Assembly: GCF_003285545.1 (NCBI RefSeq)
Contig: NZ_QLNV01000007.1
Location: 1-64,000, forward strand
Source: Sinomicrobium soli
GTDB lineage: Bacteria > Bacteroidota > Bacteroidia > Flavobacteriales > Flavobacteriaceae
DNA: 64,000 nt
Direction of reading: 5' to 3'
Shown here: piece after piece, positions 1-64,000 of the stretch
Layout of the letters: each line of letters begins with the position of its first letter
Position numbering within the stretch: position 1 is the stretch's first letter
Made by a program: the position numbers and the translations under genes
The notes under the pieces: model-generated
What the model saw: only the letters and a program-made list of their open reading frames with translations
Databases searched by the model: none
Told to the model about the DNA's origin: nothing

Positions 1-69
1 TACAATGAGGTACGTCCCTTAGAATTATAGAAAAAATTTATGAACAAAACTTGTCTGAGTCATAGGATA

Positions 70-112
70 CAGGCAGGTTCACTTCGCTGCGCTGCGTTCT
101 GAATGACATTGA
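70..112. repeat. Partial dispersed CATTCTGA-type element
   Basis: A fragment with GCAGGTTCACTTCGCTGCG followed by TTCTGAATGAC. It is the inverted orientation of the element that recurs in many intergenic gaps of this window (near 3.4, 24.1, 33.7, 45.2 and 61.1 kb). I see no coding potential in it. Confidence 0.6.
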
Positions 113-184
113 TCCCTGGGAGCGATTTTTCCCCTTTCCTTCCGTAATTCTGTTATCTTTGCCTCGTTAAATTCCATATTAAAA

Positions 185-757
185 ATGAATATAGAAACAC
201 AATTACGCCAGCGCAGCGGTGCGGTGTGTGAACTCAGCGGTGTTGCCGAAAACCTTTGTGTATACCAGGTACCCCATGCCCCCGCAGACGGGGCAGATGC
301 CTGTATCCTGATCAGTGAAACCTGCCTTAAGCAGATCGAAAACCCGGAAACCATGGACCCCAATCACTGGCGGTGCCTGAACGACAGCATGTGGAGCCAG
401 GTTCCCGCAGTACAGGTCGTGGTATGGCGCGTGTTGCAACAACTGAAAAACGAGGGCTGGCCGCAGGACCTGCTCGACATGATGTATATGGACGAAGACA
501 CCCTGGCCTGGGCGGCAACCGGGAGCGACAACGGGGAAGAAAATGTAAAACACCGGGATAGCAATGGCGCCGAACTGCAGCCGGGAGACACGGTAGTACT
601 GGTAAAGGACCTTAACGTAAAAGGCACCTCGTTTACCGCCAAGCGGGGAACTGCAGTCAGGAAAATCACTCTCGTGCACGACAACCCGGAGCAGATAGAA
701 GGCCGCGTGGAAGGGCAGCAGATCGTTATTCTGACCAGGTTCGTGAAAAAGGGTTGA
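185..757 (+). CDS. PhnA-domain protein (YjdM-like)
   Basis: A 190-residue cytoplasmic protein of the PhnA/YjdM family. The N-terminal half begins with a degenerate zinc-ribbon-like stretch (CELS near residue 15, where a CxxC pair would be expected). The C-terminal third (about residues 125-190) is the small beta-barrel PhnA domain, recognisable from DSNGAELQPGDTVVLVKDL and the conserved sequence through KRGTAV to the end. The family is named from the E. coli phn region, but YjdM is not needed for phosphonate breakdown and its real role is unsettled. No other phn gene is nearby. The gene stands alone, with its own start after an AT-rich leader. The family call is secure; the function is open. 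Confidence 0.85.
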   Translation: MNIETQLRQRSGAVCELSGVAENLCVYQVPHAPADGADACILISETCLKQIENPETMDPNHWRCLNDSMWSQVPAVQVVVWRVLQQLKNEGWPQDLLDMMYMDEDTLAWAATGSDNGEENVKHRDSNGAELQPGDTVVLVKDLNVKGTSFTAKRGTAVRKITLVHDNPEQIEGRVEGQQIVILTRFVKKG

Positions 758-895
758 TTTGCCGACCTCCTAATTTCATATTCCTTAAATTACACAATAC
801 GCAATAAAAAAGTATTTAAATATAATTTAACGTATTTTTTATTAAAAAATAACGATCCTAATTATCAATATTTCATATCTGTACCTCTGCTGTTC

Positions 896-926
896 TTGCA
901 AATGAGGAATGTTTTGCCTAATTTTG
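896..926 (+). promoter_or_regulatory. Bacteroidota-type promoter for the E1 gene
   Basis: TTG at the left end and TAATTTTG at the right end, separated by 20 bases, fit the Bacteroidota sigma-70 pattern (TTG near -33, TAnnTTTG near -7). Transcription would start about 15 bases before the ATG of the E1 fusion gene. Confidence 0.6.
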
Positions 927-948
927 TGAACCCTATTAAAACAACGAT

Positions 949-3357
949 ATGCGTACTGAAACAGATTCCCGGAAAGACATCACCTTCGATGATTTCAAAA
1001 CACAGGTCCTGCACGACTACAGGATCGCCGTTACCAGCCGGGAATGCAGTTTACTGGGACGCAGGGAAGTACTTACCGGCAAGGCCAAATTCGGGATTTT
1101 CGGCGATGGCAAGGAGGTGCCCCAGCTGGCGATGGCCAGGGCATTCCGCAACGGGGATTTCAGGAGCGGTTACTATCGCGACCAGACCTTTATGATGGCC
1201 ATAGGCGAATTTACGCCCCGGCATTTTTTTGCAGGCCTCTACGCCCATACCGACATCGAAAAGGAACCCATGAGCGCCGGGCGCCAGATGGGAGGGCATT
1301 TCCTGACGTACAGCATGGATGAAGAAGGGAACTGGAAAGACCTTACCCAACAGAAAAACAGCAGTAGCGATATTTCCCCCACTGCCGCCCAGATGCCGAG
1401 GCTCCTGGGACTGGCACAGGCTTCCAAAATATACCGGCAGGTGCCCGGAACCGACAGCCGTGGCTTCTCCGAAAACGGCAATGAAGTTGCCTGGGGAACC
1501 ATAGGAAATGCCAGTACCAGCGAAGGCCTGTTTTTCGAAACGGTCAATGCAGCCGGCGTATTACAGGTTCCTATGGTGATCAGTATCTGGGACGATATGT
1601 ACGGTATTTCGGTACATGCCAGGCACCAGACCACCAAGGAAAATATAGCCGAAGTACTGAAAGGCTTCCAGAGGGATGACAAACCCGGGCTGGAGATCGT
1701 GGTGGCAAAGGGATGGGATTACCCCACCCTGGTGGAGACGTATGAACAGGCCGGAAAGACAGCCAGGGAAGAACATGTTCCCGTACTCATCCATGTCACC
1801 GAACTCACACAGCCACAGGGGCATTCCACTTCGGGTTCACACGAGCGGTACAAGAGCAAAGAACGTCTCGAATGGGAAAAGGCCCATGACTGCAACCTGA
1901 AAATGAGGGAATGGCTGCTGGACAATGGCTTTGCTTCGGAAGAAGAACTCATAGCCCTCGAAAAAGAAGTCAAGAAAGAAGTACGCGAAGCCAAAAAAGA
2001 GGCCTGGGACGATTTTACAAGGCCGATAAAGCATAAAAAGAAAGAAGCGGTCGGCCTGCTGGACAGCCTGGCAGGCGTGAGTGCAAACAAGTCGTTTGTC
2101 AACAAGCTGAAAAACGACCTGATCGCCATTGACGAACCGGTCAAAAAGGATATTCTCTCCCTGACCAGGAAGGCATTGCGGTATGTGATCCGGGAATCTT
2201 CCCCGGAGAAGGACGCCCTGTCTGCCTGGATAGACCACTACCTGAAGGAAGAACAGCCGAATTACAGCTCCCTGCTGTACAGCGAACTTCCGAACAGGGC
2301 CACCAATATCCCGGAAATTCCGCCGATTTACGGGGACCACCCCGAAATGGTGGACGGCCGTATCATCATCCGTGACAACTTTGACCGCCTCTTCGGCAAA
2401 CACGCCAATGTGCTGGTGTTCGGGGAAGACAGCGGTAATATAGGCGATGTCAACCAGGGACTGGAAGGCTTACAGAAAAAATACGGCGAGCTCAGGGTGT
2501 CGGATACCGGTATACGGGAAGCCACCATCCTCGGGCAAGGTATAGGGCTTGCACTCCGGGGGCTACGTCCCATAGCAGAAATACAATACCTCGATTATAT
2601 TCTCTACGCCCTGCAGACCATGAGCGACGACCTGGCCTCCCTGCATTACCGCACCTACGGGAAGCAGAAAGCGCCGGTTATCGTAAGGACCAGAGGGCAC
2701 CGGCTTGAAGGGATCTGGCACGCAGGCTCACAAATGGGAGGGCTCATACACCTCCTCCGGGGCATGTATATCCTCACCCCGAGGAACATGACCAAGGCTG
2801 CAGGCTTTTACAACACCCTGCTGGAAAGTGACGAACCGGCCCTGATCGTGGAAAGCCTCAACGGATACCGGCTTAAGGAACGCCTTCCGGAAAACCTTGG
2901 GGAATACAGAACCCCGATCGGGAAAATAGAAGTGGTCAGGGAAGGAAAAGACATTACCCTTTTGTCTTACGGCTCTACGTTCCGTATCGTGGAACAGGTG
3001 GCCAGAGACCTTATGGAAACAGGTATCGATGCCGAGGTCATCGATGCACAGACCCTGCTCCCCTTCGACATACACGGTGAAACGCTGGAAAGTGTCAAAA
3101 AGACCAGCCGCCTGCTCATTATCGACGAAGATGTTCCCGGCGGGGCCTCTGCCTATCTCATGCAGGAAATTGTTGAAAAACAGGGCGCATACCGCTATCT
3201 CGACAGTGCCCCGCAGACCCTTACGGCCCGGGCACACCGGCCTGCCTACGGTACGGATGGTGACTATTTCTCCAAACCCAATGCAGAAGACATCTTCGAA
3301 AAGGCATACGGTATCATGCACGAAGCAGACCCTCAACGGTTCCCGGCGCTTCGGTAG
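949..3357 (+). CDS. Fused 2-oxoacid dehydrogenase E1 (alpha + beta)
   Basis: An 802-residue thiamine-diphosphate enzyme with the E1 alpha-like half (about residues 1-380) and the E1 beta-like half (about 465-790) in one chain. It should decarboxylate a 2-oxo acid (branched-chain 2-oxo acids or pyruvate) and reductively acylate the lipoyl group of an E2 subunit. The alpha half shows EVAWGTIGNASTSEGLFFE and DDMYGISV. The beta half shows EDSGNIGDVNQG, GIREATILGQGIGLALRGLRP and the C-terminal IDAQTLLPFD / IDEDVPGGASAY regions. A charged Lys/Glu-rich linker (about 340-370) lies between the two lobes. No E2 or E3 gene is adjacent, so the partners are encoded elsewhere. This fused architecture is common in Bacteroidota; substrate preference cannot be read from the sequence. 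Confidence 0.9.
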   Translation: MRTETDSRKDITFDDFKTQVLHDYRIAVTSRECSLLGRREVLTGKAKFGIFGDGKEVPQLAMARAFRNGDFRSGYYRDQTFMMAIGEFTPRHFFAGLYAHTDIEKEPMSAGRQMGGHFLTYSMDEEGNWKDLTQQKNSSSDISPTAAQMPRLLGLAQASKIYRQVPGTDSRGFSENGNEVAWGTIGNASTSEGLFFETVNAAGVLQVPMVISIWDDMYGISVHARHQTTKENIAEVLKGFQRDDKPGLEIVVAKGWDYPTLVETYEQAGKTAREEHVPVLIHVTELTQPQGHSTSGSHERYKSKERLEWEKAHDCNLKMREWLLDNGFASEEELIALEKEVKKEVREAKKEAWDDFTRPIKHKKKEAVGLLDSLAGVSANKSFVNKLKNDLIAIDEPVKKDILSLTRKALRYVIRESSPEKDALSAWIDHYLKEEQPNYSSLLYSELPNRATNIPEIPPIYGDHPEMVDGRIIIRDNFDRLFGKHANVLVFGEDSGNIGDVNQGLEGLQKKYGELRVSDTGIREATILGQGIGLALRGLRPIAEIQYLDYILYALQTMSDDLASLHYRTYGKQKAPVIVRTRGHRLEGIWHAGSQMGGLIHLLRGMYILTPRNMTKAAGFYNTLLESDEPALIVESLNGYRLKERLPENLGEYRTPIGKIEVVREGKDITLLSYGSTFRIVEQVARDLMETGIDAEVIDAQTLLPFDIHGETLESVKKTSRLLIIDEDVPGGASAYLMQEIVEKQGAYRYLDSAPQTLTARAHRPAYGTDGDYFSKPNAEDIFEKAYGIMHEADPQRFPALR

Positions 3358-3700
3358 TTTTAGTTCGTAGTTTGGTAGTTCTTAGTTCTTAGTTGCAGTT
3401 TAGTCACAATGTCATTCTGATCGAAGCGCAGCGGAGGAAGAATCTCCCCACACGATCAAAGGAAATTCAACAGCATCACCGAAAGACCTGAGATTCCTCC
3501 TATCGTCGGAATGACAAGCCTCTGTTATTCTGATCGAAGCGCAGCGGAGTGAAGAATCTCTGCTCCCGGATCAAAGAATCTTCAACAGCATAACTGAAAG
3601 ACCGGAGATCCCTCGACTGCGCCCGGGATGACACTCCTGTTATTCTGAGCGGAGCGCAGCGAAGTCGAAGAATCTCCAATCCTGCTCAAAGTATCTTCAA
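3357..3700. repeat. Intergenic repeat cluster (TTAGTT tract plus three CATTCTGA elements)
   Basis: The gap after the E1 gene starts with a degenerate TTAGTT(C/G) tract. Three head-to-tail units follow, each reading CATTCTGA(T/G)CGAAGCGCAGCG... GAATCTC..., with spacers containing CAAAG.A..TTCAACA. The units are about 110 bases apart. No gene is visible. The last part of the gap up to the antiporter start is AT-rich leader. Confidence 0.8.
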
Positions 3701-3809
3701 CAACAACCAACACCCTTAAAAAATTCCCCGCTGCATAGGATATTTTTAACAAAATGCTTTTCTTTACGGCAATTAAGGTTCACTTTATACGATCCGGTAG
3801 TTCCTGTAT

Positions 3810-5288
3810 ATGAATATTACTACAGAAAACATTTTACTCATAGGTTCCGCACTGCTCTTTATCAGCATTATAGCGGGAAAGACTTCCTACCGTGTAGGAC
3901 TGCCCACGCTTATACTCTTCCTCGCCATCGGGATGCTGGCAGGTTCCGAAGGCATAGGGAAAATTTATTTTAACGATCCGAAAACCGCACAGTTTATCGG
4001 TATAGTATCGCTGAATTTCATCCTGTTTTCCGGGGGACTGGAAACCAACTGGAAGACGATAAAACCGGTGCTCTGGCAGGGGATTTCCCTTTCCACACTG
4101 GGCGTCATGATCACCGCCGCATCACTCGGGATCTTCGTATGGGCGATCTCCGATTTTACGATCTATGAGGGGCTGCTCTTAGGGGCCATTGTCTCCTCTA
4201 CCGATGCCGCGGCCGTTTTCTCCATATTGCGTTCCAAAAACATCGCCCTGAAAACCAACATACGCCCTACCCTGGAGCTGGAGAGCGGGAGTAACGACCC
4301 GATGGCGTATTTCCTCACCGTCGCCTTTCTCGGGCTCGTGCTCAACCCGGAAGAAAGCATATGGTCTGTTTTCCCCATGTTCCTGCAACAGATATCCCTG
4401 GGCGCCCTGCTCGGCTTCCTGATGGGAAAAGTGTCCAGGTTCGTCATCAACAAGATCAATATTGATTTCGAGGGGCTGTACCCCGTACTGGCCATAGCCC
4501 TGATGTTCTTTACCTTTTCCCTTACCGATTTTGTCGGGGGGAACGGTTTTCTCGCTGTTTACCTCTGTGCCGTTTACCTGGGCAACCAGGACATCATACA
4601 CAAAAAGACCATCATACGCATGTTCGACGGACTCGCCTGGCTGATGCAGATCGCCCTGTTCCTCACCCTGGGCCTGCTCGTGTACCCCAGTCATATCCCT
4701 CCCATTTTCGGGATCGGACTGCTTATTTCCATTTTCCTGATCTTTATTGCCCGGCCCTTCAGTGTATTCCTCAGCCTCATGCTTTTTAAAATGAAATTGC
4801 GGAGGCGATGGTATATCTCCTGGGTAGGGCTCCGCGGGGCGGTTCCCATCGTATTTGCCACCTATCCCCTGCTGGCGGGTATCGATAAGGCCGACCTCAT
4901 TTTCAACATTGTGTTCTTTGTGTCCGTGACCTCCGTACTGGTGCAGGGAACCACCCTGTCACTTATCGCAAAATGGCTGCATGTTGCCCTGCCTCAAAAG
5001 GCCAAACGCAAGACCCCGGTAGATATCTTCCTGTCTGACGGGGCCAAATCCACCCTCGAGGAAATTCGCCTGGAAGACGACAATCCTTCCATCGGCAAAA
5101 AGATCGTGGACCTGCATTTTCCGAAAAATGCCATTATCGCCATGATCAAAAGGGATGACAAATATATCACCCCCAACGGGGCTACGGTCCTTGAAGACGG
5201 CGATGCCCTGATGATCCTCGCCGAAAACCGCGACGGTATGGAACAGGTCTATACGACACTGAATGTTTACGACCGCGAAGCGGAATGA
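3810..5288 (+). CDS. CPA1-family potassium(sodium)/proton antiporter with RCK_C domain
   Basis: A 492-residue inner-membrane exchanger. About 12 hydrophobic segments span residues 5-395. They include the core motif STDAAAVFSIL near 130 and the ND pair in ESGSNDPMA near 157, typical of electroneutral CPA1 exchangers. The C-terminal 85 residues (GKKIVDLHFPKNAIIAMIKR ... LEDGDALMIL) form a TrkA-C/RCK_C domain, as in NhaP2/CvrA-type K+/H+ antiporters, which usually senses a ligand. It probably exports K+ or Na+ for pH and ion homeostasis. It stands alone and converges on the VWA gene. The family is certain; cation choice is inferred. Confidence 0.9.
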   Translation: MNITTENILLIGSALLFISIIAGKTSYRVGLPTLILFLAIGMLAGSEGIGKIYFNDPKTAQFIGIVSLNFILFSGGLETNWKTIKPVLWQGISLSTLGVMITAASLGIFVWAISDFTIYEGLLLGAIVSSTDAAAVFSILRSKNIALKTNIRPTLELESGSNDPMAYFLTVAFLGLVLNPEESIWSVFPMFLQQISLGALLGFLMGKVSRFVINKINIDFEGLYPVLAIALMFFTFSLTDFVGGNGFLAVYLCAVYLGNQDIIHKKTIIRMFDGLAWLMQIALFLTLGLLVYPSHIPPIFGIGLLISIFLIFIARPFSVFLSLMLFKMKLRRRWYISWVGLRGAVPIVFATYPLLAGIDKADLIFNIVFFVSVTSVLVQGTTLSLIAKWLHVALPQKAKRKTPVDIFLSDGAKSTLEEIRLEDDNPSIGKKIVDLHFPKNAIIAMIKRDDKYITPNGATVLEDGDALMILAENRDGMEQVYTTLNVYDREAE

Positions 5289-5296
5289 TACAAAAC

Positions 5297-5330
5297 AGGG
5301 GCTGACCCGGACGGATCTGCCCCTTTCTCT
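5297..5330. terminator. Possible terminator between convergent genes
   Basis: AGGGGC and GCCCCT arms are separated by 16 bases and followed on the + strand by a T-rich run (TTCTCTTCT). It lies in the 43-base gap between the antiporter and VWA stops and could serve the antiporter transcript. The stem is short. Confidence 0.45.
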
Positions 5331-5331
5331 T

Positions 5332-6477
5332 CTATTGTTTGTATCCTTTAGCCCTGGCTATTTCCAGGATAGATACCGTGATGACTTTTCCCAGGTCGTC
5401 CTGTACACCTTTCCGGGCCTGTTCTTTCTCTATATAGGCCTGGCGTTTTTTAGCCAGTTCGGCAATTTCCGCCTGGATTTTTTCGCGTTCTGCCTTCTTC
5501 CGGTTCACATAGTCGCGCATCTCCTGCCTGGTTTTTCCCCGCATCTCTTCCGGAAGCTTATTTTCAGGTATTTTCTCCAATGCATCAGGGTCAGATTTTA
5601 TTTTATCGACCAGGTCCCAGCTCTCATTGCGATATGCCCGGCTTGCTTTGGATACCGTGCGTTCCGCTATATTGGCAAAAGAAATTTCTTCTGCCTCCTC
5701 ATCCTGTGCATTCTGAACCGCAAGCCTTTTTTGTCCGTAGGAACCATACCCCACATAGGTGTTGTTCAACAATTGGTTACATCTGGTAATCCGGTCGTCA
5801 TAAGGTGTTGCAATATGACGTATTACAGCATTTGAATCTATATTAAAATATTTTCCTTTTCCTCTCTCTGCCCCGTCTTTCCAGAAGGTACGGATACCTT
5901 CTTCCCCGCTTCCACAAAAAATGGTATTGACGAACAACTGATCGTTGACCGCATCAGAAATAGCTTCCTTATAGCTAATGGTCCCCTGGTCGAAGGGTTC
6001 GTTCCCGGCGATATAGATAAGCTTCATCGCCCTGGAATCGGTATTCCAGTCGAGTTTCTTTGTGGCATTCTGTATAACTGCACCGCAGTATTCGCTTCCG
6101 CCGTTGGTTCCCAGGGCAAATAAATGCTCCGAAATCAAATCCAGGTCGCCGGTAAGCCCGACCACCTGCCGGATGTACCCCGATTCGGCAGGCAGGCCGT
6201 CATTGCCGTATTCGTACAAGGCGATCTCAATACGGGCCTCCTCTCCGTCAAAGCGAAGTGTAGTCAGGGTATTGACTATATTCCAGAGCCTGGATTTTGC
6301 CTGGTTGATAAGCCCGTCCATGCTGTTGGAGGTATCGAGTAACAGGGCCACCTGAATACTCCCGCTAAAATTTTCATCTTCCGGAGAAAACGGCACTTTA
6401 TGCTCTTTTTCCGCAAAGGCAGAAGCGGAAATTGTTCCGCTGATCAGTGCGATCAGAATTACTGCTAAATTTTTCAT
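5332..6477 (-). CDS. Secreted von Willebrand factor A (VWA) domain protein
   Basis: A 381-residue protein with a clear Sec signal peptide (MKNLAVILIALISGTISASA, cleavage near AFA-EKE). It is followed by a VWA domain (about residues 40-230) with an intact metal-ion-dependent adhesion site, DTSNS at 48-52. The C-terminal 100 residues are charged and helical, rich in Lys/Glu and probably coiled coil (KKAEREKIQAEIAELAKKR). No lipobox cysteine is present, so it is probably periplasmic. VWA proteins usually mediate protein-protein contacts; the partner is unknown. It is divergent from the sensor kinase gene. Confidence 0.85.
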   Translation of the reverse strand: MKNLAVILIALISGTISASAFAEKEHKVPFSPEDENFSGSIQVALLLDTSNSMDGLINQAKSRLWNIVNTLTTLRFDGEEARIEIALYEYGNDGLPAESGYIRQVVGLTGDLDLISEHLFALGTNGGSEYCGAVIQNATKKLDWNTDSRAMKLIYIAGNEPFDQGTISYKEAISDAVNDQLFVNTIFCGSGEEGIRTFWKDGAERGKGKYFNIDSNAVIRHIATPYDDRITRCNQLLNNTYVGYGSYGQKRLAVQNAQDEEAEEISFANIAERTVSKASRAYRNESWDLVDKIKSDPDALEKIPENKLPEEMRGKTRQEMRDYVNRKKAEREKIQAEIAELAKKRQAYIEKEQARKGVQDDLGKVITVSILEIARAKGYKQ

Positions 6478-6643
6478 TGCTTTGTGTTTTTAATAAAGAA
6501 TTTATTTAAATATCCGTGGTAAAAGTAGGCTCCATATCCGTACAGGCGGACAAGACCGGGTGAAATGGCGTTTTGACTTGGTTAAAAGGGTTTCCTAAGT
6601 GGTTTTTATTTGGTTATTTTACACGGTCTATTTAAATTACCGT

Positions 6644-8488
6644 ATGCAACGTGTTTATTATATAGTGTTTACACTACTCTTATGCCACTGTTTTTCCTTT
6701 TCCCAGGAGAAGGACAGTACTACTTATGGCAAAAAGCAGAACAACGTCATGAGATCTTCCGGTAGGGTAATAAACACCAATGCCCGAAAAGCGGAGCAAC
6801 TAAGGCAATCCCTCAGCGAAAACGATCTGACCACAGCTGCCACCCTTTACGAAGAGCTGGCTGAAAGCCTGGCGGAACAGGGTGAATACGGCAAGGCGGA
6901 AAACTACTTTAACAGTGCTTTAAAGATTTACACCCGGCAAAAGAACAGTGTGAAAACAGCTTCCGTGGCCCGGTCGCTGGCACAGGTACTGGAGCAACAG
7001 GAAAAATATGCCGAAGCTGCGGATAAATACCGGATGGCCGGGGAAACAGAAACAAAACCGGCGGTGTCACGGTTAAATTTTACCGACGCCAAACGGGTAC
7101 GCCACTACGACAACCCGGAGACGCAACTCGATATGATCGATTCGAACCTTGAAATTGCTGAAGACGAGGAGATTCTTGAAGAACAGGTAAACCTTTACCG
7201 CCAAAGGGCCGAAACCAGTCTTCGGGCCGACGATACCACCGGTGCCATACAGAGTTATTCACAGGCCATAAAAATAGCCGGAAGCAGCCCCAGGGAAATG
7301 GTAAAACTAAAAACCGAAGCGGCAAGGGTGTATGAAAGCGACAACAGGATTGATGAGGCCATAGCGCTGACCACGGCTGCATTGGACGAAGCCACTGCCA
7401 TAGACGATACAGATGAGATCATCGCACAGACACAACACCTGGCAGGTTTGTACCAGAGAAAGAAGGAAGACACGCAAGCCATAACATTACTGGAAAAAGC
7501 CTATCAAACCGCCGTTACTCACGGAAAGACCACGGCGGCCAGGGAAGTGGTTATGGCACTCGGCAAGGTATACCAGGAACAGGGGTCCACACAACAATCC
7601 CTTGCTGCCTATCATCGTTTTCTCGATGACCTTGACCGTCTGATCAGGGCAGACAGCTCTTTGTTTGATGCCCGGGCCTTTGCGACCACCGAAGAACGTA
7701 TTGCCCGCCTGGAGAGCGAACGCCAACTCAAAGACCAGCTGCTCCTTAAAACCAACCGGCTGAACTATGTCCTGTTCGGCTCTGTAATACTCATGCTGGT
7801 CCTGTTGGGATGGATTGTAAAATCGTTTTATGACATTAAACTGAAAAACAAGAAAATAGCTTTACAGTCCCTGCGAAGGGAAATGAACCCGCATTTTATT
7901 TTCAACAGCCTGAACAGCATCAACCAGTTTATAGCGGAAAATAACGAACGTGAAGCCAATACCTACCTTACTTCCTACTCCAGGCTGATGCGGAGTACCA
8001 TGGAGATGTCCAGTAAAGATTTTATAACCCTCGCGGAAGAGCTGGAATTATTGGAAAAATATCTGAACCTGGAGCATCTCCGGTTTTTAGATACCTTTGA
8101 TTATACCGTGGAAGTTGACCCTACGATCGATACGGAGCACACATGGGTGCCCAATATGCTTATTCAGCCTCACGTGGAAAATGCCATCTGGCACGGTTTG
8201 CGCTATAAGGAAGAAAAAGGCCTGTTAAAGCTCTCCGTAGCCAACGCCCCCGGCTATATAAAGGTGATCATTGATGATAACGGTATCGGGACAACGCAAA
8301 GCAGGGCCCTGAAGACACATAACCAGAAGCTGCACGATTCACGGGGATTAAAGAATGTAAGGGAACGTATCAGGCTCCTCAACAAATTATACAGGCAGGA
8401 CCATTCGTTCCGCATTGTCGAAAAGGAGCAGGAAAGCGGGACCCGGGTCACCATTTATTTTTCAAAGCAGCTAAAAAAGCAACCATGA
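6644..8488 (+). CDS. LytS-type sensor histidine kinase with TPR sensor region
   Basis: A 614-residue membrane kinase. It has a signal peptide (MQRVYYIVFTLLLCHCFSFS), periplasmic tetratricopeptide-like helices (about 30-360, many E-A-Y/A-K periodicities) and one transmembrane segment (LFGSVILMLVLLGWIV, about 380). The cytoplasmic His_kinase domain follows, with the phospho-acceptor box NPHFIFNSLNSINQFI near 413-428, then a HATPase domain with N-box NMLIQPHVENAIWHG and G-box DDNGIG. I prefer the ATG at 6644 over the in-frame ATG 45 bases upstream because it places the signal peptide at the N-terminus. The stop overlaps the start of the response-regulator gene by four bases (ATGA), so the two are translationally coupled. 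The stimulus is unknown. Confidence 0.9.
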   Translation: MQRVYYIVFTLLLCHCFSFSQEKDSTTYGKKQNNVMRSSGRVINTNARKAEQLRQSLSENDLTTAATLYEELAESLAEQGEYGKAENYFNSALKIYTRQKNSVKTASVARSLAQVLEQQEKYAEAADKYRMAGETETKPAVSRLNFTDAKRVRHYDNPETQLDMIDSNLEIAEDEEILEEQVNLYRQRAETSLRADDTTGAIQSYSQAIKIAGSSPREMVKLKTEAARVYESDNRIDEAIALTTAALDEATAIDDTDEIIAQTQHLAGLYQRKKEDTQAITLLEKAYQTAVTHGKTTAAREVVMALGKVYQEQGSTQQSLAAYHRFLDDLDRLIRADSSLFDARAFATTEERIARLESERQLKDQLLLKTNRLNYVLFGSVILMLVLLGWIVKSFYDIKLKNKKIALQSLRREMNPHFIFNSLNSINQFIAENNEREANTYLTSYSRLMRSTMEMSSKDFITLAEELELLEKYLNLEHLRFLDTFDYTVEVDPTIDTEHTWVPNMLIQPHVENAIWHGLRYKEEKGLLKLSVANAPGYIKVIIDDNGIGTTQSRALKTHNQKLHDSRGLKNVRERIRLLNKLYRQDHSFRIVEKEQESGTRVTIYFSKQLKKQP

Positions 8489-9240
8489 ATATTCCGAAAA
8501 TACGCAGTGTCATCGTAGAAGACGAAACCGCCGCAAGGGAAACACTGAAAAATTACCTGGCGAAATACTGTCCGCAGATCTCCGTTGTCGGAGAGGCACA
8601 CCACGGCCGTATGGCCATCCCCCTGTTACACGAACTCCAACCGCAACTCGTCTTTCTCGATGTAGAAATGCCGTTTGGCAATGCTTTCGATGTCCTGGAA
8701 GGCTGTGAAGGCCTCCATTTTGAAACCATCTTTGTCACGGCCTATTCCGAATATTCCCTGCGGGCCTTAAACCAGAGCGCCGCTTACTACCTGCTCAAAC
8801 CCATAAGTATTGAAGAACTGGTCACTGCGGTAAACAAGGTGCAGGAACAGCTCCACAAGCAGGAACTCCTGGACCGCAACCGCATTTTACTGCAAAACCT
8901 GAAAGAACCCGCCCCGGAAAAGCGGCAGGTCATCCTCCCTACGCTGGAGGGGTTTGAAGTGGTGAAAATGGAAGATATCATCCGCCTGCGCGGCAACGGT
9001 AACTTTACGGATATCTACCTGAAAGACGGAAGCAAAAAAATGGTCTGCCGTTTTCTGAAGCATTTTGCCGAACTCCTCCCGGAGCCCTTTATGCGCGTTC
9101 ACCGTTCGCATATCATCAATACGCGCTGTGTCGCAATATACAACAAGGGCAACGGGGGCCATGTGACCCTTACCGACGGAAGTGAAGTGGAAATATCTGC
9201 GAGCTATAAGGAAATGTTCCTGAAGAACTTTATACACTGA
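8485..9240 (+). CDS. LytTR-family response regulator
   Basis: A 251-residue transcription factor. The N-terminal receiver domain (about 1-125) has the acidic pair VEDE at 11-14, the phospho-acceptor Asp in LVFLDVEMP (about 58), Thr in FVTAYS and Lys in LLKPIS. The C-terminal LytTR DNA-binding domain (about 148-250) contains IIRLRGNGNFTDIYLKDG and MRVHRSHIIN. It is phosphorylated by the kinase encoded immediately upstream, which shares a 4-base overlap. LytTR regulators bind direct repeats, but I could not identify target sites. Confidence 0.93.
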   Translation: MNIPKIRSVIVEDETAARETLKNYLAKYCPQISVVGEAHHGRMAIPLLHELQPQLVFLDVEMPFGNAFDVLEGCEGLHFETIFVTAYSEYSLRALNQSAAYYLLKPISIEELVTAVNKVQEQLHKQELLDRNRILLQNLKEPAPEKRQVILPTLEGFEVVKMEDIIRLRGNGNFTDIYLKDGSKKMVCRFLKHFAELLPEPFMRVHRSHIINTRCVAIYNKGNGGHVTLTDGSEVEISASYKEMFLKNFIH

Positions 9241-9275
9241 GCGCTGTTAGCTCAACAAAATCGACCTTCTAACGG

Positions 9276-10235
9276 CTAACCAACTTCCTGTGGCATCTTT
9301 TCTCCCCTGTAAACAGCCAGGAGATTATCCGCTGCCATTTGCGCCATGGCAGTGCGGGTTTCTATGGTGGCAGAGCCTATGTGAGGGAGCACGCATACAT
9401 TGGGCATTTGCAGCAAGGGGTTATCGGGCTGCATGGGTTCGGGATCGGTGACATCAAGTCCGGCACCCCATATCAGTCCGTCTTTAAGGGCCCGGATAAG
9501 GTCGGGTTCACGATGGACTTTTCCGCGGGCGGTGTTGATAAAGATGGCGGTGGGTTTCATTCGGGCAAAGCTGTTCCTGTTAAACATATACCTGGTTTCC
9601 GGGGTGAGGTTGGTATGTACGGAAAGTACATCACTCCGTTCCAGCAGCTCCTCAAAGCTTACATAGACAGCTCGGAGTTCCTTTTCACCCTGTAGGTTAC
9701 GACTGCGGTTATGATAGATGATGTCCATACCAAAAGCGGCCCTGGACATACGTGCCATTTCGATACCTATACGGCCCAGTCCGAATATTCCGAGGGTTTT
9801 ACCGCTTATCTCTATCCCCAGTTCGTGCAGAAACCCGAATTTTTTCCACTCGCCCCGTTGCACTTCCCCGGCGCGGAAAAAGGCTTTTCGCGAAGTGGCC
9901 AGCATCAGCAAAAAGGCAGTTTCGGCAGTAGTCCTGCTCAGCACTCCGGGCGTATTGGATACCGGGATACCATTTCTGGCCGCCGCTTCGAGATCTACAT
10001 GGTCATAGCCCACACTGGTAAGGGCTATGCCTTTGAGATTGGAACAGGCTTCCATAAAACCGGCATCAAGCTGTGCCATACCTACATTTAAAAGCAGATC
10101 AGCCTGCTGGCAGTTCCGGATAAACACACTGCGTTCGGGTAAGGTTTCGGAGTCGTTGTAGTGGACTTCCAGTCCGCTTTGCCCGATATGCAAAAGGACT
10201 TCGGAGGGTATTTTCCGGCTTATATATATCTTCAT
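9276..10235 (-). CDS. D-2-hydroxyacid dehydrogenase (glyoxylate/hydroxypyruvate reductase type)
   Basis: A 319-residue NAD(P)-dependent oxidoreductase of the D-isomer 2-hydroxyacid dehydrogenase family. The Rossmann signature GIFGLGRIGIEMA lies near residue 150. The catalytic triad is visible as Arg in NTARGKV, Glu in DVTDPEP and His in LPHIGSAT. Closest in style to GhrB/D-glycerate dehydrogenases, which reduce glyoxylate or hydroxypyruvate; the substrate is inferred. The ATG at 10235 (MKIYISRKIP) is the natural family N-terminus, and the longer upstream reading adds 23 unconserved residues. The gene is transcribed alone, from a promoter at the edge of the neighbouring recombinase remnant. 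Confidence 0.88.
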   Translation of the reverse strand: MKIYISRKIPSEVLLHIGQSGLEVHYNDSETLPERSVFIRNCQQADLLLNVGMAQLDAGFMEACSNLKGIALTSVGYDHVDLEAAARNGIPVSNTPGVLSRTTAETAFLLMLATSRKAFFRAGEVQRGEWKKFGFLHELGIEISGKTLGIFGLGRIGIEMARMSRAAFGMDIIYHNRSRNLQGEKELRAVYVSFEELLERSDVLSVHTNLTPETRYMFNRNSFARMKPTAIFINTARGKVHREPDLIRALKDGLIWGAGLDVTDPEPMQPDNPLLQMPNVCVLPHIGSATIETRTAMAQMAADNLLAVYRGEKMPQEVG

Positions 10236-10341
10236 AATCACGTAATTCGTATTAATATTTTCTTGTGACGGGCAGTATCCGGCCCAAATGATATTTAAGA
10301 TCATACCTCATGTGGCAGGTCTTTATACAATGCTGCATCGC

Positions 10342-10921
10342 TCAAAGATAAACAATTCGGTCATTGCCCTGCAAGAGGCTGTGAAGCCGGAGACATACAG
10401 AGTGTGAATAAATATTTTGAAAGTAAGAAACAAAAACAGCATTGATTTTTCCGTTGATCTTACGCTCACTCATTTTTTCTTTTTGCACACAATAGAGAAA
10501 ATAGTCCCTGAGCCGTTGTGGCGAAAGCCCCTCTACCGGATGCTCGCCGATGAGTTTGAGCAAATGGGCAAATTCGGCCAGGTACATTCTGATCGTGTTC
10601 GGGCTATAGCCTTTAGTTGTAGCTGATTTCCAAGACCTTTAAATACCTTTTGGTTAACGGGGTGAATGTGCAAATCCAGTGTATGCCCCAAGTTGGTCTT
10701 TAGCTCCAATGGTGTACGGGTGGAAGGAAATCAGGCAAGTACCAGGCTTTGTTGGCCTGGCTCCATTTTGCCGAAAGGAAACGCTTTTTGAGCTCATCCT
10801 TTAACGGTATACTGTAGGGAAAACGAATGAAGATAACTTTCTTTCACCGGTGTTCACCGAACTCAAAACTATAGCTGTTTACATCCATATCCCAAATGTT
10901 TAAAGGATAAAAGTAATCCAT
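10342..10921 (-). pseudogene. Decayed tyrosine recombinase (XerC/D-type integrase), N-terminal part
   Basis: The minus strand encodes, in pieces, the N-terminal half of a Bacteroidota tyrosine recombinase. From the ATG at 10921 the frame reads MDYFYPLNIW... to an in-frame TGA, then VIFIRFPYSIPLKDELKK ... AKWSQANKAWYLPDF. After a frame change it reads LDLHIHPVNQKVFKGL, and after another GYSPNTIRMYLAEF ... KINGKINAV. These match the arm-binding and SAM-like core-binding regions; the catalytic domain (R...HxxR...Y) is gone. One nonsense change plus at least two frameshifts make it non-functional. Homology fades near 10430. It is a relic of a mobile element at the left edge of the accessory island. 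Confidence 0.8.
10343..10374 (-). promoter_or_regulatory. Promoter for the hydroxyacid dehydrogenase
   Basis: On the minus strand TTG is followed after 21 bases by TATCTTTG, a good Bacteroidota -33/-7 pair. It predicts a leader of about 100 bases. The -7 box overlaps the end of the frame left by the decayed recombinase. Confidence 0.6.
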
Positions 10922-11044
10922 TTTTGATATACAAAATAATGAATGATATATAAAATGATGAGTTAATAAAAATTTTCTAAACCTAAGTAAATACTGTTAC
11001 TTTTTGCGATTAAGGTATTTTTTTAATAGAAATAGTTCTTTGTG

Positions 11045-11092
11045 TATATTTGTGTGATGATGTGGAATTCCCTACGGTCATTCCACATCATC
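11045..11092 (+). promoter_or_regulatory. Putative -7 box followed by a strong hairpin
   Basis: TATATTTG (a TAnnTTTG match) is followed 3 bases later by a perfect 13-bp inverted repeat, GATGATGTGGAAT / ATTCCACATCATC, with an 11-base loop. The box could start transcription of the small gene at 11143. The hairpin may be the folded end of a cassette-like unit rather than a terminator, as no T-run follows. Confidence 0.45.
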
Positions 11093-11142
11093 GGCCCGGG
11101 GCTTCGCACCGTTGTGTAACATTTGAAAAAACAGCATAGAGA

Positions 11143-11501
11143 ATGAAATTATCAGAAAACAATAAAAGGACTCTTTTAGTTTCAATCCACCAAATGGAGG
11201 ATTAACAGAATCCGAAAAATTAGAATTAGAAAAGCTGGAAATTAATCCGACTTTAAAAAGTGCGTTGAGAAAAGTTTTGGCAAGCAATACTGCTGATGTT
11301 TTTTTCTCATTCCTCAATATTGTTGACGGAACAGCTGACCCAAATATAGAGTTCGGAGAATGGGAAGAAGTAATGTTAGTTGACTTTGACGAAGACAACG
11401 AGATGGATTCAATGCTTCACGACGACTTTTATGGAACTTATTGGGATTGGAAAGAAAAAAGACCAAATCCTGGCTGGAAATTGGACTTGTTAGATGAATA
11501 A
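11143..11501 (+). pseudogene. Small acidic protein gene with a single-base frameshift
   Basis: The frame open from 11265 (TTG) to 11501 encodes an acidic protein ending NPGWKLDLLDE. Upstream of it the same frame continues as FNPPNGGLTESEKLELEKLE back to a stop. Restoring one A in the A-run at 11164-11167 joins it to an ATG at 11143 (MKLSENNKKDSFSF...), giving a plausible 119-residue protein. I therefore read it as one gene with a one-base deletion, or a sequencing error in a homopolymer. I do not recognise the family. It sits between cassette-like end sequences (GTTGTGTAAC before, GCTGTACAAC after). Confidence 0.55.
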
Positions 11502-11526
11502 AAAACGCTGTACAACAATGGTAACC

Positions 11527-12992
11527 GTTGCACAAGCCCATAAATTATAAAATACCGGCGGCCGTAACCAAATTTTTAAGGTGTTTTTGTTTTTTAGACG
11601 ACTTAGTAAAGCGGGCTGTTTACAAGGGGTAAAACCAATTTTTGAGCCTATAGGGGTCGATTTTTAACGAAAAATAGCGGTATACAATCCCTGCTCCACT
11701 TTTCACCCGTTTTTGAGTGAATTTTAGGTACTTTTTCAGGTTGTATGCTATGGCTGACAGATACATGCATTTGTTAGCCTGGCTAAGGCCTTTGGTATTT
11801 ATTTTCCCAAGGCCCATAAATTGGGTAAGGATGCCAAAAACAGGCTCTACCGTGCTTTGACGCTTACCTTTCATATAGCGTCCTTGTGGGCTGTTGACCC
11901 GTTCTATGTTGCGCTCGTATTCTTTACGATATGCCGTAACACTAATCCGTTTCTCATGGCTGTTGCCTATGCATTGGACCTTGATCGGGCAACCTTTACA
12001 GTCACTACGCCTGGTAAAGTACAGATCCTTTAGGGTACCTTTCTCAAGTTTTTGCTTTCGGAAGGTAACTTTTTTACCTTGTGGGCACAACCAGTAATTA
12101 TCTTTTTCCACAAGAATAAAGCCTTTCGGGCCGCCTTTGTAGGTGCCGTGTGGTGGTATAAAACTTTTTATCCCCTTACCCTCTAAAAAGGCATAGTTCT
12201 CTCCACTGCTATACCCCGTATCGGTCACACAGTTTTCCCATACTACCCCTGTTTTCCATAGCCTTCTTTGTACCCGCTTTACAATATCGGGCAGCTGATT
12301 TCCTGCAACTCCTTCTTGCTCGCAGAGAGGGTTTGTTGACTTGCCGGAGCCTTATTGTTTTTTGCTTTGCGTAGCGGCTGTTCTTTATCCCCCTCACTGA
12401 TATGGCGGAGCTTTCTTAAATGGGCCTCCAAATCTTCTTCCGGAACTTTCAACTCCAAACTGTCCATAGAAGCATTGGCCTTTACCGGGGCACTATCGAT
12501 GGCCTGGGTATGGCCACTGACCATCCCTGCTGAGATACACAACCCGAACACCTTGGTGAAGACTTCTTCAAACACTTGCTGTGGAAACAGCTGCCGGGTA
12601 CGGCTGATGGTAGAATGCCAGGGAAGTTCCTCATCGATATCATAATCCAGAAAAAACAGTATATCTAAACGCATACTACAATGATCCATTAGCCTACGGT
12701 CACTGGTGATGTTCTCTAAATACCCTACCTAACAAAGTTTGAAGAACACGACCGGATCGATACTCTTCTGGCCGCTGCTGCCATAATACCCTTTAGTAAG
12801 TGGGTATAGGTATTCCAAATCCAACGCCTCTTTTAACCGGCGGTAGAAGTTCTGTTCCGGCACCCGATCACTCAATCGGAACTGGCTGAACAACTTCTCT
12901 TGATATATTTTTTTGCCTTGCATACTTCAAGGTAATGACCCTATGAAAAATTAACATCAATCCTGTGTGAATTTTTTGCTAACTTGTGCAAC
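11527..12992 (-). mobile_element. IS1182-like insertion sequence, degenerate
   Basis: An element of about 1.47 kb bounded by imperfect terminal inverted repeats. The left end reads GTTGCACAAGCC and the right end, on the opposite strand, GTTGCACAAGTT. It holds a single broken transposase gene on the minus strand. I see no convincing target-site duplication (AACC left, AGGC right). It sits exactly where the AACAATGGTAACC end of one cassette-like unit would meet the next. The left 303 bases recur at 13794-14096. Confidence 0.75.
11620..12923 (-). pseudogene. IS1182-family DDE transposase, broken
   Basis: Three consecutive minus-strand pieces form one transposase of about 430 residues. The N-terminus (MQGKKIYQEKLFSQFRLSDR ... 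DPVVFFKLC) ends at an amber codon. Reading through it continues as VGYLENITSDRRL into the middle piece (LDILFFLDYDIDEELPWHST ... AIDSAPVKANASMDSLEL). A frame change near the end of KKELQEI leads into LPDIVKRVQRRLWKTGVVW and the C-terminal piece (VTDTGYSSGENYAFLEGK ... STVEPVFGILTQFMGLGKIN). One nonsense codon and one frameshift inactivate it. The order and motifs fit IS1182/IS5-like DDE enzymes. Confidence 0.85.
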
Positions 12993-13001
12993 AGGCACAA
13001 C

Positions 13002-13128
13002 GTATAACGCTCATTGCTCCGGATTTTCCCCTTCGGAAAATCCTCGCGGGAAGTCCCGTCGGTATTTTTTTTGTTATTTTAGTGACCGATAAAGCGCAAC
13101 GAAGCGTTATACAAAGCCGTTAGGCAAC
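13002..13128. repeat. attC-like folded end between cassette-like units
   Basis: Outer arms GTATAACGC (left) and GCGTTATAC (right) are perfect complements 93 bases apart. Inside are two more hairpins, GGATTTTCC/GGAAAATCC and CGGGA/TCCCG. The right side continues CCGTTAGGCAAC; its GTTAGGC matches the integron R-prime core GTTRRRY. This resembles the extensive fold-back structure of an attC site. No integron integrase gene is in the window. Confidence 0.5.
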
Positions 13129-13129
13129 A

Positions 13130-13174
13130 TTTGCACAAAACAAACTTTATGCTTATCTTTGACGTTAGTAACGT
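13130..13174 (+). promoter_or_regulatory. higBA promoter and palindromic operator
   Basis: TTTG, 20 bases, then TATCTTTG: a textbook Bacteroidota promoter. Directly after the -7 box lies the perfect 13-base palindrome ACGTTAGTAACGT, over the expected transcription start. This is the usual place for an autoregulatory HigA/HigBA operator. The promoter lies inside the cassette boundary, so the module carries its own expression signals. Confidence 0.7.
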
Positions 13175-13185
13175 AAAAAAGAATT

Positions 13186-13467
13186 ATGATAGTATCGTTT
13201 GGCTCGAAAGAGACCGAAAAAATTTGGAACGGTATCCGAGTCAAAAAAATGCCAGTTGAGATGCAAAATGTCGGACGTAGGAAGTTAAGAATGCTAAACA
13301 ACTCGCAGGACATTGTGGATTTGAGAATCCCACCTTCCAACCGACTTGAAAAACTGACAGGAAAGCTGAATGATTTTTATAGTATCAGAATTAATAAGCA
13401 ATGGCGGATAATATTTCAATGGGACAACGGAAACGCAAGAGAAGTTGAAATAATTGACTATCATTAA
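13186..13467 (+). CDS. higB: HigB-family toxin (RelE/ParE superfamily mRNA interferase)
   Basis: A 93-residue toxin. The family core is visible in KLRMLNNSQDIVDLRIPPSNRLEKL, KLNDFYSIRINKQWRIIFQW and the C-terminal VEIIDYH; the Arg/Lys residues and the terminal YH fit the ribosome-dependent RNase type. HigB proteins cut translated mRNAs and are neutralised by HigA. The gene is first in a two-gene operon, toxin before antitoxin as is typical of hig, 12 bases ahead of higA. The AT-rich composition differs from the flanking chromosome and suggests acquisition. Confidence 0.9.
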   Translation: MIVSFGSKETEKIWNGIRVKKMPVEMQNVGRRKLRMLNNSQDIVDLRIPPSNRLEKLTGKLNDFYSIRINKQWRIIFQWDNGNAREVEIIDYH

Positions 13468-13479
13468 AAAATAAGAGAA

Positions 13480-13782
13480 ATGGAAAAATTAGCAAATGTA
13501 CACCCTGGAGAGGTTTTAAATTTTGAATTTCTTGAGCCACTTGAAATCTCGGCTTATAGACTTTCTAAAGACTTAAAAATACCGCAAACTAGGATTTCGG
13601 AAATAATAAAAGGTAGACGCAGAATAACAGCTGATACAGCTCTTCGTTTGAGTAAATATTTTGGAAATTCTGCTAAATTCTGGCTTGGACTTCAAGATGA
13701 TTATGACATCGAAGAGGGACGTGACGAAAAAAAAGCAGAATTGGACGAAATCAAAAAACACGAAAATAAAAACGTTGCCTAA
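13480..13782 (+). CDS. higA: HigA-family antitoxin (XRE helix-turn-helix)
   Basis: A 100-residue DNA-binding antitoxin. The VHPGEVLNFEFLEPLEISAY N-terminus and the helix-turn-helix KIPQTRISEIIKGRRRITA, followed by LSKYFGNSAKFWLGLQ, are diagnostic of HigA. It should bind HigB and repress the operon through the palindrome upstream of higB. The C-terminal tail is Lys/Glu-rich. The stop codon lies within GCCTAAC, which matches the integron R-double-prime core RYYYAAC and mirrors the GTTAGGC before higB. Confidence 0.92.
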   Translation: MEKLANVHPGEVLNFEFLEPLEISAYRLSKDLKIPQTRISEIIKGRRRITADTALRLSKYFGNSAKFWLGLQDDYDIEEGRDEKKAELDEIKKHENKNVA

Positions 13783-13793
13783 CAATGGTAACC
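13774..13793. other. Right boundary of the HigBA cassette-like unit
   Basis: GTTGCCTAAC here is the exact reverse complement of GTTAGGCAAC at 13119-13128, so the HigBA module is bounded by inverted core-like sequences. It is followed by AACAATGGTAACC, the same sequence that precedes the IS at 11527. Confidence 0.55.
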
Positions 13794-14096
13794 GTTGCAC
13801 AAGCCCATAAATTATAAAATACCGGCGGCCGTAACCAATTTTTAAGGCATTTTTGTTTTTTAGACGACTTAGTAAAGCGGGCTGTTTACAAGGGGTAAAA
13901 ACCAATTTTTGAGCCTATAGGGGTCGATTTTTAACGAAAAATAGCGGGATACGATCCCTGCTCCACTTTTCACCCGTTTTTGAGTGAATTTCAGGTACTT
14001 TTTCAGGTTATATGCTATGGCTGACAGATGCATGCATTTGTTAGCCTGGCGAAGGCCTTTGGTATTTATTTTCCCAAGGCCCATAAATTGGGTAAG
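13794..14096 (-). mobile_element. IS1182-like remnant (end fragment)
   Basis: A 303-base near-identical copy of the first 303 bases of the IS at 11527, differing by a few substitutions and small indels. It carries the left terminal repeat GTTGCACAAGCC and the last ~80 codons of the transposase (FMGLGKINTKGLRQANKCM...), then stops abruptly at a junction with unrelated coding sequence. It is a deletion or recombination scar, not a mobile copy. Confidence 0.85.
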
Positions 14097-14387
14097 CCTA
14101 CACCCGAACTTATTGAGCAAGAAGGAGGATTTTCGGTAACGCTGTTCAAAAACAACTTGACAACGGAACAACTTGACAAGCTTGGGTTGAATGACAGGCA
14201 ATTGAAAGCTGTTGAGTACGTGAAAGAGAAAGGGAAAATTACGAATACTGAATTGCAAGAATTATTTGGTGTTTCAAAAGCAACAGCAACAAGAGACTTG
14301 ACCGAATTAGTTGAAAAATATGAACTTTTTGAAAAAGTTGGTCAAACAGGTGCAGGAACTAATTATATTATAAAAATGGGTTCATAA
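14097..14387 (+). pseudogene. C-terminal fragment of an AlbA_2/RecG-like winged-helix regulator
   Basis: The reading begins exactly at the IS-remnant junction: PTPELIEQEGGFSVTLFKNN, then a winged-helix region (KITNTELQELFGVSKATATR). It ends NYIIKMGS. This resembles the C-terminus of ATP-binding AlbA_2 (formerly RecG-like) transcriptional regulators; the N-terminal AlbA_2 domain is missing, replaced by IS sequence. An in-frame ATG inside the IS remnant gives an artificial start and should not be taken as a gene. The downstream bases contain short near-repeats of ATAATGGG(C/T)TCAAA. Confidence 0.65.
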
Positions 14388-14500
14388 TGGGCTCAAACGG
14401 CTCATAATGGGTTCAAAAAGGGTTCAGATAGACGAGCCAAAGCTAAAACCACACACATTGCCAAGTCGCATTTAAAGCGGAATATGCAGTAAGAAACAAA

Positions 14501-14535
14501 AAAGCCTGTTTTCCGAAAATAAGAAAACAGGCTTT
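14501..14535 (-). terminator. Rho-independent terminator downstream of tRNA-Leu
   Basis: A perfect 13-bp stem (AAAGCCTGTTTTC / GAAAACAGGCTTT) with a 9-base loop and A/T runs on both sides. It lies just past the 3-prime end of the minus-strand tRNA gene. Confidence 0.8.
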
Positions 14536-14542
14536 TGATCTG

Positions 14543-14624
14543 TGCGCTCGAGAGGATTCGAACCTCCACACCTTGCGGCACTGCCGCCTGAAGACAGCGT
14601 GTCTACCAATTTCACCACGAGCGC
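14543..14624 (-). tRNA. tRNA-Leu (anticodon CAG)
   Basis: The minus strand folds as a class II tRNA. The acceptor stem is GCGCTCG/CGAGCGC with discriminator A. The D arm contains GAAATTGGTAGACAC. The anticodon stem is CTGTC/GGCAG around loop TTCAGGC (anticodon CAG). A variable arm GTGCCGCAAGGTGT follows, then T-arm GGAGGTTCGAATCCTCT. The encoded end lacks CCA, which would be added after transcription. tRNA genes are common integration sites, and the accessory island lies immediately beyond this gene's 3-prime side. Confidence 0.93.
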
Positions 14625-14856
14625 ATTTCAATATGTCATCCTTTCAAAAAGGTAGGCAAAACTACATAAACTTCGGGAAACTGCAAAGACTATTTTTAAA
14701 AACATTTTTACCAGTTTTTGGTCGCGGGTTACAAGTTATTGGTTTGCAGGTTTCTGTTTGAAAATTTTAAATTTTGAATTCTGAATTTTAAATTAAAAAA
14801 GTCCCCAGTCCTGCCCGCCTCCAAACTTCGTGCCTTATGCTTCGTACTCCGCACTC

Positions 14857-17800
14857 CTACATATTCCTGCGGTACTGCCCTCCCACCTCAAAAAGCGCTT
14901 CGGTGATCTGGCCCAGCGAACATACCTTGGTGGCTTCCATAAGCTGTTCAAAAATATTCCTGTTGGCTATAGCGGCATCCCTGACCTGCTGTAATTCGTG
15001 TTCTACGGCCTCCGGATGTGCTTTTACCAGGTTCTCCACTGTTTGTATCTGGTGTTGTTTTTCCTCTTCCGTAGCCCGGATCACCTCTCCCGGGATCACG
15101 GTCGGGGACCCCTTGGAACTCAGGAAGGTATTTACCCCGATAATGGGAAATTCGCCATTGTGTTTCAGGTTTTCGTAATACAGGCTCTCTTCCTGTATCC
15201 TGCTTCTCTGGTACATGGTCTCCATGGCGCCCAGCACCCCTCCCCTTTCCGTAAGGCGGTCGAATTCCGCCAGCACCGCTTCTTCCACCAGGTCGGTAAG
15301 TTCCTCGATAATAAACGCTCCCTGTATGGGGTTTTCATTTTTGGCCAGCCCCAGTTCCTTGTTAATGATAAGCTGTATGGCCATGGCCCTTCGCACACTT
15401 TCTTCGGTAGGTGTGGTTATGGCCTCATCATAGGCATTGGTATGCAGCGAATTACAATTGTCATAAATGGCATACAGTGCCTGTAACGTAGTACGGATGT
15501 CATTAAAATCGATTTCCTGGGCATGCAGCGAGCGGCCGGAGGTCTGTATGTGATATTTCAGCATCTGTGCCCTTTCGTCAGCCCCGTATTTATACCTGAG
15601 CGCCTTGGCCCATATTCTTCTTGCCACCCGGCCTATCACCGCATATTCCGGGTCTATTCCGTTGGAGAAGAAAAACGACAGGCTCGGGCCGAACTTGTTG
15701 ATATCCATGCCACGGCTGAGGTAGTATTCCACATAGGTAAAGCCATTGGCCAGCGTAAAGGCCAGTTGCGTAACGGGATTGGCCCCCGCTTCGGCAATGT
15801 GGTAACCGGAAATCGATACGGAGTAAAAATTCCGTACTTTATGATCTATAAAATACTCCTGCACATCCCCCATAAGCCGCAACGCAAATTCCGTGGAGAA
15901 GATACAGGTATTCTGTGCCTGGTCTTCCTTGAGAATATCGGCCTGTACCGTTCCCCTTACCTGGGAAAGGGTACGCTGTCTGATCGCTTCGTAGACCTTT
16001 GCAGGCAGCACCTGGTCCCCGGTGATGCCCAGCAACATCAATCCCAGGCCGTCGTTCCCTTCGGGCAACCGGTTCATTCCTTCTGCCGAATGATATTGCG
16101 GGCGCGGCAATCCCCGGTCGTCATACCGTTCGCGGAGTTTTTTCTCGACTTCCGGCTCCAGTCCGTTCTCCCGGATATACAATTCGCATTGCTGGTCTAT
16201 GGCGGCATTCATAAAGAAGCCCAGCAACATCGGGGCAGGGCCGTTAATCGTCATGCTTACGGAAGTCTTCGGATCGGCCAGGTTGAACCCCGAATAGAGT
16301 TTTTTGGCATCGTCCAGGCAGCAGACAGAAACTCCCGCATTGCCTATTTTTCCGTAGATATCCGGACGGTGCCCGGGATCGTTCCCGTAAAGGGTCACCG
16401 AATCGAAAGCGGTAGACAGCCTTTTGGCATCCATACCCAGGCTCACGTAATGAAAACGCCTGTTGGTCCGTTCCGGTCCGCCTTCCCCCGCAAACATACG
16501 GGTAGGGTCTTCCCCTTCCCTTTTAAAGGGATATAAACCGGAAGTAAAGGGAAATGCTCCCGGAACATTTTCCTGTAAGGTCCAGCGAAGTATATCGCCC
16601 CAGGCCTTATACCCTGGCAGGGCCACCTTGGGGATCTGTATGTGCGACAATGACTGCGTATGGGTTTTTATCCGTATTTCCCGGTCTCTTACCTTAAATA
16701 CATATTCCGGCTTCTTGTAGCGATCCGTCTTGTGCGCCCATTCACATATCGTTTTCCAGTGATGCGGATCGAGTTCCATTTTCACCCGGTCGAACTCGGC
16801 CAGCAGCAGTTTCAGCAAAGGTCGCCGGCTTTCCCCGGTCTCCCCGGCAAGTTTTTCACGGTCTACCCCCGATGTACCGATGAATGCAGCCGGATCTTTT
16901 ATCCCGGTAATGCCGCACATCGTAAGGCAGATACCGTATAACTGCTGTGCCACGCCCACCTGTTTTTCGGCGGTTTCGTCATAATTCCTGTTGTTATCCG
17001 CTATTTCAGACAGGTAGCGGACACGCCTGGGCGGAATAACAAAGACCTTTTCACTCATTTCATCGTGTCGCTCGAAAGAAGATTTCAGGCCGGCCCCGGT
17101 CTTTTCCACCACTTTATCCATGACATTCCTGTAGAGCATATTCATTCCCGGATCGTTGAACTGTGACGCTATGGTGCCGTAAACCGGCAAACTATCCGGG
17201 GCTGCCTCCCATAGCTGGTGATTCCGCTGGTACTGTTTCTTTACATCCCGGAGGGCATCCTGCGCGCCTCTCTTGTCGAACTTGTTGATCGCCACCAGGT
17301 CGGCAAAGTCGAGCATATCTATTTTTTCGAGCTGTGTTGCCGCCCCGAATTCGGGCGTCATCACGTAAAGGGAAACATCGGAATGGTCCAGGATCTCGGT
17401 ATCCGACTGGCCGATCCCCGAGGTTTCCAGGATGACCAGGTCATAGGCCGCACCCCTGAGCACATCCACAGCTTCCGCAATATGGCGGGACAGGGCGAGA
17501 TTGGACTGCCTGGTGGCCAGGGAACGCATGTATACCCTCCCGTCGTTTATGGCATTCATCCGTATCCGGTCGCCCAGCAAGGCCCCGCCCGTTTTTCTCT
17601 TGGAAGGGTCTACCGAGAGGATACCGATGGTTTTTTCCGGAAATTCCGAAAGAAAACGGCGTACCAGCTCGTCTACAAGGCTCGATTTACCCGACCCTCC
17701 CGTTCCGGTAATTCCCAGTACCGGGACGGTTTTCCCTTTGTCCGGGGCCCGGAAGTGCTTTTCGAAAGCCCGATGGTCATTTTCCGCCAGTGTAATAAGC

Positions 17801-18306
17801 CGGGCTATGGTATTTACATCCTTCTCCCGAAGCTTCCCGCTGATATCCAGGCCCTCCTCAAACGCCGGAAGCTGGAAATCGGAGCGCTCCACCAGGTCGT
17901 TGATCATGCCCTGCAATCCCATTTCCCGGCCGTCATCCGGGGAGTATATCCTCGTGATCCCGTATTCGTGAAGTTCCCGTATCTCTTCGGGCAGAATGAC
18001 GCCACCGCCACCGCCAAAGATGCGGATATGCCCTGCGCCCCTTTCCCGGAGCAGGTCGTACATATACCTGAAATATTCGTTATGCCCGCCCTGATAAGAA
18101 GTCATCGCAATGGCATTGGCATCTTCCTGTATGGCCGTGTTGACGACCTCTTCCACACTGCGGTCGTGCCCCAGGTGGATCACTTCCACTCCTGTAGCCT
18201 GTATGATACGGCGCATGATGTTAATGGCCGCATCATGCCCGTCGAAAAGTGATGCGGCAGTTACGATCCTTACCTTGTGTTCGGGTTTATAGGGTTGTGT
18301 ATTCAC
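14857..18306 (-). CDS. icmF: Fused isobutyryl-CoA mutase IcmF (B12-dependent)
   Basis: An 1149-residue adenosylcobalamin enzyme in three parts. First is a B12-binding domain (about 10-145) with DGHDAAINI, whose His24 should be the lower axial cobalt ligand. Second is a MeaB-like G-protein chaperone (about 190-450) with Walker [10 protein letters not shown] at 201-209 and NKFD at 341-344. Third is a C-terminal mutase barrel (about 560-1130). The signature [16 protein letters not shown] is typical of IcmF rather than methylmalonyl-CoA mutase. It interconverts isobutyryl-CoA and n-butyryl-CoA; some relatives also act on isovaleryl-/pivalyl-CoA. It is often loosely annotated as methylmalonyl-CoA mutase or MeaA. 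It is monocistronic, and no B12 riboswitch was recognised upstream. Confidence 0.93.
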
Positions 18307-18556
18307 TGGTCTGAATTTTGTATAGTTGCGGAATGTCCCGTTTTCGTCCCATTCCGGAAAAATCCTGTTTAAAAACCCGGTAATGATGTTTTATTTACAA
18401 CAAAACCTCGTTTACGCGGGTGCAATTTAATGAATTATCAAAAATAATAAGATTTTAGTTCATATTTGTAATTTTTATAAAATATCGGGACACCTCTGAA
18501 ATTACCGTTCTTTTTTCACTTAATTTTAGGCCGGACAGTATCCAACCTGAAACAGC

Positions 18557-19411
18557 ATGAACAACATTACTTTACTGATATCCTGTAAGGATGCCGAAGG
18601 GATCATAGCTTCGGTGACGCGTTTTATTTTTGAAAAGAACGGCAATATCGTATATATCGATCAGCACGTCGATGCAGAGCACGGCATTTTCTTTATGCGG
18701 CTGGAAAGCCAGTTTGCCATAAGTCCGGGTACCCCGGAAGCCTTCCGCAGTGAATTTGCCGAAAACATTGCTTCCCGTTACGGCATGACCTGGGAACTGT
18801 ATACCGACCGGAAGAAACCCGGAATGGCCCTTTTTGTTTCCAGGTATGATCACTGTCTTTACGACTTGCTGGGCCGGTATAATTCGGGAGAACTTCACAC
18901 AGAGATTCCGTTTATCATCAGTAATCACAACGACCTGCGGTCCGTAGCCGACCGTTTCGATATCCCCTTTCACCATATCCCGGTGACACGCGACAACAAG
19001 GAGCAGGCGGAATCAGAGCAACTGCGCCTCCTGCAGGAAGCCGGGGTAGATTTTATCGTCCTGGCGCGCTATATGCAGATCGTATCTCCCCGTATCATAG
19101 ACCACTACCCCGGCAGGATTATCAACATTCACCATTCCTTTCTCCCGGCTTTCCCGGGTGCCAGGCCCTATCATTCCGCTTTCCGGCGGGGTGTCAAGAT
19201 CATAGGGGCTACCAGCCATTATGTGACGGAAGAGCTCGATGCCGGCCCCATCATAGAGCAGGATATCGCACGGGTCACACATACCCATTCCATCAATGAC
19301 ATGGTCATGAAAGGGCGCGACCTCGAAAAGATCGTACTGGCCCGGGCCGTAAAGCTCCATATTTCGAGAAAAGTGATGGTCTATAACAACAAGACTATCG
19401 TTTTTTCGTAG
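18557..19411 (+). CDS. purU: Formyltetrahydrofolate deformylase
   Basis: A 284-residue enzyme that hydrolyses 10-formyl-THF to formate and THF, balancing one-carbon pools and feeding formate-dependent purine synthesis. It has an N-terminal ACT regulatory domain (about 5-80, LLISCKDAEGIIASVTRFIF) and a C-terminal formyl-transferase-like hydrolase domain (about 90-275). The catalytic Asn/His region is IINIHHSFLPAF and the Asp is in ELDAGPII. Length and order match PurU. It is divergent from icmF with a 250-base AT-rich gap containing TTAATTTTAG, a near match to a -7 box. Confidence 0.94.
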   Translation: MNNITLLISCKDAEGIIASVTRFIFEKNGNIVYIDQHVDAEHGIFFMRLESQFAISPGTPEAFRSEFAENIASRYGMTWELYTDRKKPGMALFVSRYDHCLYDLLGRYNSGELHTEIPFIISNHNDLRSVADRFDIPFHHIPVTRDNKEQAESEQLRLLQEAGVDFIVLARYMQIVSPRIIDHYPGRIINIHHSFLPAFPGARPYHSAFRRGVKIIGATSHYVTEELDAGPIIEQDIARVTHTHSINDMVMKGRDLEKIVLARAVKLHISRKVMVYNNKTIVFS

Positions 19412-19559
19412 AAGGATAAACTCTCCCAAAAAAACTATATCTGTTCACTGTCAGTCCTGACTTCTTTGAAGCCAAAACGGAATACACTGAAATACATGGG
19501 GCTAACTTCGGATGATACCGCTAAATATTTACATATATTTGTTCTTTATACTGACGAAC

Positions 19560-20369
19560 ATGCTGATTTCTTTTACACTTCCTGATCCTGCATTACGTCC
19601 TTATGTAAAGGGGTATTTTTATATTGAATTGGAGGCCAAACCCAACGCCGCTCCTCTGGATATACATCCGGTTGGCTACAATACTATTGCTTTTACGTTA
19701 AACCCAAAGGTATTTAGCTCCAATGATAATGATTATGACTTTAGCTTGAGCTATCACGGTTATATATGCAAGCACATTTCACTTCTGCCGTTGACACCGC
19801 TTATCAAAATGATCGTCGTTTCTTTTACGGCTACGGGAGCAGCACAATTGTTCCGCATTCCACAACACGAATTGCTAAATCAGATCGTACCTTTTACTGA
19901 TGTTTTTTCCGCCTCAAAAACACTGAACGCTCAATTGGAAGAAACAGATCCCTGCCAAAAACAAGCCTTGGTTCATATAGAAAAATGGCTGTTGCAGCAA
20001 ATACCTGCTAAAGCTCCGTTTCTTTATTCCCCTAATATTGATGAGGCGTGTAAGATTATTCAATCCTGTGAAGGACATATCCGCATTGATGAACTCTGCC
20101 AAAAAGTCGGAATGTCCCAAAGATATCTGGAAAGTCATTTTAAAGAAATGATAGGCGTTTCTCCAAAACTATACTGCCGCATTTCCCGTTTTATTGCCGT
20201 ATATCAGTCTATACTTCAAAACAGTCATGTCGAATGGGGTGAATTGGTTTACCGTTACCGCTTTTTTGACCAGGCTCATTTTATACGAGACTTTAAAGCC
20301 TTTTTTGGGTATTCTCCTTCCAAAATCCATTTGGCAAATAGCCATCTTACCAGGAAAATTATCTTGTAA
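19560..20369 (+). CDS. AraC-family transcriptional regulator
   Basis: A 269-residue regulator. The N-terminal part (MLISFTLPDPALRPYVKGYF) resembles the beta-rich ligand-sensing region of Bacteroidota AraC proteins. The C-terminal helix-turn-helix pair covers about residues 165-265 (IRIDELCQKVGMSQRYLESH and RFFDQAHFIRDFKAFFGYSP), with the usual GYSPS ending. I prefer the internal ATG, because the 16 residues upstream (MIPLNIYIYLFFILTN) are not family-like. The target is unknown; the lipoprotein cluster downstream is a possible but unproven one. Confidence 0.85.
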   Translation: MLISFTLPDPALRPYVKGYFYIELEAKPNAAPLDIHPVGYNTIAFTLNPKVFSSNDNDYDFSLSYHGYICKHISLLPLTPLIKMIVVSFTATGAAQLFRIPQHELLNQIVPFTDVFSASKTLNAQLEETDPCQKQALVHIEKWLLQQIPAKAPFLYSPNIDEACKIIQSCEGHIRIDELCQKVGMSQRYLESHFKEMIGVSPKLYCRISRFIAVYQSILQNSHVEWGELVYRYRFFDQAHFIRDFKAFFGYSPSKIHLANSHLTRKIIL

Positions 20370-20461
20370 TTCCCTTTTTTCGAATTTTTACAATCTCCGC
20401 ATTTTTTACTGATCTATATTCGCCTTACTGATTAAATTCCTTCAGGCAGGACTGAAAATTC

Positions 20462-20482
20462 CCTGCCTGGCCGGCAGGCAGG
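20462..20482. repeat. 21-bp GC-rich palindrome (CCTGCC-GGCAGG module)
   Basis: CCTGCCTGGCCGGCAGGCAGG, one of at least five copies in the window (others near 24185, 33675, 45141 and 61072). Here it lies in a 236-base intergenic gap with no other recognised feature. Confidence 0.8.
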
Positions 20483-20605
20483 ATTACTCTGTGCTCGTGG
20501 GGCAGACTGCTGTACGGACAGACATTGATCTATGGTATAGAAACCAATAGCCATCGGGATTGATATCATCCTGCTTGTATATACTGTTAACCCAAAAATA
20601 TTCGA

Positions 20606-21007
20606 ATGAACGCAAAATATTGTTTTTTGATCATTTTTTTGTTTGCCGGTGAATTGTCGATCTCCTGCTCAGGCCGATCTGAGGGTACAAAAAAGCAGCT
20701 CAAAAATGAAGCGTTTCCCATTCCTTATCCCGAAGAAGGTGATGTTATTACCGATAAATGGGATGGTACTTCCGGGCACCGGACTGTAAAATATCCGGAC
20801 AAACAACATCGGGAACTCATCGACTTTTACAATGACTATACCTCCGGAAGCGACTGGAAACGTACAACATCAGGAAAGGGGGCTATACCCGCTGTTATTT
20901 ACGTTCATCTCCACAAAGGATATACCATAGATATTGGCCCTCCGGACACACAGATGGCAAATGCCGTATTGATTTCGCTTTATGTGGCCGATTATTCCGA
21001 TCTCTAA
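20606..21007 (+). CDS. Hypothetical lipoprotein
   Basis: A 133-residue protein with an N-terminal hydrophobic stretch (YCFLIIFLFAGEL) and a lipobox-like SISC at about residues 18-21, so it is probably anchored in the membrane. The rest is polar, and I do not recognise a family. Visible features are YPEEGDVITDKWDGTSGH and a C-terminal ILISLYVADYSDL-like strand. It opens a run of five lipoprotein genes on the same strand, but the 106-base gap to the next gene leaves co-transcription uncertain. Confidence 0.7.
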   Translation: MNAKYCFLIIFLFAGELSISCSGRSEGTKKQLKNEAFPIPYPEEGDVITDKWDGTSGHRTVKYPDKQHRELIDFYNDYTSGSDWKRTTSGKGAIPAVIYVHLHKGYTIDIGPPDTQMANAVLISLYVADYSDL

Positions 21008-21113
21008 AAAACTTGATTGTGATGAAACATCCATGACTATGTTTTTAATCACGCAAAGGAATGATAATATGGATGTTCCATATGACCTTTGAAAAAACAA
21101 TAAATATTAACAC

Positions 21114-22190
21114 ATGAAAATTTTACAATGGTTAACGGTTAAACAAAAACGGAGACTGCGGTGGTTTCCGGTATTGTCTGTACTCTCTTTATGGATAATG
21201 GGCTGTAGTAATGACGACGACAATCCCGGGTCCGAGCCACAATATCGGACCGATATATACGTGTGCGGAAGTGAATTCAATGGCAGTCACGATGTTGCAA
21301 AATACTGGAAAAACGGCGAAGGTATTGAACTGAGCGACGGTACCCACAGTGCAGATGCACATGCTATTACCGTGTCCGACAGCACGGTCTATGTGGCCGG
21401 GGCCGAAAAACACGACGGTTCTTATCGCGTCGCCAAATACTGGAAAAACAGTACCGCCGTACCGCTTAGCGACGGTTCCAGCCCCGCCGAAGCCTATTCC
21501 ATTTTTGTGGACGGGAAAGACGTTTATGTAGCCGGCAGAGAAAAACCGGGATCAAATTACAGAGCTGTATACTGGAAAAATGGTGCTCAGGTAGCCCTGA
21601 CCAATGGGGCTTATGATGCAAGTGCAACATCTATTACCGTACACAACGGCGACGTCTATGTAGCCGGTACCGAATCCAACGGCACGCGCGATGTGGCGAA
21701 GTACTGGAAGAACGGCACACCGGTGGTCTTAAGTGACGGTTCCATTCACGGTGATGCGAGTGACATTTTCCTTTCTGAAAACGACATCTATGTGGCGGGA
21801 AGAGGAACCTCTGGTTCCCGATACTGGAAAAACGGGGAGCCCGTGCCCCTTATACAGGAAGGTACCGAGGATCAATACGCCGCCGGCATTTATGTTTCCG
21901 AAGGCAATGTGCATGTTGTGGGAGGCGGGTATGGCGCTTCAAAGGAGATCGTATATTATTGGAAGAACGGCGATCCGGAGATTATAAGTAAACCTAAGGA
22001 TGTTACGACCATGGCATCGTCCATTTTCGTACAGGAAAATGATGTGTATATATCAGGAACAGTGTACAACGGCAGTACAAGTTCTTACAGCGCTCAATAC
22101 TGGAAAAACGGCGAAGTTATACCATTAGGAGAAGGCAAATATTCATCCTTTTCCTCTTCCATCTTTGTGACGAAAACCTTAATCGAATAA
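21114..22190 (+). CDS. Repeat lipoprotein, probable seven-bladed beta-propeller
   Basis: A 358-residue protein with signal peptide and lipobox (LSLWIMGC), the cysteine followed by SNDDDN. This acidic patch resembles the lipoprotein export signal that sends Bacteroidota lipoproteins to the cell surface. From about residue 45 it consists of seven repeats of ~45 residues, each of the form (V/I)Y(V/I)(A/S)G...YWKNG...L(S)DG...A..I.V. Seven YWKN motifs are present, all with the Trp intact. The periodicity suggests a seven-bladed propeller. I know no assigned function. A 13-base gap precedes the next lipoprotein gene, suggesting an operon. Confidence 0.8.
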   Translation: MKILQWLTVKQKRRLRWFPVLSVLSLWIMGCSNDDDNPGSEPQYRTDIYVCGSEFNGSHDVAKYWKNGEGIELSDGTHSADAHAITVSDSTVYVAGAEKHDGSYRVAKYWKNSTAVPLSDGSSPAEAYSIFVDGKDVYVAGREKPGSNYRAVYWKNGAQVALTNGAYDASATSITVHNGDVYVAGTESNGTRDVAKYWKNGTPVVLSDGSIHGDASDIFLSENDIYVAGRGTSGSRYWKNGEPVPLIQEGTEDQYAAGIYVSEGNVHVVGGGYGASKEIVYYWKNGDPEIISKPKDVTTMASSIFVQENDVYISGTVYNGSTSSYSAQYWKNGEVIPLGEGKYSSFSSSIFVTKTLIE

Positions 22191-22203
22191 AAATTATAAC
22201 AAC

Positions 22204-22680
22204 ATGAAGCAATTTTTACTTTTAGCTGTTTGCACACTGGGTTTTCTGTACAGTTGCCAGGACGACGATACCAATACAGACCCACAGATCGATCTGGCAG
22301 TAACATCTTTTGATTTTGAGATTGAAAAAACCTCGGAATTTGAGGGAAACATCCATTTTACAGCCGTCATAAAAAACGTGGCAGACGACTTCCGCTCCGG
22401 GGAAGGACAACAGTCGGTCTATCTGACTGAAAAACCGGCTGCCGGAAAATCAATTACACTGATCAGTAAGAAATTTAAAGACCTGGATGCCGGCGAGACC
22501 GTAGAACTGCAGTTTACCCATCAGGGATGGCGCGTTTCTAAAGAGTTTCCTCCCAGTTTTAAAGTACAGATCAGTTTTGATCCGGACTTGTATATAGACG
22601 ACAACCCCCTGAACAACGATAGCAATTCGAATAACAACTTTAAAGAAATAACAGGACAGCAAATAAATACACGATTCTAA
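22204..22680 (+). CDS. Hypothetical surface lipoprotein, CARDB-like
   Basis: A 158-residue protein with a type II signal peptide (LAVCTLGFLYSC) and acidic residues right after the cysteine (QDDDTN), a surface-export-like signature. The mature part (about 30-150) alternates strands such as DLAVTSFDFEIEKTSEF and IHFTAVIKNVADDF and ends with DDNPLNNDSNSNNNF. This is the pattern of CARDB-type immunoglobulin-like domains in adhesion and cell-wall proteins. The fold assignment is inferred. Probably co-transcribed with the propeller lipoprotein and the next gene. Confidence 0.7.
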   Translation: MKQFLLLAVCTLGFLYSCQDDDTNTDPQIDLAVTSFDFEIEKTSEFEGNIHFTAVIKNVADDFRSGEGQQSVYLTEKPAAGKSITLISKKFKDLDAGETVELQFTHQGWRVSKEFPPSFKVQISFDPDLYIDDNPLNNDSNSNNNFKEITGQQINTRF

Positions 22681-22757
22681 AAGAAATGATTATTACGTCT
22701 TTTAACTCGATGTCTGAACCAGAGTACCTGCAACTGAGAACAAAAACTTTAAACGTT

Positions 22758-23198
22758 ATGAACAAACCAGTTTTCCATATTCTAAAAACAGGAATTGTCT
22801 TTTTACTGATTTGTGTGCTGACAGCGTGCAGCAGCGATGATGACAATACCGCCGAACCCGAACCAGCCCCGGAGGAGCTTATTCTCGGAAAGTGGTATTT
22901 TATCAAGATTATGGCTGCCGACGGTACGATACAATTTCCGGAAAACGATTGTGAAAAGCAGACCTATTATGAATTTGAAGCGGACGGAACGGTCTTGCAA
23001 GGCACCTATGTATTGGACGGGACGGAATGTAAGGGCAATACCGTCACGGCATCCTATGAATTGATTTCCGGCGGCGAAAAACTGCTGGTGACAACATCAG
23101 ACGGCACAGCAAATATTATCGAAATTAGCACTCTGAATGGAAAGATATTAGAAATTATCAATACCGGAGGAATGAAAGGTACTTTCGAAAAAAGGTAG
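22758..23198 (+). CDS. Lipocalin-like lipoprotein
   Basis: A 146-residue protein. The internal ATG gives a clean signal peptide (TGIVFLLICVLTAC) with lipidated Cys followed by SSDDDN, again the acidic export-like patch. The mature domain begins ILGKWYFIKI and continues with ENDCEKQTYYEFEADGTVL and DGTECKGNTVTASYEL. This is typical of small Bacteroidota lipocalin-like lipoproteins, an eight-strand calyx of unknown ligand. The two internal cysteines may form a disulphide. The upstream in-frame ATG at 22686 would bury the signal peptide and is disfavoured. Confidence 0.78.
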   Translation: MNKPVFHILKTGIVFLLICVLTACSSDDDNTAEPEPAPEELILGKWYFIKIMAADGTIQFPENDCEKQTYYEFEADGTVLQGTYVLDGTECKGNTVTASYELISGGEKLLVTTSDGTANIIEISTLNGKILEIINTGGMKGTFEKR

Positions 23199-23278
23199 CC
23201 CTGTCATAAAAGACGAACCTTGAAGTAACTATTGAAAACTACGGACAACTTCAGTACCTTTACCAAAAAAATGTTCGT

Positions 23279-23992
23279 ATGAAAAAAATAGCTTGCATCC
23301 TTACCGTATTCCTGTTGTTCTCCTGTGCCGAACTGCAACAGGTCGTCAACCAGATCCCTTCGTCTTCCGGTACCGGGACGGTCAGCAATACCGATATAGC
23401 CGCCGGTCTCCGGCAGGCCCTTGATATGGGAATAAAGAAACAGGTGAGCAAGCTCACACAGAAGGATGGCTTTTTTAAAAATGAAATGGTAAAGATCATG
23501 CTTCCGGCAGAATTGCAGAAGGTAGACAAGACACTTCGCGATGTAGGGCTGGGCAAGCTGGCCGACGAAGGGCTGAAAGTACTGAACAGGGCTGCCGAAG
23601 ATGCCGTAAAGGAAGCCACTCCCATTTTTGTCAATGCGGTTAAAGGGATTACTTTTGCCGATGCCCGGGACATTTTACTGGGGGCAGACAATGCGGCCAC
23701 CTCTTACCTGCAGCGCACTACCGAAAAACAGTTGTACGACAAGTTTTCCCCGGTTATCAATAATTCCCTCTCCAAGGTGGGAGCTACGGATGTCTGGGCC
23801 AACCTCATCAATAAATACAACACCCTGCCCCTCACCAGCAATGTAAACCCCGACCTGACCGACTATGTTACCGGGCAGGCCCTGGAAGGCGTGTTTACCA
23901 TGATCTCGGTAGAGGAAAAGGAGATACGCAACAAGGCATCCTCAAGAACAACGGACCTGTTGAGGAAGGTTTTTGCCGTTCAGGATAAATAA
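23279..23992 (+). CDS. DUF4197 lipoprotein
   Basis: A 237-residue protein of the DUF4197 family. The signal peptide ends LLFSC (lipobox). The body is mostly helical (ALDMGIKKQVSKLTQKDGFF, LPAELQKVDKTLRDVGLGKL, GITFADARDILLG, ATSYLQRTTEKQLYDKFSP), with a conserved ISVEEKEIR segment near the C-terminus. Family members are widespread in Bacteroidota and Proteobacteria and have no assigned function. It lies 80 bases after the lipocalin-like gene and may be separately expressed. Family identification is strong. Confidence 0.88.
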   Translation: MKKIACILTVFLLFSCAELQQVVNQIPSSSGTGTVSNTDIAAGLRQALDMGIKKQVSKLTQKDGFFKNEMVKIMLPAELQKVDKTLRDVGLGKLADEGLKVLNRAAEDAVKEATPIFVNAVKGITFADARDILLGADNAATSYLQRTTEKQLYDKFSPVINNSLSKVGATDVWANLINKYNTLPLTSNVNPDLTDYVTGQALEGVFTMISVEEKEIRNKASSRTTDLLRKVFAVQDK

Positions 23993-24485
23993 CAAACGGA
24001 ACTGCCATACTTGCCCGTGGGATTATTAGTTCTTAGTTCTTAGTTGTTAGTTGCTGGTTATTGCACCCGAGTGCAGTGGCTTTGTCATTCCGACCGGAGT
24101 GCCTGTCCCGACCTTTTAGTCGGGGAGGAATCTCCGGCGTTCCCTTTATGCTGTTGAAGTTCCTGTGTGCCGGGGTGGAGATTCCCTGCCTGACCGGCAG
24201 GCAGGTTCACTTTCCCGATACTCGGTACAGGCTGTTCTGAATGACAATTTCCGGCTTCCGATCATTTCGTCGTTTGCAAACTGGCGATAGTATCCAGGCA
24301 TTACTCCAATAACTCAATAACCCAACAACTCAACAAGTGTTAATTATATATTAAGTACACCGGTTATTCCCCCGATAATTAATAAATTGCTAATGCAAAA
24401 TTAACCGGTGTATATTTTAAATATTCCGAATTTTGTGTTGTTCGTTTGAACTCCCATAAATGATTATTTGAGTTAGTTAGTTTGG
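23993..24485. repeat. Intergenic repeat cluster, no gene
   Basis: This ~490-base gap holds a TTAGTT-rich tract (near 24027), then a CATTCCGA...GAATCTCC element carrying the inner hairpin GTCCCGAC..TTAGTCGGG. A second, inverted element follows, containing the 21-bp palindrome at 24185-24205 and ending CTGTTCTGAATGAC. AT-rich sequence follows. I see no coding sequence. Confidence 0.75.
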
Positions 24486-24513
24486 AAAAAGGGGCCTTGC
24501 GGCCTCTTTTTTT
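24486..24513. terminator. Bidirectional rho-independent terminator
   Basis: AAAAAGGGGCC, a 4-base loop, then GGCCTCTTTTTTT: a GC-rich stem with A and T runs on either side, so it could stop transcripts from both directions. It lies between the DUF4197 gene and the convergent BtuF-like gene. Confidence 0.75.
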
Positions 24514-24552
24514 AGTTGGTTAGTTCGTAGTTCCTTAGTTCGTAGTCAGTCA

Positions 24553-25350
24553 TCAAAGACGTTCCCGGAGTTGCCGGAAATAATCGAAGGCCCTGGCCAG
24601 GCGGGAGCCGTACCAGCTGAACATTTCCCCGTCTACAAAGACCGTCTTTGCATGGTGGGTAAACCTTCCTATTTCAAAAGCGTGTTCTTCCTTAAAAGGA
24701 TAGGGTTCCGAAGAGAGCAATACGATCTCCGGGTCTCCCTCCATACGTATCTTTTTCAGTTCGATTTCCGGGTAACGCTCCCGGTCGCCGTATATGTTCC
24801 GGAAATGGTTCAGGGTAAGGAGGTGATCTATAAAAGTATTTCCCCCGGCTACCATCCAGGGGTCTTTCCAGATAAAATACGCTGCTTTCAATACCGGTTT
24901 GTCCCGTATAAAGGCCCTGAAATCCCGTAACCGGTTATTGATCTTACCGGTAATACGCGAGGCCTCCGTACGGCAGGCAAACAGCTGCCCGTACTGCTTC
25001 ACCAGTTCGAGGGTGTCATCTATGGTACGGATATCGGATACATGCACCGGGGCTATCCTGTTCAGTTCGGCTACCATCTCCCTTGTATTCTCTTCCTTGT
25101 TACAGAGAATAATATCGGGAGAGAGTTCCCTGATACGGTCGAAATGTACCTTTTTGGTACCCCCTACAACCGTCTTGACCGCCTTGAAATGATAAGGGTG
25201 TACGCAGAATTTCGTTATCCCGACCACTTGTTCCTCCAGGCCGAGGTCGTACAGCAATTCTGTCTGTGAAGGTACAAGCGACACTATGCGCACCGGGGGG
25301 ATACGCTCCGGTTGCAGTATATTTCCCAGCTGATCTTTAAATACCTCCAT
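24553..25350 (-). CDS. BtuF-like helical-backbone metal/cobalamin receptor, without signal peptide
   Basis: A 265-residue protein of the BtuF/FhuD periplasmic-binding superfamily. It shows PPVRIVSLVPSQTELLYDLG at the start of the domain, VGGTKKVHFDRIRELSPDII, and WMVAGGNTFIDHLL. Such proteins bind cobalamin or metal chelates for ABC importers. This one has no signal peptide or lipobox (it begins MEVFKDQLGNILQPER) and no permease or ATPase neighbour, so it is probably cytoplasmic or uses a partner encoded elsewhere. A link to the B12-dependent mutase at 14.8-18.3 kb is conceivable, not shown. It is followed on the same strand side by pyrF, 36 bases upstream in coordinates. Confidence 0.8.
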   Translation of the reverse strand: MEVFKDQLGNILQPERIPPVRIVSLVPSQTELLYDLGLEEQVVGITKFCVHPYHFKAVKTVVGGTKKVHFDRIRELSPDIILCNKEENTREMVAELNRIAPVHVSDIRTIDDTLELVKQYGQLFACRTEASRITGKINNRLRDFRAFIRDKPVLKAAYFIWKDPWMVAGGNTFIDHLLTLNHFRNIYGDRERYPEIELKKIRMEGDPEIVLLSSEPYPFKEEHAFEIGRFTHHAKTVFVDGEMFSWYGSRLARAFDYFRQLRERL

Positions 25351-25386
25351 AAGTATGCTGTTTCCGGAAATGGCATTCCCGGCAAA

Positions 25387-26202
25387 TTACCTGTTCAGGA
25401 TATGTTCCATCTGCTGTTGCAGTTCCCCGGCTGCTTTACGGGCCTGTGCTGCAAAATCCCTGTCTTTCGAGGCATATATAATAGCCCTGGCCGAATTGAC
25501 CAGCAGTCCCACATCAGGAGTCATCCCGTATTTACATACTTCCTCCAGGCTTCCTCCCTGCGCACCCACTCCGGGAACCAGGAGAAAGCTATCGGGAATG
25601 ATCCTCCGGATATCTTCCAGGTATTCGGCCTTTGTAGCCCCCACCACATACATCAGGTTACTGCTGTTGTTCCACTTCTTCGAGGTTTCCAGCACCTCTT
25701 TATACAGCTCCCTGCCTTCGAGTTTCCGGGTCTGAAAATCAAATGCCCCGCTGTTGGAGGTCAGTGCCAGCAAGATCGTATGCCGGTCTTTGAAAGCGAG
25801 AAAAGGTTCTACGGAATCCCTGCCCATATACGGGGCGACCGTTACCGAATCGAAGCCGAGATCCTCAAAAAATGCCCTGGCATACATAGACGAAGTATTC
25901 CCGATATCGCCGCGTTTGGCATCGGCTATGGTAAATATACCGGGATGATGGGCATTGAGATAGTTCATGGTTTTCCGCAGGGCCTCCCACCCCTTGACTC
26001 CATAAGCTTCGTAAAAGGCTATATTGGGTTTATATGCCACCGCGAGATCGTGGGTAGCATCGATGATCGCCTTGTTAAAGGCAAAGATAGGATCTTCCTC
26101 CTCCAGTAAATGCAGGGGAATCCTGTTAAGATCGACATCCAGCCCCACACACAGAAATGATTGTTTGCGGCGGATACTGGCAATGAGTTCCCGGGTTGTC
26201 AT
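25387..26202 (-). CDS. pyrF: Orotidine 5-prime-phosphate decarboxylase
   Basis: A 271-residue enzyme that converts OMP to UMP, the last step of pyrimidine biosynthesis. The catalytic motif [11 protein letters not shown] (about 88-98) and the length fit the group-2 PyrF found in Bacteroidota and Actinobacteria. Other conserved parts are [26 protein letters not shown] and VPGVGAQGG. It lies in a same-strand row purM-prfA-pyrF, an arrangement I recall from Flavobacteria; gaps of about 50 bases allow co-transcription. Confidence 0.95.
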
Positions 26203-26250
26203 AGTAGTACAATATTATCGTTCACCCTTTCGTAAGGCAGACCGGCAGGC

Positions 26251-27324
26251 TTAAAGCACATCGCCTTCTTTCAGTTTTTCGGTATTTTCCACCAGCTTGA
26301 GTTCCCCGACAATCTTTTCGATGTCGCCATTGATGATGTTCTGCAGGTCGTAAAGGGTCAGCCCGATCCGGTGGTCGGTCACCCTTCCCTGGGGGTAGTT
26401 ATAGGTACGGATCTTGGCACTCCTGTCACCGCTGGACACCATGCTTTTCCGCCTGGCGGCATCTTCTTCCTGTTTTTTGGCCAGCTCCCTTTCGTACAGG
26501 CGTGAACGCAGTACCTTAAGTGCTTTTTCGAGGTTTTTATGCTGTGATTTCTCGTCCTGGCAACGCACCTCTATCCCGGTGGGGATGTGCTGTAACTGTA
26601 TGGCCGAATAGGTGGTGTTTACCGATTGTCCGCCAGGACCGGTCGAGGTGGTACGGATGATCTTGACATCGCCCATATCCAGCTCCACATCAAACTCCTC
26701 GGCTTCCGGAAGCACCATTACCGTCGCCGCCGACGTATGTACCCTGCCCTGTGTTTCGGTCTGTGGCACGCGCTGTACACGGTGTACTCCCGCTTCAAAC
26801 TTGAGCGTTCCGTACACATCTTCTCCGTTGACCTCAAAAATGATCTCCTTGAACCCTCCCGAAGTCCCTTCATTAAAATCCACTACGTTCACGCGCCAGC
26901 CCCGGCTCTCGCAATACTTGGTATACATACGGTACAGGTCTCCGGCAAATATGGACGCTTCGTCTCCCCCGGTTCCGGCGCGGATCTCTACCATGGCATT
27001 TTTGGCATCTTCCGGGTCTCTCGGGATCAGCAGGTATTTGATCTCTTCTTCCAGTGCAGGGAGCTTTTCCCTGGCTTCCTCCAGCTGCATCCTGGCCATT
27101 TCCACCATCTCGGCATCGCTCCCGTCTTCGATAATCTCTTCGGCTTCGGCAATATTGTCCGTCAGCATTTTGTACTCCTCCCGTTTTTCCACAATGACAC
27201 GAAGGTCCTTATACTCCTTGTTGAGTTGCACGTAACGCTTCTGGTCGGCAATAATATCGGGTTGTATGATCAGGTCTGAAACCTCATCAAAACGTTGTTT
27301 TACTATATTTAACCTGTCTAACAT
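26251..27324 (-). CDS. prfA: Peptide chain release factor 1
   Basis: A 357-residue factor that recognises UAA and UAG stop codons and triggers peptide release. The peptidyl-transferase motif GGQ is at 231-233 ([12 protein letters not shown]), and its Gln is the PrmC methylation site. The stop-codon recognition tripeptide PxT appears as PQT at 187-189. The N-terminal coiled-coil domain is intact, so this is RF1 and not a peptidyl-tRNA hydrolase-type homologue. Middle gene of the purM-prfA-pyrF row. Confidence 0.97.
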
Positions 27325-27370
27325 ATACTCTGGTTCATTCGGTTCGCGAAATTAAGACTTTTTTGTCATT

Positions 27371-28561
27371 TCAGACCGTTTCTCCATACTCAAAAGTCCC
27401 GAATCCGCTCTTTATGGTCAGTCTCTTACGGTCTGAAGCTTCCACCTGCCCGACGATCTTGGCTGCAATACCGAACTCTTCCGAAATCCCGATGATATCG
27501 GCAGCCAGGGCCTCGTCTACATAGAGTTCCATTCTATGGCCGCAGTTAAACACCTGGTACATCTCCTTCCAGTCGGTACCCGACTGTTCCTGGATAAGCC
27601 TGAACAGTGGCGGCACATCGAAGAGGCGGTCTTTGACGATATGTAAATCATCTATAAAATGAAGTATTTTGGTCTGTGCCCCCCCGCTGCAATGTACCAT
27701 TCCGTGAATTTCTTCCGGACCGTATTTCTCCAGGATCTTCCTGATTACCGGGGCATAGGTCCTGGTAGGAGACAACACCAGTTTTCCCGCATCCAGCGGA
27801 CTGCCTTCTACCTTGTCGGTGAGTTTCACCGCTCCCGAATACACCAGCTCTTCCGGCACTGACGGATCAAAACTTTCCGGGTATTGCTGCGCGAGGTAAC
27901 CCGCAAACACATCATGCCGCGCCGAAGTCAGCCCGTTGCTTCCCATCCCGCCGTTATACGTTTTTTCGTAGGTAGCCTGCCCGAAGGAAGCCAGGCCCAC
28001 GATTACATTGCCGGCCCTGATGTTGGCATTGTCTATAACGTCTTTCCTGCGCATCCTTGCCGTTACCGTAGAATCTACGATTATGGTACGCACCAGGTCG
28101 CCCACATCAGCCGTCTCCCCGCCTGTGGCGTGGATCTTTACCCCGAATGCTTCCAGCTCCGAAATAAGCTCTTCGGTACCGTTGATAATGGCTGAGATCA
28201 CTTCTCCCGGTATGAGGTTCTTATTGCGCCCAATGGTGGAAGACAGCAGTATATTATCGGTAGCCCCCACACATAACAGGTCGTCTATATTCATGATAAG
28301 GGCATCCTGGGCAATTCCCTTCCACACCGAAATATCTCCCGTTTCCTTCCAATACATATATGCCAGGGAAGATTTGGTACCCGCTCCGTCGGCATGCATC
28401 AGGATACAGTATTCTTCATCGCCGGTAAGGTGGTCGGGGACCACTTTGCAGAACGCCTTCGGAAAAAGGCCCTTGTCTATATTCTTAATGGCATTGTGCA
28501 CATCCTCCTTGGAGGCCGAAACCCCTCTTTGCGAATACCGTTTACTTACCGAACCACTCAT
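27371..28561 (-). CDS. purM: Phosphoribosylformylglycinamidine cyclo-ligase (AIR synthase)
   Basis: A 396-residue ATP-dependent enzyme that closes the imidazole ring (FGAM to AIR) in purine synthesis. Seen are YSQRGVSASKEDVHNAI, HADGAGTKSSLAY, IAQDALIMNIDDLLCVGA, the glycine-rich HATGGETADVGDLVRTI and VIVGLASFGQATYEKTYNGG. It is a little longer than E. coli PurM (345), as usual for Bacteroidota. The ATG at 28561 (MSGSVSKRY) is preferred over one seven codons earlier. Confidence 0.93.
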   Translation of the reverse strand: MSGSVSKRYSQRGVSASKEDVHNAIKNIDKGLFPKAFCKVVPDHLTGDEEYCILMHADGAGTKSSLAYMYWKETGDISVWKGIAQDALIMNIDDLLCVGATDNILLSSTIGRNKNLIPGEVISAIINGTEELISELEAFGVKIHATGGETADVGDLVRTIIVDSTVTARMRRKDVIDNANIRAGNVIVGLASFGQATYEKTYNGGMGSNGLTSARHDVFAGYLAQQYPESFDPSVPEELVYSGAVKLTDKVEGSPLDAGKLVLSPTRTYAPVIRKILEKYGPEEIHGMVHCSGGAQTKILHFIDDLHIVKDRLFDVPPLFRLIQEQSGTDWKEMYQVFNCGHRMELYVDEALAADIIGISEEFGIAAKIVGQVEASDRKRLTIKSGFGTFEYGETV

Positions 28562-28579
28562 AATACATCTGATTTGCCG

Positions 28580-28587
28580 CAAAAATA
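28580..28587 (-). promoter_or_regulatory. -7 box upstream of purM
   Basis: TATTTTTG on the minus strand is an exact TAnnTTTG match. It predicts a start of transcription about 12 bases ahead of the purM ATG. The -33 partner is not obvious. Confidence 0.45.
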
Positions 28588-28669
28588 CACAATTTCATAC
28601 TGAACTCGCAGGGCAGTGCTAAAAGTTCTTAGTTGGTAGTTGTCAGTTCATAGTCTGGTTCCAAGCAGA

Positions 28670-28704
28670 ACAGGGAGACCTTATCGCTGTTAAGGGCTCC
28701 CTGT
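28670..28704 (-). terminator. Hairpin downstream of glnN
   Basis: ACAGGGAG and CTCCCTGT are perfect arms around a 19-base loop, 24 bases past the glnN stop. No strong T-run follows, so termination is likely but not certain. Confidence 0.5.
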
Positions 28705-28727
28705 ATCTGAAAAAGTTTTGCAAAAGA

Positions 28728-30914
28728 CTACTTCACAAACAGCAGTTCCCTGTACTTGGTAAGGGTCCACAATTCGTCATCTACCAGTAATTCGAGTTTA
28801 TCACAGTGATAACGTATTTCATCGAAATAAGGTTTTACCCTGTCGCAGTAAGCTTCTGCTTTCAGTTCCGCACTCTTGATCACGTTGGCTTTCTTGCGCT
28901 CATCGATCATGGCGGTAACCTTGGAATTGATCTCGGCTATATGTCCTGAAATATCCTCGATCAGGTCCAGCTGTTCGGAAGCCACCTTCTTGAAATCCGA
29001 TCCGAAAACTTCCTTGAGCCCCCTGACATTCTCTATGAGTACATTCTGGTACCTGATCGCAGTAGGGATCACGTGATTACGGGCAATATCCCCAAGTACA
29101 CGGCCTTCGATCTGCAGTTTCATGGTATATTCTTCCAGTTCTATTTCATACCTCGCCTTAACCTCTACCTTGTTCAGCACCTTCATCTCCTCAAAAAGGG
29201 AAATTGATTTCTTGGAAATAAGGGCCTTGAGGGCTGCCGGGGTATTCTTGTGATTGCTTAGCCCTCGTCTCCCCGCTTCTTTTTCCCAGGCATCGCTATA
29301 CCCGTCACCTTCGAAGCGGATACGGCGCGAAGATTTTATATATTCCCTGAGCACGTTAAAGATGGCCTCATCCTTTTTGAGCTTTTTCTTGCTGACCAGG
29401 GCATCGACTTCTTTCTTGAACTCCACGAGCTGTTTGGCCACTATGGTATTGAGCAGGGTCATCGGCTTTCCGCAATTGGCCTTGGAGCCTACGGCGCGGA
29501 ACTCGAATTTATTACCTGTAAAGGCAAAAGAAGATGTCCTGTTCCTGTCGGTATTATCGAGAAGAATTTCCGGGATCTTGCCTACTACGTTCAGTTTGAG
29601 ATCCGTTTTTTCCTGGGGCGACAATTTACCGTTGGACACATCTTCAAGTTCCTCAAGCACCTTGGTCAGCTGCTCTCCTATGAAGATGGACATAATGGCG
29701 GGCGGGGCTTCGTTGGCCCCCAGCCTGTGGTCGTTGGTCGCCGATGCCACGGATGCGCGCATCAGTTCCTCATACTGGTCAAATGCCTTGATGGTATTGA
29801 TAAAAAAGGTAAGGAACTGCAGGTTTTTCATCGGGGTTGTTCCCGGACTGAGCAGGTTTACCCCCGTATTGGTAGCGAGCGACCAGTTGTTGTGCTTTCC
29901 GGAGCCATTGACACCGGCAAAAGGTTTTTCGTGGAAAAGTACCTTGAAGTTATGACGGTCGGCTGTCTTGTCCATAACATCCATCAGGAGCGAGTTATGG
30001 TCTACCGCAAGGCTGGCCTCCTCAAAGATGGGTGCCAGTTCAAACTGGTTGGGGGCCACTTCGTTATGCCTGGTTTTTACCGGAATACCGAGTTTCATAC
30101 ACTCCATTTCCAGGTCGCGCATATAATTGACTACGCGGTTCGGAATGGAACCGAAGTAGTGATCGTCCAGTTGTTGCCCCTTGGCAGAGACATGCCCGAG
30201 CAACATACGGCCGGCCTGTACAAGATCGGGACGGCTGTAGGCCAGTGTCTTGTCTACCAGGAAATATTCCTGCTCCCAGCCCAGGGTTGCCGTTACCTTG
30301 GTCACGCTCTTGTCAAAATAACGGGCCACATCGGTCGCAGCAACGTCAATGGCCTGAAGCGCCCTTAAAAGCGGGGCCTTGTTATCCAGGGCCTCTCCGG
30401 TATAGGAAACGAATACGGTAGGGATACACAATGTATCTGCATAGATATAAGCCGGGGAGGTAGGGTCCCAGGCCGTATATCCCCTGGCTTCAAAAGTATT
30501 TCTTATTCCCCCGTTCGGGAAGCTCGAGGCGTCAGGCTCCTGTTGCACCAGCTGTCCGCCATCGAATTTTTCGATCGCCATGCCTCCACCGATAGGTTCA
30601 AAAAAGGCATCGTGCTTTTCAGCAGTGGCCCCGGTGAGAGGCTGGAACCAGTGGGTATAGTGGGTAGCCCCTTTAGAAAGGGCCCAGTCTTTCATTGCAG
30701 CTGCAACCTGATTGGCTACTCTCCTGTCGATCTTTTCACCAAATTCTATCGCCCTCATCACCCCGACAAAGGCTTCCTTGGTCATAAACTGCCGCATGGA
30801 TGCCTCGTTAAATACATTCTCTCCGAACAGTTCCGAACGCCTTACCGTTTCCTGTACGGGAACCGCTGTTCTTCCGAAGGTTGCCTGAATCGCTCTGAAT
30901 CTAATTGTTGCCAT
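28728..30914 (-). CDS. glnN: Glutamine synthetase type III
   Basis: A 728-residue GSIII that makes glutamine from glutamate, ammonia and ATP. The family N-terminus ATIRFRAIQATFGRTAVPVQ and the GSIII block GGMAIEKFDGGQLVQQEPDA are present. The catalytic core follows: GWEQEYFLVDK, TRHNEVAPNQFELAPIFEEA, HEKPFAGVNGSGKHNNWSLA and NRTSSFAFTGNKFEFRAVGS. A long helical C-terminal region (about 600-728) is typical. I use the ATG at 30914, where family similarity starts. It is divergent from a type II glutamine synthetase, and such pairing suggests nitrogen-responsive control of the shared gap. Confidence 0.96.
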   Translation of the reverse strand: MATIRFRAIQATFGRTAVPVQETVRRSELFGENVFNEASMRQFMTKEAFVGVMRAIEFGEKIDRRVANQVAAAMKDWALSKGATHYTHWFQPLTGATAEKHDAFFEPIGGGMAIEKFDGGQLVQQEPDASSFPNGGIRNTFEARGYTAWDPTSPAYIYADTLCIPTVFVSYTGEALDNKAPLLRALQAIDVAATDVARYFDKSVTKVTATLGWEQEYFLVDKTLAYSRPDLVQAGRMLLGHVSAKGQQLDDHYFGSIPNRVVNYMRDLEMECMKLGIPVKTRHNEVAPNQFELAPIFEEASLAVDHNSLLMDVMDKTADRHNFKVLFHEKPFAGVNGSGKHNNWSLATNTGVNLLSPGTTPMKNLQFLTFFINTIKAFDQYEELMRASVASATNDHRLGANEAPPAIMSIFIGEQLTKVLEELEDVSNGKLSPQEKTDLKLNVVGKIPEILLDNTDRNRTSSFAFTGNKFEFRAVGSKANCGKPMTLLNTIVAKQLVEFKKEVDALVSKKKLKKDEAIFNVLREYIKSSRRIRFEGDGYSDAWEKEAGRRGLSNHKNTPAALKALISKKSISLFEEMKVLNKVEVKARYEIELEEYTMKLQIEGRVLGDIARNHVIPTAIRYQNVLIENVRGLKEVFGSDFKKVASEQLDLIEDISGHIAEINSKVTAMIDERKKANVIKSAELKAEAYCDRVKPYFDEIRYHCDKLELLVDDELWTLTKYRELLFVK

Positions 30915-31390
30915 ATAGTTTTTGTTGGTTATTAATTTCTTTTGATATTCATCTATACTTAACTTACTATATAATTTCACTCACCTATACCCCTGCATGC
31001 CGTTACAGGTTGTTCCTATCGGACGCTTCCCAAAAGCTGCCTGAACCACTACGAAAGAGTCCAAATTTAAAAAAAAGATGCTTTTTTATTGAAGACCCCC
31101 GTAAAAAAACACCGCATAACACAAAAAAATATCAATCCGTTAGTTTTACCCCCTGATTCAAACAACACCCTTTATATTTTACTGCAAATACTCTCATGTA
31201 TACACATATCACAAAAACACAAAATATATTTTACAATTATTTCAACAACACCCCATAAAAAACACACATAAAATCAAAAATACATCATTAAATAAAATTA
31301 TACCCCATATTTTTAAGGGGGTTATTTAAAAATATATTACTTTTACACCACCATTCAGATATTAGTGTTCAATTTAAATTATGAAATGAC
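30915..31390. other. AT-rich divergent regulatory gap between glnN and glnA
   Basis: This 476-base gap is markedly AT-rich, with many A-runs (for example near 31085-31145). It must contain both glutamine synthetase promoters. I found no perfect TAnnTTTG box, palindrome or riboswitch-like fold that I would stand behind. Confidence 0.5.
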
Positions 31391-32422
31391 ATGAGCAGAG
31401 CTAAACTTGAGTATATATGGTTAGATGGTTATGTGCCGACGCAAAGCTTGAGGAGCAAAACAAAAATCGTAACTGATTTTTCGGGTAAACTTGAAGACTG
31501 TGAGATGTGGTCTTTTGACGGTTCGTCGACGGAACAGGCGGAAGGAAATTCTTCAGACTGCCTGTTGAAACCGGTATTCTTATGTCCCGACCCGCAGCGT
31601 AAAAACGCTTATCTTGTGATGTGTGAGGTTTTAAACCCTGACGGAACAGCACATATCTCCAATGGCAGGGCCACCATCGATGACGATGATAATGATTTCT
31701 GGTTTGGATTTGAACAGGAATACTTCCTCTGGAACCCTGAAACCAATAAGCCTTTAGGATTTCCGGCTAACGGATATCCTGCCCCGCAGGGACAATATTA
31801 TTGTTCCGTAGGTGCTCAGAATGCTTACGGAAGAGAGATCGTCGAAGAGCATCTGGATGTATGCCTTGAGGCCGGTATCAATGTAGAAGGTATCAATGCC
31901 GAGGTAGCTGCAGGACAGTGGGAATTCCAGATATTTGCGAAAGGCGCGGCAGAAGCCGGAGACCAGGTATGGGTAGCCCGTTACTTCCTGGAAAGGATTT
32001 GTGAAAAATACGGAGTAGCCGTAAACTGGCATCCGAAACCACTTGGTCAGCTCGACTGGAACGGAAGTGGTATGCATGCCAACTTCTCCAACGACATCCT
32101 GCGTACCTGCGCAGACAAATCCGTATATGAAAGTGTATGCGAGGCTTTCCGTCCGGTGGTCACGGAACATATCGAAGTATACGGAGCTGATAATGACCAG
32201 CGCCTGACCGGTAAGCACGAGACTGCTTCCATTCACGATTTCAGCTATGGTATCTCCGATCGCGGAGCTTCCATACGAATTCCCATCGCCACGGTAGAAC
32301 GCGGCTGGAAGGGATGGCTGGAAGACCGCAGACCGGCTTCCAATGGCGATCCGTATAAAATTGCAGCACGAATCATCAAAACTGTAAAGTCAGTGGAAAT
32401 AAATAATGCCGTTGCCGTATAA
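31391..32422 (+). CDS. glnA: Glutamine synthetase type II (eukaryote-like)
   Basis: A 343-residue GSII. Diagnostic blocks are KLEYIWLDGYVPTQSLRSKT, EDCEMWSFDGSSTEQAEGNS, FWFGFEQEYFLW, GINAEVAAGQWEFQI, NWHPKPLGQLDWNGSGMHAN, RLTGKHETASIHDFSYGISD and DRGASIRIP. There is no adenylylation-site Tyr region as in GSI, so control by GlnE is not expected. GSII is the eukaryotic/rhizobial type and occurs in many Bacteroidota. It gives the cell two unrelated glutamine synthetases encoded back to back. Confidence 0.96.
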   Translation: MSRAKLEYIWLDGYVPTQSLRSKTKIVTDFSGKLEDCEMWSFDGSSTEQAEGNSSDCLLKPVFLCPDPQRKNAYLVMCEVLNPDGTAHISNGRATIDDDDNDFWFGFEQEYFLWNPETNKPLGFPANGYPAPQGQYYCSVGAQNAYGREIVEEHLDVCLEAGINVEGINAEVAAGQWEFQIFAKGAAEAGDQVWVARYFLERICEKYGVAVNWHPKPLGQLDWNGSGMHANFSNDILRTCADKSVYESVCEAFRPVVTEHIEVYGADNDQRLTGKHETASIHDFSYGISDRGASIRIPIATVERGWKGWLEDRRPASNGDPYKIAARIIKTVKSVEINNAVAV

Positions 32423-32464
32423 ACAGCAACAGGCCTACAATTCTGTTTTTTGTGTATAATTAGC

Positions 32465-32503
32465 AAAACGCCGGTTCTTTCTCTACTCTCAGACCGGCGT
32501 TTT
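32465..32503 (+). terminator. Rho-independent terminator of glnA
   Basis: AAAACGCCGGT and ACCGGCGTTTT form a perfect 11-bp stem around a 17-base loop, followed by TACTTTTC, 43 bases after the glnA stop. Confidence 0.88.
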
Positions 32504-32668
32504 ACTTTTCACCTTACCCTCCTGACCGCTTTCCCTGTCATCCCGAGATAGTGCTTTGTCATTCCGAACGCAGTCCCTCCCGGCCGGTACTATTTGGTTA
32601 TTAAGTTATTTGGTTATTAGGTTATTGAGTTATTCAGGCAACACCACACTCATTATCTCATTATCTCA

Positions 32669-33601
32669 TTAAATCGTCAGATAGACAAAACAAGCGTAAA
32701 GCCCCAGCAGGATAACCCCCTCCAGCTTGCCCAGTCTCATGTTCCTGGGCATTATGACGAGTAACAATATCAGGAAGGCATATCCCAACATCCAGAAGAT
32801 ATCTGAATGGATCAGGCGTTCATCACTTGCCCTTACGGGTGTTATCATGGCGGTTATACCCAGTACTGCGAGAATATTAAATACGTTAGACCCGATCAGG
32901 TTGCCCAGGGAAATAGCTTTTTCCTTGCGCAATACGGCAATGATGGAGGCTGCCAGCTCGGGAACACTGGTACCTACGGAAACAACGGTGACGGCGATCA
33001 CGCGTTCACTGACCCCGTAATGGGCCGCAAGCCCTACCGCTCCCCTGATCAGCAATTCTGAACCTCCCCAGAGCGCTGCTCCTCCTATAAGAAGGAACAG
33101 GAAAATTCTTAATGGCGCCGGTACACTTCCTTCCATGTCCGCAACTTCATCCGGCACCTCCTGCTTGCTGCGGAACATCACCAGCAGGAACAGGATAAGG
33201 CCGGAAAACAGGATAATCCCTTCCCATCGCTGAAGTACCCCGTCGAAATAAATCAGGCCGAAAAACAACAATGACGTAATGATCAGGGCAGGCCAGTCCA
33301 GCCGGTAAAAGCTTTTTTGCACCTCTATATTTCCCAGAATTACGGTAAGCCCGAGCACCAGGCCTATATTGGCTATGTTAGAGCCTACGACGTTCCCCAG
33401 TGCTATGTCGGGAAAACCATCCAGGGCAGATTTCACACTTACGATAAGTTCGGGAGCGGAAGTAGCAAAAGAGACTACAGTCATCCCGATCACCATTCTC
33501 GGGATATGAAGCCGTAACGACAGGCCTACGGCGGCACGAAGCAGCCAGTCTCCCCCGATAACCAGCAATACCAGTCCGATAATAACAAAGAGAAGGTTCA
33601 T
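32669..33601 (-). CDS. Calcium/sodium antiporter (CaCA family, YrbG-like)
   Basis: A 310-residue inner-membrane protein with about ten transmembrane segments in two inverted halves. Each half carries the ion-binding alpha-repeat: SFATSAPELIVSVKSAL near residue 45 and SVGTSVPELAASIIAVL near 210, together with GNVVGSNIANIGLVLG and GNLIGSNVFNILAVLG. These motifs identify the K+-independent Ca2+(Na+)/H+ or Na+ exchanger family. It stands alone. The direction and driving ion are inferred from the family. Confidence 0.92.
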   Translation of the reverse strand: MNLLFVIIGLVLLVIGGDWLLRAAVGLSLRLHIPRMVIGMTVVSFATSAPELIVSVKSALDGFPDIALGNVVGSNIANIGLVLGLTVILGNIEVQKSFYRLDWPALIITSLLFFGLIYFDGVLQRWEGIILFSGLILFLLVMFRSKQEVPDEVADMEGSVPAPLRIFLFLLIGGAALWGGSELLIRGAVGLAAHYGVSERVIAVTVVSVGTSVPELAASIIAVLRKEKAISLGNLIGSNVFNILAVLGITAMITPVRASDERLIHSDIFWMLGYAFLILLLVIMPRNMRLGKLEGVILLGLYACFVYLTI

Positions 33602-33830
33602 TAGTTTCTTAGTTCTTAGTTGTTAGTTATTAGTTGTTAGTTATTAGTTGTTAGTTTGTCATTCCGACCGCAGTGCCTGCCGGCCGGACAGGCAGGTTCA
33701 CTTTCCCGATGCTCGGTACAGGCTGTTCTGAATGACAACTTCGGACTTCCTGCTTCGCAATCCCGACTCCCGACTTCGGACTTCAAACCATTTCATCGTT
33801 TACAAACTAACGATAGTTTTTTTATTACGT
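33602..33830. repeat. TTAGTT tract and composite CATTCTGA/palindrome element
   Basis: Immediately before the antiporter start (minus gene) lie about seven TTAGTT(G/A) near-repeats. A composite element then runs from GTCATTCCGACCGCAGTGCC through the palindrome at 33675-33696 and TTCCCGATGCTCGGTACAGG to CTGTTCTGAATGACAA. Its ends (GTCATTC / GAATGAC) are inverted repeats. There is no gene in the gap. Confidence 0.75.
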
Positions 33831-33904
33831 TGTGCGAAGATAGAACTTTTGAAAACAGCACAAAACCTCCCGGTTCTTTTAATCTTCACCTGAACGGCTT
33901 TACC

Positions 33905-33912
33905 TATCTTTG
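33905..33912 (+). promoter_or_regulatory. -7 box of the SBF-like transporter gene
   Basis: TATCTTTG, an exact TAnnTTTG match 20 bases ahead of the ATG. A clear TTG at -33 is not seen. Confidence 0.5.
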
Positions 33913-33932
33913 TACGGTTTAAAAAGAGATTT

Positions 33933-34907
33933 ATGCATATCAGGACAGACCCTTTTGTACTTGCTCTTGCCGGAAGTGTGGCTCTGGCCGCAATCTTTCC
34001 GGAAGCCGGAACGGATGACAGCCCCGTTCCGCTGCAAACCATCAGCAGTGCGGGAATATCACTGATCTTCTTTTTTTACGGGCTCAAGCTCAGTCCGGAC
34101 AAGCTTCGAAAAGGACTTGCCAACTGGAAACTTCACATCGTTGTACAACTATCCACCTTTGTCCTTTTCCCGCTGCTGGTACTTGCGGCATATCCCTTTC
34201 TCCGGGGTGCGGAACAACACACATTATGGCTTGCCGTTTTTTTCCTGGCTGTTCTTCCTTCTACGGTCTCCTCTTCGGTAGTCATGGTTTCCATGGCCGG
34301 GGGAAATATTCCGGCAGCCATTTTCAATGCAAGTCTTTCCGGTATACTCGGAATCATTATTACTCCCTTATGGATTTCCCCTTTCCTCGGACCGGCACAG
34401 GGATCACAGGATTTCGGACATATCTACTCCCAGCTGGCTTTCGAGGTTATCCTCCCGGTAATCACCGGAATACTGCTCCAGAAATATGCAGGACGCCTCG
34501 CCGACCGGTACGGCCGTCAACTCAGTCTCTTTGACAAGGCGATTATCCTGATCATCGTATACAGAAGCTTTGCAAAATCTTTTTATTCCGGACTTTTCAG
34601 CCAGATACAATGGTCAGATATCGCTGTACTGATCACTGTTTCACTGCTGCTGTTCGGTCTCGTATACGGAAGCATTCACCTCATCTGTACAGCGCTCCGC
34701 TTTAATCGTGAAGACCGTATCACGGCAGTGTTCTGCGGATCAAAAAAATCACTTGTGCACGGTACGGTCATGTCTAAAGTACTCTTTTCCGGCGCCGGTA
34801 TTGCCGGTATCGTACTGCTACCGCTAATGCTGTATCACGCCATGCAGATATTCCTGGTGAGTATCATCGCCAGCAAGATGGCCGGAAAATCGCCTCAGGA
34901 TCGGTAA
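33933..34907 (+). CDS. SBF-like (bile-acid:sodium symporter superfamily) transporter
   Basis: A 324-residue membrane protein with about ten hydrophobic segments. Family-typical stretches are IFFFYGLKLSPDKLRKGLAN, LPSTVSSSVVMVSMAGGNIP, NASLSGILGIIITPLWISPF and a C-terminal GSKKSLVHGTVMSKVLF. This is the bacterial SBF-like branch (PF13593, YfeH type), whose substrate is unknown; bile acids are not implied. The conserved Gly-Lys-Lys-Ser loop supports the branch. It is monocistronic. Confidence 0.88.
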   Translation: MHIRTDPFVLALAGSVALAAIFPEAGTDDSPVPLQTISSAGISLIFFFYGLKLSPDKLRKGLANWKLHIVVQLSTFVLFPLLVLAAYPFLRGAEQHTLWLAVFFLAVLPSTVSSSVVMVSMAGGNIPAAIFNASLSGILGIIITPLWISPFLGPAQGSQDFGHIYSQLAFEVILPVITGILLQKYAGRLADRYGRQLSLFDKAIILIIVYRSFAKSFYSGLFSQIQWSDIAVLITVSLLLFGLVYGSIHLICTALRFNREDRITAVFCGSKKSLVHGTVMSKVLFSGAGIAGIVLLPLMLYHAMQIFLVSIIASKMAGKSPQDR

Positions 34908-34993
34908 GCCGTGGTATTGGTTACACTTCACGCCTCTCGGCTCAGGCTACTCCAAAACTGGTATTTGTAAATAGTTTACCCTAAATTTATCGC

Positions 34994-35860
34994 ATGAAAA
35001 AGCTAATAATAATAATCCTGTGCATTTCAGGAATAGGTTGCAATACCCATTACGGGCAACTCACTGTTGTGACAAGGCTTCCCAGGGAACTCCGCGAGAA
35101 TTCGGGTATAGAAAGTACCTCGAGCGACGGTACCGTATGGGCTATCAATGACTCGGGAAACAACAACTCCCTGTACAAGGTGGGACGGGACGGGTCGTTG
35201 TTACGGGAAATCAGTATCCGGCATTCGGAAAACACCGATTGGGAAGAACTGACCAAAGACAGGGACAACAATCTCTATATAGGTGACTTCGGCAATAATG
35301 ACAACAAGAGAAAAGACCTTGCCATATATAAGGTTTCCGATGTCAACAACATACACGGCAACACGGCACAGGCTGAAAAAATCACTTTCGAATATCCCGA
35401 ACAGAAAGATTTTCCCCCGAAAAAGAAACACAGGTATTTTGATGCCGAGGCATTTTTCCATTCCGGGGGCTACTTTTACCTGTTTACCAAAAACCGCTCC
35501 AAGCCATTTGACGGGGTCTGTTACCTCTATAAAATACCCGCCGTTCCCGGGCATCACCTGGCCGAACGTATCGGTGAGTACACCTTCTGCAAGGACAAGG
35601 ACCGCTGCAGAATTACCGCCGCGGCCATTTCTCCCGACGGTAAAACCGCAGCATTGCTGGGCCATGAAAATATATGGCTGTTCTCAGGTTTCGAAAACGA
35701 CAATATCTTCAAGGCCACCCGCAAGGAAAACATAGCACTGGAACATTATTCCCAGAAGGAAGGACTCTGCTTTACCGACAATCACACCCTTCTGGTCAGT
35801 GACGAGGAAGAGGGAAGTTCGGGACGAAATCTTTACGAATTCAGATTACCGGAAGATTGA
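34994..35860 (+). CDS. Hypothetical lipoprotein, probably beta-propeller-like
   Basis: A 288-residue protein with a short type II signal peptide (LIIIILCISGIGC, lipidated Cys16). The mature part has repeated blade-like strands: GTVWAINDSGNNNSLYKVG, DWEELTKDRDNNLYIGDFGN, AISPDGKTAALLGHENIWLF and LCFTDNHTLLVSDEE. These resemble SdiA-regulated/YncE-style propellers. I do not know a function. It lies 86 bases after the SBF-like gene and may share its transcript; it converges on the phosphoesterase-barrel gene. Confidence 0.7.
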   Translation: MKKLIIIILCISGIGCNTHYGQLTVVTRLPRELRENSGIESTSSDGTVWAINDSGNNNSLYKVGRDGSLLREISIRHSENTDWEELTKDRDNNLYIGDFGNNDNKRKDLAIYKVSDVNNIHGNTAQAEKITFEYPEQKDFPPKKKHRYFDAEAFFHSGGYFYLFTKNRSKPFDGVCYLYKIPAVPGHHLAERIGEYTFCKDKDRCRITAAAISPDGKTAALLGHENIWLFSGFENDNIFKATRKENIALEHYSQKEGLCFTDNHTLLVSDEEEGSSGRNLYEFRLPED

Positions 35861-35931
35861 GCCACCGACATCGTCCCTGAAAGACCGGCTATGAAATACA
35901 TGAATACATCCGGTAACCTGCACTCAGACAA

Positions 35932-38900
35932 TTAAAAATTAAATCCCATCGAAAACATCACCCTGTTCCCGTCCTTTGAGTTGAAAAGGCATACATTGGC
36001 AGTAAACATGTCGATGGCATTGAGATACAGTCCGCCACCCGCCGCATTATGCCACCGGCCGGAATCGTCGTTTCCGATCCATACCCTCCCGTAATCAAAA
36101 CCGGCATAGGTTCCCAGAGTAACAGGGAACAGGCCCGTCCGGAACCTGGTAATATTGACCCTCAGGTCGTTATTATTGTAAAAGGAGGTCCTTCCCGTAA
36201 ACCGCTGGTTCCGGTACCCCCTCAGCCCATCGGTTCCCCCGATGGCAGCTCCCTGATAAAATTCGAACTCCCTGCCCGTGTTAAAGCGGGCCTTGAACTT
36301 GGTGGCAAAAACCACATTGCCCCTGACGTCTACCGGAAGCGTAAAACGCAGCTGGGGGGTGAAATAGAAGAAATCCCTGCTGTTTTCAAGATTAGACCGG
36401 TATCCGGCGGTAATATCAAAATGCATGCCCAGGGCAGGCAGAGAATTATTGTCAAAATTGCTGTACCCGTAAGACATCTCGGCCCCGAAGAATTTCTGCC
36501 AGTCAAACAATGCCGCATCCTGTGCCAGGCTGCTTATATACCTGTCCGGGGTCCTGTCTATTTCCACGGTTTCGAAAACCGGGCCTATTTTAAAATATCC
36601 TCCCCGATACCCCTTCCATGCCATTTTGGGCGACAGGCCGAAACTGCTCATACGCACCCGGTTATAATCCATTCCCGCTGTATCTTCCGGGTTCTCGCTT
36701 TCGTTCCCGTACCCGAAGTAATTCACGGAAAAGAGCGGACTGGTAAAACGGGCATCCGCTGCAAAACTCCAGTTACCGGTAACCTCGGCGATCTCCCCCG
36801 AATAGTTCAGGTCAAAACCTCTGGTGGCAAAGTAATACCCTCCTTTTATGCTGTGCTGTGAATTATACGGGTCCCGGCGCAGGCCCTTGACGGTATAGGT
36901 ATATTTCAGTCCGAGTTTCACCCCGTCGTCCGGGTTGTACCCGAAGTCGGGGAACAGCTGCCCGGCAGCGGTCCTGACTTTTTTATAGTCGTAGACATTG
37001 AGATCGTAGTTATCGGAAATACGGGATCTCACCTTACTCTCGAAGGTATTGGGCTTGGATTTGTAGTCGTAAACGGTGATGCGCTTCCGGTTTTCCACGC
37101 GGTATATGTCATTGTTCTGGCCACCGAGTATTTTGACTGGGATCTCCCTGTCACCATTTCCCCTCACCTCAAACACATCGTCATCATCGAGCCCGTACAA
37201 CCAGATCTCCCTGGTCTCATCACGGTCAAAGGTAAGATCTATAAATTTGTTTTCCTTTTCTCCCTTAACAATCCGGTAAGCTTCTACGGCGGTTTTCCCG
37301 CCGGGCTTTCGCGTGATTATAAAGTGATCGTCCTTATCCGTTCCGTAAACCACGGGATACTGTTTCAGCAACCGGTAATACGATGCGGCCATTTCCGCCA
37401 GGTGTTCCTTGCGCTGTAGCATGACATCCCTGATCTCCCGAAGGTTCTCCCGGTCCATTTCCGGGGGCAGCAGGGCGAAGGCCCGGTTTATGACCTCCTG
37501 GTCTATACGCTCGTAAATATAACGGGCCTCTTCCTGCCAGTCCTTCAGGCTGTGGTCGTTGAGTACCGCCATGTCCAGGGGAAAGGGTTCGAAGTTAAAC
37601 CACTTGAGACTCCTGATCTCAGGGGTATAATTCTGCATCAGCCGGGTAGCGGGGATCATGCGGGTAAGCAGCCCCAGGACAGGGCCGTCGAAATCGGAAA
37701 ATACCTGGTCGCGGTCTCTCGGCACCGGTTTGTACAGGGTTTTCCCGTCTTCTTCCCCGGCCTCTGCCCACCGCCACTGGTCGCCATGCCTGTCCCAGTC
37801 ACCCAGCAGCATATCAAACAGCCGGGAACGGATATACAAACGCTCGTCTATTTTATTTTCGTCCTTCCTCCTGAGTTTTTTAACCATATCGGTGGTACTG
37901 ATGATCTTGTCGGAATACGCAAAGCTTTCCAGCCTTCCATGACCGTCGGTCACCCTCTCCTCTATGAGATACAGGGCATCGCCATAGCGGTCGTTATACT
38001 GCCCGAGCGCCTTTTGCCGGGGAACGTAATACAGCTCCGGATTGGCGTGCAATACTCCCACGGCATCAGACAATTCGCCTACGGCAAGCGCAGCATACGG
38101 CAGGGCCGTCGTGTAGAAATCCAGCAGCAGTGATTCGGTATACGAATCCCTGAGGTCATCTTCTATATATTGGTCTTTAAAAGCCACAGCCTGTAAAAAC
38201 CTTATGGCACCCTTTCTCACCTCGCGCATCATATACTCCCTGCCATCCTTATCTTCCAGTCGCAGCGAATTGGTCTGATGCCCGCCGCCGGACCTCAGGG
38301 GGGTAAGCCCCCCGTAGAGGGTGTCCAGCAATACCGTCCTGGCTTCAATCTCCTTACCGTATTCTTCCCGGTAATGGTCTCCCCACAGGGTACGGTACAA
38401 TTTGCTTTTCTCTACTTCCTTTTTCTCATAAATGGCCGATTTCACCTTTTCGGGATATACGTCCGGCCATTCCCGGTTTTCCTTATCCCCTCCGCCTTCC
38501 CGGACCACTACAGAGAACAGTGGTTGTAAAAAATCGTTTTCCTGCCCGTAAAACCTGGCTACAGCCCTGCCGCTTGCCGAGACTTCCAGCTTTACATATC
38601 CCTGGCCCCCGTATGAAAACAGACCGTCTTTCCTTATACCGGCAGGAGCGGTCTTGGAACCCGACCCACTGACGATCACAGGTATGCCCTGGCTTACCAT
38701 ATACTGCAGATTGTGCTCATGGCCGGATACAAATACCACGTTATCAGTCTGCCGGGCCAGGGTAAAAAGCCTTTTGGTCAGCTCCCGATAGGGCCTGCTC
38801 TGTATATCCTGGGGTGAAATGCCACTGGTCATCCTCACCAGGTTGATCAATGTTCCCACCCCCGGCAGGGGCACACTGTTACCCACGGGAAAAAGCTGCT

Positions 38901-39621
38901 GTTCCAGGGAAAACTGCCCCCCGTGCCCGCCGTTGCTCAGCAGGGGGTGATGTATGGCGATAAGCAGTAGTTTTCCCTGGGATTTATTGATATACCCCTC
39001 TACTTCTTCAAAAAACTGTTCCCTGGTACGGATGTCACAGTCGTCATTTACGGTAGGATGCTTGTCCCAGTCTTCCAGGAACCACTGCGAATCTATCACC
39101 AGGAGATCGACATCTTCGCTGATCTTGTTCCGCTTCAGCGGACAACCGTCTTCCGGGAGGAACGATTTCTTTCCGAGATGGTCCTCTACCCGCTTTTCCT
39201 GTCGCTTGAGCCCATTCAGTCCGTCGGAATACCAATCGTGATTTCCAGGAATAAAGATAACATCTCCCTTAAATCCGGATGCTGCCCCGGTCTGTATATC
39301 GATACGGTATTCTGCCAGTTCCCTGCCCTTGTCTTCCTTGTCCGGCATTCCGGAAGGATATATATTATCGCCCAGAAAAATGGCCGTACTGTGTTCCGGG
39401 GCACGGGCCAGTGCTTTTTCAAAAGCGGCCAGGGCAGAAGATTTTTCTCCCACAGGCGAGTTTCCCGCATCACCGATCAGGTAAAAGACATGCGAGATAC
39501 TATCGGGGCTGTTTACCGGCCGGGACCGGTCTGCACTTTTATAACGCGCCTTATACGTAGTACAGGAAGATATCAATACCACCAATACTCCCAAAAAAGC
39601 GGTTTTTTTAATTTTTATCAT
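35932..39621 (-). CDS. Giant lipoprotein: metallophosphoesterase + kinase-like middle + outer-membrane beta-barrel
   Basis: A 1229-residue multi-domain outer-membrane protein. It has a signal peptide with lipobox LISSC (Cys20). A calcineurin-like phosphoesterase (about 45-350) has all metal motifs: GDAGNS, FLGDNIYPSG, GNHDW, HHPLL and GHEHN. A middle region (about 420-760) contains GDWDRHGDQWRW near 607 and VPRDRDQVFSDFDG near 635, which resemble the catalytic and metal-binding loops of atypical kinases. The C-terminal ~370 residues (from about 860) are alternating strands ending MGFNF, with a terminal Phe like a BamA/TamA-type barrel. The enzymatic part should face the periplasm or surface. 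The substrate is unknown. Phosphoesterase and barrel calls are strong; kinase-like is inference. Confidence 0.85.
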   Translation of the reverse strand: MIKIKKTAFLGVLVVLISSCTTYKARYKSADRSRPVNSPDSISHVFYLIGDAGNSPVGEKSSALAAFEKALARAPEHSTAIFLGDNIYPSGMPDKEDKGRELAEYRIDIQTGAASGFKGDVIFIPGNHDWYSDGLNGLKRQEKRVEDHLGKKSFLPEDGCPLKRNKISEDVDLLVIDSQWFLEDWDKHPTVNDDCDIRTREQFFEEVEGYINKSQGKLLLIAIHHPLLSNGGHGGQFSLEQQLFPVGNSVPLPGVGTLINLVRMTSGISPQDIQSRPYRELTKRLFTLARQTDNVVFVSGHEHNLQYMVSQGIPVIVSGSGSKTAPAGIRKDGLFSYGGQGYVKLEVSASGRAVARFYGQENDFLQPLFSVVVREGGGDKENREWPDVYPEKVKSAIYEKKEVEKSKLYRTLWGDHYREEYGKEIEARTVLLDTLYGGLTPLRSGGGHQTNSLRLEDKDGREYMMREVRKGAIRFLQAVAFKDQYIEDDLRDSYTESLLLDFYTTALPYAALAVGELSDAVGVLHANPELYYVPRQKALGQYNDRYGDALYLIEERVTDGHGRLESFAYSDKIISTTDMVKKLRRKDENKIDERLYIRSRLFDMLLGDWDRHGDQWRWAEAGEEDGKTLYKPVPRDRDQVFSDFDGPVLGLLTRMIPATRLMQNYTPEIRSLKWFNFEPFPLDMAVLNDHSLKDWQEEARYIYERIDQEVINRAFALLPPEMDRENLREIRDVMLQRKEHLAEMAASYYRLLKQYPVVYGTDKDDHFIITRKPGGKTAVEAYRIVKGEKENKFIDLTFDRDETREIWLYGLDDDDVFEVRGNGDREIPVKILGGQNNDIYRVENRKRITVYDYKSKPNTFESKVRSRISDNYDLNVYDYKKVRTAAGQLFPDFGYNPDDGVKLGLKYTYTVKGLRRDPYNSQHSIKGGYYFATRGFDLNYSGEIAEVTGNWSFAADARFTSPLFSVNYFGYGNESENPEDTAGMDYNRVRMSSFGLSPKMAWKGYRGGYFKIGPVFETVEIDRTPDRYISSLAQDAALFDWQKFFGAEMSYGYSNFDNNSLPALGMHFDITAGYRSNLENSRDFFYFTPQLRFTLPVDVRGNVVFATKFKARFNTGREFEFYQGAAIGGTDGLRGYRNQRFTGRTSFYNNNDLRVNITRFRTGLFPVTLGTYAGFDYGRVWIGNDDSGRWHNAAGGGLYLNAIDMFTANVCLFNSKDGNRVMFSMGFNF

Positions 39622-39641
39622 ACGAATAAAAATACTACTTT

Positions 39642-39649
39642 TAATTTTG
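39642..39649 (+). promoter_or_regulatory. -7 box of the HD-PycTM gene
   Basis: TAATTTTG, an exact TAnnTTTG match in the 46-base gap between the divergent phosphoesterase and HD-PycTM genes, 18 bases before the ATG. Confidence 0.5.
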
Positions 39650-39667
39650 AACTAAAGTAAGCAAATT

Positions 39668-40870
39668 ATGGATATAATGCTTCAGCGAGTCAGGGATTAC
39701 GTGCTGAAAACAATGGGAGAGCAACTTTCCAACCACTACCTTTATCACAACTTCACCCATACCCAGCGCGTCGTAAAACACATTGACGAACTGGCTGCTG
39801 CCGAAGGACTGGGGGAACGGGATCACAACTTATTACAGATAGCAGGCTGGCTTCATGATATAGGGTATACAAAAGGCTTCCGGGATCACGAAAGTACCAG
39901 TGCCGGGATCGCCGGGGACTTTCTGCGAAGCGAACAATTGCCGGAAAGCGATATCCGAACGGTACAACGGTATATACTGGCGACCGGAAAACATCACGAA
40001 CCTTCAGACCTTGCCGAAAAGATCATATGCGATGCCGACTTTTCACACCTGGCCTCAAAAGATTACATGGATATTTCCGAATTGCTCCGCGAAGAGATCA
40101 GGCTGGTTCACGGGAAGGATTTTTCCGATACGGAATGGACAGAGGAAAACATAAGGATGTTTGAAGACCATCACCAGTACTATACCCCCCACGCCATAGC
40201 CACCTGGCAGCCACAGAAAGGCAACAATCTTCTGAAGCTCAAGAAAAAACGGTCCAGATTACAGGAAAAGAAAAACAAGGAGAAGTGGAAAAAGGCAGAT
40301 CAGAAGCGAAAAAAACAAAAGGCCGAAACTCCCGAAAGGGGGATAGAAACCCTTTTCAGGGTCACGCTTAGAAATCACACCAACCTGAGTAATATTGCAG
40401 ACAGCAAGGCCAACATACTGCTTTCCGTCAATGCCATAATCATATCCCTGGCACTGTCTACCCTTATCCCCAAGCTGGATAAGACCAGCAATTCCTACCT
40501 GCTCATACCCACCATTATTTTTATGATATTCAGCGTGGCATCGATCGCTTTTTCCGTGCTGGCTACCCGCCCCAATGTAACCAGGGGAAAATTTACCCGG
40601 GAGGATGTGAGGGACAAAAAGGTAAACCTGCTGTTTTTCGGGAACTTTCACCAGATGGACCTGCCGGCCTATGAAGAAGCCATGAGAGAGATGCGCAACG
40701 ATAAGGAATACCTCTACAACTCGCTTACCAAAGACCTGTACTACCTCGGGAAGGTCCTGGATAAAAAATACAGGCTGCTGCGCATTACCTATATGATATT
40801 CCTGATCGGGATCATTATTTCGGTGCTTTCGTTCGGTATTGCCACATATTATGTAAACTACGGGTATTAG
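39668..40870 (+). CDS. HD-domain phosphohydrolase fused to a Pycsar-effector-type (PycTM) membrane domain
   Basis: A 400-residue protein. The N-terminal HD domain (about 1-160) has YHNFTHTQRVVKH, GWLHDIGYTKGF and the later metal Asp in ICDADFSHL, as in nucleotide phosphohydrolases. A highly charged Lys/Glu linker (about 195-225) follows. The C-terminal part (about 230-400) has TLFRVTLRNHTNLSNIADSK, then hydrophobic helices (ILLSVNAIIISLALSTLI, LLIPTIIFMIFSVASIAFSV, YMIFLIGIIISVLSFGIA). This is the PycTM family found in Pycsar antiphage effectors, which respond to cCMP/cUMP by damaging the membrane. No pyrimidine cyclase gene is nearby, so a defence role is uncertain. Many Flavobacteria carry this fusion outside obvious defence loci. 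Confidence 0.8.
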   Translation: MDIMLQRVRDYVLKTMGEQLSNHYLYHNFTHTQRVVKHIDELAAAEGLGERDHNLLQIAGWLHDIGYTKGFRDHESTSAGIAGDFLRSEQLPESDIRTVQRYILATGKHHEPSDLAEKIICDADFSHLASKDYMDISELLREEIRLVHGKDFSDTEWTEENIRMFEDHHQYYTPHAIATWQPQKGNNLLKLKKKRSRLQEKKNKEKWKKADQKRKKQKAETPERGIETLFRVTLRNHTNLSNIADSKANILLSVNAIIISLALSTLIPKLDKTSNSYLLIPTIIFMIFSVASIAFSVLATRPNVTRGKFTREDVRDKKVNLLFFGNFHQMDLPAYEEAMREMRNDKEYLYNSLTKDLYYLGKVLDKKYRLLRITYMIFLIGIIISVLSFGIATYYVNYGY

Positions 40871-40899
40871 CCGCCATTCGCCGGTCTGCGGGGTTTGTG

Positions 40900-43275
40900 C
40901 TATGATGACGATGCTATTTCCTTCATCAGGTCTTCATAGGTATATGTTGCGGTTTCTTTTCCCCTCCTGTAGAGTACTTCCACCCGGAGTGCCTTTAACC
41001 CGCTTACGCCCTGCAGCTCTTCCAGCTCGAGTATTTCGACATTTTCGCTAAAGTAATTCCTGGATTGCAGAAACCGTATATACCTGAGGTATTCTTCTTC
41101 ATCCTTACTGCTGGAATACACAATGGCGATCTTGCCCTTTTGCGTAACCCTGTCTTCCGTTCCTTTCACCAGGGCCTTGTCGAGACGTTTTTTTATGATC
41201 TCGTAACGGGCGTTATAGGTGCCGTCTACATCAAATTGCTTTTCATCCATCCTGAACCGGATGGAAAGCGGGGAATTATGTACGAGCAACAGGGAAGCCA
41301 CATCGAGTTTCACCGGCAGTTCCTGTTTCATGCAATAATACTCGTTCTCCATTTCCCACATTACCTGAAGCTGCCACAAACGCAGGTTATAGAGATAGAT
41401 ATCGCTGTATACCCGGTGGTGTGCAACAGAAGCGCCGATATACATATTGTGTTCCACCCCATCGGTCTTGTAACGCTCGAAATAATGCGGGAACATCTTC
41501 TGTGCCCCAGCCTGTTTACGATCGAGCAGGGCAGCCAGCCTCTTATTGATCAGGTTTACCGATTCGTCATAATTCTTCCTGTGGTCGTATACCGCCTGGT
41601 AATGGGTATCTATACTGTTGTGATATGCATCGATACTTTCAGCAAGGGCGGTATCCAGTATCCGAAAATGATCAAAGAAAGGATGGATCTCTTCCTTGAG
41701 AAAATCCAGTACGAGCTGTTCACTTCCCGCATGAAGGCCCGTGAGAATATCATCCAGGTGACGTTCCAGCCGGAACAGGATCTCCTCGTATACGGGCAGG
41801 GCTTCCACTTCAAGGGCCCTTTCCATAATGGTCTTTACGAGGGACAACTGTATGATGAGGTCTTTCCGGATGGCTTCATTTCTCGCCCGGGACGAATCCT
41901 TGATGTCTATCTGTCCGTACAACGGGTAAACATTGTCAAAGACAATTTCTCTCAACGACGACGATACTCCCTGTAGCTGTCGTCTCATATGATGGTGTAC
42001 CTCCCGTTCGAACTTCCATTTTACACTGGGGTGAATGGAGGTGTATTCCTGCTGGATAATGGCCTCGACCTGGTTGGCTTCCTCCACTTTGGCCCTGGTA
42101 ATGGCCGTGACGAGATAAGGCATCACATCATCCAGCCGCTGAACATTGATACTGTTCAGCTCCAGGGGTCTTGGAGACCCCAGTTCTATAATCCCGAACA
42201 ATCCGAGGTCTTCCAGGATCACAGGGGCAAGAATAACGCTTTTGATCCCCTGTTTGCGTATATTGATAAAGGAAACTTCTTCAGAATCTTCCAGGTATTT
42301 GTCTATATCAGCTACGGCAAAATATTTTTTTTCTTTCAGAAGACGTGTATTACAGGCCCCTTTGCAAAGCATTTTTTCTTCGGGGAGTTCCATCGCATCA
42401 CCGAGCATCAGGCTGGAGAACGGTTTGCCCTGTTTGTGTTCAAACCTTCCTTCTGCCCGATCGTAGATACAAAATCCCACTTTTATATCGGGAATACCGT
42501 AAAGGGCACTGAATATCTTCCTGAAGTCATCGACAAAATCATCGTGATTTCCCGTACCTATCCCCAGCAATGCCGTTTTGAGGTCGGAGATCACGTTCTC
42601 TGTTGTGGCATCATACATATTACATATCCCGAACCCCTTTAATATCCAGCTTCCCGCCGGGAATTTTTCTTTCCACAGGTCTATGTCATCAAAATTGTTT
42701 AACAACAGATCCACATCTTCAGGGGTAATCTCCCGGGCCCTCTCCGTAGGAAATATTTCCAGGTAATCAGCATTGTACAGCACCCTGTAGTTTCTCACGA
42801 TCCCCCTGGCATCGGGAATATCATAAAAAACCGACCGCTGAAAATTGACATTTACCCCATAGTGCATTTTGAGTATGAGGGAGCAGGCCATAATATACTT
42901 GTACTCTTCACTGACATTGCGCAGTTTGAGATCGAAGTCCCGGCCCGCTTCATGTACAATTTTCAGGAAACGCTCCGAAGCGTTGAAGATGACATCCTCA
43001 AAAGGTATGGCTGCTATCTTGATCTCGTTGTCCGTAAGGGCCGGCGGAAAAGTATCCCGGAGCAACAGGGTAATGACCTCTGCGTGCTCTTCCAGCAGCT
43101 TTACGTCGGAAAACCCTTCACGCAACTCCGGGTACGGACGCTGGGCTTCCAGTATCTTCAAGGCTTTCATTGCAAGAAACTCATCTGCTCCACGAGCCTG
43201 TTCCTCGTAGAAATCCAGAAGCTTGTGAAAGCTTATTGCTGTTAAAAACGGAGAATCTCCAACCAATTCTTTCAT
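40900..43275 (-). CDS. GAF-domain protein of unknown function
   Basis: A 791-residue cytoplasmic protein without signal peptide or membrane segments. A GAF sensor-like domain is visible at about 265-370 (KVGFCIYDRAEGRFEH, MLCKGACNTRLL, AVADIDKYL, IKSVILAPVILEDLGLFGII). The rest is mostly helical and lacks recognisable kinase, cyclase or DNA-binding motifs. GAF domains bind cyclic nucleotides, redox cofactors or small metabolites; CKGACN could coordinate something but this is speculation. Related long GAF proteins occur widely in Bacteroidota. It converges on the HD-PycTM gene with a 29-base gap. Confidence 0.75.
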   Translation of the reverse strand: MKELVGDSPFLTAISFHKLLDFYEEQARGADEFLAMKALKILEAQRPYPELREGFSDVKLLEEHAEVITLLLRDTFPPALTDNEIKIAAIPFEDVIFNASERFLKIVHEAGRDFDLKLRNVSEEYKYIMACSLILKMHYGVNVNFQRSVFYDIPDARGIVRNYRVLYNADYLEIFPTERAREITPEDVDLLLNNFDDIDLWKEKFPAGSWILKGFGICNMYDATTENVISDLKTALLGIGTGNHDDFVDDFRKIFSALYGIPDIKVGFCIYDRAEGRFEHKQGKPFSSLMLGDAMELPEEKMLCKGACNTRLLKEKKYFAVADIDKYLEDSEEVSFINIRKQGIKSVILAPVILEDLGLFGIIELGSPRPLELNSINVQRLDDVMPYLVTAITRAKVEEANQVEAIIQQEYTSIHPSVKWKFEREVHHHMRRQLQGVSSSLREIVFDNVYPLYGQIDIKDSSRARNEAIRKDLIIQLSLVKTIMERALEVEALPVYEEILFRLERHLDDILTGLHAGSEQLVLDFLKEEIHPFFDHFRILDTALAESIDAYHNSIDTHYQAVYDHRKNYDESVNLINKRLAALLDRKQAGAQKMFPHYFERYKTDGVEHNMYIGASVAHHRVYSDIYLYNLRLWQLQVMWEMENEYYCMKQELPVKLDVASLLLVHNSPLSIRFRMDEKQFDVDGTYNARYEIIKKRLDKALVKGTEDRVTQKGKIAIVYSSSKDEEEYLRYIRFLQSRNYFSENVEILELEELQGVSGLKALRVEVLYRRGKETATYTYEDLMKEIASSS

Positions 43276-43279
43276 ATTG

Positions 43280-43287
43280 CAAATTTA
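43280..43287 (-). promoter_or_regulatory. -7 box immediately before the GAF gene (possible leaderless mRNA)
   Basis: TAAATTTG on the minus strand ends only four bases ahead of the ATG. If it is the -7 box, transcription would start at or next to the start codon, giving a leaderless message. Confidence 0.4.
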
Positions 43288-43375
43288 CTAAATTTATGAC
43301 TTCGGAAGCCATTCCTTTTGTTTTATCGGAGGGCAAACGTATTAAACGGGTGAACCTGTTGCTGGTTACAGGTTT

Positions 43376-43510
43376 GTAGTTTATTAGTTGTTAGTTCGTA
43401 GTGTGGGCAATTGCAGGTTTGGTTTGGCCGGAGATCCCTCGACTGCGCTCGGAATGAACTTCCGACTTCCTACTTCCTGCCATCTCGTCGTTTACAGACT
43501 AACGATAGTT
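43376..43510. repeat. TTAGTT tract and fragment of a CATTC element
   Basis: The 378-base gap before the DUF3050 gene holds a short TTAGTTGTTAGTT tract and a truncated element with GGAGATCCCTCGACTGCGC followed by GGAATGA. It ends ATCTCGTCGTTTACAGACTA, a stretch that also occurs near 33790. No gene is recognised. Confidence 0.6.
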
Positions 43511-43653
43511 TATGACTTGTTTCCCCAGTGTTTTACCGGGGTGGCGCAATGTATTCGATATGATGCGGCAGTTTTCTTCGTTAAAATATTCGTTAAATCG
43601 TCCCCTGCTCCTGTGCCATGCCGAAGAGTTTATTATTTTTGAAGAAAAATGCC

Positions 43654-44439
43654 ATGCTGGAAGATATAAAAACCGAGATCACCCCCTTACGTGACAAGCT
43701 GCTTCAACACTCCCTGTACCAAAACATCCACAACCCGGAAGATCTCCGGCTTTTCCTGGAGTACCACGTTTTTGCCGTATGGGATTTCATGTCACTACTA
43801 AAGGCCCTTCAGCAACACCTCACCTGCACAGCCACGCCCTGGATCCCCACGAAAGATCCGGAACTCCGGTATCTCATTAACGAAATCGTACTTGCGGAAG
43901 AAACCGATGTGACCCGGGACGGAAAGCACCTGAGCCATTACGAAATGTACCTGGAAGCTATGGAAGAATGCGGCGCGGATACCTCGCGGATAGAAAATTT
44001 CATAGCCGACCTGCTTTCATTGAAAAACATACTGGTAGACATCAAACTCAGTGAACTGCCGGAAGCTGTTAAGGAATTCCTTAACTTCACCTTCTTTCTT
44101 ATCGAAGAAGGGAAACCCCATAAGATCGCTTCGGCCTTTACTTTCGGACGGGAAGATCTTATTCCGGAGATGTTCACCGCCCTGCTCCGTGAAATGCAGC
44201 AGTATTTTCCCGAACTCCGCATCAGCAAACTGCTGTATTATTTCGAGAGACATATCGAACTCGACGGGGACGAACACGGCCCCATGGCCCTTCATATGAT
44301 CTCGGCATTATGCGAAGATGACGATAAAAAATGGAAGGAAGCCCGGGAAACCGCGGTCATGGCCATCGAAATGCGAACAGCACTCTGGGACACCATTGAA
44401 CAGGAGATCATCAGGGCAAGAGCAGGTTCCCTGGCCTGA
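43654..44439 (+). CDS. DUF3050 protein (heme-oxygenase-like fold)
   Basis: A 261-residue, largely helical protein of the DUF3050 family, related in fold to heme-oxygenase-like proteins. Conserved His/Glu-rich helices are seen: LEYHVFAVWDFMSLLKALQQ, NEIVLAEETD, GKHLSHYEMYLEAME, AFTFGREDLIPEMF and YYFERHIELDGDEHG. These could bind a di-iron or heme centre as in this superfamily; no activity is established. I start at the ATG that gives MLEDIKTEI, because the upstream twelve residues (MPKSLLFLKKNA) are not helical-family-like; this choice is moderate. It converges on a 2Fe-2S ferredoxin gene 16 bases away. Confidence 0.82.
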   Translation: MLEDIKTEITPLRDKLLQHSLYQNIHNPEDLRLFLEYHVFAVWDFMSLLKALQQHLTCTATPWIPTKDPELRYLINEIVLAEETDVTRDGKHLSHYEMYLEAMEECGADTSRIENFIADLLSLKNILVDIKLSELPEAVKEFLNFTFFLIEEGKPHKIASAFTFGREDLIPEMFTALLREMQQYFPELRISKLLYYFERHIELDGDEHGPMALHMISALCEDDDKKWKEARETAVMAIEMRTALWDTIEQEIIRARAGSLA

Positions 44440-44455
44440 TTCCCGGATAATATAT

Positions 44456-44776
44456 TTACACTTCCGGCGCCAGTTCCAGTTCCAGCCCGTCCATATCTTC
44501 GGTAATGGGAAGCTGGCATCCCAGCCTGCTGTTGTCTTTTACATGAAATGCCTCGAACAGCATGGCCTCTTCATCGGGCCCCATCTCGGGCAGTTCATGC
44601 CCCGAGAGTACGTAACACTGGCATGATGCACACATAGCCATTCCCCCGCAGGTCCCCTCTACCGGGAGCTCATAAGCCTTACACAATTCCATGATGTTCA
44701 TGGCCATATCGGTAGGAGCATCCAGTTCGTGAACTACCCCTTCCCTGTCTTTGATCTTGATCTTTATATCAGACAT
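44456..44776 (-). CDS. 2Fe-2S ferredoxin (adrenodoxin type)
   Basis: A 106-residue electron carrier. The cluster ligands are in GTCGGMAMCASCQCYVL plus the later Cys in RLGCQLPI, the CX5CX2C...C arrangement of vertebrate/Isc-type 2Fe-2S ferredoxins. Acidic residues (DEEAMLFEAF, EDMDGLELELAPEV) fit a redox-partner surface. The ATG giving MSDIKIKIKDR is preferred over the in-frame one nine codons upstream. The partner reductase is unknown; the convergent DUF3050 protein is a neighbour only. Confidence 0.93.
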   Translation of the reverse strand: MSDIKIKIKDREGVVHELDAPTDMAMNIMELCKAYELPVEGTCGGMAMCASCQCYVLSGHELPEMGPDEEAMLFEAFHVKDNSRLGCQLPITEDMDGLELELAPEV

Positions 44777-44800
44777 TACCGTTATTAATTTCAAAAAGGG

Positions 44801-44808
44801 CAAATTTA
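44801..44808 (-). promoter_or_regulatory. -7 box of the ferredoxin gene
   Basis: TAAATTTG on the minus strand, an exact TAnnTTTG match about 24 bases ahead of the ferredoxin ATG. It lies inside the longer alternative N-terminus, supporting the shorter start. Confidence 0.5.
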
Positions 44809-44900
44809 CAAAATATACTGCTAAGAGTTATCGAAACGGGTTTCTAATTGTCGCTGGTGCTGGTTGAAGGTTGAAAGTTTGTTTGAACTCATTCAAATGG

Positions 44901-45250
44901 TCATTCAGAGAACTAACATTTGAACAACCGCATAAATGGAGATGACATTTTAGTCTTCATTGATCAAATGTGATAAACCTACACATAACTCCTCCCTTCA
45001 GACGAAGGGAGGTGGCTCATCTTCGATGAGACGGAGGGTTTTGAAAGCCCGGATCATAAGGATAATCCCAAACGTTTGGGGATATACGCTAAAGTTCGGG
45101 CCGGTCAAAACTCCCCGGCCAGCGTAGCTGCCCACCCCTCCCAGCCTGTCCGGCAGGCAGGTTCGTTTGAAGAGGGGAGTTTTTGAAATGGAGCAACTTA
45201 CCATAGATACGTCATGGGTAACGGAGCGCAGCGAAGGGAAGAATCTCCCC
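44901..45250. repeat. Long dispersed intergenic element, copy 1
   Basis: About 350 bases, close to 90 percent alike by eye to 61175-61502. It starts TCATTCAGAGA and contains the hairpin CCTCCCTTC/GAAGGGAGG, the conserved block GGTGGCTCATCTTCGATGAG, and a second hairpin ending GAGGGGAGTTTTT that looks like a terminator. It ends in a CATTCTGA-family tail (GAGCGCAGCGAAGG ... GAATCTCC). This copy carries an extra 21-bp palindrome at 45141-45161. No protein reading frame is conserved between copies. Confidence 0.85.
45141..45161. repeat. 21-bp palindrome inserted in the long element
   Basis: CCAGCCTGTCCGGCAGGCAGG lies between CACCCCTC and TTCGT(T/C)TGAAGAGG. In copy 2 of the element (near 61412) those two flanks are directly joined, so the module is cleanly present here and absent there. 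Confidence 0.85.
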
Positions 45251-45404
45251 ACACGATCAAAGGAATTTTAACAGCATAACGGCAAAAAAGAGATTCCTCC
45301 CCGACTAACTTGTTCCGGGGAGCATCGGGGAAAGTCGGGACAGGCACTATCGCCGGAATGATAAAGCCACTACAAACATAGGATGACAATCCTGTCATTC
45401 CAAT
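45251..45404. repeat. CATTCTGA-type element tail before pectinesterase
   Basis: Continues the repeat block with CAAAGGAATTTTAACAGCATAA, GAGATTCCTCC, a GTTCCGGGGAGCATCGGGGA..TCGGGAC hairpin-like module and GCCGGAATGATAAAG. No gene is present. Confidence 0.6.
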
Positions 45405-46487
45405 CTATAATGCCGGAACCCAGTTATCGTCTCCTGCCAGTATATGCTCCAGGGTATACATTTTCACTTCTTCTTCACTTAGCTGTACAGACCAGGGCAC
45501 CCTGTGCCCGGTTTCCGGTATCGCTTCCGTTGCTGTATCCGCTGCCCGTGTGTCTGCTTCAAGTTCAGGTTCAGGTTCAGATCCTGTCTCCGTATCCGGT
45601 TCCGTTCCGGGTTCCGGCTCCGGAACAACTGCTCCCGGCCCGGTAGAATTGTATTCGGCATAAAACACGGTTTCTTCCGCTTCGGGTTTGTCCCAGTTGT
45701 GCCACCCTTCGGGCTGTACATGCCGGCTCAGGTAACAATTTATAAATACGGTCTTTGCGTACTGCCTCCACGGCCGCCCCAGGTAAAATTTACTGCTCCC
45801 ACGGCCTGTGATACGACAATTGAGAAACACCAGTCCGTACTCCGCTTCTTCAGGAGTAGAGGCTGCCGTGATATATCCCTTGCCCTTGCAATTGATCACA
45901 CAACTCTCGAATACCGCAGTGGAAGATCCGAAAATAAAATCTACCGTTCCCTCTATATAACAGTTTTTATAATACTGCCTGCTCTTCTTTCCGTGGAGAT
46001 ACAGGGTGTCCTGGTTGCCGAGAAACTTGCAGTTCTCAAAAACCGCCCTGTCGCCTGTGACCCGTACCGCTACCGCCTGCCCTACATGCCCGGCATTGTT
46101 CTCAAAAGTCAGGTTCTTCGCCTTGAAATCGTCGGCAAACACAAAAAAGGACGATGATCCGGTGGTTCCCATTTCTTCCCCGAAAATATTTTCCCTCGAA
46201 GCGTAATCATCATAGGTAAGTATCGTATAAGTCATACTTTCCCCGATGAGGGTAACATGGGTTTTGGAGGTGGGGAGTACCAGTTTCTCCTTGTATTTTC
46301 CGTTTTTAATAAAGATCCGGGTCTCGTTCTTCCTGAAATCAGGAACCGCATTAATTGCTTCCTGCACCGTGGTAAAGTCGCCAGACCCGTTCTGGTCTAC
46401 CACAAAGTCATACTCTTTTTCCCCTGTCGATCCGAAAACAGAGAAAGAAACCATCCATAATAATACAATAATTCCAATATCCTTCAT
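45405..46487 (-). CDS. Pectinesterase (CE8) with acidic low-complexity insert
   Basis: A 360-residue secreted enzyme that removes methyl esters from pectin. Signal peptide MKDIGIIVLLWMVSFSVFGS. A right-handed beta-helix follows, with catalytic motifs GNQDTLYLHG and GTVDFIFGSSTAVFE (the two Asp) and YLGRPWRQY (the Arg). Between YNSTGPGA and the conserved VPWSVQLSEEE lies an unusual acidic insert of about 40 residues, beginning VVPEPEPGTEPDTETGSEP. Its DNA is built of GGTTC-rich near-repeats. The start at 46487 places the signal peptide at the N-terminus; an ATG five codons earlier is possible. A LacI-type operator candidate lies just upstream. It supplies galacturonate precursors to the uxa/TRAP genes nearby. 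Confidence 0.93.
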   Translation of the reverse strand: MKDIGIIVLLWMVSFSVFGSTGEKEYDFVVDQNGSGDFTTVQEAINAVPDFRKNETRIFIKNGKYKEKLVLPTSKTHVTLIGESMTYTILTYDDYASRENIFGEEMGTTGSSSFFVFADDFKAKNLTFENNAGHVGQAVAVRVTGDRAVFENCKFLGNQDTLYLHGKKSRQYYKNCYIEGTVDFIFGSSTAVFESCVINCKGKGYITAASTPEEAEYGLVFLNCRITGRGSSKFYLGRPWRQYAKTVFINCYLSRHVQPEGWHNWDKPEAEETVFYAEYNSTGPGAVVPEPEPGTEPDTETGSEPEPELEADTRAADTATEAIPETGHRVPWSVQLSEEEVKMYTLEHILAGDDNWVPAL

Positions 46488-46511
46488 ACCGAAAAAATTC
46501 ATTATATTTAA

Positions 46512-46534
46512 GCGAATATTCGCAATCGATTACC
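46512..46534 (-). promoter_or_regulatory. LacI-type operator candidate upstream of pectinesterase
   Basis: Two overlapping palindromes: GCGAATATTCGC (46512-46523) and the CG-centred CGCAATCGATTACC (46521-46534). The latter shares the 12-base core GCAATCGATTAC with the kduD upstream site at 56573-56584. The site is 25-50 bases before the start codon, in the 328-base divergent gap with the LacI-family regulator gene. Confidence 0.65.
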
Positions 46535-46717
46535 CCCGATTTTATCTTTCGCAAGATACATATTTTTTTTTTCGCAGTATTTCGGGAATATCCGGGAGAA
46601 TATACTTTCACACCGGCTTTCCCTACCCGTTCGCCGGAACGGACTGCCTGGTATACAACGGAAAAAAAACAGAAATATTCCGGTACAGGCACCGGAACGT
46701 TTTTAAGTCTTACACAA

Positions 46718-46753
46718 TGCGTAAAATAAGGGAGGTTTAACATTTTTTACGCA
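46718..46753 (+). promoter_or_regulatory. Inverted repeat upstream of the LacI-family regulator
   Basis: TGCGTAAA and TTTACGCA are perfect 8-bp arms separated by 20 bases, about 65 bases before the regulator start. This may be an autoregulatory site or a transcript hairpin. The spacing is wide for a single dimer. Confidence 0.4.
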
Positions 46754-46815
46754 TATTTGCTTTGACAAAACTTCCCGGCACGGACGACAGGGAAGTCATA
46801 ATCGAAATCACATTC

Positions 46816-47871
46816 ATGAATAAGGTGACCATATACGATATTTCCAAAAAATTGAATATCAGTGCAGCAACAGTATCCAGGGCACTCAACAACAATCCCA
46901 AGATAAGCATAAAAACCAGGGAGCTGGTGCTCAGGACCGCTGCCGAAATGAATTATGAACAGAATACCCTGGCCCTGGCCCTTAAAAGCGGTAAAAGCCA
47001 TACGGTGGGGATACTGGTACCGTATATGGACCGAAGTTTTTTTTCCTCCGTAATCCGGGGCATTGAGGAAGAACTCTATCCGCACGGCTACCGGGTGATT
47101 ATCTGCCAGACCCGCGATGACGCCCAAAGCGAGGTACAGAATATAAATACCCTGCTGAATGCCCAGGTAGATGGTATTTTCATGTCGGTCTCAAAAACGA
47201 CCAAAGATACTTCCCATATAGACCGGGTACTGCAAAAAGGGGTCCCCCTGGTGTTTTTCGACCGCAAGAAAAACATTAAGGGAGTCAGTTCGGTGACCAT
47301 TGACGATTTTAGTGCTGCATATATGTCTGTAGAGCACCTTATACGACAGGGGTGCAAACGGATTGCCCATTTTAAGGGAGATATTCACCTGGAAATATAC
47401 AAAGACCGTTACGAAGGATATCTGAAGGCCCTCGAGGACTACAACCTGCCCTTTTCAGAAGACTATGTGGTACAGATCAACAGTAAGGTGGTATCGGGCA
47501 CTGCCGCGGTAAAAAAACTGATGCAGCTCCCCTCTCCTCCCGACGGGATCTTTTCAGTCAGTGATTTTACCGCACTCGGAGCGATACAGTACCTGAAGAA
47601 ATCCGGCATACGGGTTCCCGAAGATGTATGCATCTCGGGCTTTAGCAACGAATCCTTTACCCAGTATACCGAACCCACCATGACCACGATAGACCAGACC
47701 CCCATAAAGATGGGAAAAACCTCGGCGAGGGTGTTCCTGGAACAGATCGAAGCAGAGACCGTAGTCATTGAAAAAAAGGTAGTACTCCCTCCGCAGCTCC
47801 TTATCAGGGATTCCTCCGACAGAAGAAATCACAGGGATACCCCCCGCTTCCACGGAATAAAATCATTCTGA
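46816..47871 (+). CDS. LacI-family transcriptional regulator (galacturonate locus)
   Basis: A 351-residue repressor/activator. The N-terminal helix-turn-helix is TIYDISKKLNISAATVSRAL with hinge helix TLALALKSGKS (about residue 55). It is followed by a periplasmic-binding-like sensor domain (VGILVPYMDRSFFSSVIRGI, GIFMSVSKTT, GVPLVFFDR, DGIFSVSDFTALGAI, GFSNESFTQYTEPTMTTIDQ). The ATG giving MNKVTIYDIS is the family start. It is divergent from pectinesterase and its stop overlaps the 3-prime end of uxaA by 43 bases in convergent orientation. It is the obvious candidate reader of the CG-centred palindromes in this locus; the inducer, perhaps a uronate or KDG, is inferred. Confidence 0.92.
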   Translation: MNKVTIYDISKKLNISAATVSRALNNNPKISIKTRELVLRTAAEMNYEQNTLALALKSGKSHTVGILVPYMDRSFFSSVIRGIEEELYPHGYRVIICQTRDDAQSEVQNINTLLNAQVDGIFMSVSKTTKDTSHIDRVLQKGVPLVFFDRKKNIKGVSSVTIDDFSAAYMSVEHLIRQGCKRIAHFKGDIHLEIYKDRYEGYLKALEDYNLPFSEDYVVQINSKVVSGTAAVKKLMQLPSPPDGIFSVSDFTALGAIQYLKKSGIRVPEDVCISGFSNESFTQYTEPTMTTIDQTPIKMGKTSARVFLEQIEAETVVIEKKVVLPPQLLIRDSSDRRNHRDTPRFHGIKSF

Positions 47872-49445
47872 TGGAGTTGCATGGCCTTGGTTTTCACTTC
47901 ACCACCGGCCACACGTATTATAAATTCCAGTAATTCTTCTCCCATTTCTTCTATGGTTTTCTCCCCGCGTATCACCCCGCCTGCTTCCACATCGATAATA
48001 TCCGGCATACGGCGGGCCAGTTCGGTATTCGACGACAACTTTATGACCGGGGTCACCGGATTTCCCGTAGGGGTCCCGAGACCCGTGGTAAAGACGATAA
48101 TATTGGCGCCCGAACCAGCCAGCCCGGTGGTACTTTCCACATCATTTCCCGGGGTGCACAACAAATTGAGCCCGGGCCGGGTCACGTACTCCGTATAATC
48201 CAGCACGGCCTGTACCGGGGAGGTCCCCCCCTTTTTGGCAGCCCCGGCAGATTTCATCGCATCCGTAATCAGTCCGTCCCTGATATTTCCCGGCGAAGGG
48301 TTCATATCAAAACCGGAGCCTGCATCTATGGCCGATTGTTCATAAGCTTTCATCAGCTCAAGGAATTTTCCGGCATCTGCATCACGGACACACCTGTTCA
48401 CCAGTTCCTGTTCTACACCGCACAATTCCGGGAATTCCGACAATATGGGCGATCCTCCCAGGGCGGCCAGCAGGTCTGAGGTATATCCCAGGGCAGGATT
48501 GGCGGATATCCCCGAAAATCCGTCGGACCCCCCGCATTCGAGCCCCAGCTTCAGCTTCGAAAGCGGAGCGGGCTTCCTCCTGATGGTATCTGCCTTCCTG
48601 ATCGCTTCGAAAGATTCTCTTATAATGGCATTGAGCATTTCATCTACCGTTCCCATTTTCTGCTGTTCGTAAACGAGCAGTGGCTTTTTAAGGTCCGGAT
48701 TTATTTTTTTCAAGGCTTCCCTGAAAATATCCACCTGCAGGTTCTGGCACCCGAGGCTGAGTACCGTAGCCCCGGCCACATTGGGATTATTCACATACCC
48801 GGCCAGGAGTCTTGCCAGGGTAACCGAGTCCTGGCGGATGCCTCCGCACCCTCCCTGGTGGGTGATAAATTTCACCTCGATATTGTTAAACACCCCTTCG
48901 GACTGTTCCTGTTCCTGGCCGATCGCTTCTTCGTTTTCCCCTGTTATCAGGCTGCGCAGGAGCAGACGCTGGCTATTGGTCCCGAAATAAGACAGTTCCT
49001 TTTCAAAAACATCCTTCAGCAATTCAATATTCCGGTTTTCACAGAATACCAGGGGAAAGAAAAGCCATACATTGGCCGTTCCTACCTGGCCGTCTTCACG
49101 GTGATACCCCATAAAGGTACGGTCTTTCCACCGGCTCACATCGGGAGCCTTCCAGGCGGTGGCCTCCGTCCTGCCCGAAACCTTACTGCTCTGGTGTTTT
49201 ACATTTTCCGTAGTGAGCAAACCTCCTTCCGGTATACGGGAAGATGCCTTGCCTACAAGCACGCCATACATCGATATGCGATCTCCCTCACCGAGATCCG
49301 CAAGTGCTATTTTATGTTTGGCCGGGCTATCCGAAACCACCCGTATATCGCGGCCTCCGAAATGGATAACCTCTCCGGCCCGGAGGTCGGTCAACGCCAC
49401 GGCCACATTATCATCCGGGTGTACTTTAATCAGTCTGGTATTCAT
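47829..49445 (-). CDS. uxaA: Altronate dehydratase
   Basis: A 538-residue enzyme converting D-altronate to 2-keto-3-deoxygluconate. It combines the N-terminal SAF-like segment (about 1-90, KVHPDDNVAVALTDLRAGEV) with the large UxaA catalytic part. The latter shows GYHREDGQVGTANVWLFFPL, FITHQGGCGGIRQDS, LKLGLECGGSDGFSGISANP and LNLLCTPGNDVESTTGLAGS. The conserved Cys/His residues fit an iron-dependent dehydratase. The start overlaps the uxaB stop by four bases, so both are in one operon, and its 3-prime end overlaps the convergent regulator gene. Confidence 0.95.
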   Translation of the reverse strand: MNTRLIKVHPDDNVAVALTDLRAGEVIHFGGRDIRVVSDSPAKHKIALADLGEGDRISMYGVLVGKASSRIPEGGLLTTENVKHQSSKVSGRTEATAWKAPDVSRWKDRTFMGYHREDGQVGTANVWLFFPLVFCENRNIELLKDVFEKELSYFGTNSQRLLLRSLITGENEEAIGQEQEQSEGVFNNIEVKFITHQGGCGGIRQDSVTLARLLAGYVNNPNVAGATVLSLGCQNLQVDIFREALKKINPDLKKPLLVYEQQKMGTVDEMLNAIIRESFEAIRKADTIRRKPAPLSKLKLGLECGGSDGFSGISANPALGYTSDLLAALGGSPILSEFPELCGVEQELVNRCVRDADAGKFLELMKAYEQSAIDAGSGFDMNPSPGNIRDGLITDAMKSAGAAKKGGTSPVQAVLDYTEYVTRPGLNLLCTPGNDVESTTGLAGSGANIIVFTTGLGTPTGNPVTPVIKLSSNTELARRMPDIIDVEAGGVIRGEKTIEEMGEELLEFIIRVAGGEVKTKAMQLHQNDFIPWKRGVSL

Positions 49446-50884
49446 CTGTTTAATTTTTTAAAACCCTGTTCCACTCCATTCTCTTCGATCTGTTCCAACG
49501 CTGTGGTAACCGCCTGTTCCAGTCCGGGTATAGTATCTGACAGGTTTTCTCCCCATAAGCCCGTATTGCCCAGAATACTTTCGGCCACCCCGGCAGGGCT
49601 GCCCGACAGCCAGGCTGTCCTGAAAGTTTCCATCTCCTCGCTCCCGTCTTTTACCGGCAGTGACCGCCCCTGCCATTCTTCCTTGTAAAAACGTATCAGT
49701 GCGGCAAGGGCAAATACAAGACGTCGGGGCAGCTCCCTTTGCCTGCTGTAATATTCCTTAAGGCTGGGAAGCACCCTTACCCGGAACTTCGACACCGAAT
49801 TCAGGGCTATACTGGACAGGTAGTGTTTTATAAACGGGTTCCTGAAACGGTCCAGCACCTGTTCCGCAAAATCCTTTAACTCCTTTTCGTCCATGTCGAG
49901 TGTGGGGATGATCTCTTCAAAGATGATATCCCGTACGAGCTTTCCGGTAAACGGATCGTCTATGGTCTCTTTGACGGTTTCATTCCCGTACAACAGCGAA
50001 AACGGTACCATGGCCGTATGTGCCCCATTCAGGATACGCACTTTCCGGGTGCGATAGGGCTGTATGCTGTCTACTACCTTGATATCCAGGCCCGCCTTGT
50101 GCAACGGGATCTTTTCGGTAAGCTTTTTATCTCCCTCTATCACCCATAACAGGAAACTCTCTGCCGAAACCATGAGCTTGTCCTCATAGTCGAGCTGCGA
50201 CCGGTATTCCTCCAGCTGATCTTTCGGATATCCCGGTACAATACGGTCTACCAGGGTATTGTGAAAGCTGTTATGGTTTGTTATCCAGTCCCTGAAATCC
50301 TCCCCCAGGTCCCACAGCCTAACATACCTGAGCACAATACGCTTCAGCTCATCTCCATTATGGTCAATGAGTTCGCAGGGAATGATGGTCAGGCCCCGCG
50401 AAGGATCGCCGTCAAAATGCCGGAACCGCCTGTACAGCAATGCCGTGAGTTTGGCCGGAAAGGAACCCGGGGGCTTCATATCGGGGGTATCTCTGTCGTC
50501 AAAGGCAATCCCGGCTTCCGTGGTATTGGATATCACAAAGCCCAGCGATTCTTCTTCGGCCAGCCCCATATACGCATCAAAATCCGAATAAGGATCAATT
50601 CCCCGCTCAATACAGCTGATAAGTCTTTTCTCCTGGATCTCCCTTCCCTGCTGCACCCCTTTCATGAAAAGGGTATACAATCCCTGCTGCTCGTTCAGTA
50701 CGGAGACAAGCCCGTTGCTCAGAGGTTGTACCACGGCAACCCCTGCGTCAAATCCGGCTTCGGTATTCAACCGGTCGATAACATAATCTACAAAGGCCCT
50801 GAGAAAATTTCCTTCTCCGAATTGCACTATCTTTACCGGAAACCGCTTTTCGAGTTCCGGGCTGTTTCTGTTCAGTCTTTCCAT
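49442..50884 (-). CDS. uxaB: Tagaturonate reductase (altronate oxidoreductase)
   Basis: A 480-residue NADH-dependent enzyme of the mannitol dehydrogenase family, reducing tagaturonate to altronate. Seen are the nucleotide-binding start FPVKIVQFGEGNFLRAFVDY, LTIIPCELIDHNGDELKRIV, the central KVRILNGAHTAMVPFSLLYG with catalytic Asn/His, and FRNPFIKHYLSSIALNSVSK. Length and motifs are typical for UxaB. It is first gene of the uxaBA operon. The 225-base AT-rich gap upstream separates it from dctM and includes possible but unproven control sites (TTTTACGTTTAACA). Confidence 0.95.
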   Translation of the reverse strand: MERLNRNSPELEKRFPVKIVQFGEGNFLRAFVDYVIDRLNTEAGFDAGVAVVQPLSNGLVSVLNEQQGLYTLFMKGVQQGREIQEKRLISCIERGIDPYSDFDAYMGLAEEESLGFVISNTTEAGIAFDDRDTPDMKPPGSFPAKLTALLYRRFRHFDGDPSRGLTIIPCELIDHNGDELKRIVLRYVRLWDLGEDFRDWITNHNSFHNTLVDRIVPGYPKDQLEEYRSQLDYEDKLMVSAESFLLWVIEGDKKLTEKIPLHKAGLDIKVVDSIQPYRTRKVRILNGAHTAMVPFSLLYGNETVKETIDDPFTGKLVRDIIFEEIIPTLDMDEKELKDFAEQVLDRFRNPFIKHYLSSIALNSVSKFRVRVLPSLKEYYSRQRELPRRLVFALAALIRFYKEEWQGRSLPVKDGSEEMETFRTAWLSGSPAGVAESILGNTGLWGENLSDTIPGLEQAVTTALEQIEENGVEQGFKKLNR

Positions 50885-51109
50885 CAGTTCTAAAAAATAT
50901 TTCTTTCGACAATCAGTGTGCAGTACCCAGTTGATTTAAAGTACAAACTTTTACGTTTAACATTTTTTTAACATTTTCAATCACAAAGATTAATATAAAA
51001 CATTAAAAAATTAATTACCAGATATTTAAACAACTTTATATAAAGTATTAATTTACTTTTTTAAGCCCTTTAAAGGTACTCTTCACAGGTGCATGACCAT
51101 TCCGTTGTC

Positions 51110-52399
51110 CTACTCCATAAGCCCGGGCAGCCACGTGGCTATTTCCGGAATATAGGTGACCAGCATCAGCACGATAAACATGGCGACAAAAAGCGGAATA
51201 AGGGGCTTTATAACCTTTTGTATTGTAGTACCGGCGACCCCTACCCCAACAAAAAGCACCGACCCGACAGGCGGAGTGCAAAGTCCGACACACAGGTTCA
51301 TGACCATCATGATACCGAAGTGTACCGGGTCTACCCCGAGATCTTTCACCACGGGTAAAAATATAGGTGTAAAGATCAGTACGGCCGGGGTCATATCCAT
51401 AAACATCCCCACGACAAGCAGTATCAGGTTTATCATCAGGAGGATCACGAACTTGTTATCGCTCAACCCCAGTAACGCATCACTTACGGACTGCGGGATA
51501 TCTTCATAAGACATCACCCAGGACATGGCCATGGAGGTACCGATAAGCAGCATGACAATGGCATTGGTCCTCACCGAGCTCAGAAACACCTGAAACAGCT
51601 TGTTCATATCCATTTCCCTGTATACCAAAGACAGTACCAGGCTATACAGTACGGCGATCCCGGAAGCCTCGGTAGCCGTAAATATCCCGGCGACAATCCC
51701 TCCTATCACCACGACCAGGAGAAAAAGGCTCGGAAAAGCCCTGATAAACGCAGAGAGCACCTGTTTTGCACCGGACCTTTTACCGGGAGGGTATTTCTTC
51801 CGCTTTATCCATATTGCCGCTACCAGCATAAGCCCGGCACCCATCAATATGCCCGGAATATATCCTGCCAGGAACAAGGCCGCAATGGAAACCCCTCCGC
51901 TGGCCAGGGAATACACAATGAGAATATTGGAAGGCGGGATCACCAGTCCGGTGGTGGAAGAGGTCACGTTCAGGGCCGCCCCGAACTCCTTCGAATAACC
52001 TTCCTTTTCCATATGCGGACCGAGAATGCCCCCTATTGCGGAAGTGGCCGCCATTGCGGAGCCCGATATGGCCCCGAATAACATGGCAGAAATCACATTG
52101 ACATACGACAACCCGCCGGGCAACGAGCCTATAAGTGCTTTTGCAAATGTGATAAGCCGTTCCGCAATGCCCCCCCGGTTCATAATCTGCCCGGCCAGTA
52201 TGAAAAACGGGATGGCCAGCAGGGCAAAACTGTCCAGTCCCGTAGCCATCCGCTGTGCAATGGTTGTCAATGCAGGCAGGGTATCAATGGCAACCAGCAT
52301 GGTCACCAGGCTGGATACCCCTATACTCCAGGCTACCGGGAGCCCTATGGCCAGAAGGAGAAAAAACGAAATCAGAAGTACGAGTATCTCGGTGATCAT
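51110..52399 (-). CDS. TRAP transporter large permease subunit (DctM)
   Basis: A 429-residue inner-membrane protein with about 12 transmembrane helices. Seen are LLISFFLLLAIGLPVAWSIG, FALLAIPFFILAGQIMNRGG, GPHMEKEGYSKEFGAALNVT, SSTTGLVIPPSNILIVYSLA and a C-terminal GIMMVMNLCVGLCTPPVGSV. It is the ion-coupled translocation subunit of a TRAP uptake system, here most likely for galacturonate or other hexuronates given the locus. Its start overlaps the dctQ stop by four bases. Confidence 0.95.
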   Translation of the reverse strand: MITEILVLLISFFLLLAIGLPVAWSIGVSSLVTMLVAIDTLPALTTIAQRMATGLDSFALLAIPFFILAGQIMNRGGIAERLITFAKALIGSLPGGLSYVNVISAMLFGAISGSAMAATSAIGGILGPHMEKEGYSKEFGAALNVTSSTTGLVIPPSNILIVYSLASGGVSIAALFLAGYIPGILMGAGLMLVAAIWIKRKKYPPGKRSGAKQVLSAFIRAFPSLFLLVVVIGGIVAGIFTATEASGIAVLYSLVLSLVYREMDMNKLFQVFLSSVRTNAIVMLLIGTSMAMSWVMSYEDIPQSVSDALLGLSDNKFVILLMINLILLVVGMFMDMTPAVLIFTPIFLPVVKDLGVDPVHFGIMMVMNLCVGLCTPPVGSVLFVGVGVAGTTIQKVIKPLIPLFVAMFIVLMLVTYIPEIATWLPGLME

Positions 52400-52863
52400 A
52401 ACAGGTATTTTTCGGGGTTACGTATTTCGATCCACTTGTACACCAGGATAACAACTCCGCTCAGGGGCACCACCAGGTATACATAAGACAGCGGGAGGTG
52501 CAGTGCCGCCGAGCTCTGCCCCAGGACATGATTGAGATATACCAGCCGTGCCCCTCCTATAACAAATACCAGTACACTGAAGAGCATGATAATGACATTG
52601 AGCACGACTTTAAGCCGCATCCTGCTCTTTTCTTCCAGCCGGGGAGGCAGTATTTCGATAGCGAGGTGATCCTGTTGTCCGGAACAATAGGCTGCCCCCA
52701 GTATTCCGACCCAGATGAGCAGGTACCGGGCAATCTCTTCGGTAACCGAACTCGGGGAATTCATTACATAACGGGAAAATATCTGCCATAATACCGCAAT
52801 GACCAGGATAGCCAGGAGCAGTACCAGGACTGTTCCCAGGAACTTGTCCAACTTCTTTTTCAT
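52396..52863 (-). CDS. TRAP transporter small permease subunit (DctQ)
   Basis: A 155-residue membrane protein with four hydrophobic helices (VLVLLLAILVIAVLWQIF, LLIWVGILGAAYCSGQQDHL, VVLNVIIMLFSVLVFVIGGA, YVYLVVPLSGVVILVYKW). The motif RYVMNSPSSVTEEIARYLLI is typical of DctQ. It partners with the large permease and the substrate-binding protein. Middle gene of a three-gene operon, with a 4-base overlap to dctM. Confidence 0.93.
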   Translation of the reverse strand: MKKKLDKFLGTVLVLLLAILVIAVLWQIFSRYVMNSPSSVTEEIARYLLIWVGILGAAYCSGQQDHLAIEILPPRLEEKSRMRLKVVLNVIIMLFSVLVFVIGGARLVYLNHVLGQSSAALHLPLSYVYLVVPLSGVVILVYKWIEIRNPEKYLL

Positions 52864-52910
52864 ACTGTAAGGATTGGTTTTTATTTTTAATTGATTGATC
52901 TTGCAGTGGG

Positions 52911-53894
52911 TTATTGAGCCTGAATAGCCTCTATAAGTTCTTTGAGGTGAGGGTCCTGTTTAAATATTTCGTACATGGGCTCTACTTTTTCACGGAACGG
53001 TTCCTTGTCCGGGTATATCACCTCGACCCCGGCCTTCTTAATCTCCTGCAGGGCTTCATCTTCTGCCTCCTGCCATATCTTTCTTTCATAAATTACCGAT
53101 TCCTTTGCCGCTTCCCCGAGCCATTGCTTTTCCTGATCGGAAAGGGATTCCCAAAGCGTTCTTCCTATCAGGAGCAGGTCGGGCAGGGTGGTATGCTCAT
53201 CCACGATATAATACTTGCACACCTCGTAGTGATACGACAGGTAGAAACTCGGCAGGTTGTTCTCCGCTCCGTCCACAATGCCCTGCTGCAACGCCGTGTA
53301 CAATTCTCCCCAGGAGATCGGGGTAGGCGAACCCCCGAGCCCCTTAACCATATCTATGGCGGTCTGGCTTTCCATGACCCTGAGTTTGAGCCCCCTGAGG
53401 TCTTCCGGGCTGTTTACCGGCGTCTTGGTGTAAAAACTCCGGCTTCCCGCATCGTAAAATGCCAGGCCCTTCAGCCTTACCCCGAGACTGGCATCGAGAA
53501 GCTGTTGCCCGATTTTCCCGTCAAGCACCTTATGCGAATGTGCCTTGTCCCTGAATAAAAACGGCAACCCGAACAACTTGTGATCGGGGACGAAATTTTC
53601 CATGACCCCTACGGAAACCTTGGTCATCCCCACACTTCCTATCTGTAGCAGTTCCAACAGTTCCCGCTCTGTTCCCAGCTGCTGGCTGGGATAAATCTTT
53701 ATGCTCATCTTTCCACCCGACTTTTCTTCCAGCCTGTCCGACATAAACATCATGGCCTTATGCACGGGATGGGAAGCGTCGAGCCCGTGACCGAGTTTAA
53801 TCACTTTTGCGGTTTCGTTCTGCCTGCAGGATGCCGAAAGGACGATCAGCGTCAGGGCCAAAAGCCCTTTTATATATGTGTATTCGTATCTCAT
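52911..53894 (-). CDS. TRAP substrate-binding lipoprotein (DctP)
   Basis: A 327-residue solute-binding protein. The signal peptide has a lipobox (LALTLIVLSASC), so it is tethered to the membrane rather than freely periplasmic. The mature domain shows the DctP fold: KLGHGLDASHPVHKAMMFMS, KIYPSQQLGTERELLELLQI, GLKLRVMESQTAIDMVKGLG and GSPTPISWGELYTALQQGIV followed by DGAENN. The Arg in KLRVMES is the usual carboxylate clamp, fitting uronate ligands. I take the ATG giving MRYEYTYIKG. A CG-centred palindrome lies about 120 bases upstream. Confidence 0.94.
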   Translation of the reverse strand: MRYEYTYIKGLLALTLIVLSASCRQNETAKVIKLGHGLDASHPVHKAMMFMSDRLEEKSGGKMSIKIYPSQQLGTERELLELLQIGSVGMTKVSVGVMENFVPDHKLFGLPFLFRDKAHSHKVLDGKIGQQLLDASLGVRLKGLAFYDAGSRSFYTKTPVNSPEDLRGLKLRVMESQTAIDMVKGLGGSPTPISWGELYTALQQGIVDGAENNLPSFYLSYHYEVCKYYIVDEHTTLPDLLLIGRTLWESLSDQEKQWLGEAAKESVIYERKIWQEAEDEALQEIKKAGVEVIYPDKEPFREKVEPMYEIFKQDPHLKELIEAIQAQ

Positions 53895-54015
53895 CGGTAT
53901 TCCGGTTGGTTTTTTATATGATCGTGTATACTGTTCAATATCTTTCTCCTGTCCACAAACCCCGGCCATTTCAGAAGGGTTTCTATAATCCGTTTTTCTT
54001 TCATATAAACCATTT

Positions 54016-54027
54016 GTTAACGTTAAC
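54016..54027 (-). promoter_or_regulatory. CG-centred palindrome upstream of the TRAP operon
   Basis: GTTAACGTTAAC, a perfect 12-bp palindrome, preceded on the minus strand by TTATTTCG, a near match to a -7 box. This is the same order of box then palindrome as in the kduD upstream region. It is typical in form for LacI-family operators although its bases differ from the GCAATCGATTAC core. Confidence 0.55.
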
Positions 54028-54126
54028 GAAATAACAATTTTTAAACGGAATGAAAAAAAACCTTCCTGTTTTTAACACTTAAGCCATCGGCTGTGTCAGA
54101 AACTGTCCGGGAGTCCCTCCCCGGTT

Positions 54127-55527
54127 TTAAAACCGGAAATATTCTCTGGCATTATAATAGCATATATCCGATATGATCTTTCCTATCCATTCCGTATCGG
54201 CGGGCAGTTCTCCGCGCTCAATTTCCTCCCCGAACAGGTTACACAGGAGCCTCCTGAAATATTCATGTCTCGGAAAAGACAGGAAGCTCCTTGAGTCGGT
54301 CAGCATTCCGACAAAGCAACTGATAAGCCCCATATTGGAAAGCGCATTCATCTGCCTGGTCATTCCGTCTTTCTGGTCCAGGAACCACCATCCGGAACCG
54401 AACTGCACTTTTCCCTTGATACTCCCGTCATTAAAATTCCCCGTCATGGTTGCCATGACCTCATTATCGGCAGGGTTGAGATTGTACAGAATGGTCCTGG
54501 CCAGCTGATCCCTGCCGTCCATTTTATCGAGAAAACGGGACAGTGCGACGGACTGCGGAAAATCTCCTATGGAATCCCAACCGGTGTCAGGCCCCAGCCG
54601 GGCATTCATCCGGCTATTGTTGTTCCTGAGCGCTCCGAGGTGAAACTGCTGTACCCAGCCGTATTCGTGATAACACCCTGCCAGGAATTCCAGTACGGCA
54701 CTGCGGAACTTGAGCGCCTCCTTTCCGTTTACTTCCTCCCCTTTTCTGCGCTTGTCGAAGATGGCACTTACCTCTCCCGCAGTATAGGGTTCACAATACA
54801 TATGTTCCAGTCCGTGGTCAGAAACCCGGCTGCCGTTCTCATGGAAGAACCGTATTCTGTTTTTAAGCGCTTCCAGGAGATCGTCATAACTGTTTATTAT
54901 CACGCCGGAAACTGCCTGGAGCTTGTCCACGTAATCATTAAAGCCCTGCTGTGCTATCATTATCGCCTTGTCCGGGCGGAACGAGGTGGTCATTTTCAGA
55001 CCGTCGTCCCCTGTTCCGGCCAGGCTGCGGTGGTGCTCCAGCGAATCTGTCGGGTCTTCGGTAGTACAGACGACCTCTACATTCATCTTCTTCAGGAGAT
55101 TCCTGCAACTGTACTCCGGGCTATTGAGTTTTTCTCCGGCCTCGTCATAAATGGCATCTGCCGTTTTTTCACTGAGCAGCGTCTCTATTCCAAAATACCG
55201 CTTGAGCTCGAGATGGGTCCAGTGATAAAGCGGGTTCCTGAGGGTATACGGCACTGTCCTGGCCCAGGCCCGGAACTTGTCCCGGCCGGAAGCCTCGCCG
55301 GTAATATATTTTTCCTCAATCCCCAGGGTCCTCATGGCCCTCCACTTGTAGTGATCGCCTTCAATCCATATCTGCGTCAGGTTTTCAAAGATCCTGTCCT
55401 TTGCTATCTCTCCGGGGGAGAGATGGCAGTGATAATCGATAATGGGTTGCTTTTCAGCATAGTTGAAGTAAAGGTCTCTGGCGTAGTCGTTATTCAGTAA
55501 AAAACTTTCATCCTTAATAAAACTCAT
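54127..55527 (-). CDS. uxaC: Glucuronate/galacturonate isomerase
   Basis: A 466-residue enzyme of the amidohydrolase-fold uronate isomerase family, turning galacturonate into tagaturonate (and glucuronate into fructuronate). Seen are IIDYHCHLSPGEIAKDRIF with the metal-type HxH, WTHLELKRYFGIETLL, VVCTTEDPTDSLEHHRSL, FHLGALRNNNSRMNARLGPD and MLTDSRSFLSFPRHEYFRRL. Full length. It lies 72 bases after kduD on the same strand, so probably shares its promoter. Confidence 0.96.
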   Translation of the reverse strand: MSFIKDESFLLNNDYARDLYFNYAEKQPIIDYHCHLSPGEIAKDRIFENLTQIWIEGDHYKWRAMRTLGIEEKYITGEASGRDKFRAWARTVPYTLRNPLYHWTHLELKRYFGIETLLSEKTADAIYDEAGEKLNSPEYSCRNLLKKMNVEVVCTTEDPTDSLEHHRSLAGTGDDGLKMTTSFRPDKAIMIAQQGFNDYVDKLQAVSGVIINSYDDLLEALKNRIRFFHENGSRVSDHGLEHMYCEPYTAGEVSAIFDKRRKGEEVNGKEALKFRSAVLEFLAGCYHEYGWVQQFHLGALRNNNSRMNARLGPDTGWDSIGDFPQSVALSRFLDKMDGRDQLARTILYNLNPADNEVMATMTGNFNDGSIKGKVQFGSGWWFLDQKDGMTRQMNALSNMGLISCFVGMLTDSRSFLSFPRHEYFRRLLCNLFGEEIERGELPADTEWIGKIISDICYYNAREYFRF

Positions 55528-55599
55528 GGTATTTCTTTGGTATTGTTATCAGGTTATACAAACGGAACCCGGAAGGTTCTCAGGCTTTAGAAACTTTTT

Positions 55600-56385
55600 T
55601 TATGGTTCATTCAACGGCTTTCCTATCGTGGCCAGGATGCCCCCGTCAACGTATAAAACCTGTCCGTTGACAAAATCACTGGCTTTCGAGGCCAGGAATA
55701 CCGTCGCTCCCGCGAGGTCTTCGGGATCTCCCCATCTTCCGGCCGGGGTGCGGCTTACGATAAAATCGTTAAAGGGATTGCCCTTCACCCGTATCGGGGC
55801 CGTCTGCGAGGTTGCAAAGTATCCGGGGCCTATACCGTTGACCTGTATGTTGTAACGCGCCCATTCGGTCGCCAGGTTCCGGGTAAGCATTTTCAGCCCT
55901 CCTTTGGCCGCTGCGTAGGCACTTACATTATCCCTTCCGAGCTCACTCATCATGGAACAGATATTGATGATCTTGCCCCCTCCCCGTTCTATCATCCCCG
56001 AAGCCACCAGCCTGCTCATGATAAACGGCCCCACGAGGTCTACCTCAATAACCCTTCTGAAATCCTCAACGGTCATATCCAGGGCCATTTCCCTCTTGAT
56101 GATCCCGGCATTGTTTACCAGGATATCAACAGGCCCCGCTTCTTTTTCGATTACAGAAATATATTTCCGGGCTTCCTCTTCGTCGGTAACGTCAAAAATA
56201 TACCCTGAAGCCTCATAACCGCAACGGGCATAGTGTTCCAGGGCTTTTTCCATTTTTGAGGGAGTAGTCCCCGTTATCACAAGCCCGGCACCCGCCCGGC
56301 CAAGACCCTCTGCCATAGCCATCCCCAGCCCGTGGGTCCCGCCGGTAATCAGGGCCCGCTTACCCTTCAGGTCAAACAACTCCAT
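55600..56385 (-). CDS. kduD: KduD-like short-chain dehydrogenase
   Basis: A 261-residue NAD(P)-dependent SDR. The cofactor motif TGGTHGLGMA is near residue 16. NNAG is near 92. The catalytic Ser lies in NICSMMSELG and the YxxxK in SAYAAAKGG. Closest to 2-dehydro-3-deoxy-D-gluconate 5-dehydrogenase (KduD), which yields KDG from the 4-deoxy-5-keto product of pectate lyase breakdown; gluconate 5-dehydrogenase is the main alternative. Context with pectinesterase and uxaABC favours KduD. First gene of the kduD-uxaC unit, with a promoter and operator-like site upstream. Confidence 0.85.
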   Translation of the reverse strand: MELFDLKGKRALITGGTHGLGMAMAEGLGRAGAGLVITGTTPSKMEKALEHYARCGYEASGYIFDVTDEEEARKYISVIEKEAGPVDILVNNAGIIKREMALDMTVEDFRRVIEVDLVGPFIMSRLVASGMIERGGGKIINICSMMSELGRDNVSAYAAAKGGLKMLTRNLATEWARYNIQVNGIGPGYFATSQTAPIRVKGNPFNDFIVSRTPAGRWGDPEDLAGATVFLASKASDFVNGQVLYVDGGILATIGKPLNEP

Positions 56386-56571
56386 AATTATCGTTATTGT
56401 TAAATATTTACTGTTTAAAATTCCTTACACCACACTCTTCCATCATATCCTATACGAACTGCTTCTTCCGCATTCCGCTTCCCGGACATTCCACCGTGGT
56501 AAACCACATACGTTTCAAATATACTTTATTTCCGCATTTCACGACCTTCTGTGCCGCAACAAACCCGGAAA

Positions 56572-56593
56572 TGCAATCGATTACACAAATATA
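56572..56593 (-). promoter_or_regulatory. kduD promoter -7 box and LacI-type operator candidate
   Basis: On the minus strand TATATTTG (56586-56593), an exact -7 match, is directly followed by the near-perfect CG-centred palindrome TGTAATCGATTGCA (56572-56585), which would cover the transcription start. The core matches the pectinesterase upstream site. The leader to kduD is about 190 bases. From 56594 to the peptidase stop I see only AT-rich sequence. Confidence 0.7.
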
Positions 56594-56750
56594 AGAACAA
56601 AAATGAAATTAACCTTTAGAGTTTTCTTTTTTCACAAAAAACACCAATAGTTACACAAATAATTCATAAAAGTTTTTACAAGGCGGGAGTTTGTGCTAAC
56701 GGGCCTCTTCCTCCACGTTTATTTTAAATCGCCTGTTTTTTAAGTATCCA

Positions 56751-58118
56751 TTACAAATATTTATCCACCAGGTACACCAGTGCAGCCATGGTGGCGGCGC
56801 CGAGCTGTAACTCCCTTTTATTGACATGTTCAAAAGTATCATTAGCAGCGTGATGGTGGTCAAAATACCGCTGGGAATCCGGCCGCAATCCTGCGAGAAG
56901 CAGGTCTCCTCCCTTTAACGGCCTGATGTCCGCCCCGCTGTACCCTCTCTGGAACAGGTGGATCAGGTAAGGTTCGAACAGGGGTTTCCAGTTCAGGATC
57001 AGCTCGTACTGCTCGTCCGTACACTCCAGGGTAAATCCCCTCGGGGTAAATCCTCCGGCGTCACTTTCCAGGGCAAAAACATGCTTTTCATTCTTTTCAC
57101 GGGCCACTTCGGCATACTTGTTCCCTCCCCGTAAACCGTTTTCCTCATTCATAAAGAGCACCACACGGAGCGTTCTTTTAGGCCTGTATCCCGTTTCCCG
57201 AAGCAACCGCAGCACTTCCATACTCTGCACGCATCCCGCTCCGTCGTCATGCGCCCCGTCTCCCAGGTCCCAGGAGTCCAGGTGACCGCCTACCACCATG
57301 ACCTCTCCGGGGTGTTCGCTGCCCTTTATTTCTCCGATAACATTGTATGACTGCACATCGGCCAGCTGCCTGCAATTCTGTTTAAAATAAAAATTGATCT
57401 CGGGATTGAGTGTTAGCATTCCGCTCAGCAATTCCGCCCCGTTGGTACTGATAGCCGCTGCGGGGATTCGCTGCTCTGCCGGCAGGTCTCCGTAACTCAT
57501 GGCCCCCGCATGCGGCAGATCGTCCAGCCGCAGGTTCATGGAGCGCACTATAACTCCTGCAGCTCCGTATTTTGCTGCTTCCCTCGCACCGGAATAACGC
57601 TGGTCGACACATCCGCCGTAGGCTTCAAAAGTCTCGATCAGATTGGCCTGCATGGGACGGTTATAGAATACGATCCTGCCTTCTATTTTCTCTCTTCCCA
57701 GGGCGGCCAGGTCTTCCAGCCCCTGCACTTCCACCACTTTGGCCTTCAGCCCGCCGGCCGGTGTAGCTACCGATCCCCCGAGAGCACATATCGGCACATT
57801 ATTGGTCATTCCCGGGGAGGTTTCTATATAGGCGACCTCCGGGATACCCCTTACCCATTTGGGCACCATGACCGGTTGCAGCCATACCCTGTCCAGCCCG
57901 AGAGAATCCAGCTGTTCACGCATATAGGTCACCGCCCGTTCCGCATTGAGCGACCCGGAAAGTCTCGGGCCGATCTGATTGGACAAATGTTCGAGCCAGT
58001 CATATCCCCTGGCATCCAGCAGTGCCTTGTCATAAATCGCCCTGAGCTGTTTTTCATCTTCAGTCTGTCCATAAACACAAAAAGAGAACAGAAGTACGAG
58101 AAAGAGTAGTTTTTTCAT
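56751..58118 (-). CDS. M28-family peptidase (carboxypeptidase Q-like), secreted
   Basis: A 455-residue zinc peptidase with a signal peptide (KLLFLVLLFSFCVYGQ). A protease-associated (PA) domain is seen at about 120-210 (AKVVEVQGLEDLAALGREKI, RIVFYNRP). It is inserted in the M28 catalytic domain with metal ligands in VVGGHLDSWDLGDGAHDDGA, FMNEENGLRGG and LESDAGG, and the final His in RYFDHHHAANDTFEHVN. It should cleave dipeptides or N-/C-terminal residues in the periplasm. It stands alone and is not obviously linked to the pectin genes. Confidence 0.92.
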   Translation of the reverse strand: MKKLLFLVLLFSFCVYGQTEDEKQLRAIYDKALLDARGYDWLEHLSNQIGPRLSGSLNAERAVTYMREQLDSLGLDRVWLQPVMVPKWVRGIPEVAYIETSPGMTNNVPICALGGSVATPAGGLKAKVVEVQGLEDLAALGREKIEGRIVFYNRPMQANLIETFEAYGGCVDQRYSGAREAAKYGAAGVIVRSMNLRLDDLPHAGAMSYGDLPAEQRIPAAAISTNGAELLSGMLTLNPEINFYFKQNCRQLADVQSYNVIGEIKGSEHPGEVMVVGGHLDSWDLGDGAHDDGAGCVQSMEVLRLLRETGYRPKRTLRVVLFMNEENGLRGGNKYAEVAREKNEKHVFALESDAGGFTPRGFTLECTDEQYELILNWKPLFEPYLIHLFQRGYSGADIRPLKGGDLLLAGLRPDSQRYFDHHHAANDTFEHVNKRELQLGAATMAALVYLVDKYL

Positions 58119-58268
58119 TCGAATAAATTCAAGTTATTTACAAACAATAAATGTGGTGTTTAATTTTGTTTAAGCCTGTTTTGGTTGGAGTCGGAAATCC
58201 GAAGTCCGAAGCCGGAAGTAAAAACAATCTTCGCCTTCGCGTTTCTGATTTCCGGTCAAATATATTCA

Positions 58269-59162
58269 TTAATGCCCGGCATGGCCTTCCTGCTCCAGCT
58301 GTTTTTTATAGGTTTCGAGATTGGCCAGGGTTTCCGCATCCGGTTCGGGCTCTTTTACGTCGGCGTACTTCTTCAGTTCATCATACAGTATCCCGGCCAG
58401 AATAAGCCTGCAGGCTTTTTTACTATCTGCAGGCAGCACATACCAGGGCGCAGTATCCGTGGAAGTGTGGTTTATGGCTTCCTCGTAGTATTTCTGGTAT
58501 ACATCCCACAGTTTTCTTTCGTCGAGGTCGCCGGCAGAGAATTTCCAGTTCTTGTTCTTCTTGTTCAGCCTCCTGAGAAGCCGTTTCCGCTGTTCTTCTT
58601 TTGACAGGTGCAGGAAGAACTTGAAGACGATGGTCCCGTTTTCCACGATATGCCTTTCAAAGTTATTGATTTGTTCAAATCTCCGGTCCCAGAAATCCTT
58701 TCCTATGTCATCGGCGGTATGGATACCCGGGATATTCTCGTGCAGTATATATTCGGGGTGCACCCTGGTGACCAGTACATTTTCGTAATGTGTACGGTTG
58801 AACACACTGAATTTTCCACGGTCGGGCAGGGCGATATAATGGCGCCAGAGGTAATCGTGGCGAAGTTCGGCAGCAGAAGGGGTCTTAAAACTGTGCACCA
58901 CTACCCCCCTGGCATTGAGATCCTTAAATACTTCCCTGATCAGGCTGTCTTTCCCGGCGGTATCCATGCCCTGGATACAGATCAACACCCCGTATTTTCC
59001 GTGGGCATACATACGATCCTGGAATTCGGCCAGTTTCCTGCGTTCCTTTTCCAATGCTTTTTTCAGGTCCTTCTCAGAAGCTCCGAGGGTATTTAGTGTT
59101 GCCCGGTCCTTAAGGGATATATTTCCGGTAACGACATAATCGGAAGTGCTGATCTTTTCCAT
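58269..59162 (-). CDS. Polyphosphate kinase 2 family protein
   Basis: A 297-residue single-domain PPK2. Walker A IQGMDTAGKDSLIREVF lies near residue 65. The Walker B/base-binding region RTHYENVLVTRVHPE and the lid-like LSKEEQRKRLLRRL follow. These enzymes move phosphate between polyphosphate and nucleotides, and the short single-domain type commonly phosphorylates ADP or AMP. The nucleotide preference cannot be read securely. It is divergent from map, with its own -7-like TTTATCTTTA upstream. Confidence 0.92.
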   Translation of the reverse strand: MEKISTSDYVVTGNISLKDRATLNTLGASEKDLKKALEKERRKLAEFQDRMYAHGKYGVLICIQGMDTAGKDSLIREVFKDLNARGVVVHSFKTPSAAELRHDYLWRHYIALPDRGKFSVFNRTHYENVLVTRVHPEYILHENIPGIHTADDIGKDFWDRRFEQINNFERHIVENGTIVFKFFLHLSKEEQRKRLLRRLNKKNKNWKFSAGDLDERKLWDVYQKYYEEAINHTSTDTAPWYVLPADSKKACRLILAGILYDELKKYADVKEPEPDAETLANLETYKKQLEQEGHAGH

Positions 59163-59259
59163 AAGAATAGTTTACGGTTAAAGATAAAGGAATTTTACCA
59201 AATACCCGTATTCACGAGGGAATCCGTATTACTATCCGGCCTGTTTGCAGATTAATTCC

Positions 59260-59267
59260 TATTTTTG
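59260..59267 (+). promoter_or_regulatory. -7 box of map
   Basis: TATTTTTG, an exact TAnnTTTG match. Its expected start of transcription falls after the earlier in-frame ATG-like codons and about 50 bases before the chosen map start, supporting the shorter protein. Confidence 0.5.
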
Positions 59268-59324
59268 CCCTCACAAATTTACACGTATTCCACTGCGGAT
59301 TTTTTTAATAAAACAACAAGAGTC

Positions 59325-60143
59325 ATGATCCACATAAAATCACCGGAAGAAATTGCACTCATACGGGAGAGTGCACTGATCGTTTCCAAAACCCTGGGCA
59401 TGCTGGCCGGCGAGGTAAAACCGGGGGTCACTACCCTGCACCTGGACAAGCTGGCTGAAGCGTTTATCAGGGACCACGGGGCGGAACCGGGTTTTCTCGG
59501 GCTTTACGATTTTCCGAACACCCTGTGTATGAGCCCGAATGCACAGGTGGTTCACGGTATTCCCAACGATACCCCTCTGAAAGAAGGAGATATCATCTCG
59601 ATAGACTGCGGGGCAAAGAAAAACGGTTTTTACGGGGATCACGCCTATACCTTTGAAGTGGGAGAAGTCAGTGATGAAGTGAAGAAGCTGCTCCGTATCA
59701 CGAAAGAATCACTATACGAAGGCGTCCGGCAGTTCAGGGCCGGGAACAGGGTCGGTGATGTGGGGTATGCCATACAGCAATACTGCGAAAAGGAAGGATA
59801 CGGAGTAGTTCGCGAACTGGTAGGGCACGGTCTGGGAGCCAAAATGCACGAAGATCCGAAAATGCCCAATTATGGCAAACGTGGAAGGGGAAAGAAATTT
59901 TCCGAAGGAATGGTGGTTGCCATAGAACCCATGATCAACATGGGTACGCAACGCATCAGACAGTTGCGTGACGGATGGACGATACTCACGGCAGACGGCA
60001 AGCCCAGCGCCCACTTCGAGCACGATGTGGCCATAGTGGACGGCAAGCCCGAACTCTTATCGACCTTTGCCTATATCTACGAGGCCCTGGGTACCCGCAG
60101 CGAAGAGGAAAACGAATTCCGCAAGGAGGCCCTGGTATTGTAA
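59325..60143 (+). CDS. map: Type I methionine aminopeptidase
   Basis: A 272-residue enzyme removing the initiator Met from nascent proteins. Metal ligands and substrate His are visible in VVHGIPNDTPL, ISIDCGAKKNGFYGDHAYTF (two Asp), GHGLGAKMHEDP (His), MVVAIEPMINMG (Glu) and AHFEHDVAIVDG (Glu/His). I start at MIHIKSPEEIALIRESA; the upstream in-frame extension of 20 residues is not conserved and lies partly upstream of the predicted mRNA start. The methyltransferase gene follows 41 bases later. Confidence 0.95.
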   Translation: MIHIKSPEEIALIRESALIVSKTLGMLAGEVKPGVTTLHLDKLAEAFIRDHGAEPGFLGLYDFPNTLCMSPNAQVVHGIPNDTPLKEGDIISIDCGAKKNGFYGDHAYTFEVGEVSDEVKKLLRITKESLYEGVRQFRAGNRVGDVGYAIQQYCEKEGYGVVRELVGHGLGAKMHEDPKMPNYGKRGRGKKFSEGMVVAIEPMINMGTQRIRQLRDGWTILTADGKPSAHFEHDVAIVDGKPELLSTFAYIYEALGTRSEEENEFRKEALVL

Positions 60144-60184
60144 TACAATCGCCCTTACCTTCTCCTTTCCGGAGAAAGAACGAT

Positions 60185-60958
60185 ATGAAAAAACTGTTTA
60201 AAACCATATTGCGGATCGTCCCGAGACCTCTGCTTATCAGGGCGAGCTATTGGGTAAAACCGGTGCTGGCCGCGGGAATGCGGGGGAATAATTATACCGA
60301 TCCCATAGACGGGAAAAGCTATCGCTCCTTTCTGCCCTATGGCTATGAATCTCCCAGGGAAAACGTACTCGCCCCCGGTACCCTGTCGCTGGAAAGGCAC
60401 CGGTTGCTGTGGCTTTACCTGAAAGAGGAGACCGATTTTTTTTCCGCCCCGAAAAAGGTACTGCACTTCGCGCCGGAACAGGCTTTTTACAGGAGGTTCA
60501 GAAAGCAGGATAACCTCGATTATACGACTACGGACCTCGAATCTCCACTGGCCGATATCAAGGCGGATATATGCGACCTTCCTTTTGAAGACAATACCTT
60601 TGATGTCATCCTCTGCAATCATGTACTGGAACACATCCCGGACGACACCAGGGCCATGCAGGAATTATACCGGGTCATAAAACCGGGAGGCATGGGCATC
60701 TTCCAGGTTCCCCAGGACCTGCACCGGGAAAAGACCTTTGAAGACGACTCCATCACCGACCCCAAAAAACGGGCCCGGATCTTCGGACAGTACGACCATG
60801 TGCGTGTGTACGGCCGGGATTATTTTGACAGGCTCCGCAGCATCGGGTTTAAAGTGGATGAAGTAGATTACACCAGAACATTGCCCCAGGAAATGATAAC
60901 CCGCTATGCCCTGGCCCCGGGAGAAATCATCCCGGTTTGTTACAAGCCTGGGGATTAA
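60185..60958 (+). CDS. Class I SAM-dependent methyltransferase
   Basis: A 257-residue enzyme. Motif I is degenerate (KVLHFAPEQAFYRRF near 100); motif IV region is ICDLPFEDNTFDVILCNHVL and the post-motif is HIPDDTRAMQELYRVIKPGG. These mark the Methyltransf_11-like group. The Asp/Glu pair TTTDLESPL after motif I should hold the SAM ribose. Substrate unknown. It follows map closely on the same strand, a neighbourhood that recurs in Flavobacteria to my knowledge. The start MKKLFKTILR is chosen because the longer frame overlaps map. Confidence 0.88.
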   Translation: MKKLFKTILRIVPRPLLIRASYWVKPVLAAGMRGNNYTDPIDGKSYRSFLPYGYESPRENVLAPGTLSLERHRLLWLYLKEETDFFSAPKKVLHFAPEQAFYRRFRKQDNLDYTTTDLESPLADIKADICDLPFEDNTFDVILCNHVLEHIPDDTRAMQELYRVIKPGGMGIFQVPQDLHREKTFEDDSITDPKKRARIFGQYDHVRVYGRDYFDRLRSIGFKVDEVDYTRTLPQEMITRYALAPGEIIPVCYKPGD

Positions 60959-61174
60959 GAGGGGGGAGTTTATAGTTTTTTAGTTTGTAGTTCTTAGTTG
61001 TTAGTTCGTAGTTTTTAGTTCTTAGTTGCTGGTTGGGCTCATCAAATGTCATTCAGAACGAAGTGAACCCGCCTGTCCGGCAGGCAGGGAATCTACCCCC
61101 AGGCACATAAGGAACTTCAACAGCATAACGGAAGCCCCGGAGATTCCTCCTATCGTCGGAATGACAAAGCCCTG
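60959..61174. repeat. TTAGTT tract and palindrome-bearing CATTC element
   Basis: Begins with about eight TTAGTT/TAGTTC near-repeats, then GTCATTCAGAACGAAGTGAAC, the palindrome CCTGTCCGGCAGGCAGG (61072-61088), GGAATCTACC and a second, inverted tail ending TCGGAATGACAA. No gene. Confidence 0.75.
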
Positions 61175-61502
61175 TCATTCAGAGACCTAACGTTTGGTCA
61201 ACCGCATCAATGGAGATGACGTTTTTGTCTTCATAGATCAAATTTGATAAACCTACACATAACTCCTCCCTTCAGATGAAGGGAGGTGGCTCATCTTCGA
61301 TGAGACGGAGGGTTTTGAAAGCCCGGATCATAAGGATTAATCCCAAACCTTTGGGGATATACGCCAAAGTTCAGGCCGGTCAAAACTCCCCGGCCAGCGT
61401 AGCTGCCCACCCCTCTTCGTCTGAAGAGGGGAGTTTTTGAAATGGAGCAACTTACCATAGATACGTCATGGGTAGCGGAGCGCAGCGGAGGGAAGAATCT
61501 CC
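61175..61502. repeat. Long dispersed intergenic element, copy 2
   Basis: Partner of the element at 44901. It has the same order of hairpin CCTCCCTTC..GAAGGGAGG, conserved block, terminator-like hairpin CCCCTCTTCGTCTGAAGAGGGGAGTTTTT split here as arms CCCCTCTTC and GAAGAGGGG, then GGAGCAACTTACCATAGATA and GAATCTCC. It lacks the 21-bp palindrome found in copy 1. A short frame crossing its end is not conserved and is not a gene. Confidence 0.85.
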
Positions 61503-61625
61503 ATCCCAGCTCAAAGGAACTTCAACAGCATTACCGAAAAACCGGAGATCCCTCCGCGATGGTCGGGATGACAATCCCCTGTCATTCTGAGCGAAGCCGA
61601 AGAATCCCAACCCAGGATCAAACCA
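61503..61625. repeat. Further CATTCTGA-type tail before apbE
   Basis: Contains CAAAGGAACTTCAACAGCAT, GGAGATCCCTCCGCGATGG, GTCATTCTGAGCGAAGCCG and AAGAATCCC, one more degenerate unit of the family that also occupies the gap at 3.4 kb. Confidence 0.7.
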
Positions 61626-61628
61626 TCT

Positions 61629-62669
61629 TCAATCGACCAGAACGTCTTCAAACCCTGCGGTTGTATATTTCTGCATGGTATTATTCTCGTCCAGGTAGAG
61701 CATATAGGCCTGTATTTCCGGTTTTTTACGGAGAAATTCCTTTGTCCGTTCCAGTCCCATGACCATGAAGGTGGTCGCATAGGCATCGGCTTCCATACAG
61801 GTCTTTGCCAGTACGGTAACACTCAGTACATTGCCCTTTTTGGTATACCCGGTAATGGGATCTACGGTATGTACGTATTGCTCCCCGGTGATGGTGTCGG
61901 TAATGGTTTTCCTGTAATTTCCCGAGGTGGCCATTCCGAGATCCTCGAGTTTTATTTTGGCGATAAAACTCCTTTCCACCCCATCGGCGTGCAACGGATC
62001 ATCTATGGCAATTAGCCAGTTCCGGTCCTGCACCGTATTTCTCCCGTGTGCCGCCAGTTCACCGCCAACTTCCACAACGTAGTCCCCGATCCCCCTGTCC
62101 CTTAAAAAATCTCCAATGACATCCACGGTATATCCCTGGGCGATGGAATTAAAATCGAACGTGATCTCCTCCCTGTCCTTATATATCCTGTTTTCCGGGG
62201 TAAGCCTTACCTTGTCGAAGCCGCAATACTGCAGGAGGCTGTCTACTTTTGTACTGTCCAGGGCCATGCGCTTGTGATCGGGGCCGAAACCCCAGGCACG
62301 TACCAGTTTGCCTATGGTGGGATCAAAACTTCCATCCGATGCTTCCCATATGGTACGGGACATTTCAAAAACGTTCCGGAAGTTATCATCCACCACTACC
62401 GTACTGTCTCCGGCATTGATCCTGGAAATATCAGAATCCGGCCGGTATGCCGACATCGACATGTCTATGGCCAGCAGTATGGAATCTACGGCCGGTTTCA
62501 GGTCTTCACCACTGCCTGAAACATAGCGTACCGCATAGGTACTTCCCTGTGCCTCCCCGGTGATCACATGGAGCGATGGGGCTCCTTCCCCGTTCCGGCA
62601 TCCCGGAAAAATTGTCATTACAAAGAACAATATTGTTGCGCCGCTAATCAATTTCCTGTATCCCGTCAT
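61629..62669 (-). CDS. apbE: FAD:protein FMN transferase (ApbE), lipoprotein
   Basis: A 346-residue enzyme that attaches FMN to a Ser/Thr of target flavoproteins such as NqrB/NqrC. A signal peptide with lipobox (FFVMTIFPGC) anchors it in the envelope. Seen are GEAQGSTYAVRYVSGSG, FDFNSIAQGYTVDVIGDFL, GDYVVEVGGELAAHG and the metal-binding VHTVDPITGYTKKGN. Its start overlaps the 3-prime end of the upstream small gene by 26 bases, so they form an operon, and that partner is the one usually labelled as NqrF-related in Flavobacteria. Confidence 0.94.
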   Translation of the reverse strand: MTGYRKLISGATILFFVMTIFPGCRNGEGAPSLHVITGEAQGSTYAVRYVSGSGEDLKPAVDSILLAIDMSMSAYRPDSDISRINAGDSTVVVDDNFRNVFEMSRTIWEASDGSFDPTIGKLVRAWGFGPDHKRMALDSTKVDSLLQYCGFDKVRLTPENRIYKDREEITFDFNSIAQGYTVDVIGDFLRDRGIGDYVVEVGGELAAHGRNTVQDRNWLIAIDDPLHADGVERSFIAKIKLEDLGMATSGNYRKTITDTITGEQYVHTVDPITGYTKKGNVLSVTVLAKTCMEADAYATTFMVMGLERTKEFLRKKPEIQAYMLYLDENNTMQKYTTAGFEDVLVD

Positions 62670-63003
62670 AATTTATAATATATTTTTCTCCTCTTATCAC
62701 CGGTTTTTCATAGTCTTCGGCATTGGCAATGCCGACCCCGGCATAATATGTCCTGGCCTTAAACTTCAGTGCGTGTTCCCTGATGGTTTCCATAAATGAA
62801 AGGTCGTATTTTACCGGGTTATCCGGGTACAGCACTGCCTTTACCACTATAAAGTGCAGTTTTTTATTCCTGAGGCAGACAAACTGGGGGTTCACCCCGA
62901 GTTTACTGTTTACCCCCAGAAACTCGAAACCGTCGGATTCCAGCTGCTTGCCCACAATATTCATGGCCAGGCGATGTAATTCCTGTTCGTTTAGCATTTC
63001 CAT
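62644..63003 (-). CDS. Small NqrF-associated protein (annotated as Na+-NQR subunit F-like)
   Basis: A 119-residue protein beginning MEMLNEQELHRLAMNIVGKQ and containing GVNPQFVCLRNKKLHFIVVK and FKARTYYAGVGIANAEDYEK. In Flavobacteria such proteins are commonly labelled Na(+)-translocating NADH-quinone reductase subunit F, but no flavin, NADH or 2Fe-2S binding motif is visible here, so the label should be read as association only. It overlaps apbE by 26 bases, suggesting a role in flavinylation or assembly of an Nqr-type complex (inference). No nqr genes are in the window. Confidence 0.75.
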   Translation of the reverse strand: MEMLNEQELHRLAMNIVGKQLESDGFEFLGVNSKLGVNPQFVCLRNKKLHFIVVKAVLYPDNPVKYDLSFMETIREHALKFKARTYYAGVGIANAEDYEKPVIRGEKYIINYDGIQEID

Positions 63004-63008
63004 AGCTG

Positions 63009-63016
63009 CAAAGATA
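63009..63016 (-). promoter_or_regulatory. -7 box of the NqrF-like/apbE operon
   Basis: TATCTTTG on the minus strand, an exact TAnnTTTG match ending 5 bases before the ATG, so the message would be leaderless or nearly so. Confidence 0.45.
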
Positions 63017-63134
63017 CTTAATTGTTGGGTTAAAGGGGGAATTAGGTTAATGGGTTATTGAGTATATGTTCCGGAATAATATCCTGACCATTCAATATGT
63101 AACCGCAGTTACAGAACGCTTTGAAAGATGTACG

Positions 63135-63142
63135 TACATTTG
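63135..63142 (+). promoter_or_regulatory. -7 box of the YeeE/YedE gene
   Basis: TACATTTG, an exact TAnnTTTG match about 20 bases before the ATG at 63164. Confidence 0.45.
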
Positions 63143-63163
63143 TTTTGAATAACCTGATGTATT

Positions 63164-63721
63164 ATGGATTTTATCTTCAAACCTTTTCCCTGGTATGTTT
63201 CCGGGGTACTGATAGGAGCAGTAATGCTGCTTCTTATTTACATGGGCAGGAATTTTGGCATGTCGTCCAACCTGCGCACCATGTGCGCTGTTCTGGGAAG
63301 CGGAAAATTTGCCGGATTTTTCCGTTTCGACTGGAAAGCCCAGCGCTGGAACCTGGCCGTGGTTCTGGGGGCCATGATCGGAGGGTTTATCACCGTTCAT
63401 TTCCTGTCTGACGGAAGCGGGGTAGATCTCAACCCGGATACCGTGGCCCAACTGGCCCGGATGAATATCGATGCGCCACAGGGCAGGTTATTGCCCGATG
63501 CCCTGTTCGGCATGGAACAGGCTTTAACCCCAAAAGGGTTGCTCATTCTCCTCGGAGGGGGCTTCCTGGTAGGTTTCGGGGCGAGATATGCAGGAGGTTG
63601 CACCTCCGGGCATGCCATCAGCGGGATCAGTAACCTGCAGCTCCCCTCGGTTATAGCGGTCATAGGTTTTTTTATCGGCGGACTGCTGATGTCACACCTG
63701 ATATTACCGCTTATCTTCTGA
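63164..63721 (+). CDS. YeeE/YedE-family (thiosulfate) transporter, first half-protein
   Basis: A 185-residue membrane protein with about four or five helices. The family residues are present: NFGMSSNLRTMCAVLGSGKF (Cys) and ARYAGGCTSGHAISGISNLQ (Cys in GGCTSGH). In YeeE these cysteines relay thiosulfate across the membrane. Split systems use two short proteins instead of one long YeeE; here the second half follows after 58 bases. Substrate is thiosulfate or another sulfur compound, inferred from the family. Confidence 0.88.
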   Translation: MDFIFKPFPWYVSGVLIGAVMLLLIYMGRNFGMSSNLRTMCAVLGSGKFAGFFRFDWKAQRWNLAVVLGAMIGGFITVHFLSDGSGVDLNPDTVAQLARMNIDAPQGRLLPDALFGMEQALTPKGLLILLGGGFLVGFGARYAGGCTSGHAISGISNLQLPSVIAVIGFFIGGLLMSHLILPLIF

Positions 63722-63779
63722 TCGTTATGATTCAAACCTGCAACCCGCTTATAAAATACCTTAATCTAAAATTATTCGC

Positions 63780-64000
63780 ATGAAATATTTCAAATTTCTC
63801 CTCACAGGCATATTTTTCGGGATCGTACTTACCAAATCTGAAGCTGTTTCCTGGTACCGGATCTATGAAATGTTCCACTTCCAGTCCTTTCACATGTACG
63901 GTATTATCACCGTTGCCATAATTACCGGGCTTATTGGCATTCAGTTTTTCAAACGCAGGAAAGTAAGGGACACTGACGGAAACATCATCGAGATACAGGA
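63780..64000 (+). CDS. YeeE/YedE-family transporter, second half-protein (partial)
   Basis: Starts MKYFKFLLTGIFFGIVLTKS, continues WYRIYEMFHFQSFHMYGIIT, and runs off the right edge with the frame open (HFQSFHMYG is typical of the DUF6691/YeeE C-terminal half). At least two membrane segments are visible. It should form the two-chain transporter with the preceding gene. The C-terminus is outside the window. Confidence 0.85.
   Translation, partial: MKYFKFLLTGIFFGIVLTKSEAVSWYRIYEMFHFQSFHMYGIITVAIITGLIGIQFFKRRKVRDTDGNIIEIQ

Follow-up and report, generated by a model that had tools for sequence, protein, structure and literature searches.

A 20-bp palindrome that interrupts bacterial repeats and tRNA fragments, and its association with a small GIY-YIG nuclease gene

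The palindrome and its host repeats in the window

The window, i.e. the entire 64,000-nucleotide stretch of Sinomicrobium soli DNA analysed here, forms the start of contig C41 in a genome of 4.61 Mb and 43 contigs (G000). It contains copies of a short GC-rich palindrome, referred to as P, alongside members of two host repeat families, a ~330-bp element and a GTCATTC...GAATGAC repeat (Table 1). The consensus of P is the perfect 20-bp palindrome CCTGCCTGCCGGCAGGCAGG, of which the 21-bp copy in the ~330-bp element is a variant. In copy 1 of this element, ...CACCCCTC is followed by CCAGCCTGTCCGGCAGGCAGG and then by TTCGTTTGAAGAGG, whereas in copy 2 CACCCCTC directly abuts TTCGTCTGAAGAGG. The initial annotation also listed four near-copies; those at 20462 and 24185 were placed exactly, while those given at 33675 and 61072 were one and four bases off, respectively.

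Table 1. Copies of P and of the host repeats in the window (.. denotes a range; / marks an insertion point or junction).
Feature	Position	Strand	Remark
~330-bp host repeat, copy 1	44901..45250	+	occupied, P inside
~330-bp host repeat, copy 2	61175..61502	+	empty, junction 61415/61416
GTCATTC...GAATGAC repeat	61048..61167	+	occupied; directly upstream of ~330-bp copy 2; right end set by eye
P, 21-bp form CCAGCCTGTCCGGCAGGCAGG	45141..45161	none	in ~330-bp element copy 1
P, 21-bp form CCCGCCTGTCCGGCAGGCAGG	61068..61088	none	in GTCATTC repeat, at GAA/GAATCT
P, CCTGCCTGACCGGCAGGCAGG	24185..24205	none for P	inside a reverse-strand GTCATTC repeat
P variant, CCTGCCGGCCGGACAGGCAGG	33676..33696	none	adjoins GTCATTC-repeat sequence lacking the usual right flank
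P, CCTGCCTGGCCGGCAGGCAGG	20462..20482	none	DNA outside both clear host families

P is far more abundant than expected. The pattern CCTGCC-N9-GGCAGG, with up to two mismatches, matches 17 times in the window (two of the matches, at 45137 and 45141, overlap) against 2.28 +/- 1.51 in shuffled sequence, with 0 of 100 shuffles reaching 17. Across the whole genome, CCTGCCTGNCCGGCAGGCAGG with up to three mismatches occurs 24 times on the forward and 35 times on the reverse strand, where one palindrome may score on both, and the reversed control pattern is found on neither. The core GCCTGN{0,1}CCGGCAGGC defines 36 distinct places in G000, with one match per strand for its reversed control, and this count tops both the 40-genome set and the 395-genome phylum set. 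Chance or base composition as the source of P is ruled out by the window shuffles, the reversed pattern and the matched control palindromes in viral contigs described below.

The ~330-bp element yields 57 matches in G000, as copies or pieces. Alignment of 19 of them revealed eight occupied and six empty copies, four ending at P, and one contig-end piece (L046), and all eight occupied copies carry the 21-bp insert at one identical point. Two of the empty copies, L037 on contig C33 and L038 on C19, show no difference over 275 bp from the occupied copy L032 on C21, the insert aside, demonstrating clean insertion and very recent turnover; for the remaining four, the nearest occupied copy shows 9 to 16 differences. 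A clean presence or absence of the palindrome in otherwise matching repeats had been claimed from the window alone, and these identical copies bear it out. An occupancy tree of the 14 whole copies requires five changes and shows no clustering; since 12 of its 15 inner branches are open, the identical copies constitute the stronger evidence. Part of the element forms an imperfect inverted repeat with itself, and at both ends the element runs into GTCATTC-repeat sequence, so that the repeats are nested. Separately, two direct repeats of ~330 bp are present at 11501-11829 and 13768-14096 of the window, spaced by ~2267 bp and 87-96% alike in pieces.

The GTCATTC family presents an analogous picture. 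A first pattern search gave 98 matches, some of them chance matches or other forms. A stricter expression, applied to 79 stretches of G000, retained 72 places, 19 occupied and 53 empty, leaving out places that do not fit it and itself requiring the insertion point between GAA and GAATCT, which is the usual one in this family. The 20-bp form CCTGCCTGCCGGCAGGCAGG is the most frequent insert (9 of the 19 occupied places), and inserts were seen with nine of 25 left-arm types. Two more copies (L334 and L339) take P 3 bp earlier, between GTC and GAAGAATCT. Among five congeners such repeats are few, with two occupied among 17 pattern matches in G004. The left arm of the repeat varies (GCGAAGC, ACGCAGT, CCGTAGG), its changes being paired in a way that resembles a small conserved hairpin, and TAGTTNT heptamer-like tandem stretches lie at 3355-3401, 24013-24073, 33596-33670 and 60960-61048 of the window, several of them adjoining P-bearing repeats.

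The occupancy tree of the 72 places required 16 changes, at least six of them forced by well-supported branches, and 169 of 500 shuffled occupancies came out as low, on an alignment with few columns and an unsettled bootstrap. In this tree units were counted by genome place; counting by sequence gave equal totals of 19 and 53, and the tree of sequence-distinct units required 15 changes, at least seven forced, with 49 of 500 shuffles as low. In both repeat families, host-sequence descent does not account for the presence of P, as judged from the identical copies and from weakly resolved trees that do not distinguish gain from loss. No target-site duplication was seen in either family; some copies elsewhere lie between short direct repeats, as in TTGCGGA-P-TTGCGGA and CACAGAGA-P-CACAGAGA. 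The notion that P is a component of one repeat family alone is ruled out by its occurrence in two families, in unrelated contexts and in tRNA-Asn fragments. The earlier suggestion of a tiny inserted unit, on the other hand, agrees with the exact empty and occupied pairs, the scattered occupancy in both families and the interrupted tRNA sequence considered below.

Distribution of the palindrome over phyla and viral contigs

The 23-mer consisting of GAA and P is present, exactly, in at least 117 stretches from one-per-species bacterial and archaeal genomes, against a chance expectation of ~0.007 for GAA plus the 20-mer by our own arithmetic for uniform random sequence. Among the 117 loci listed, the record titles name Bacteroidota for 62 and CPR-group candidate phyla for 23, followed by Planctomycetota, Nitrospirota and Ignavibacteriota (five each), Omnitrophota (three) and Verrucomicrobiota (one), with 13 titles giving no phylum. 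The exact sequence is thus shared across phyla, and as its carriers include the isolated strains Dokdonia, Niastella and Maribacter, metagenome assembly artefacts alone are insufficient to account for it. P was also detected in 33 stretches of viral contigs, compared to 0, 0 and 1 for three composition-matched palindromes searched in the same contigs. A rule that GAA precedes P, suggested by the 117-locus set, was dropped: GAA belonged to the query, and the viral set, searched without it, displays mixed flanks. The P sites among the 117 loci have unrelated flanks, tRNA pieces among them. An uninterrupted copy of the flanking sequence (24 bases, up to five mismatches) lies within 3 kb of 40 of 124 P sites, but of only 6 of 124 random sites.

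Association with tRNA genes and a GIY-YIG nuclease

Clustering of the open reading frames of at least 60 residues within 700 bp of P, performed without prior expectation, placed a ~80-residue GIY-YIG family first, with 11 loci; among the 14 largest clusters per set, the next clusters near P comprised four and three loci and the best cluster far from P four. A profile search found the nuclease in 14 of the 117 P loci listed; 13 of these have it no more than 400 bp from P, 10 of them no more than 100 bp, and in the exception, L139, it lies at 5.3 kb. The binomial tail for this proximity is 1e-11, assuming a 12% share of the locus. The other 103 loci had no GIY-YIG nuclease by profile in the stretch examined. 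Pfam assigned PF01541 (GIY-YIG) to nine of the nine frames tested, so that a gene with a homing-type nuclease fold is present in the P-bearing unit. In the alignment R28, H32 and E64, which we take to be the catalytic residues, are invariant. By sequence the nearest solved structures are UPF0213 proteins (PDB 1zg2 and 1ywl), small GIY-YIG proteins of similar size, also called YhbQ-like, for which no mobile or palindrome-linked role was found in the literature searched. The viral set contained a single GIY-YIG gene (L212), next to P in a tRNA-like D loop at which ARAGORN calls no tRNA; the other 32 of the 33 viral stretches were without one.

At several loci P splits a partial tRNA-Leu copy, which is followed by a small open reading frame and then an intact tRNA-Leu. 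Other loci are mirrored, with P in the T-loop part, and some have no frame in between. We initially considered P to reside inside working tRNA genes, an idea that was dropped as ARAGORN finds the interrupted copy accompanied by an intact tRNA. As the uninterrupted tRNA is the conserved functional state, P represents the derived state in tRNA sequence. P lies 295-364 bp from the uninterrupted junction in 13 of the 17 measurable copies (21 examined, four without a match), and an intact tRNA with an uninterrupted junction adjoins the measurable units, i.e. the uncut target persists. We interpret the arrangement as a unit that would span ~300-360 bp and comprise P, a short target stub, a copied tRNA part and one ~80-residue GIY-YIG gene. 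The unit would adjoin a tRNA gene such that one tRNA stays intact and the duplicated fragment is split by P, mostly in the D-loop or T-loop part. The order L-P-R'-ORF-L'-R may then be read as P, stub, gene and copied tRNA part inserted into a target L-R. P also occurs on its own in intergenic repeats, and the copies in the window are of this solo kind.

The link between nuclease and tRNA was also found from the protein side. From a protein search of the 395 phylum genomes, 30 loci were chosen by score, of which 28 have a tRNA gene within ~3.2 kb, two the exact 20-mer P and four more a P-like hairpin by our own judgement; this set is not blind to P, since the query alignment was built from P-linked proteins. 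Upon inspection of 31 loci by eye, the partial tRNA copy beside the gene was often split by P, a P-like palindrome or another hairpin, and hairpins such as CCCGCCTCAGGCGGG replace P in several units. A strict automatic scan covered 37 protein-selected loci. A tRNA was present in 33 of them, and 14 of the 33 had a cleanly interrupted tRNA copy, with palindromic inserts in 12 of the 14 (raw count); the remaining 19 had no clean interrupted copy under the strict terms. Outside Bacteroidota or with placement lacking, the nuclease was detected at 1e-12 in 31 of 36 genomes, all of them P-bearing and chosen from the 117 listed loci. Of 30 loci from these genomes, 22 have a tRNA or tmRNA, congruent with a recurring placement at a conserved target gene, and 10 an exact P, three of the latter (L355, L356 and L379) being already among the 117. 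The seven best by score (L355-L361) all contain an exact P, and two of the seven are identical to the previously listed L132 and L130.

Across the 395 phylum genomes, the nuclease is present at 1e-15 in 106. The P core and the nuclease occur together in 37 genomes, P only in 46, the nuclease only in 69 and neither in 243, corresponding to an odds ratio of 2.8 (p = 6e-5), a statistic that ignores relatedness. Genomes with at least three P on one strand carry the nuclease in 11 of 16 cases (p = 4e-4, relatedness likewise ignored), and those positive for the reversed control in 3 of 21. Conversely, 46 of the 83 P-positive genomes are without the nuclease at 1e-15. In one family (f32), many genomes have a P singleton that the 14-base core may match by chance; such singletons weaken the co-occurrence test.

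G000 harbours no standalone GIY-YIG gene of the P-linked family: there was no match at 1e-15, and one weak match inside a 690-residue frame. Its contig C11, though, carries two tRNA-Asn genes, each near a tRNA-Asn 5' piece interrupted in the D loop, one split by the full 20-mer P and the other by a 12-base short form. In the congener G004 a nuclease gene lies behind a tRNA-Leu piece split by the P variant CCTGCCTTTGCCGGCAGGCAGG; the contig stops within the gene, leaving the left part of the unit visible. G024, of the same family, has the whole unit order with another P variant (L217). Together with the tRNA-Asn pieces, these two cases imply that the unit is, or once was, present in this genus. 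Because no P-linked nuclease gene was found in G000, its P copies are probably leftovers of past activity, or else the nuclease acted from outside.

Further arrangements were encountered at individual loci. L250 is the first of five tandem nuclease genes evenly spaced 450 bp apart. L221 and L377 each have a GIY-YIG gene of the P-linked family next to tmRNA, with a repeat from the tmRNA end in the former and a P-like palindrome in the latter. In L254 and L258, P-like palindromes are seemingly split by a further insert (CCTGCCTGAC...CGGCAGGCAGG).

Possible mode of spread and alternatives

Our best explanation, to which we assign an even chance, is that P is the mobile hairpin module of tRNA-linked GIY-YIG elements and also spreads solo through nuclease cutting and repair. 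The nuclease would cut the uninterrupted site, a P-bearing copy of that sequence would serve as the template for repair of the break, thereby installing P, and the installed P would block recutting. Within a repeat family, repair from an occupied copy could then spread P to the same position in many copies, the pattern found in the two families. Both the protein and P are conserved across differing target sites, which suggests recognition of P by the protein or by the repair path. A simple rule, by which empty sites are cut and P protects, needs an extra condition, as the intact tRNA beside the unit keeps its uninterrupted site. Template switching at hairpins, raised in the initial annotation, may form part of the repair step. 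A more far-reaching version, which we put forward only tentatively and below even likelihood, views the 20-bp P as a selfish homing unit that blocks the GIY-YIG cut site, is copied by repair, is served in trans and has crossed phyla together with the nuclease.

P could instead be a passive passenger that rarely entered the repeat families and some tRNA fragments and was scattered by duplication and gene conversion through ordinary recombination, with no nuclease at work in G000. We judge this unlikely. In its favour, no autonomous nuclease was found in G000, the insertion point is the same in all eight occupied ~330-bp copies and in the 19 GTCATTC places (where the pattern required it), and the weak resolution of the repeat trees makes gene conversion likely. 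However, two insertion points exist within one repeat family, P appears in unrelated contexts of G000 including the tRNA-Asn fragments, and its exact conservation across phyla and link to the nuclease demand more than passive copying.

Less probable still, P-like hairpins might arise or persist for structural reasons, by fold-back synthesis, template switching within short direct repeats or selection for a hairpin that keeps the tRNA fragment from folding, with no dedicated mover. Such an origin would fit the short direct repeats around some copies (those of TTGCGGA and of CACAGAGA) and the different hairpins that stand in for P in some units. Structure alone, however, demands no single sequence, whereas the same 20 letters recur in many phyla, and the matched control palindromes are nearly absent from viral contigs.

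Comparable elements have been described in organelles. Some homing endonuclease elements, such as Allomyces ORF360 at atp6, bring along a duplicate of the target gene's end and so leave the gene functional. The P units resemble them in the placement of a nuclease gene beside a gene with a duplicated end, but they differ in targeting tRNA or tmRNA and in the conserved palindrome that splits the duplicated piece. Allomyces mitochondrial double-hairpin elements and Fusarium mitochondrial palindromic repeats are, in the excerpted account, optional palindromes taken as mobile (PMC7218506); they have other sequences, are organellar and, in the same excerpt, are tied to no GIY-YIG unit. The GC clusters of yeast mitochondria, such as the 42-bp GC42, are mobile GC-rich palindromes with sporadic presence or absence, horizontal spread and high rates of gain and loss, and intron-encoded endonucleases have been proposed to help their movement (PMC4478555, in excerpt). 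Judged from that excerpt, P shares the short GC-rich palindromic form, sporadic occurrence, high turnover and horizontal spread, and it analogously forms clean empty and occupied pairs and has a presence not explained by host descent. On the other hand, GC42 is mitochondrial and 42 bp long, while P is hosted by bacteria of many phyla, and for GC42 the excerpt mentions neither a stable physical tie to a single nuclease family nor one to interrupted tRNA copies.

In the open-licence PubMed Central papers searched we found no description of P or of its link to GIY-YIG. For mitochondrial DNA, such mobile palindromes are a matter of debate, and no mover for them had been defined, according to the excerpted source (PMC4478555). 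Since P is tied, both physically and statistically, to one nuclease family and to interrupted tRNA copies, in isolated strains included, the question of what moves such palindromes becomes testable. If the selfish homing version is true, P would rank with the smallest mobile DNAs known and, as a bacterial counterpart, would account for the mitochondrial GC clusters. The P units would also represent a widespread kind of tiny, tRNA-based element among Bacteroidota and candidate-phyla bacteria and provide the explanation for a class of intergenic palindromes.

The initial annotation had raised a REP/TnpA-like mover as one option. On such a reading, a Y1-HUH (RAYT/IS200-like) transposase would mobilise P in the manner of a REP. 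The proposed search for such a gene retrieved two near-identical Y1-HUH (RAYT-like) genes in G000, L058 and L059, 3.1 kb apart on contig C5, and revealed no link between P and REP/RAYT transposases. P does resemble REPs and REPINs in being a short, intergenic, multi-copy palindrome of similar size and hairpin shape that serves as an insertion sequence target. Moreover, REP hairpins bear a GTAG/CGTC-type tag at their foot, as given in the excerpt of PMC3733652, and the words GTAG, CTAC, CGTC or GACG occur within eight bases of P in 24 of 125 copies against a background of 369 of 4067, about a doubling, part of which may be accounted for by tRNA-Leu sequence (GGTAGAC). Against this, the words are absent from the other 101 copies, and the L059 protein, used as the one query and suited to close relatives, has no relative among the frames of the 117 P loci or the 33 viral stretches. 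Six chosen frames with an HUH-like motif do not match the Y1 family by Pfam, and it is GIY-YIG that recurs at the P loci. P also interrupts tRNA copies and is shared across phyla, unlike REPs. On its flanks, L058 has a hairpin distinct from P, CCGCACGATACAATCGTGCGG (CCGCACGAT..ATCGTGCGG), apparently a REP belonging to that gene. On these grounds we discarded a REP/RAYT mover, which has become very improbable.

That P is merely the footprint of an insertion sequence is barely credible, although all six ends of one such sequence, at the ends of contigs C3, C8, C11, C14, C16 and C21 (L060-L065), fall inside P directly after GCCTGNCCGG: the insertion sequence, known from these ends, interrupts P, which is therefore its target in G000, and P occurs in many other genomes and units. 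Analogously, REPs also serve as targets of insertion sequences, as the excerpt of PMC1525189 describes. At two further contig ends, L047 and L050, CAGGCAGG follows what appears to be the opposite end of the insertion sequence.
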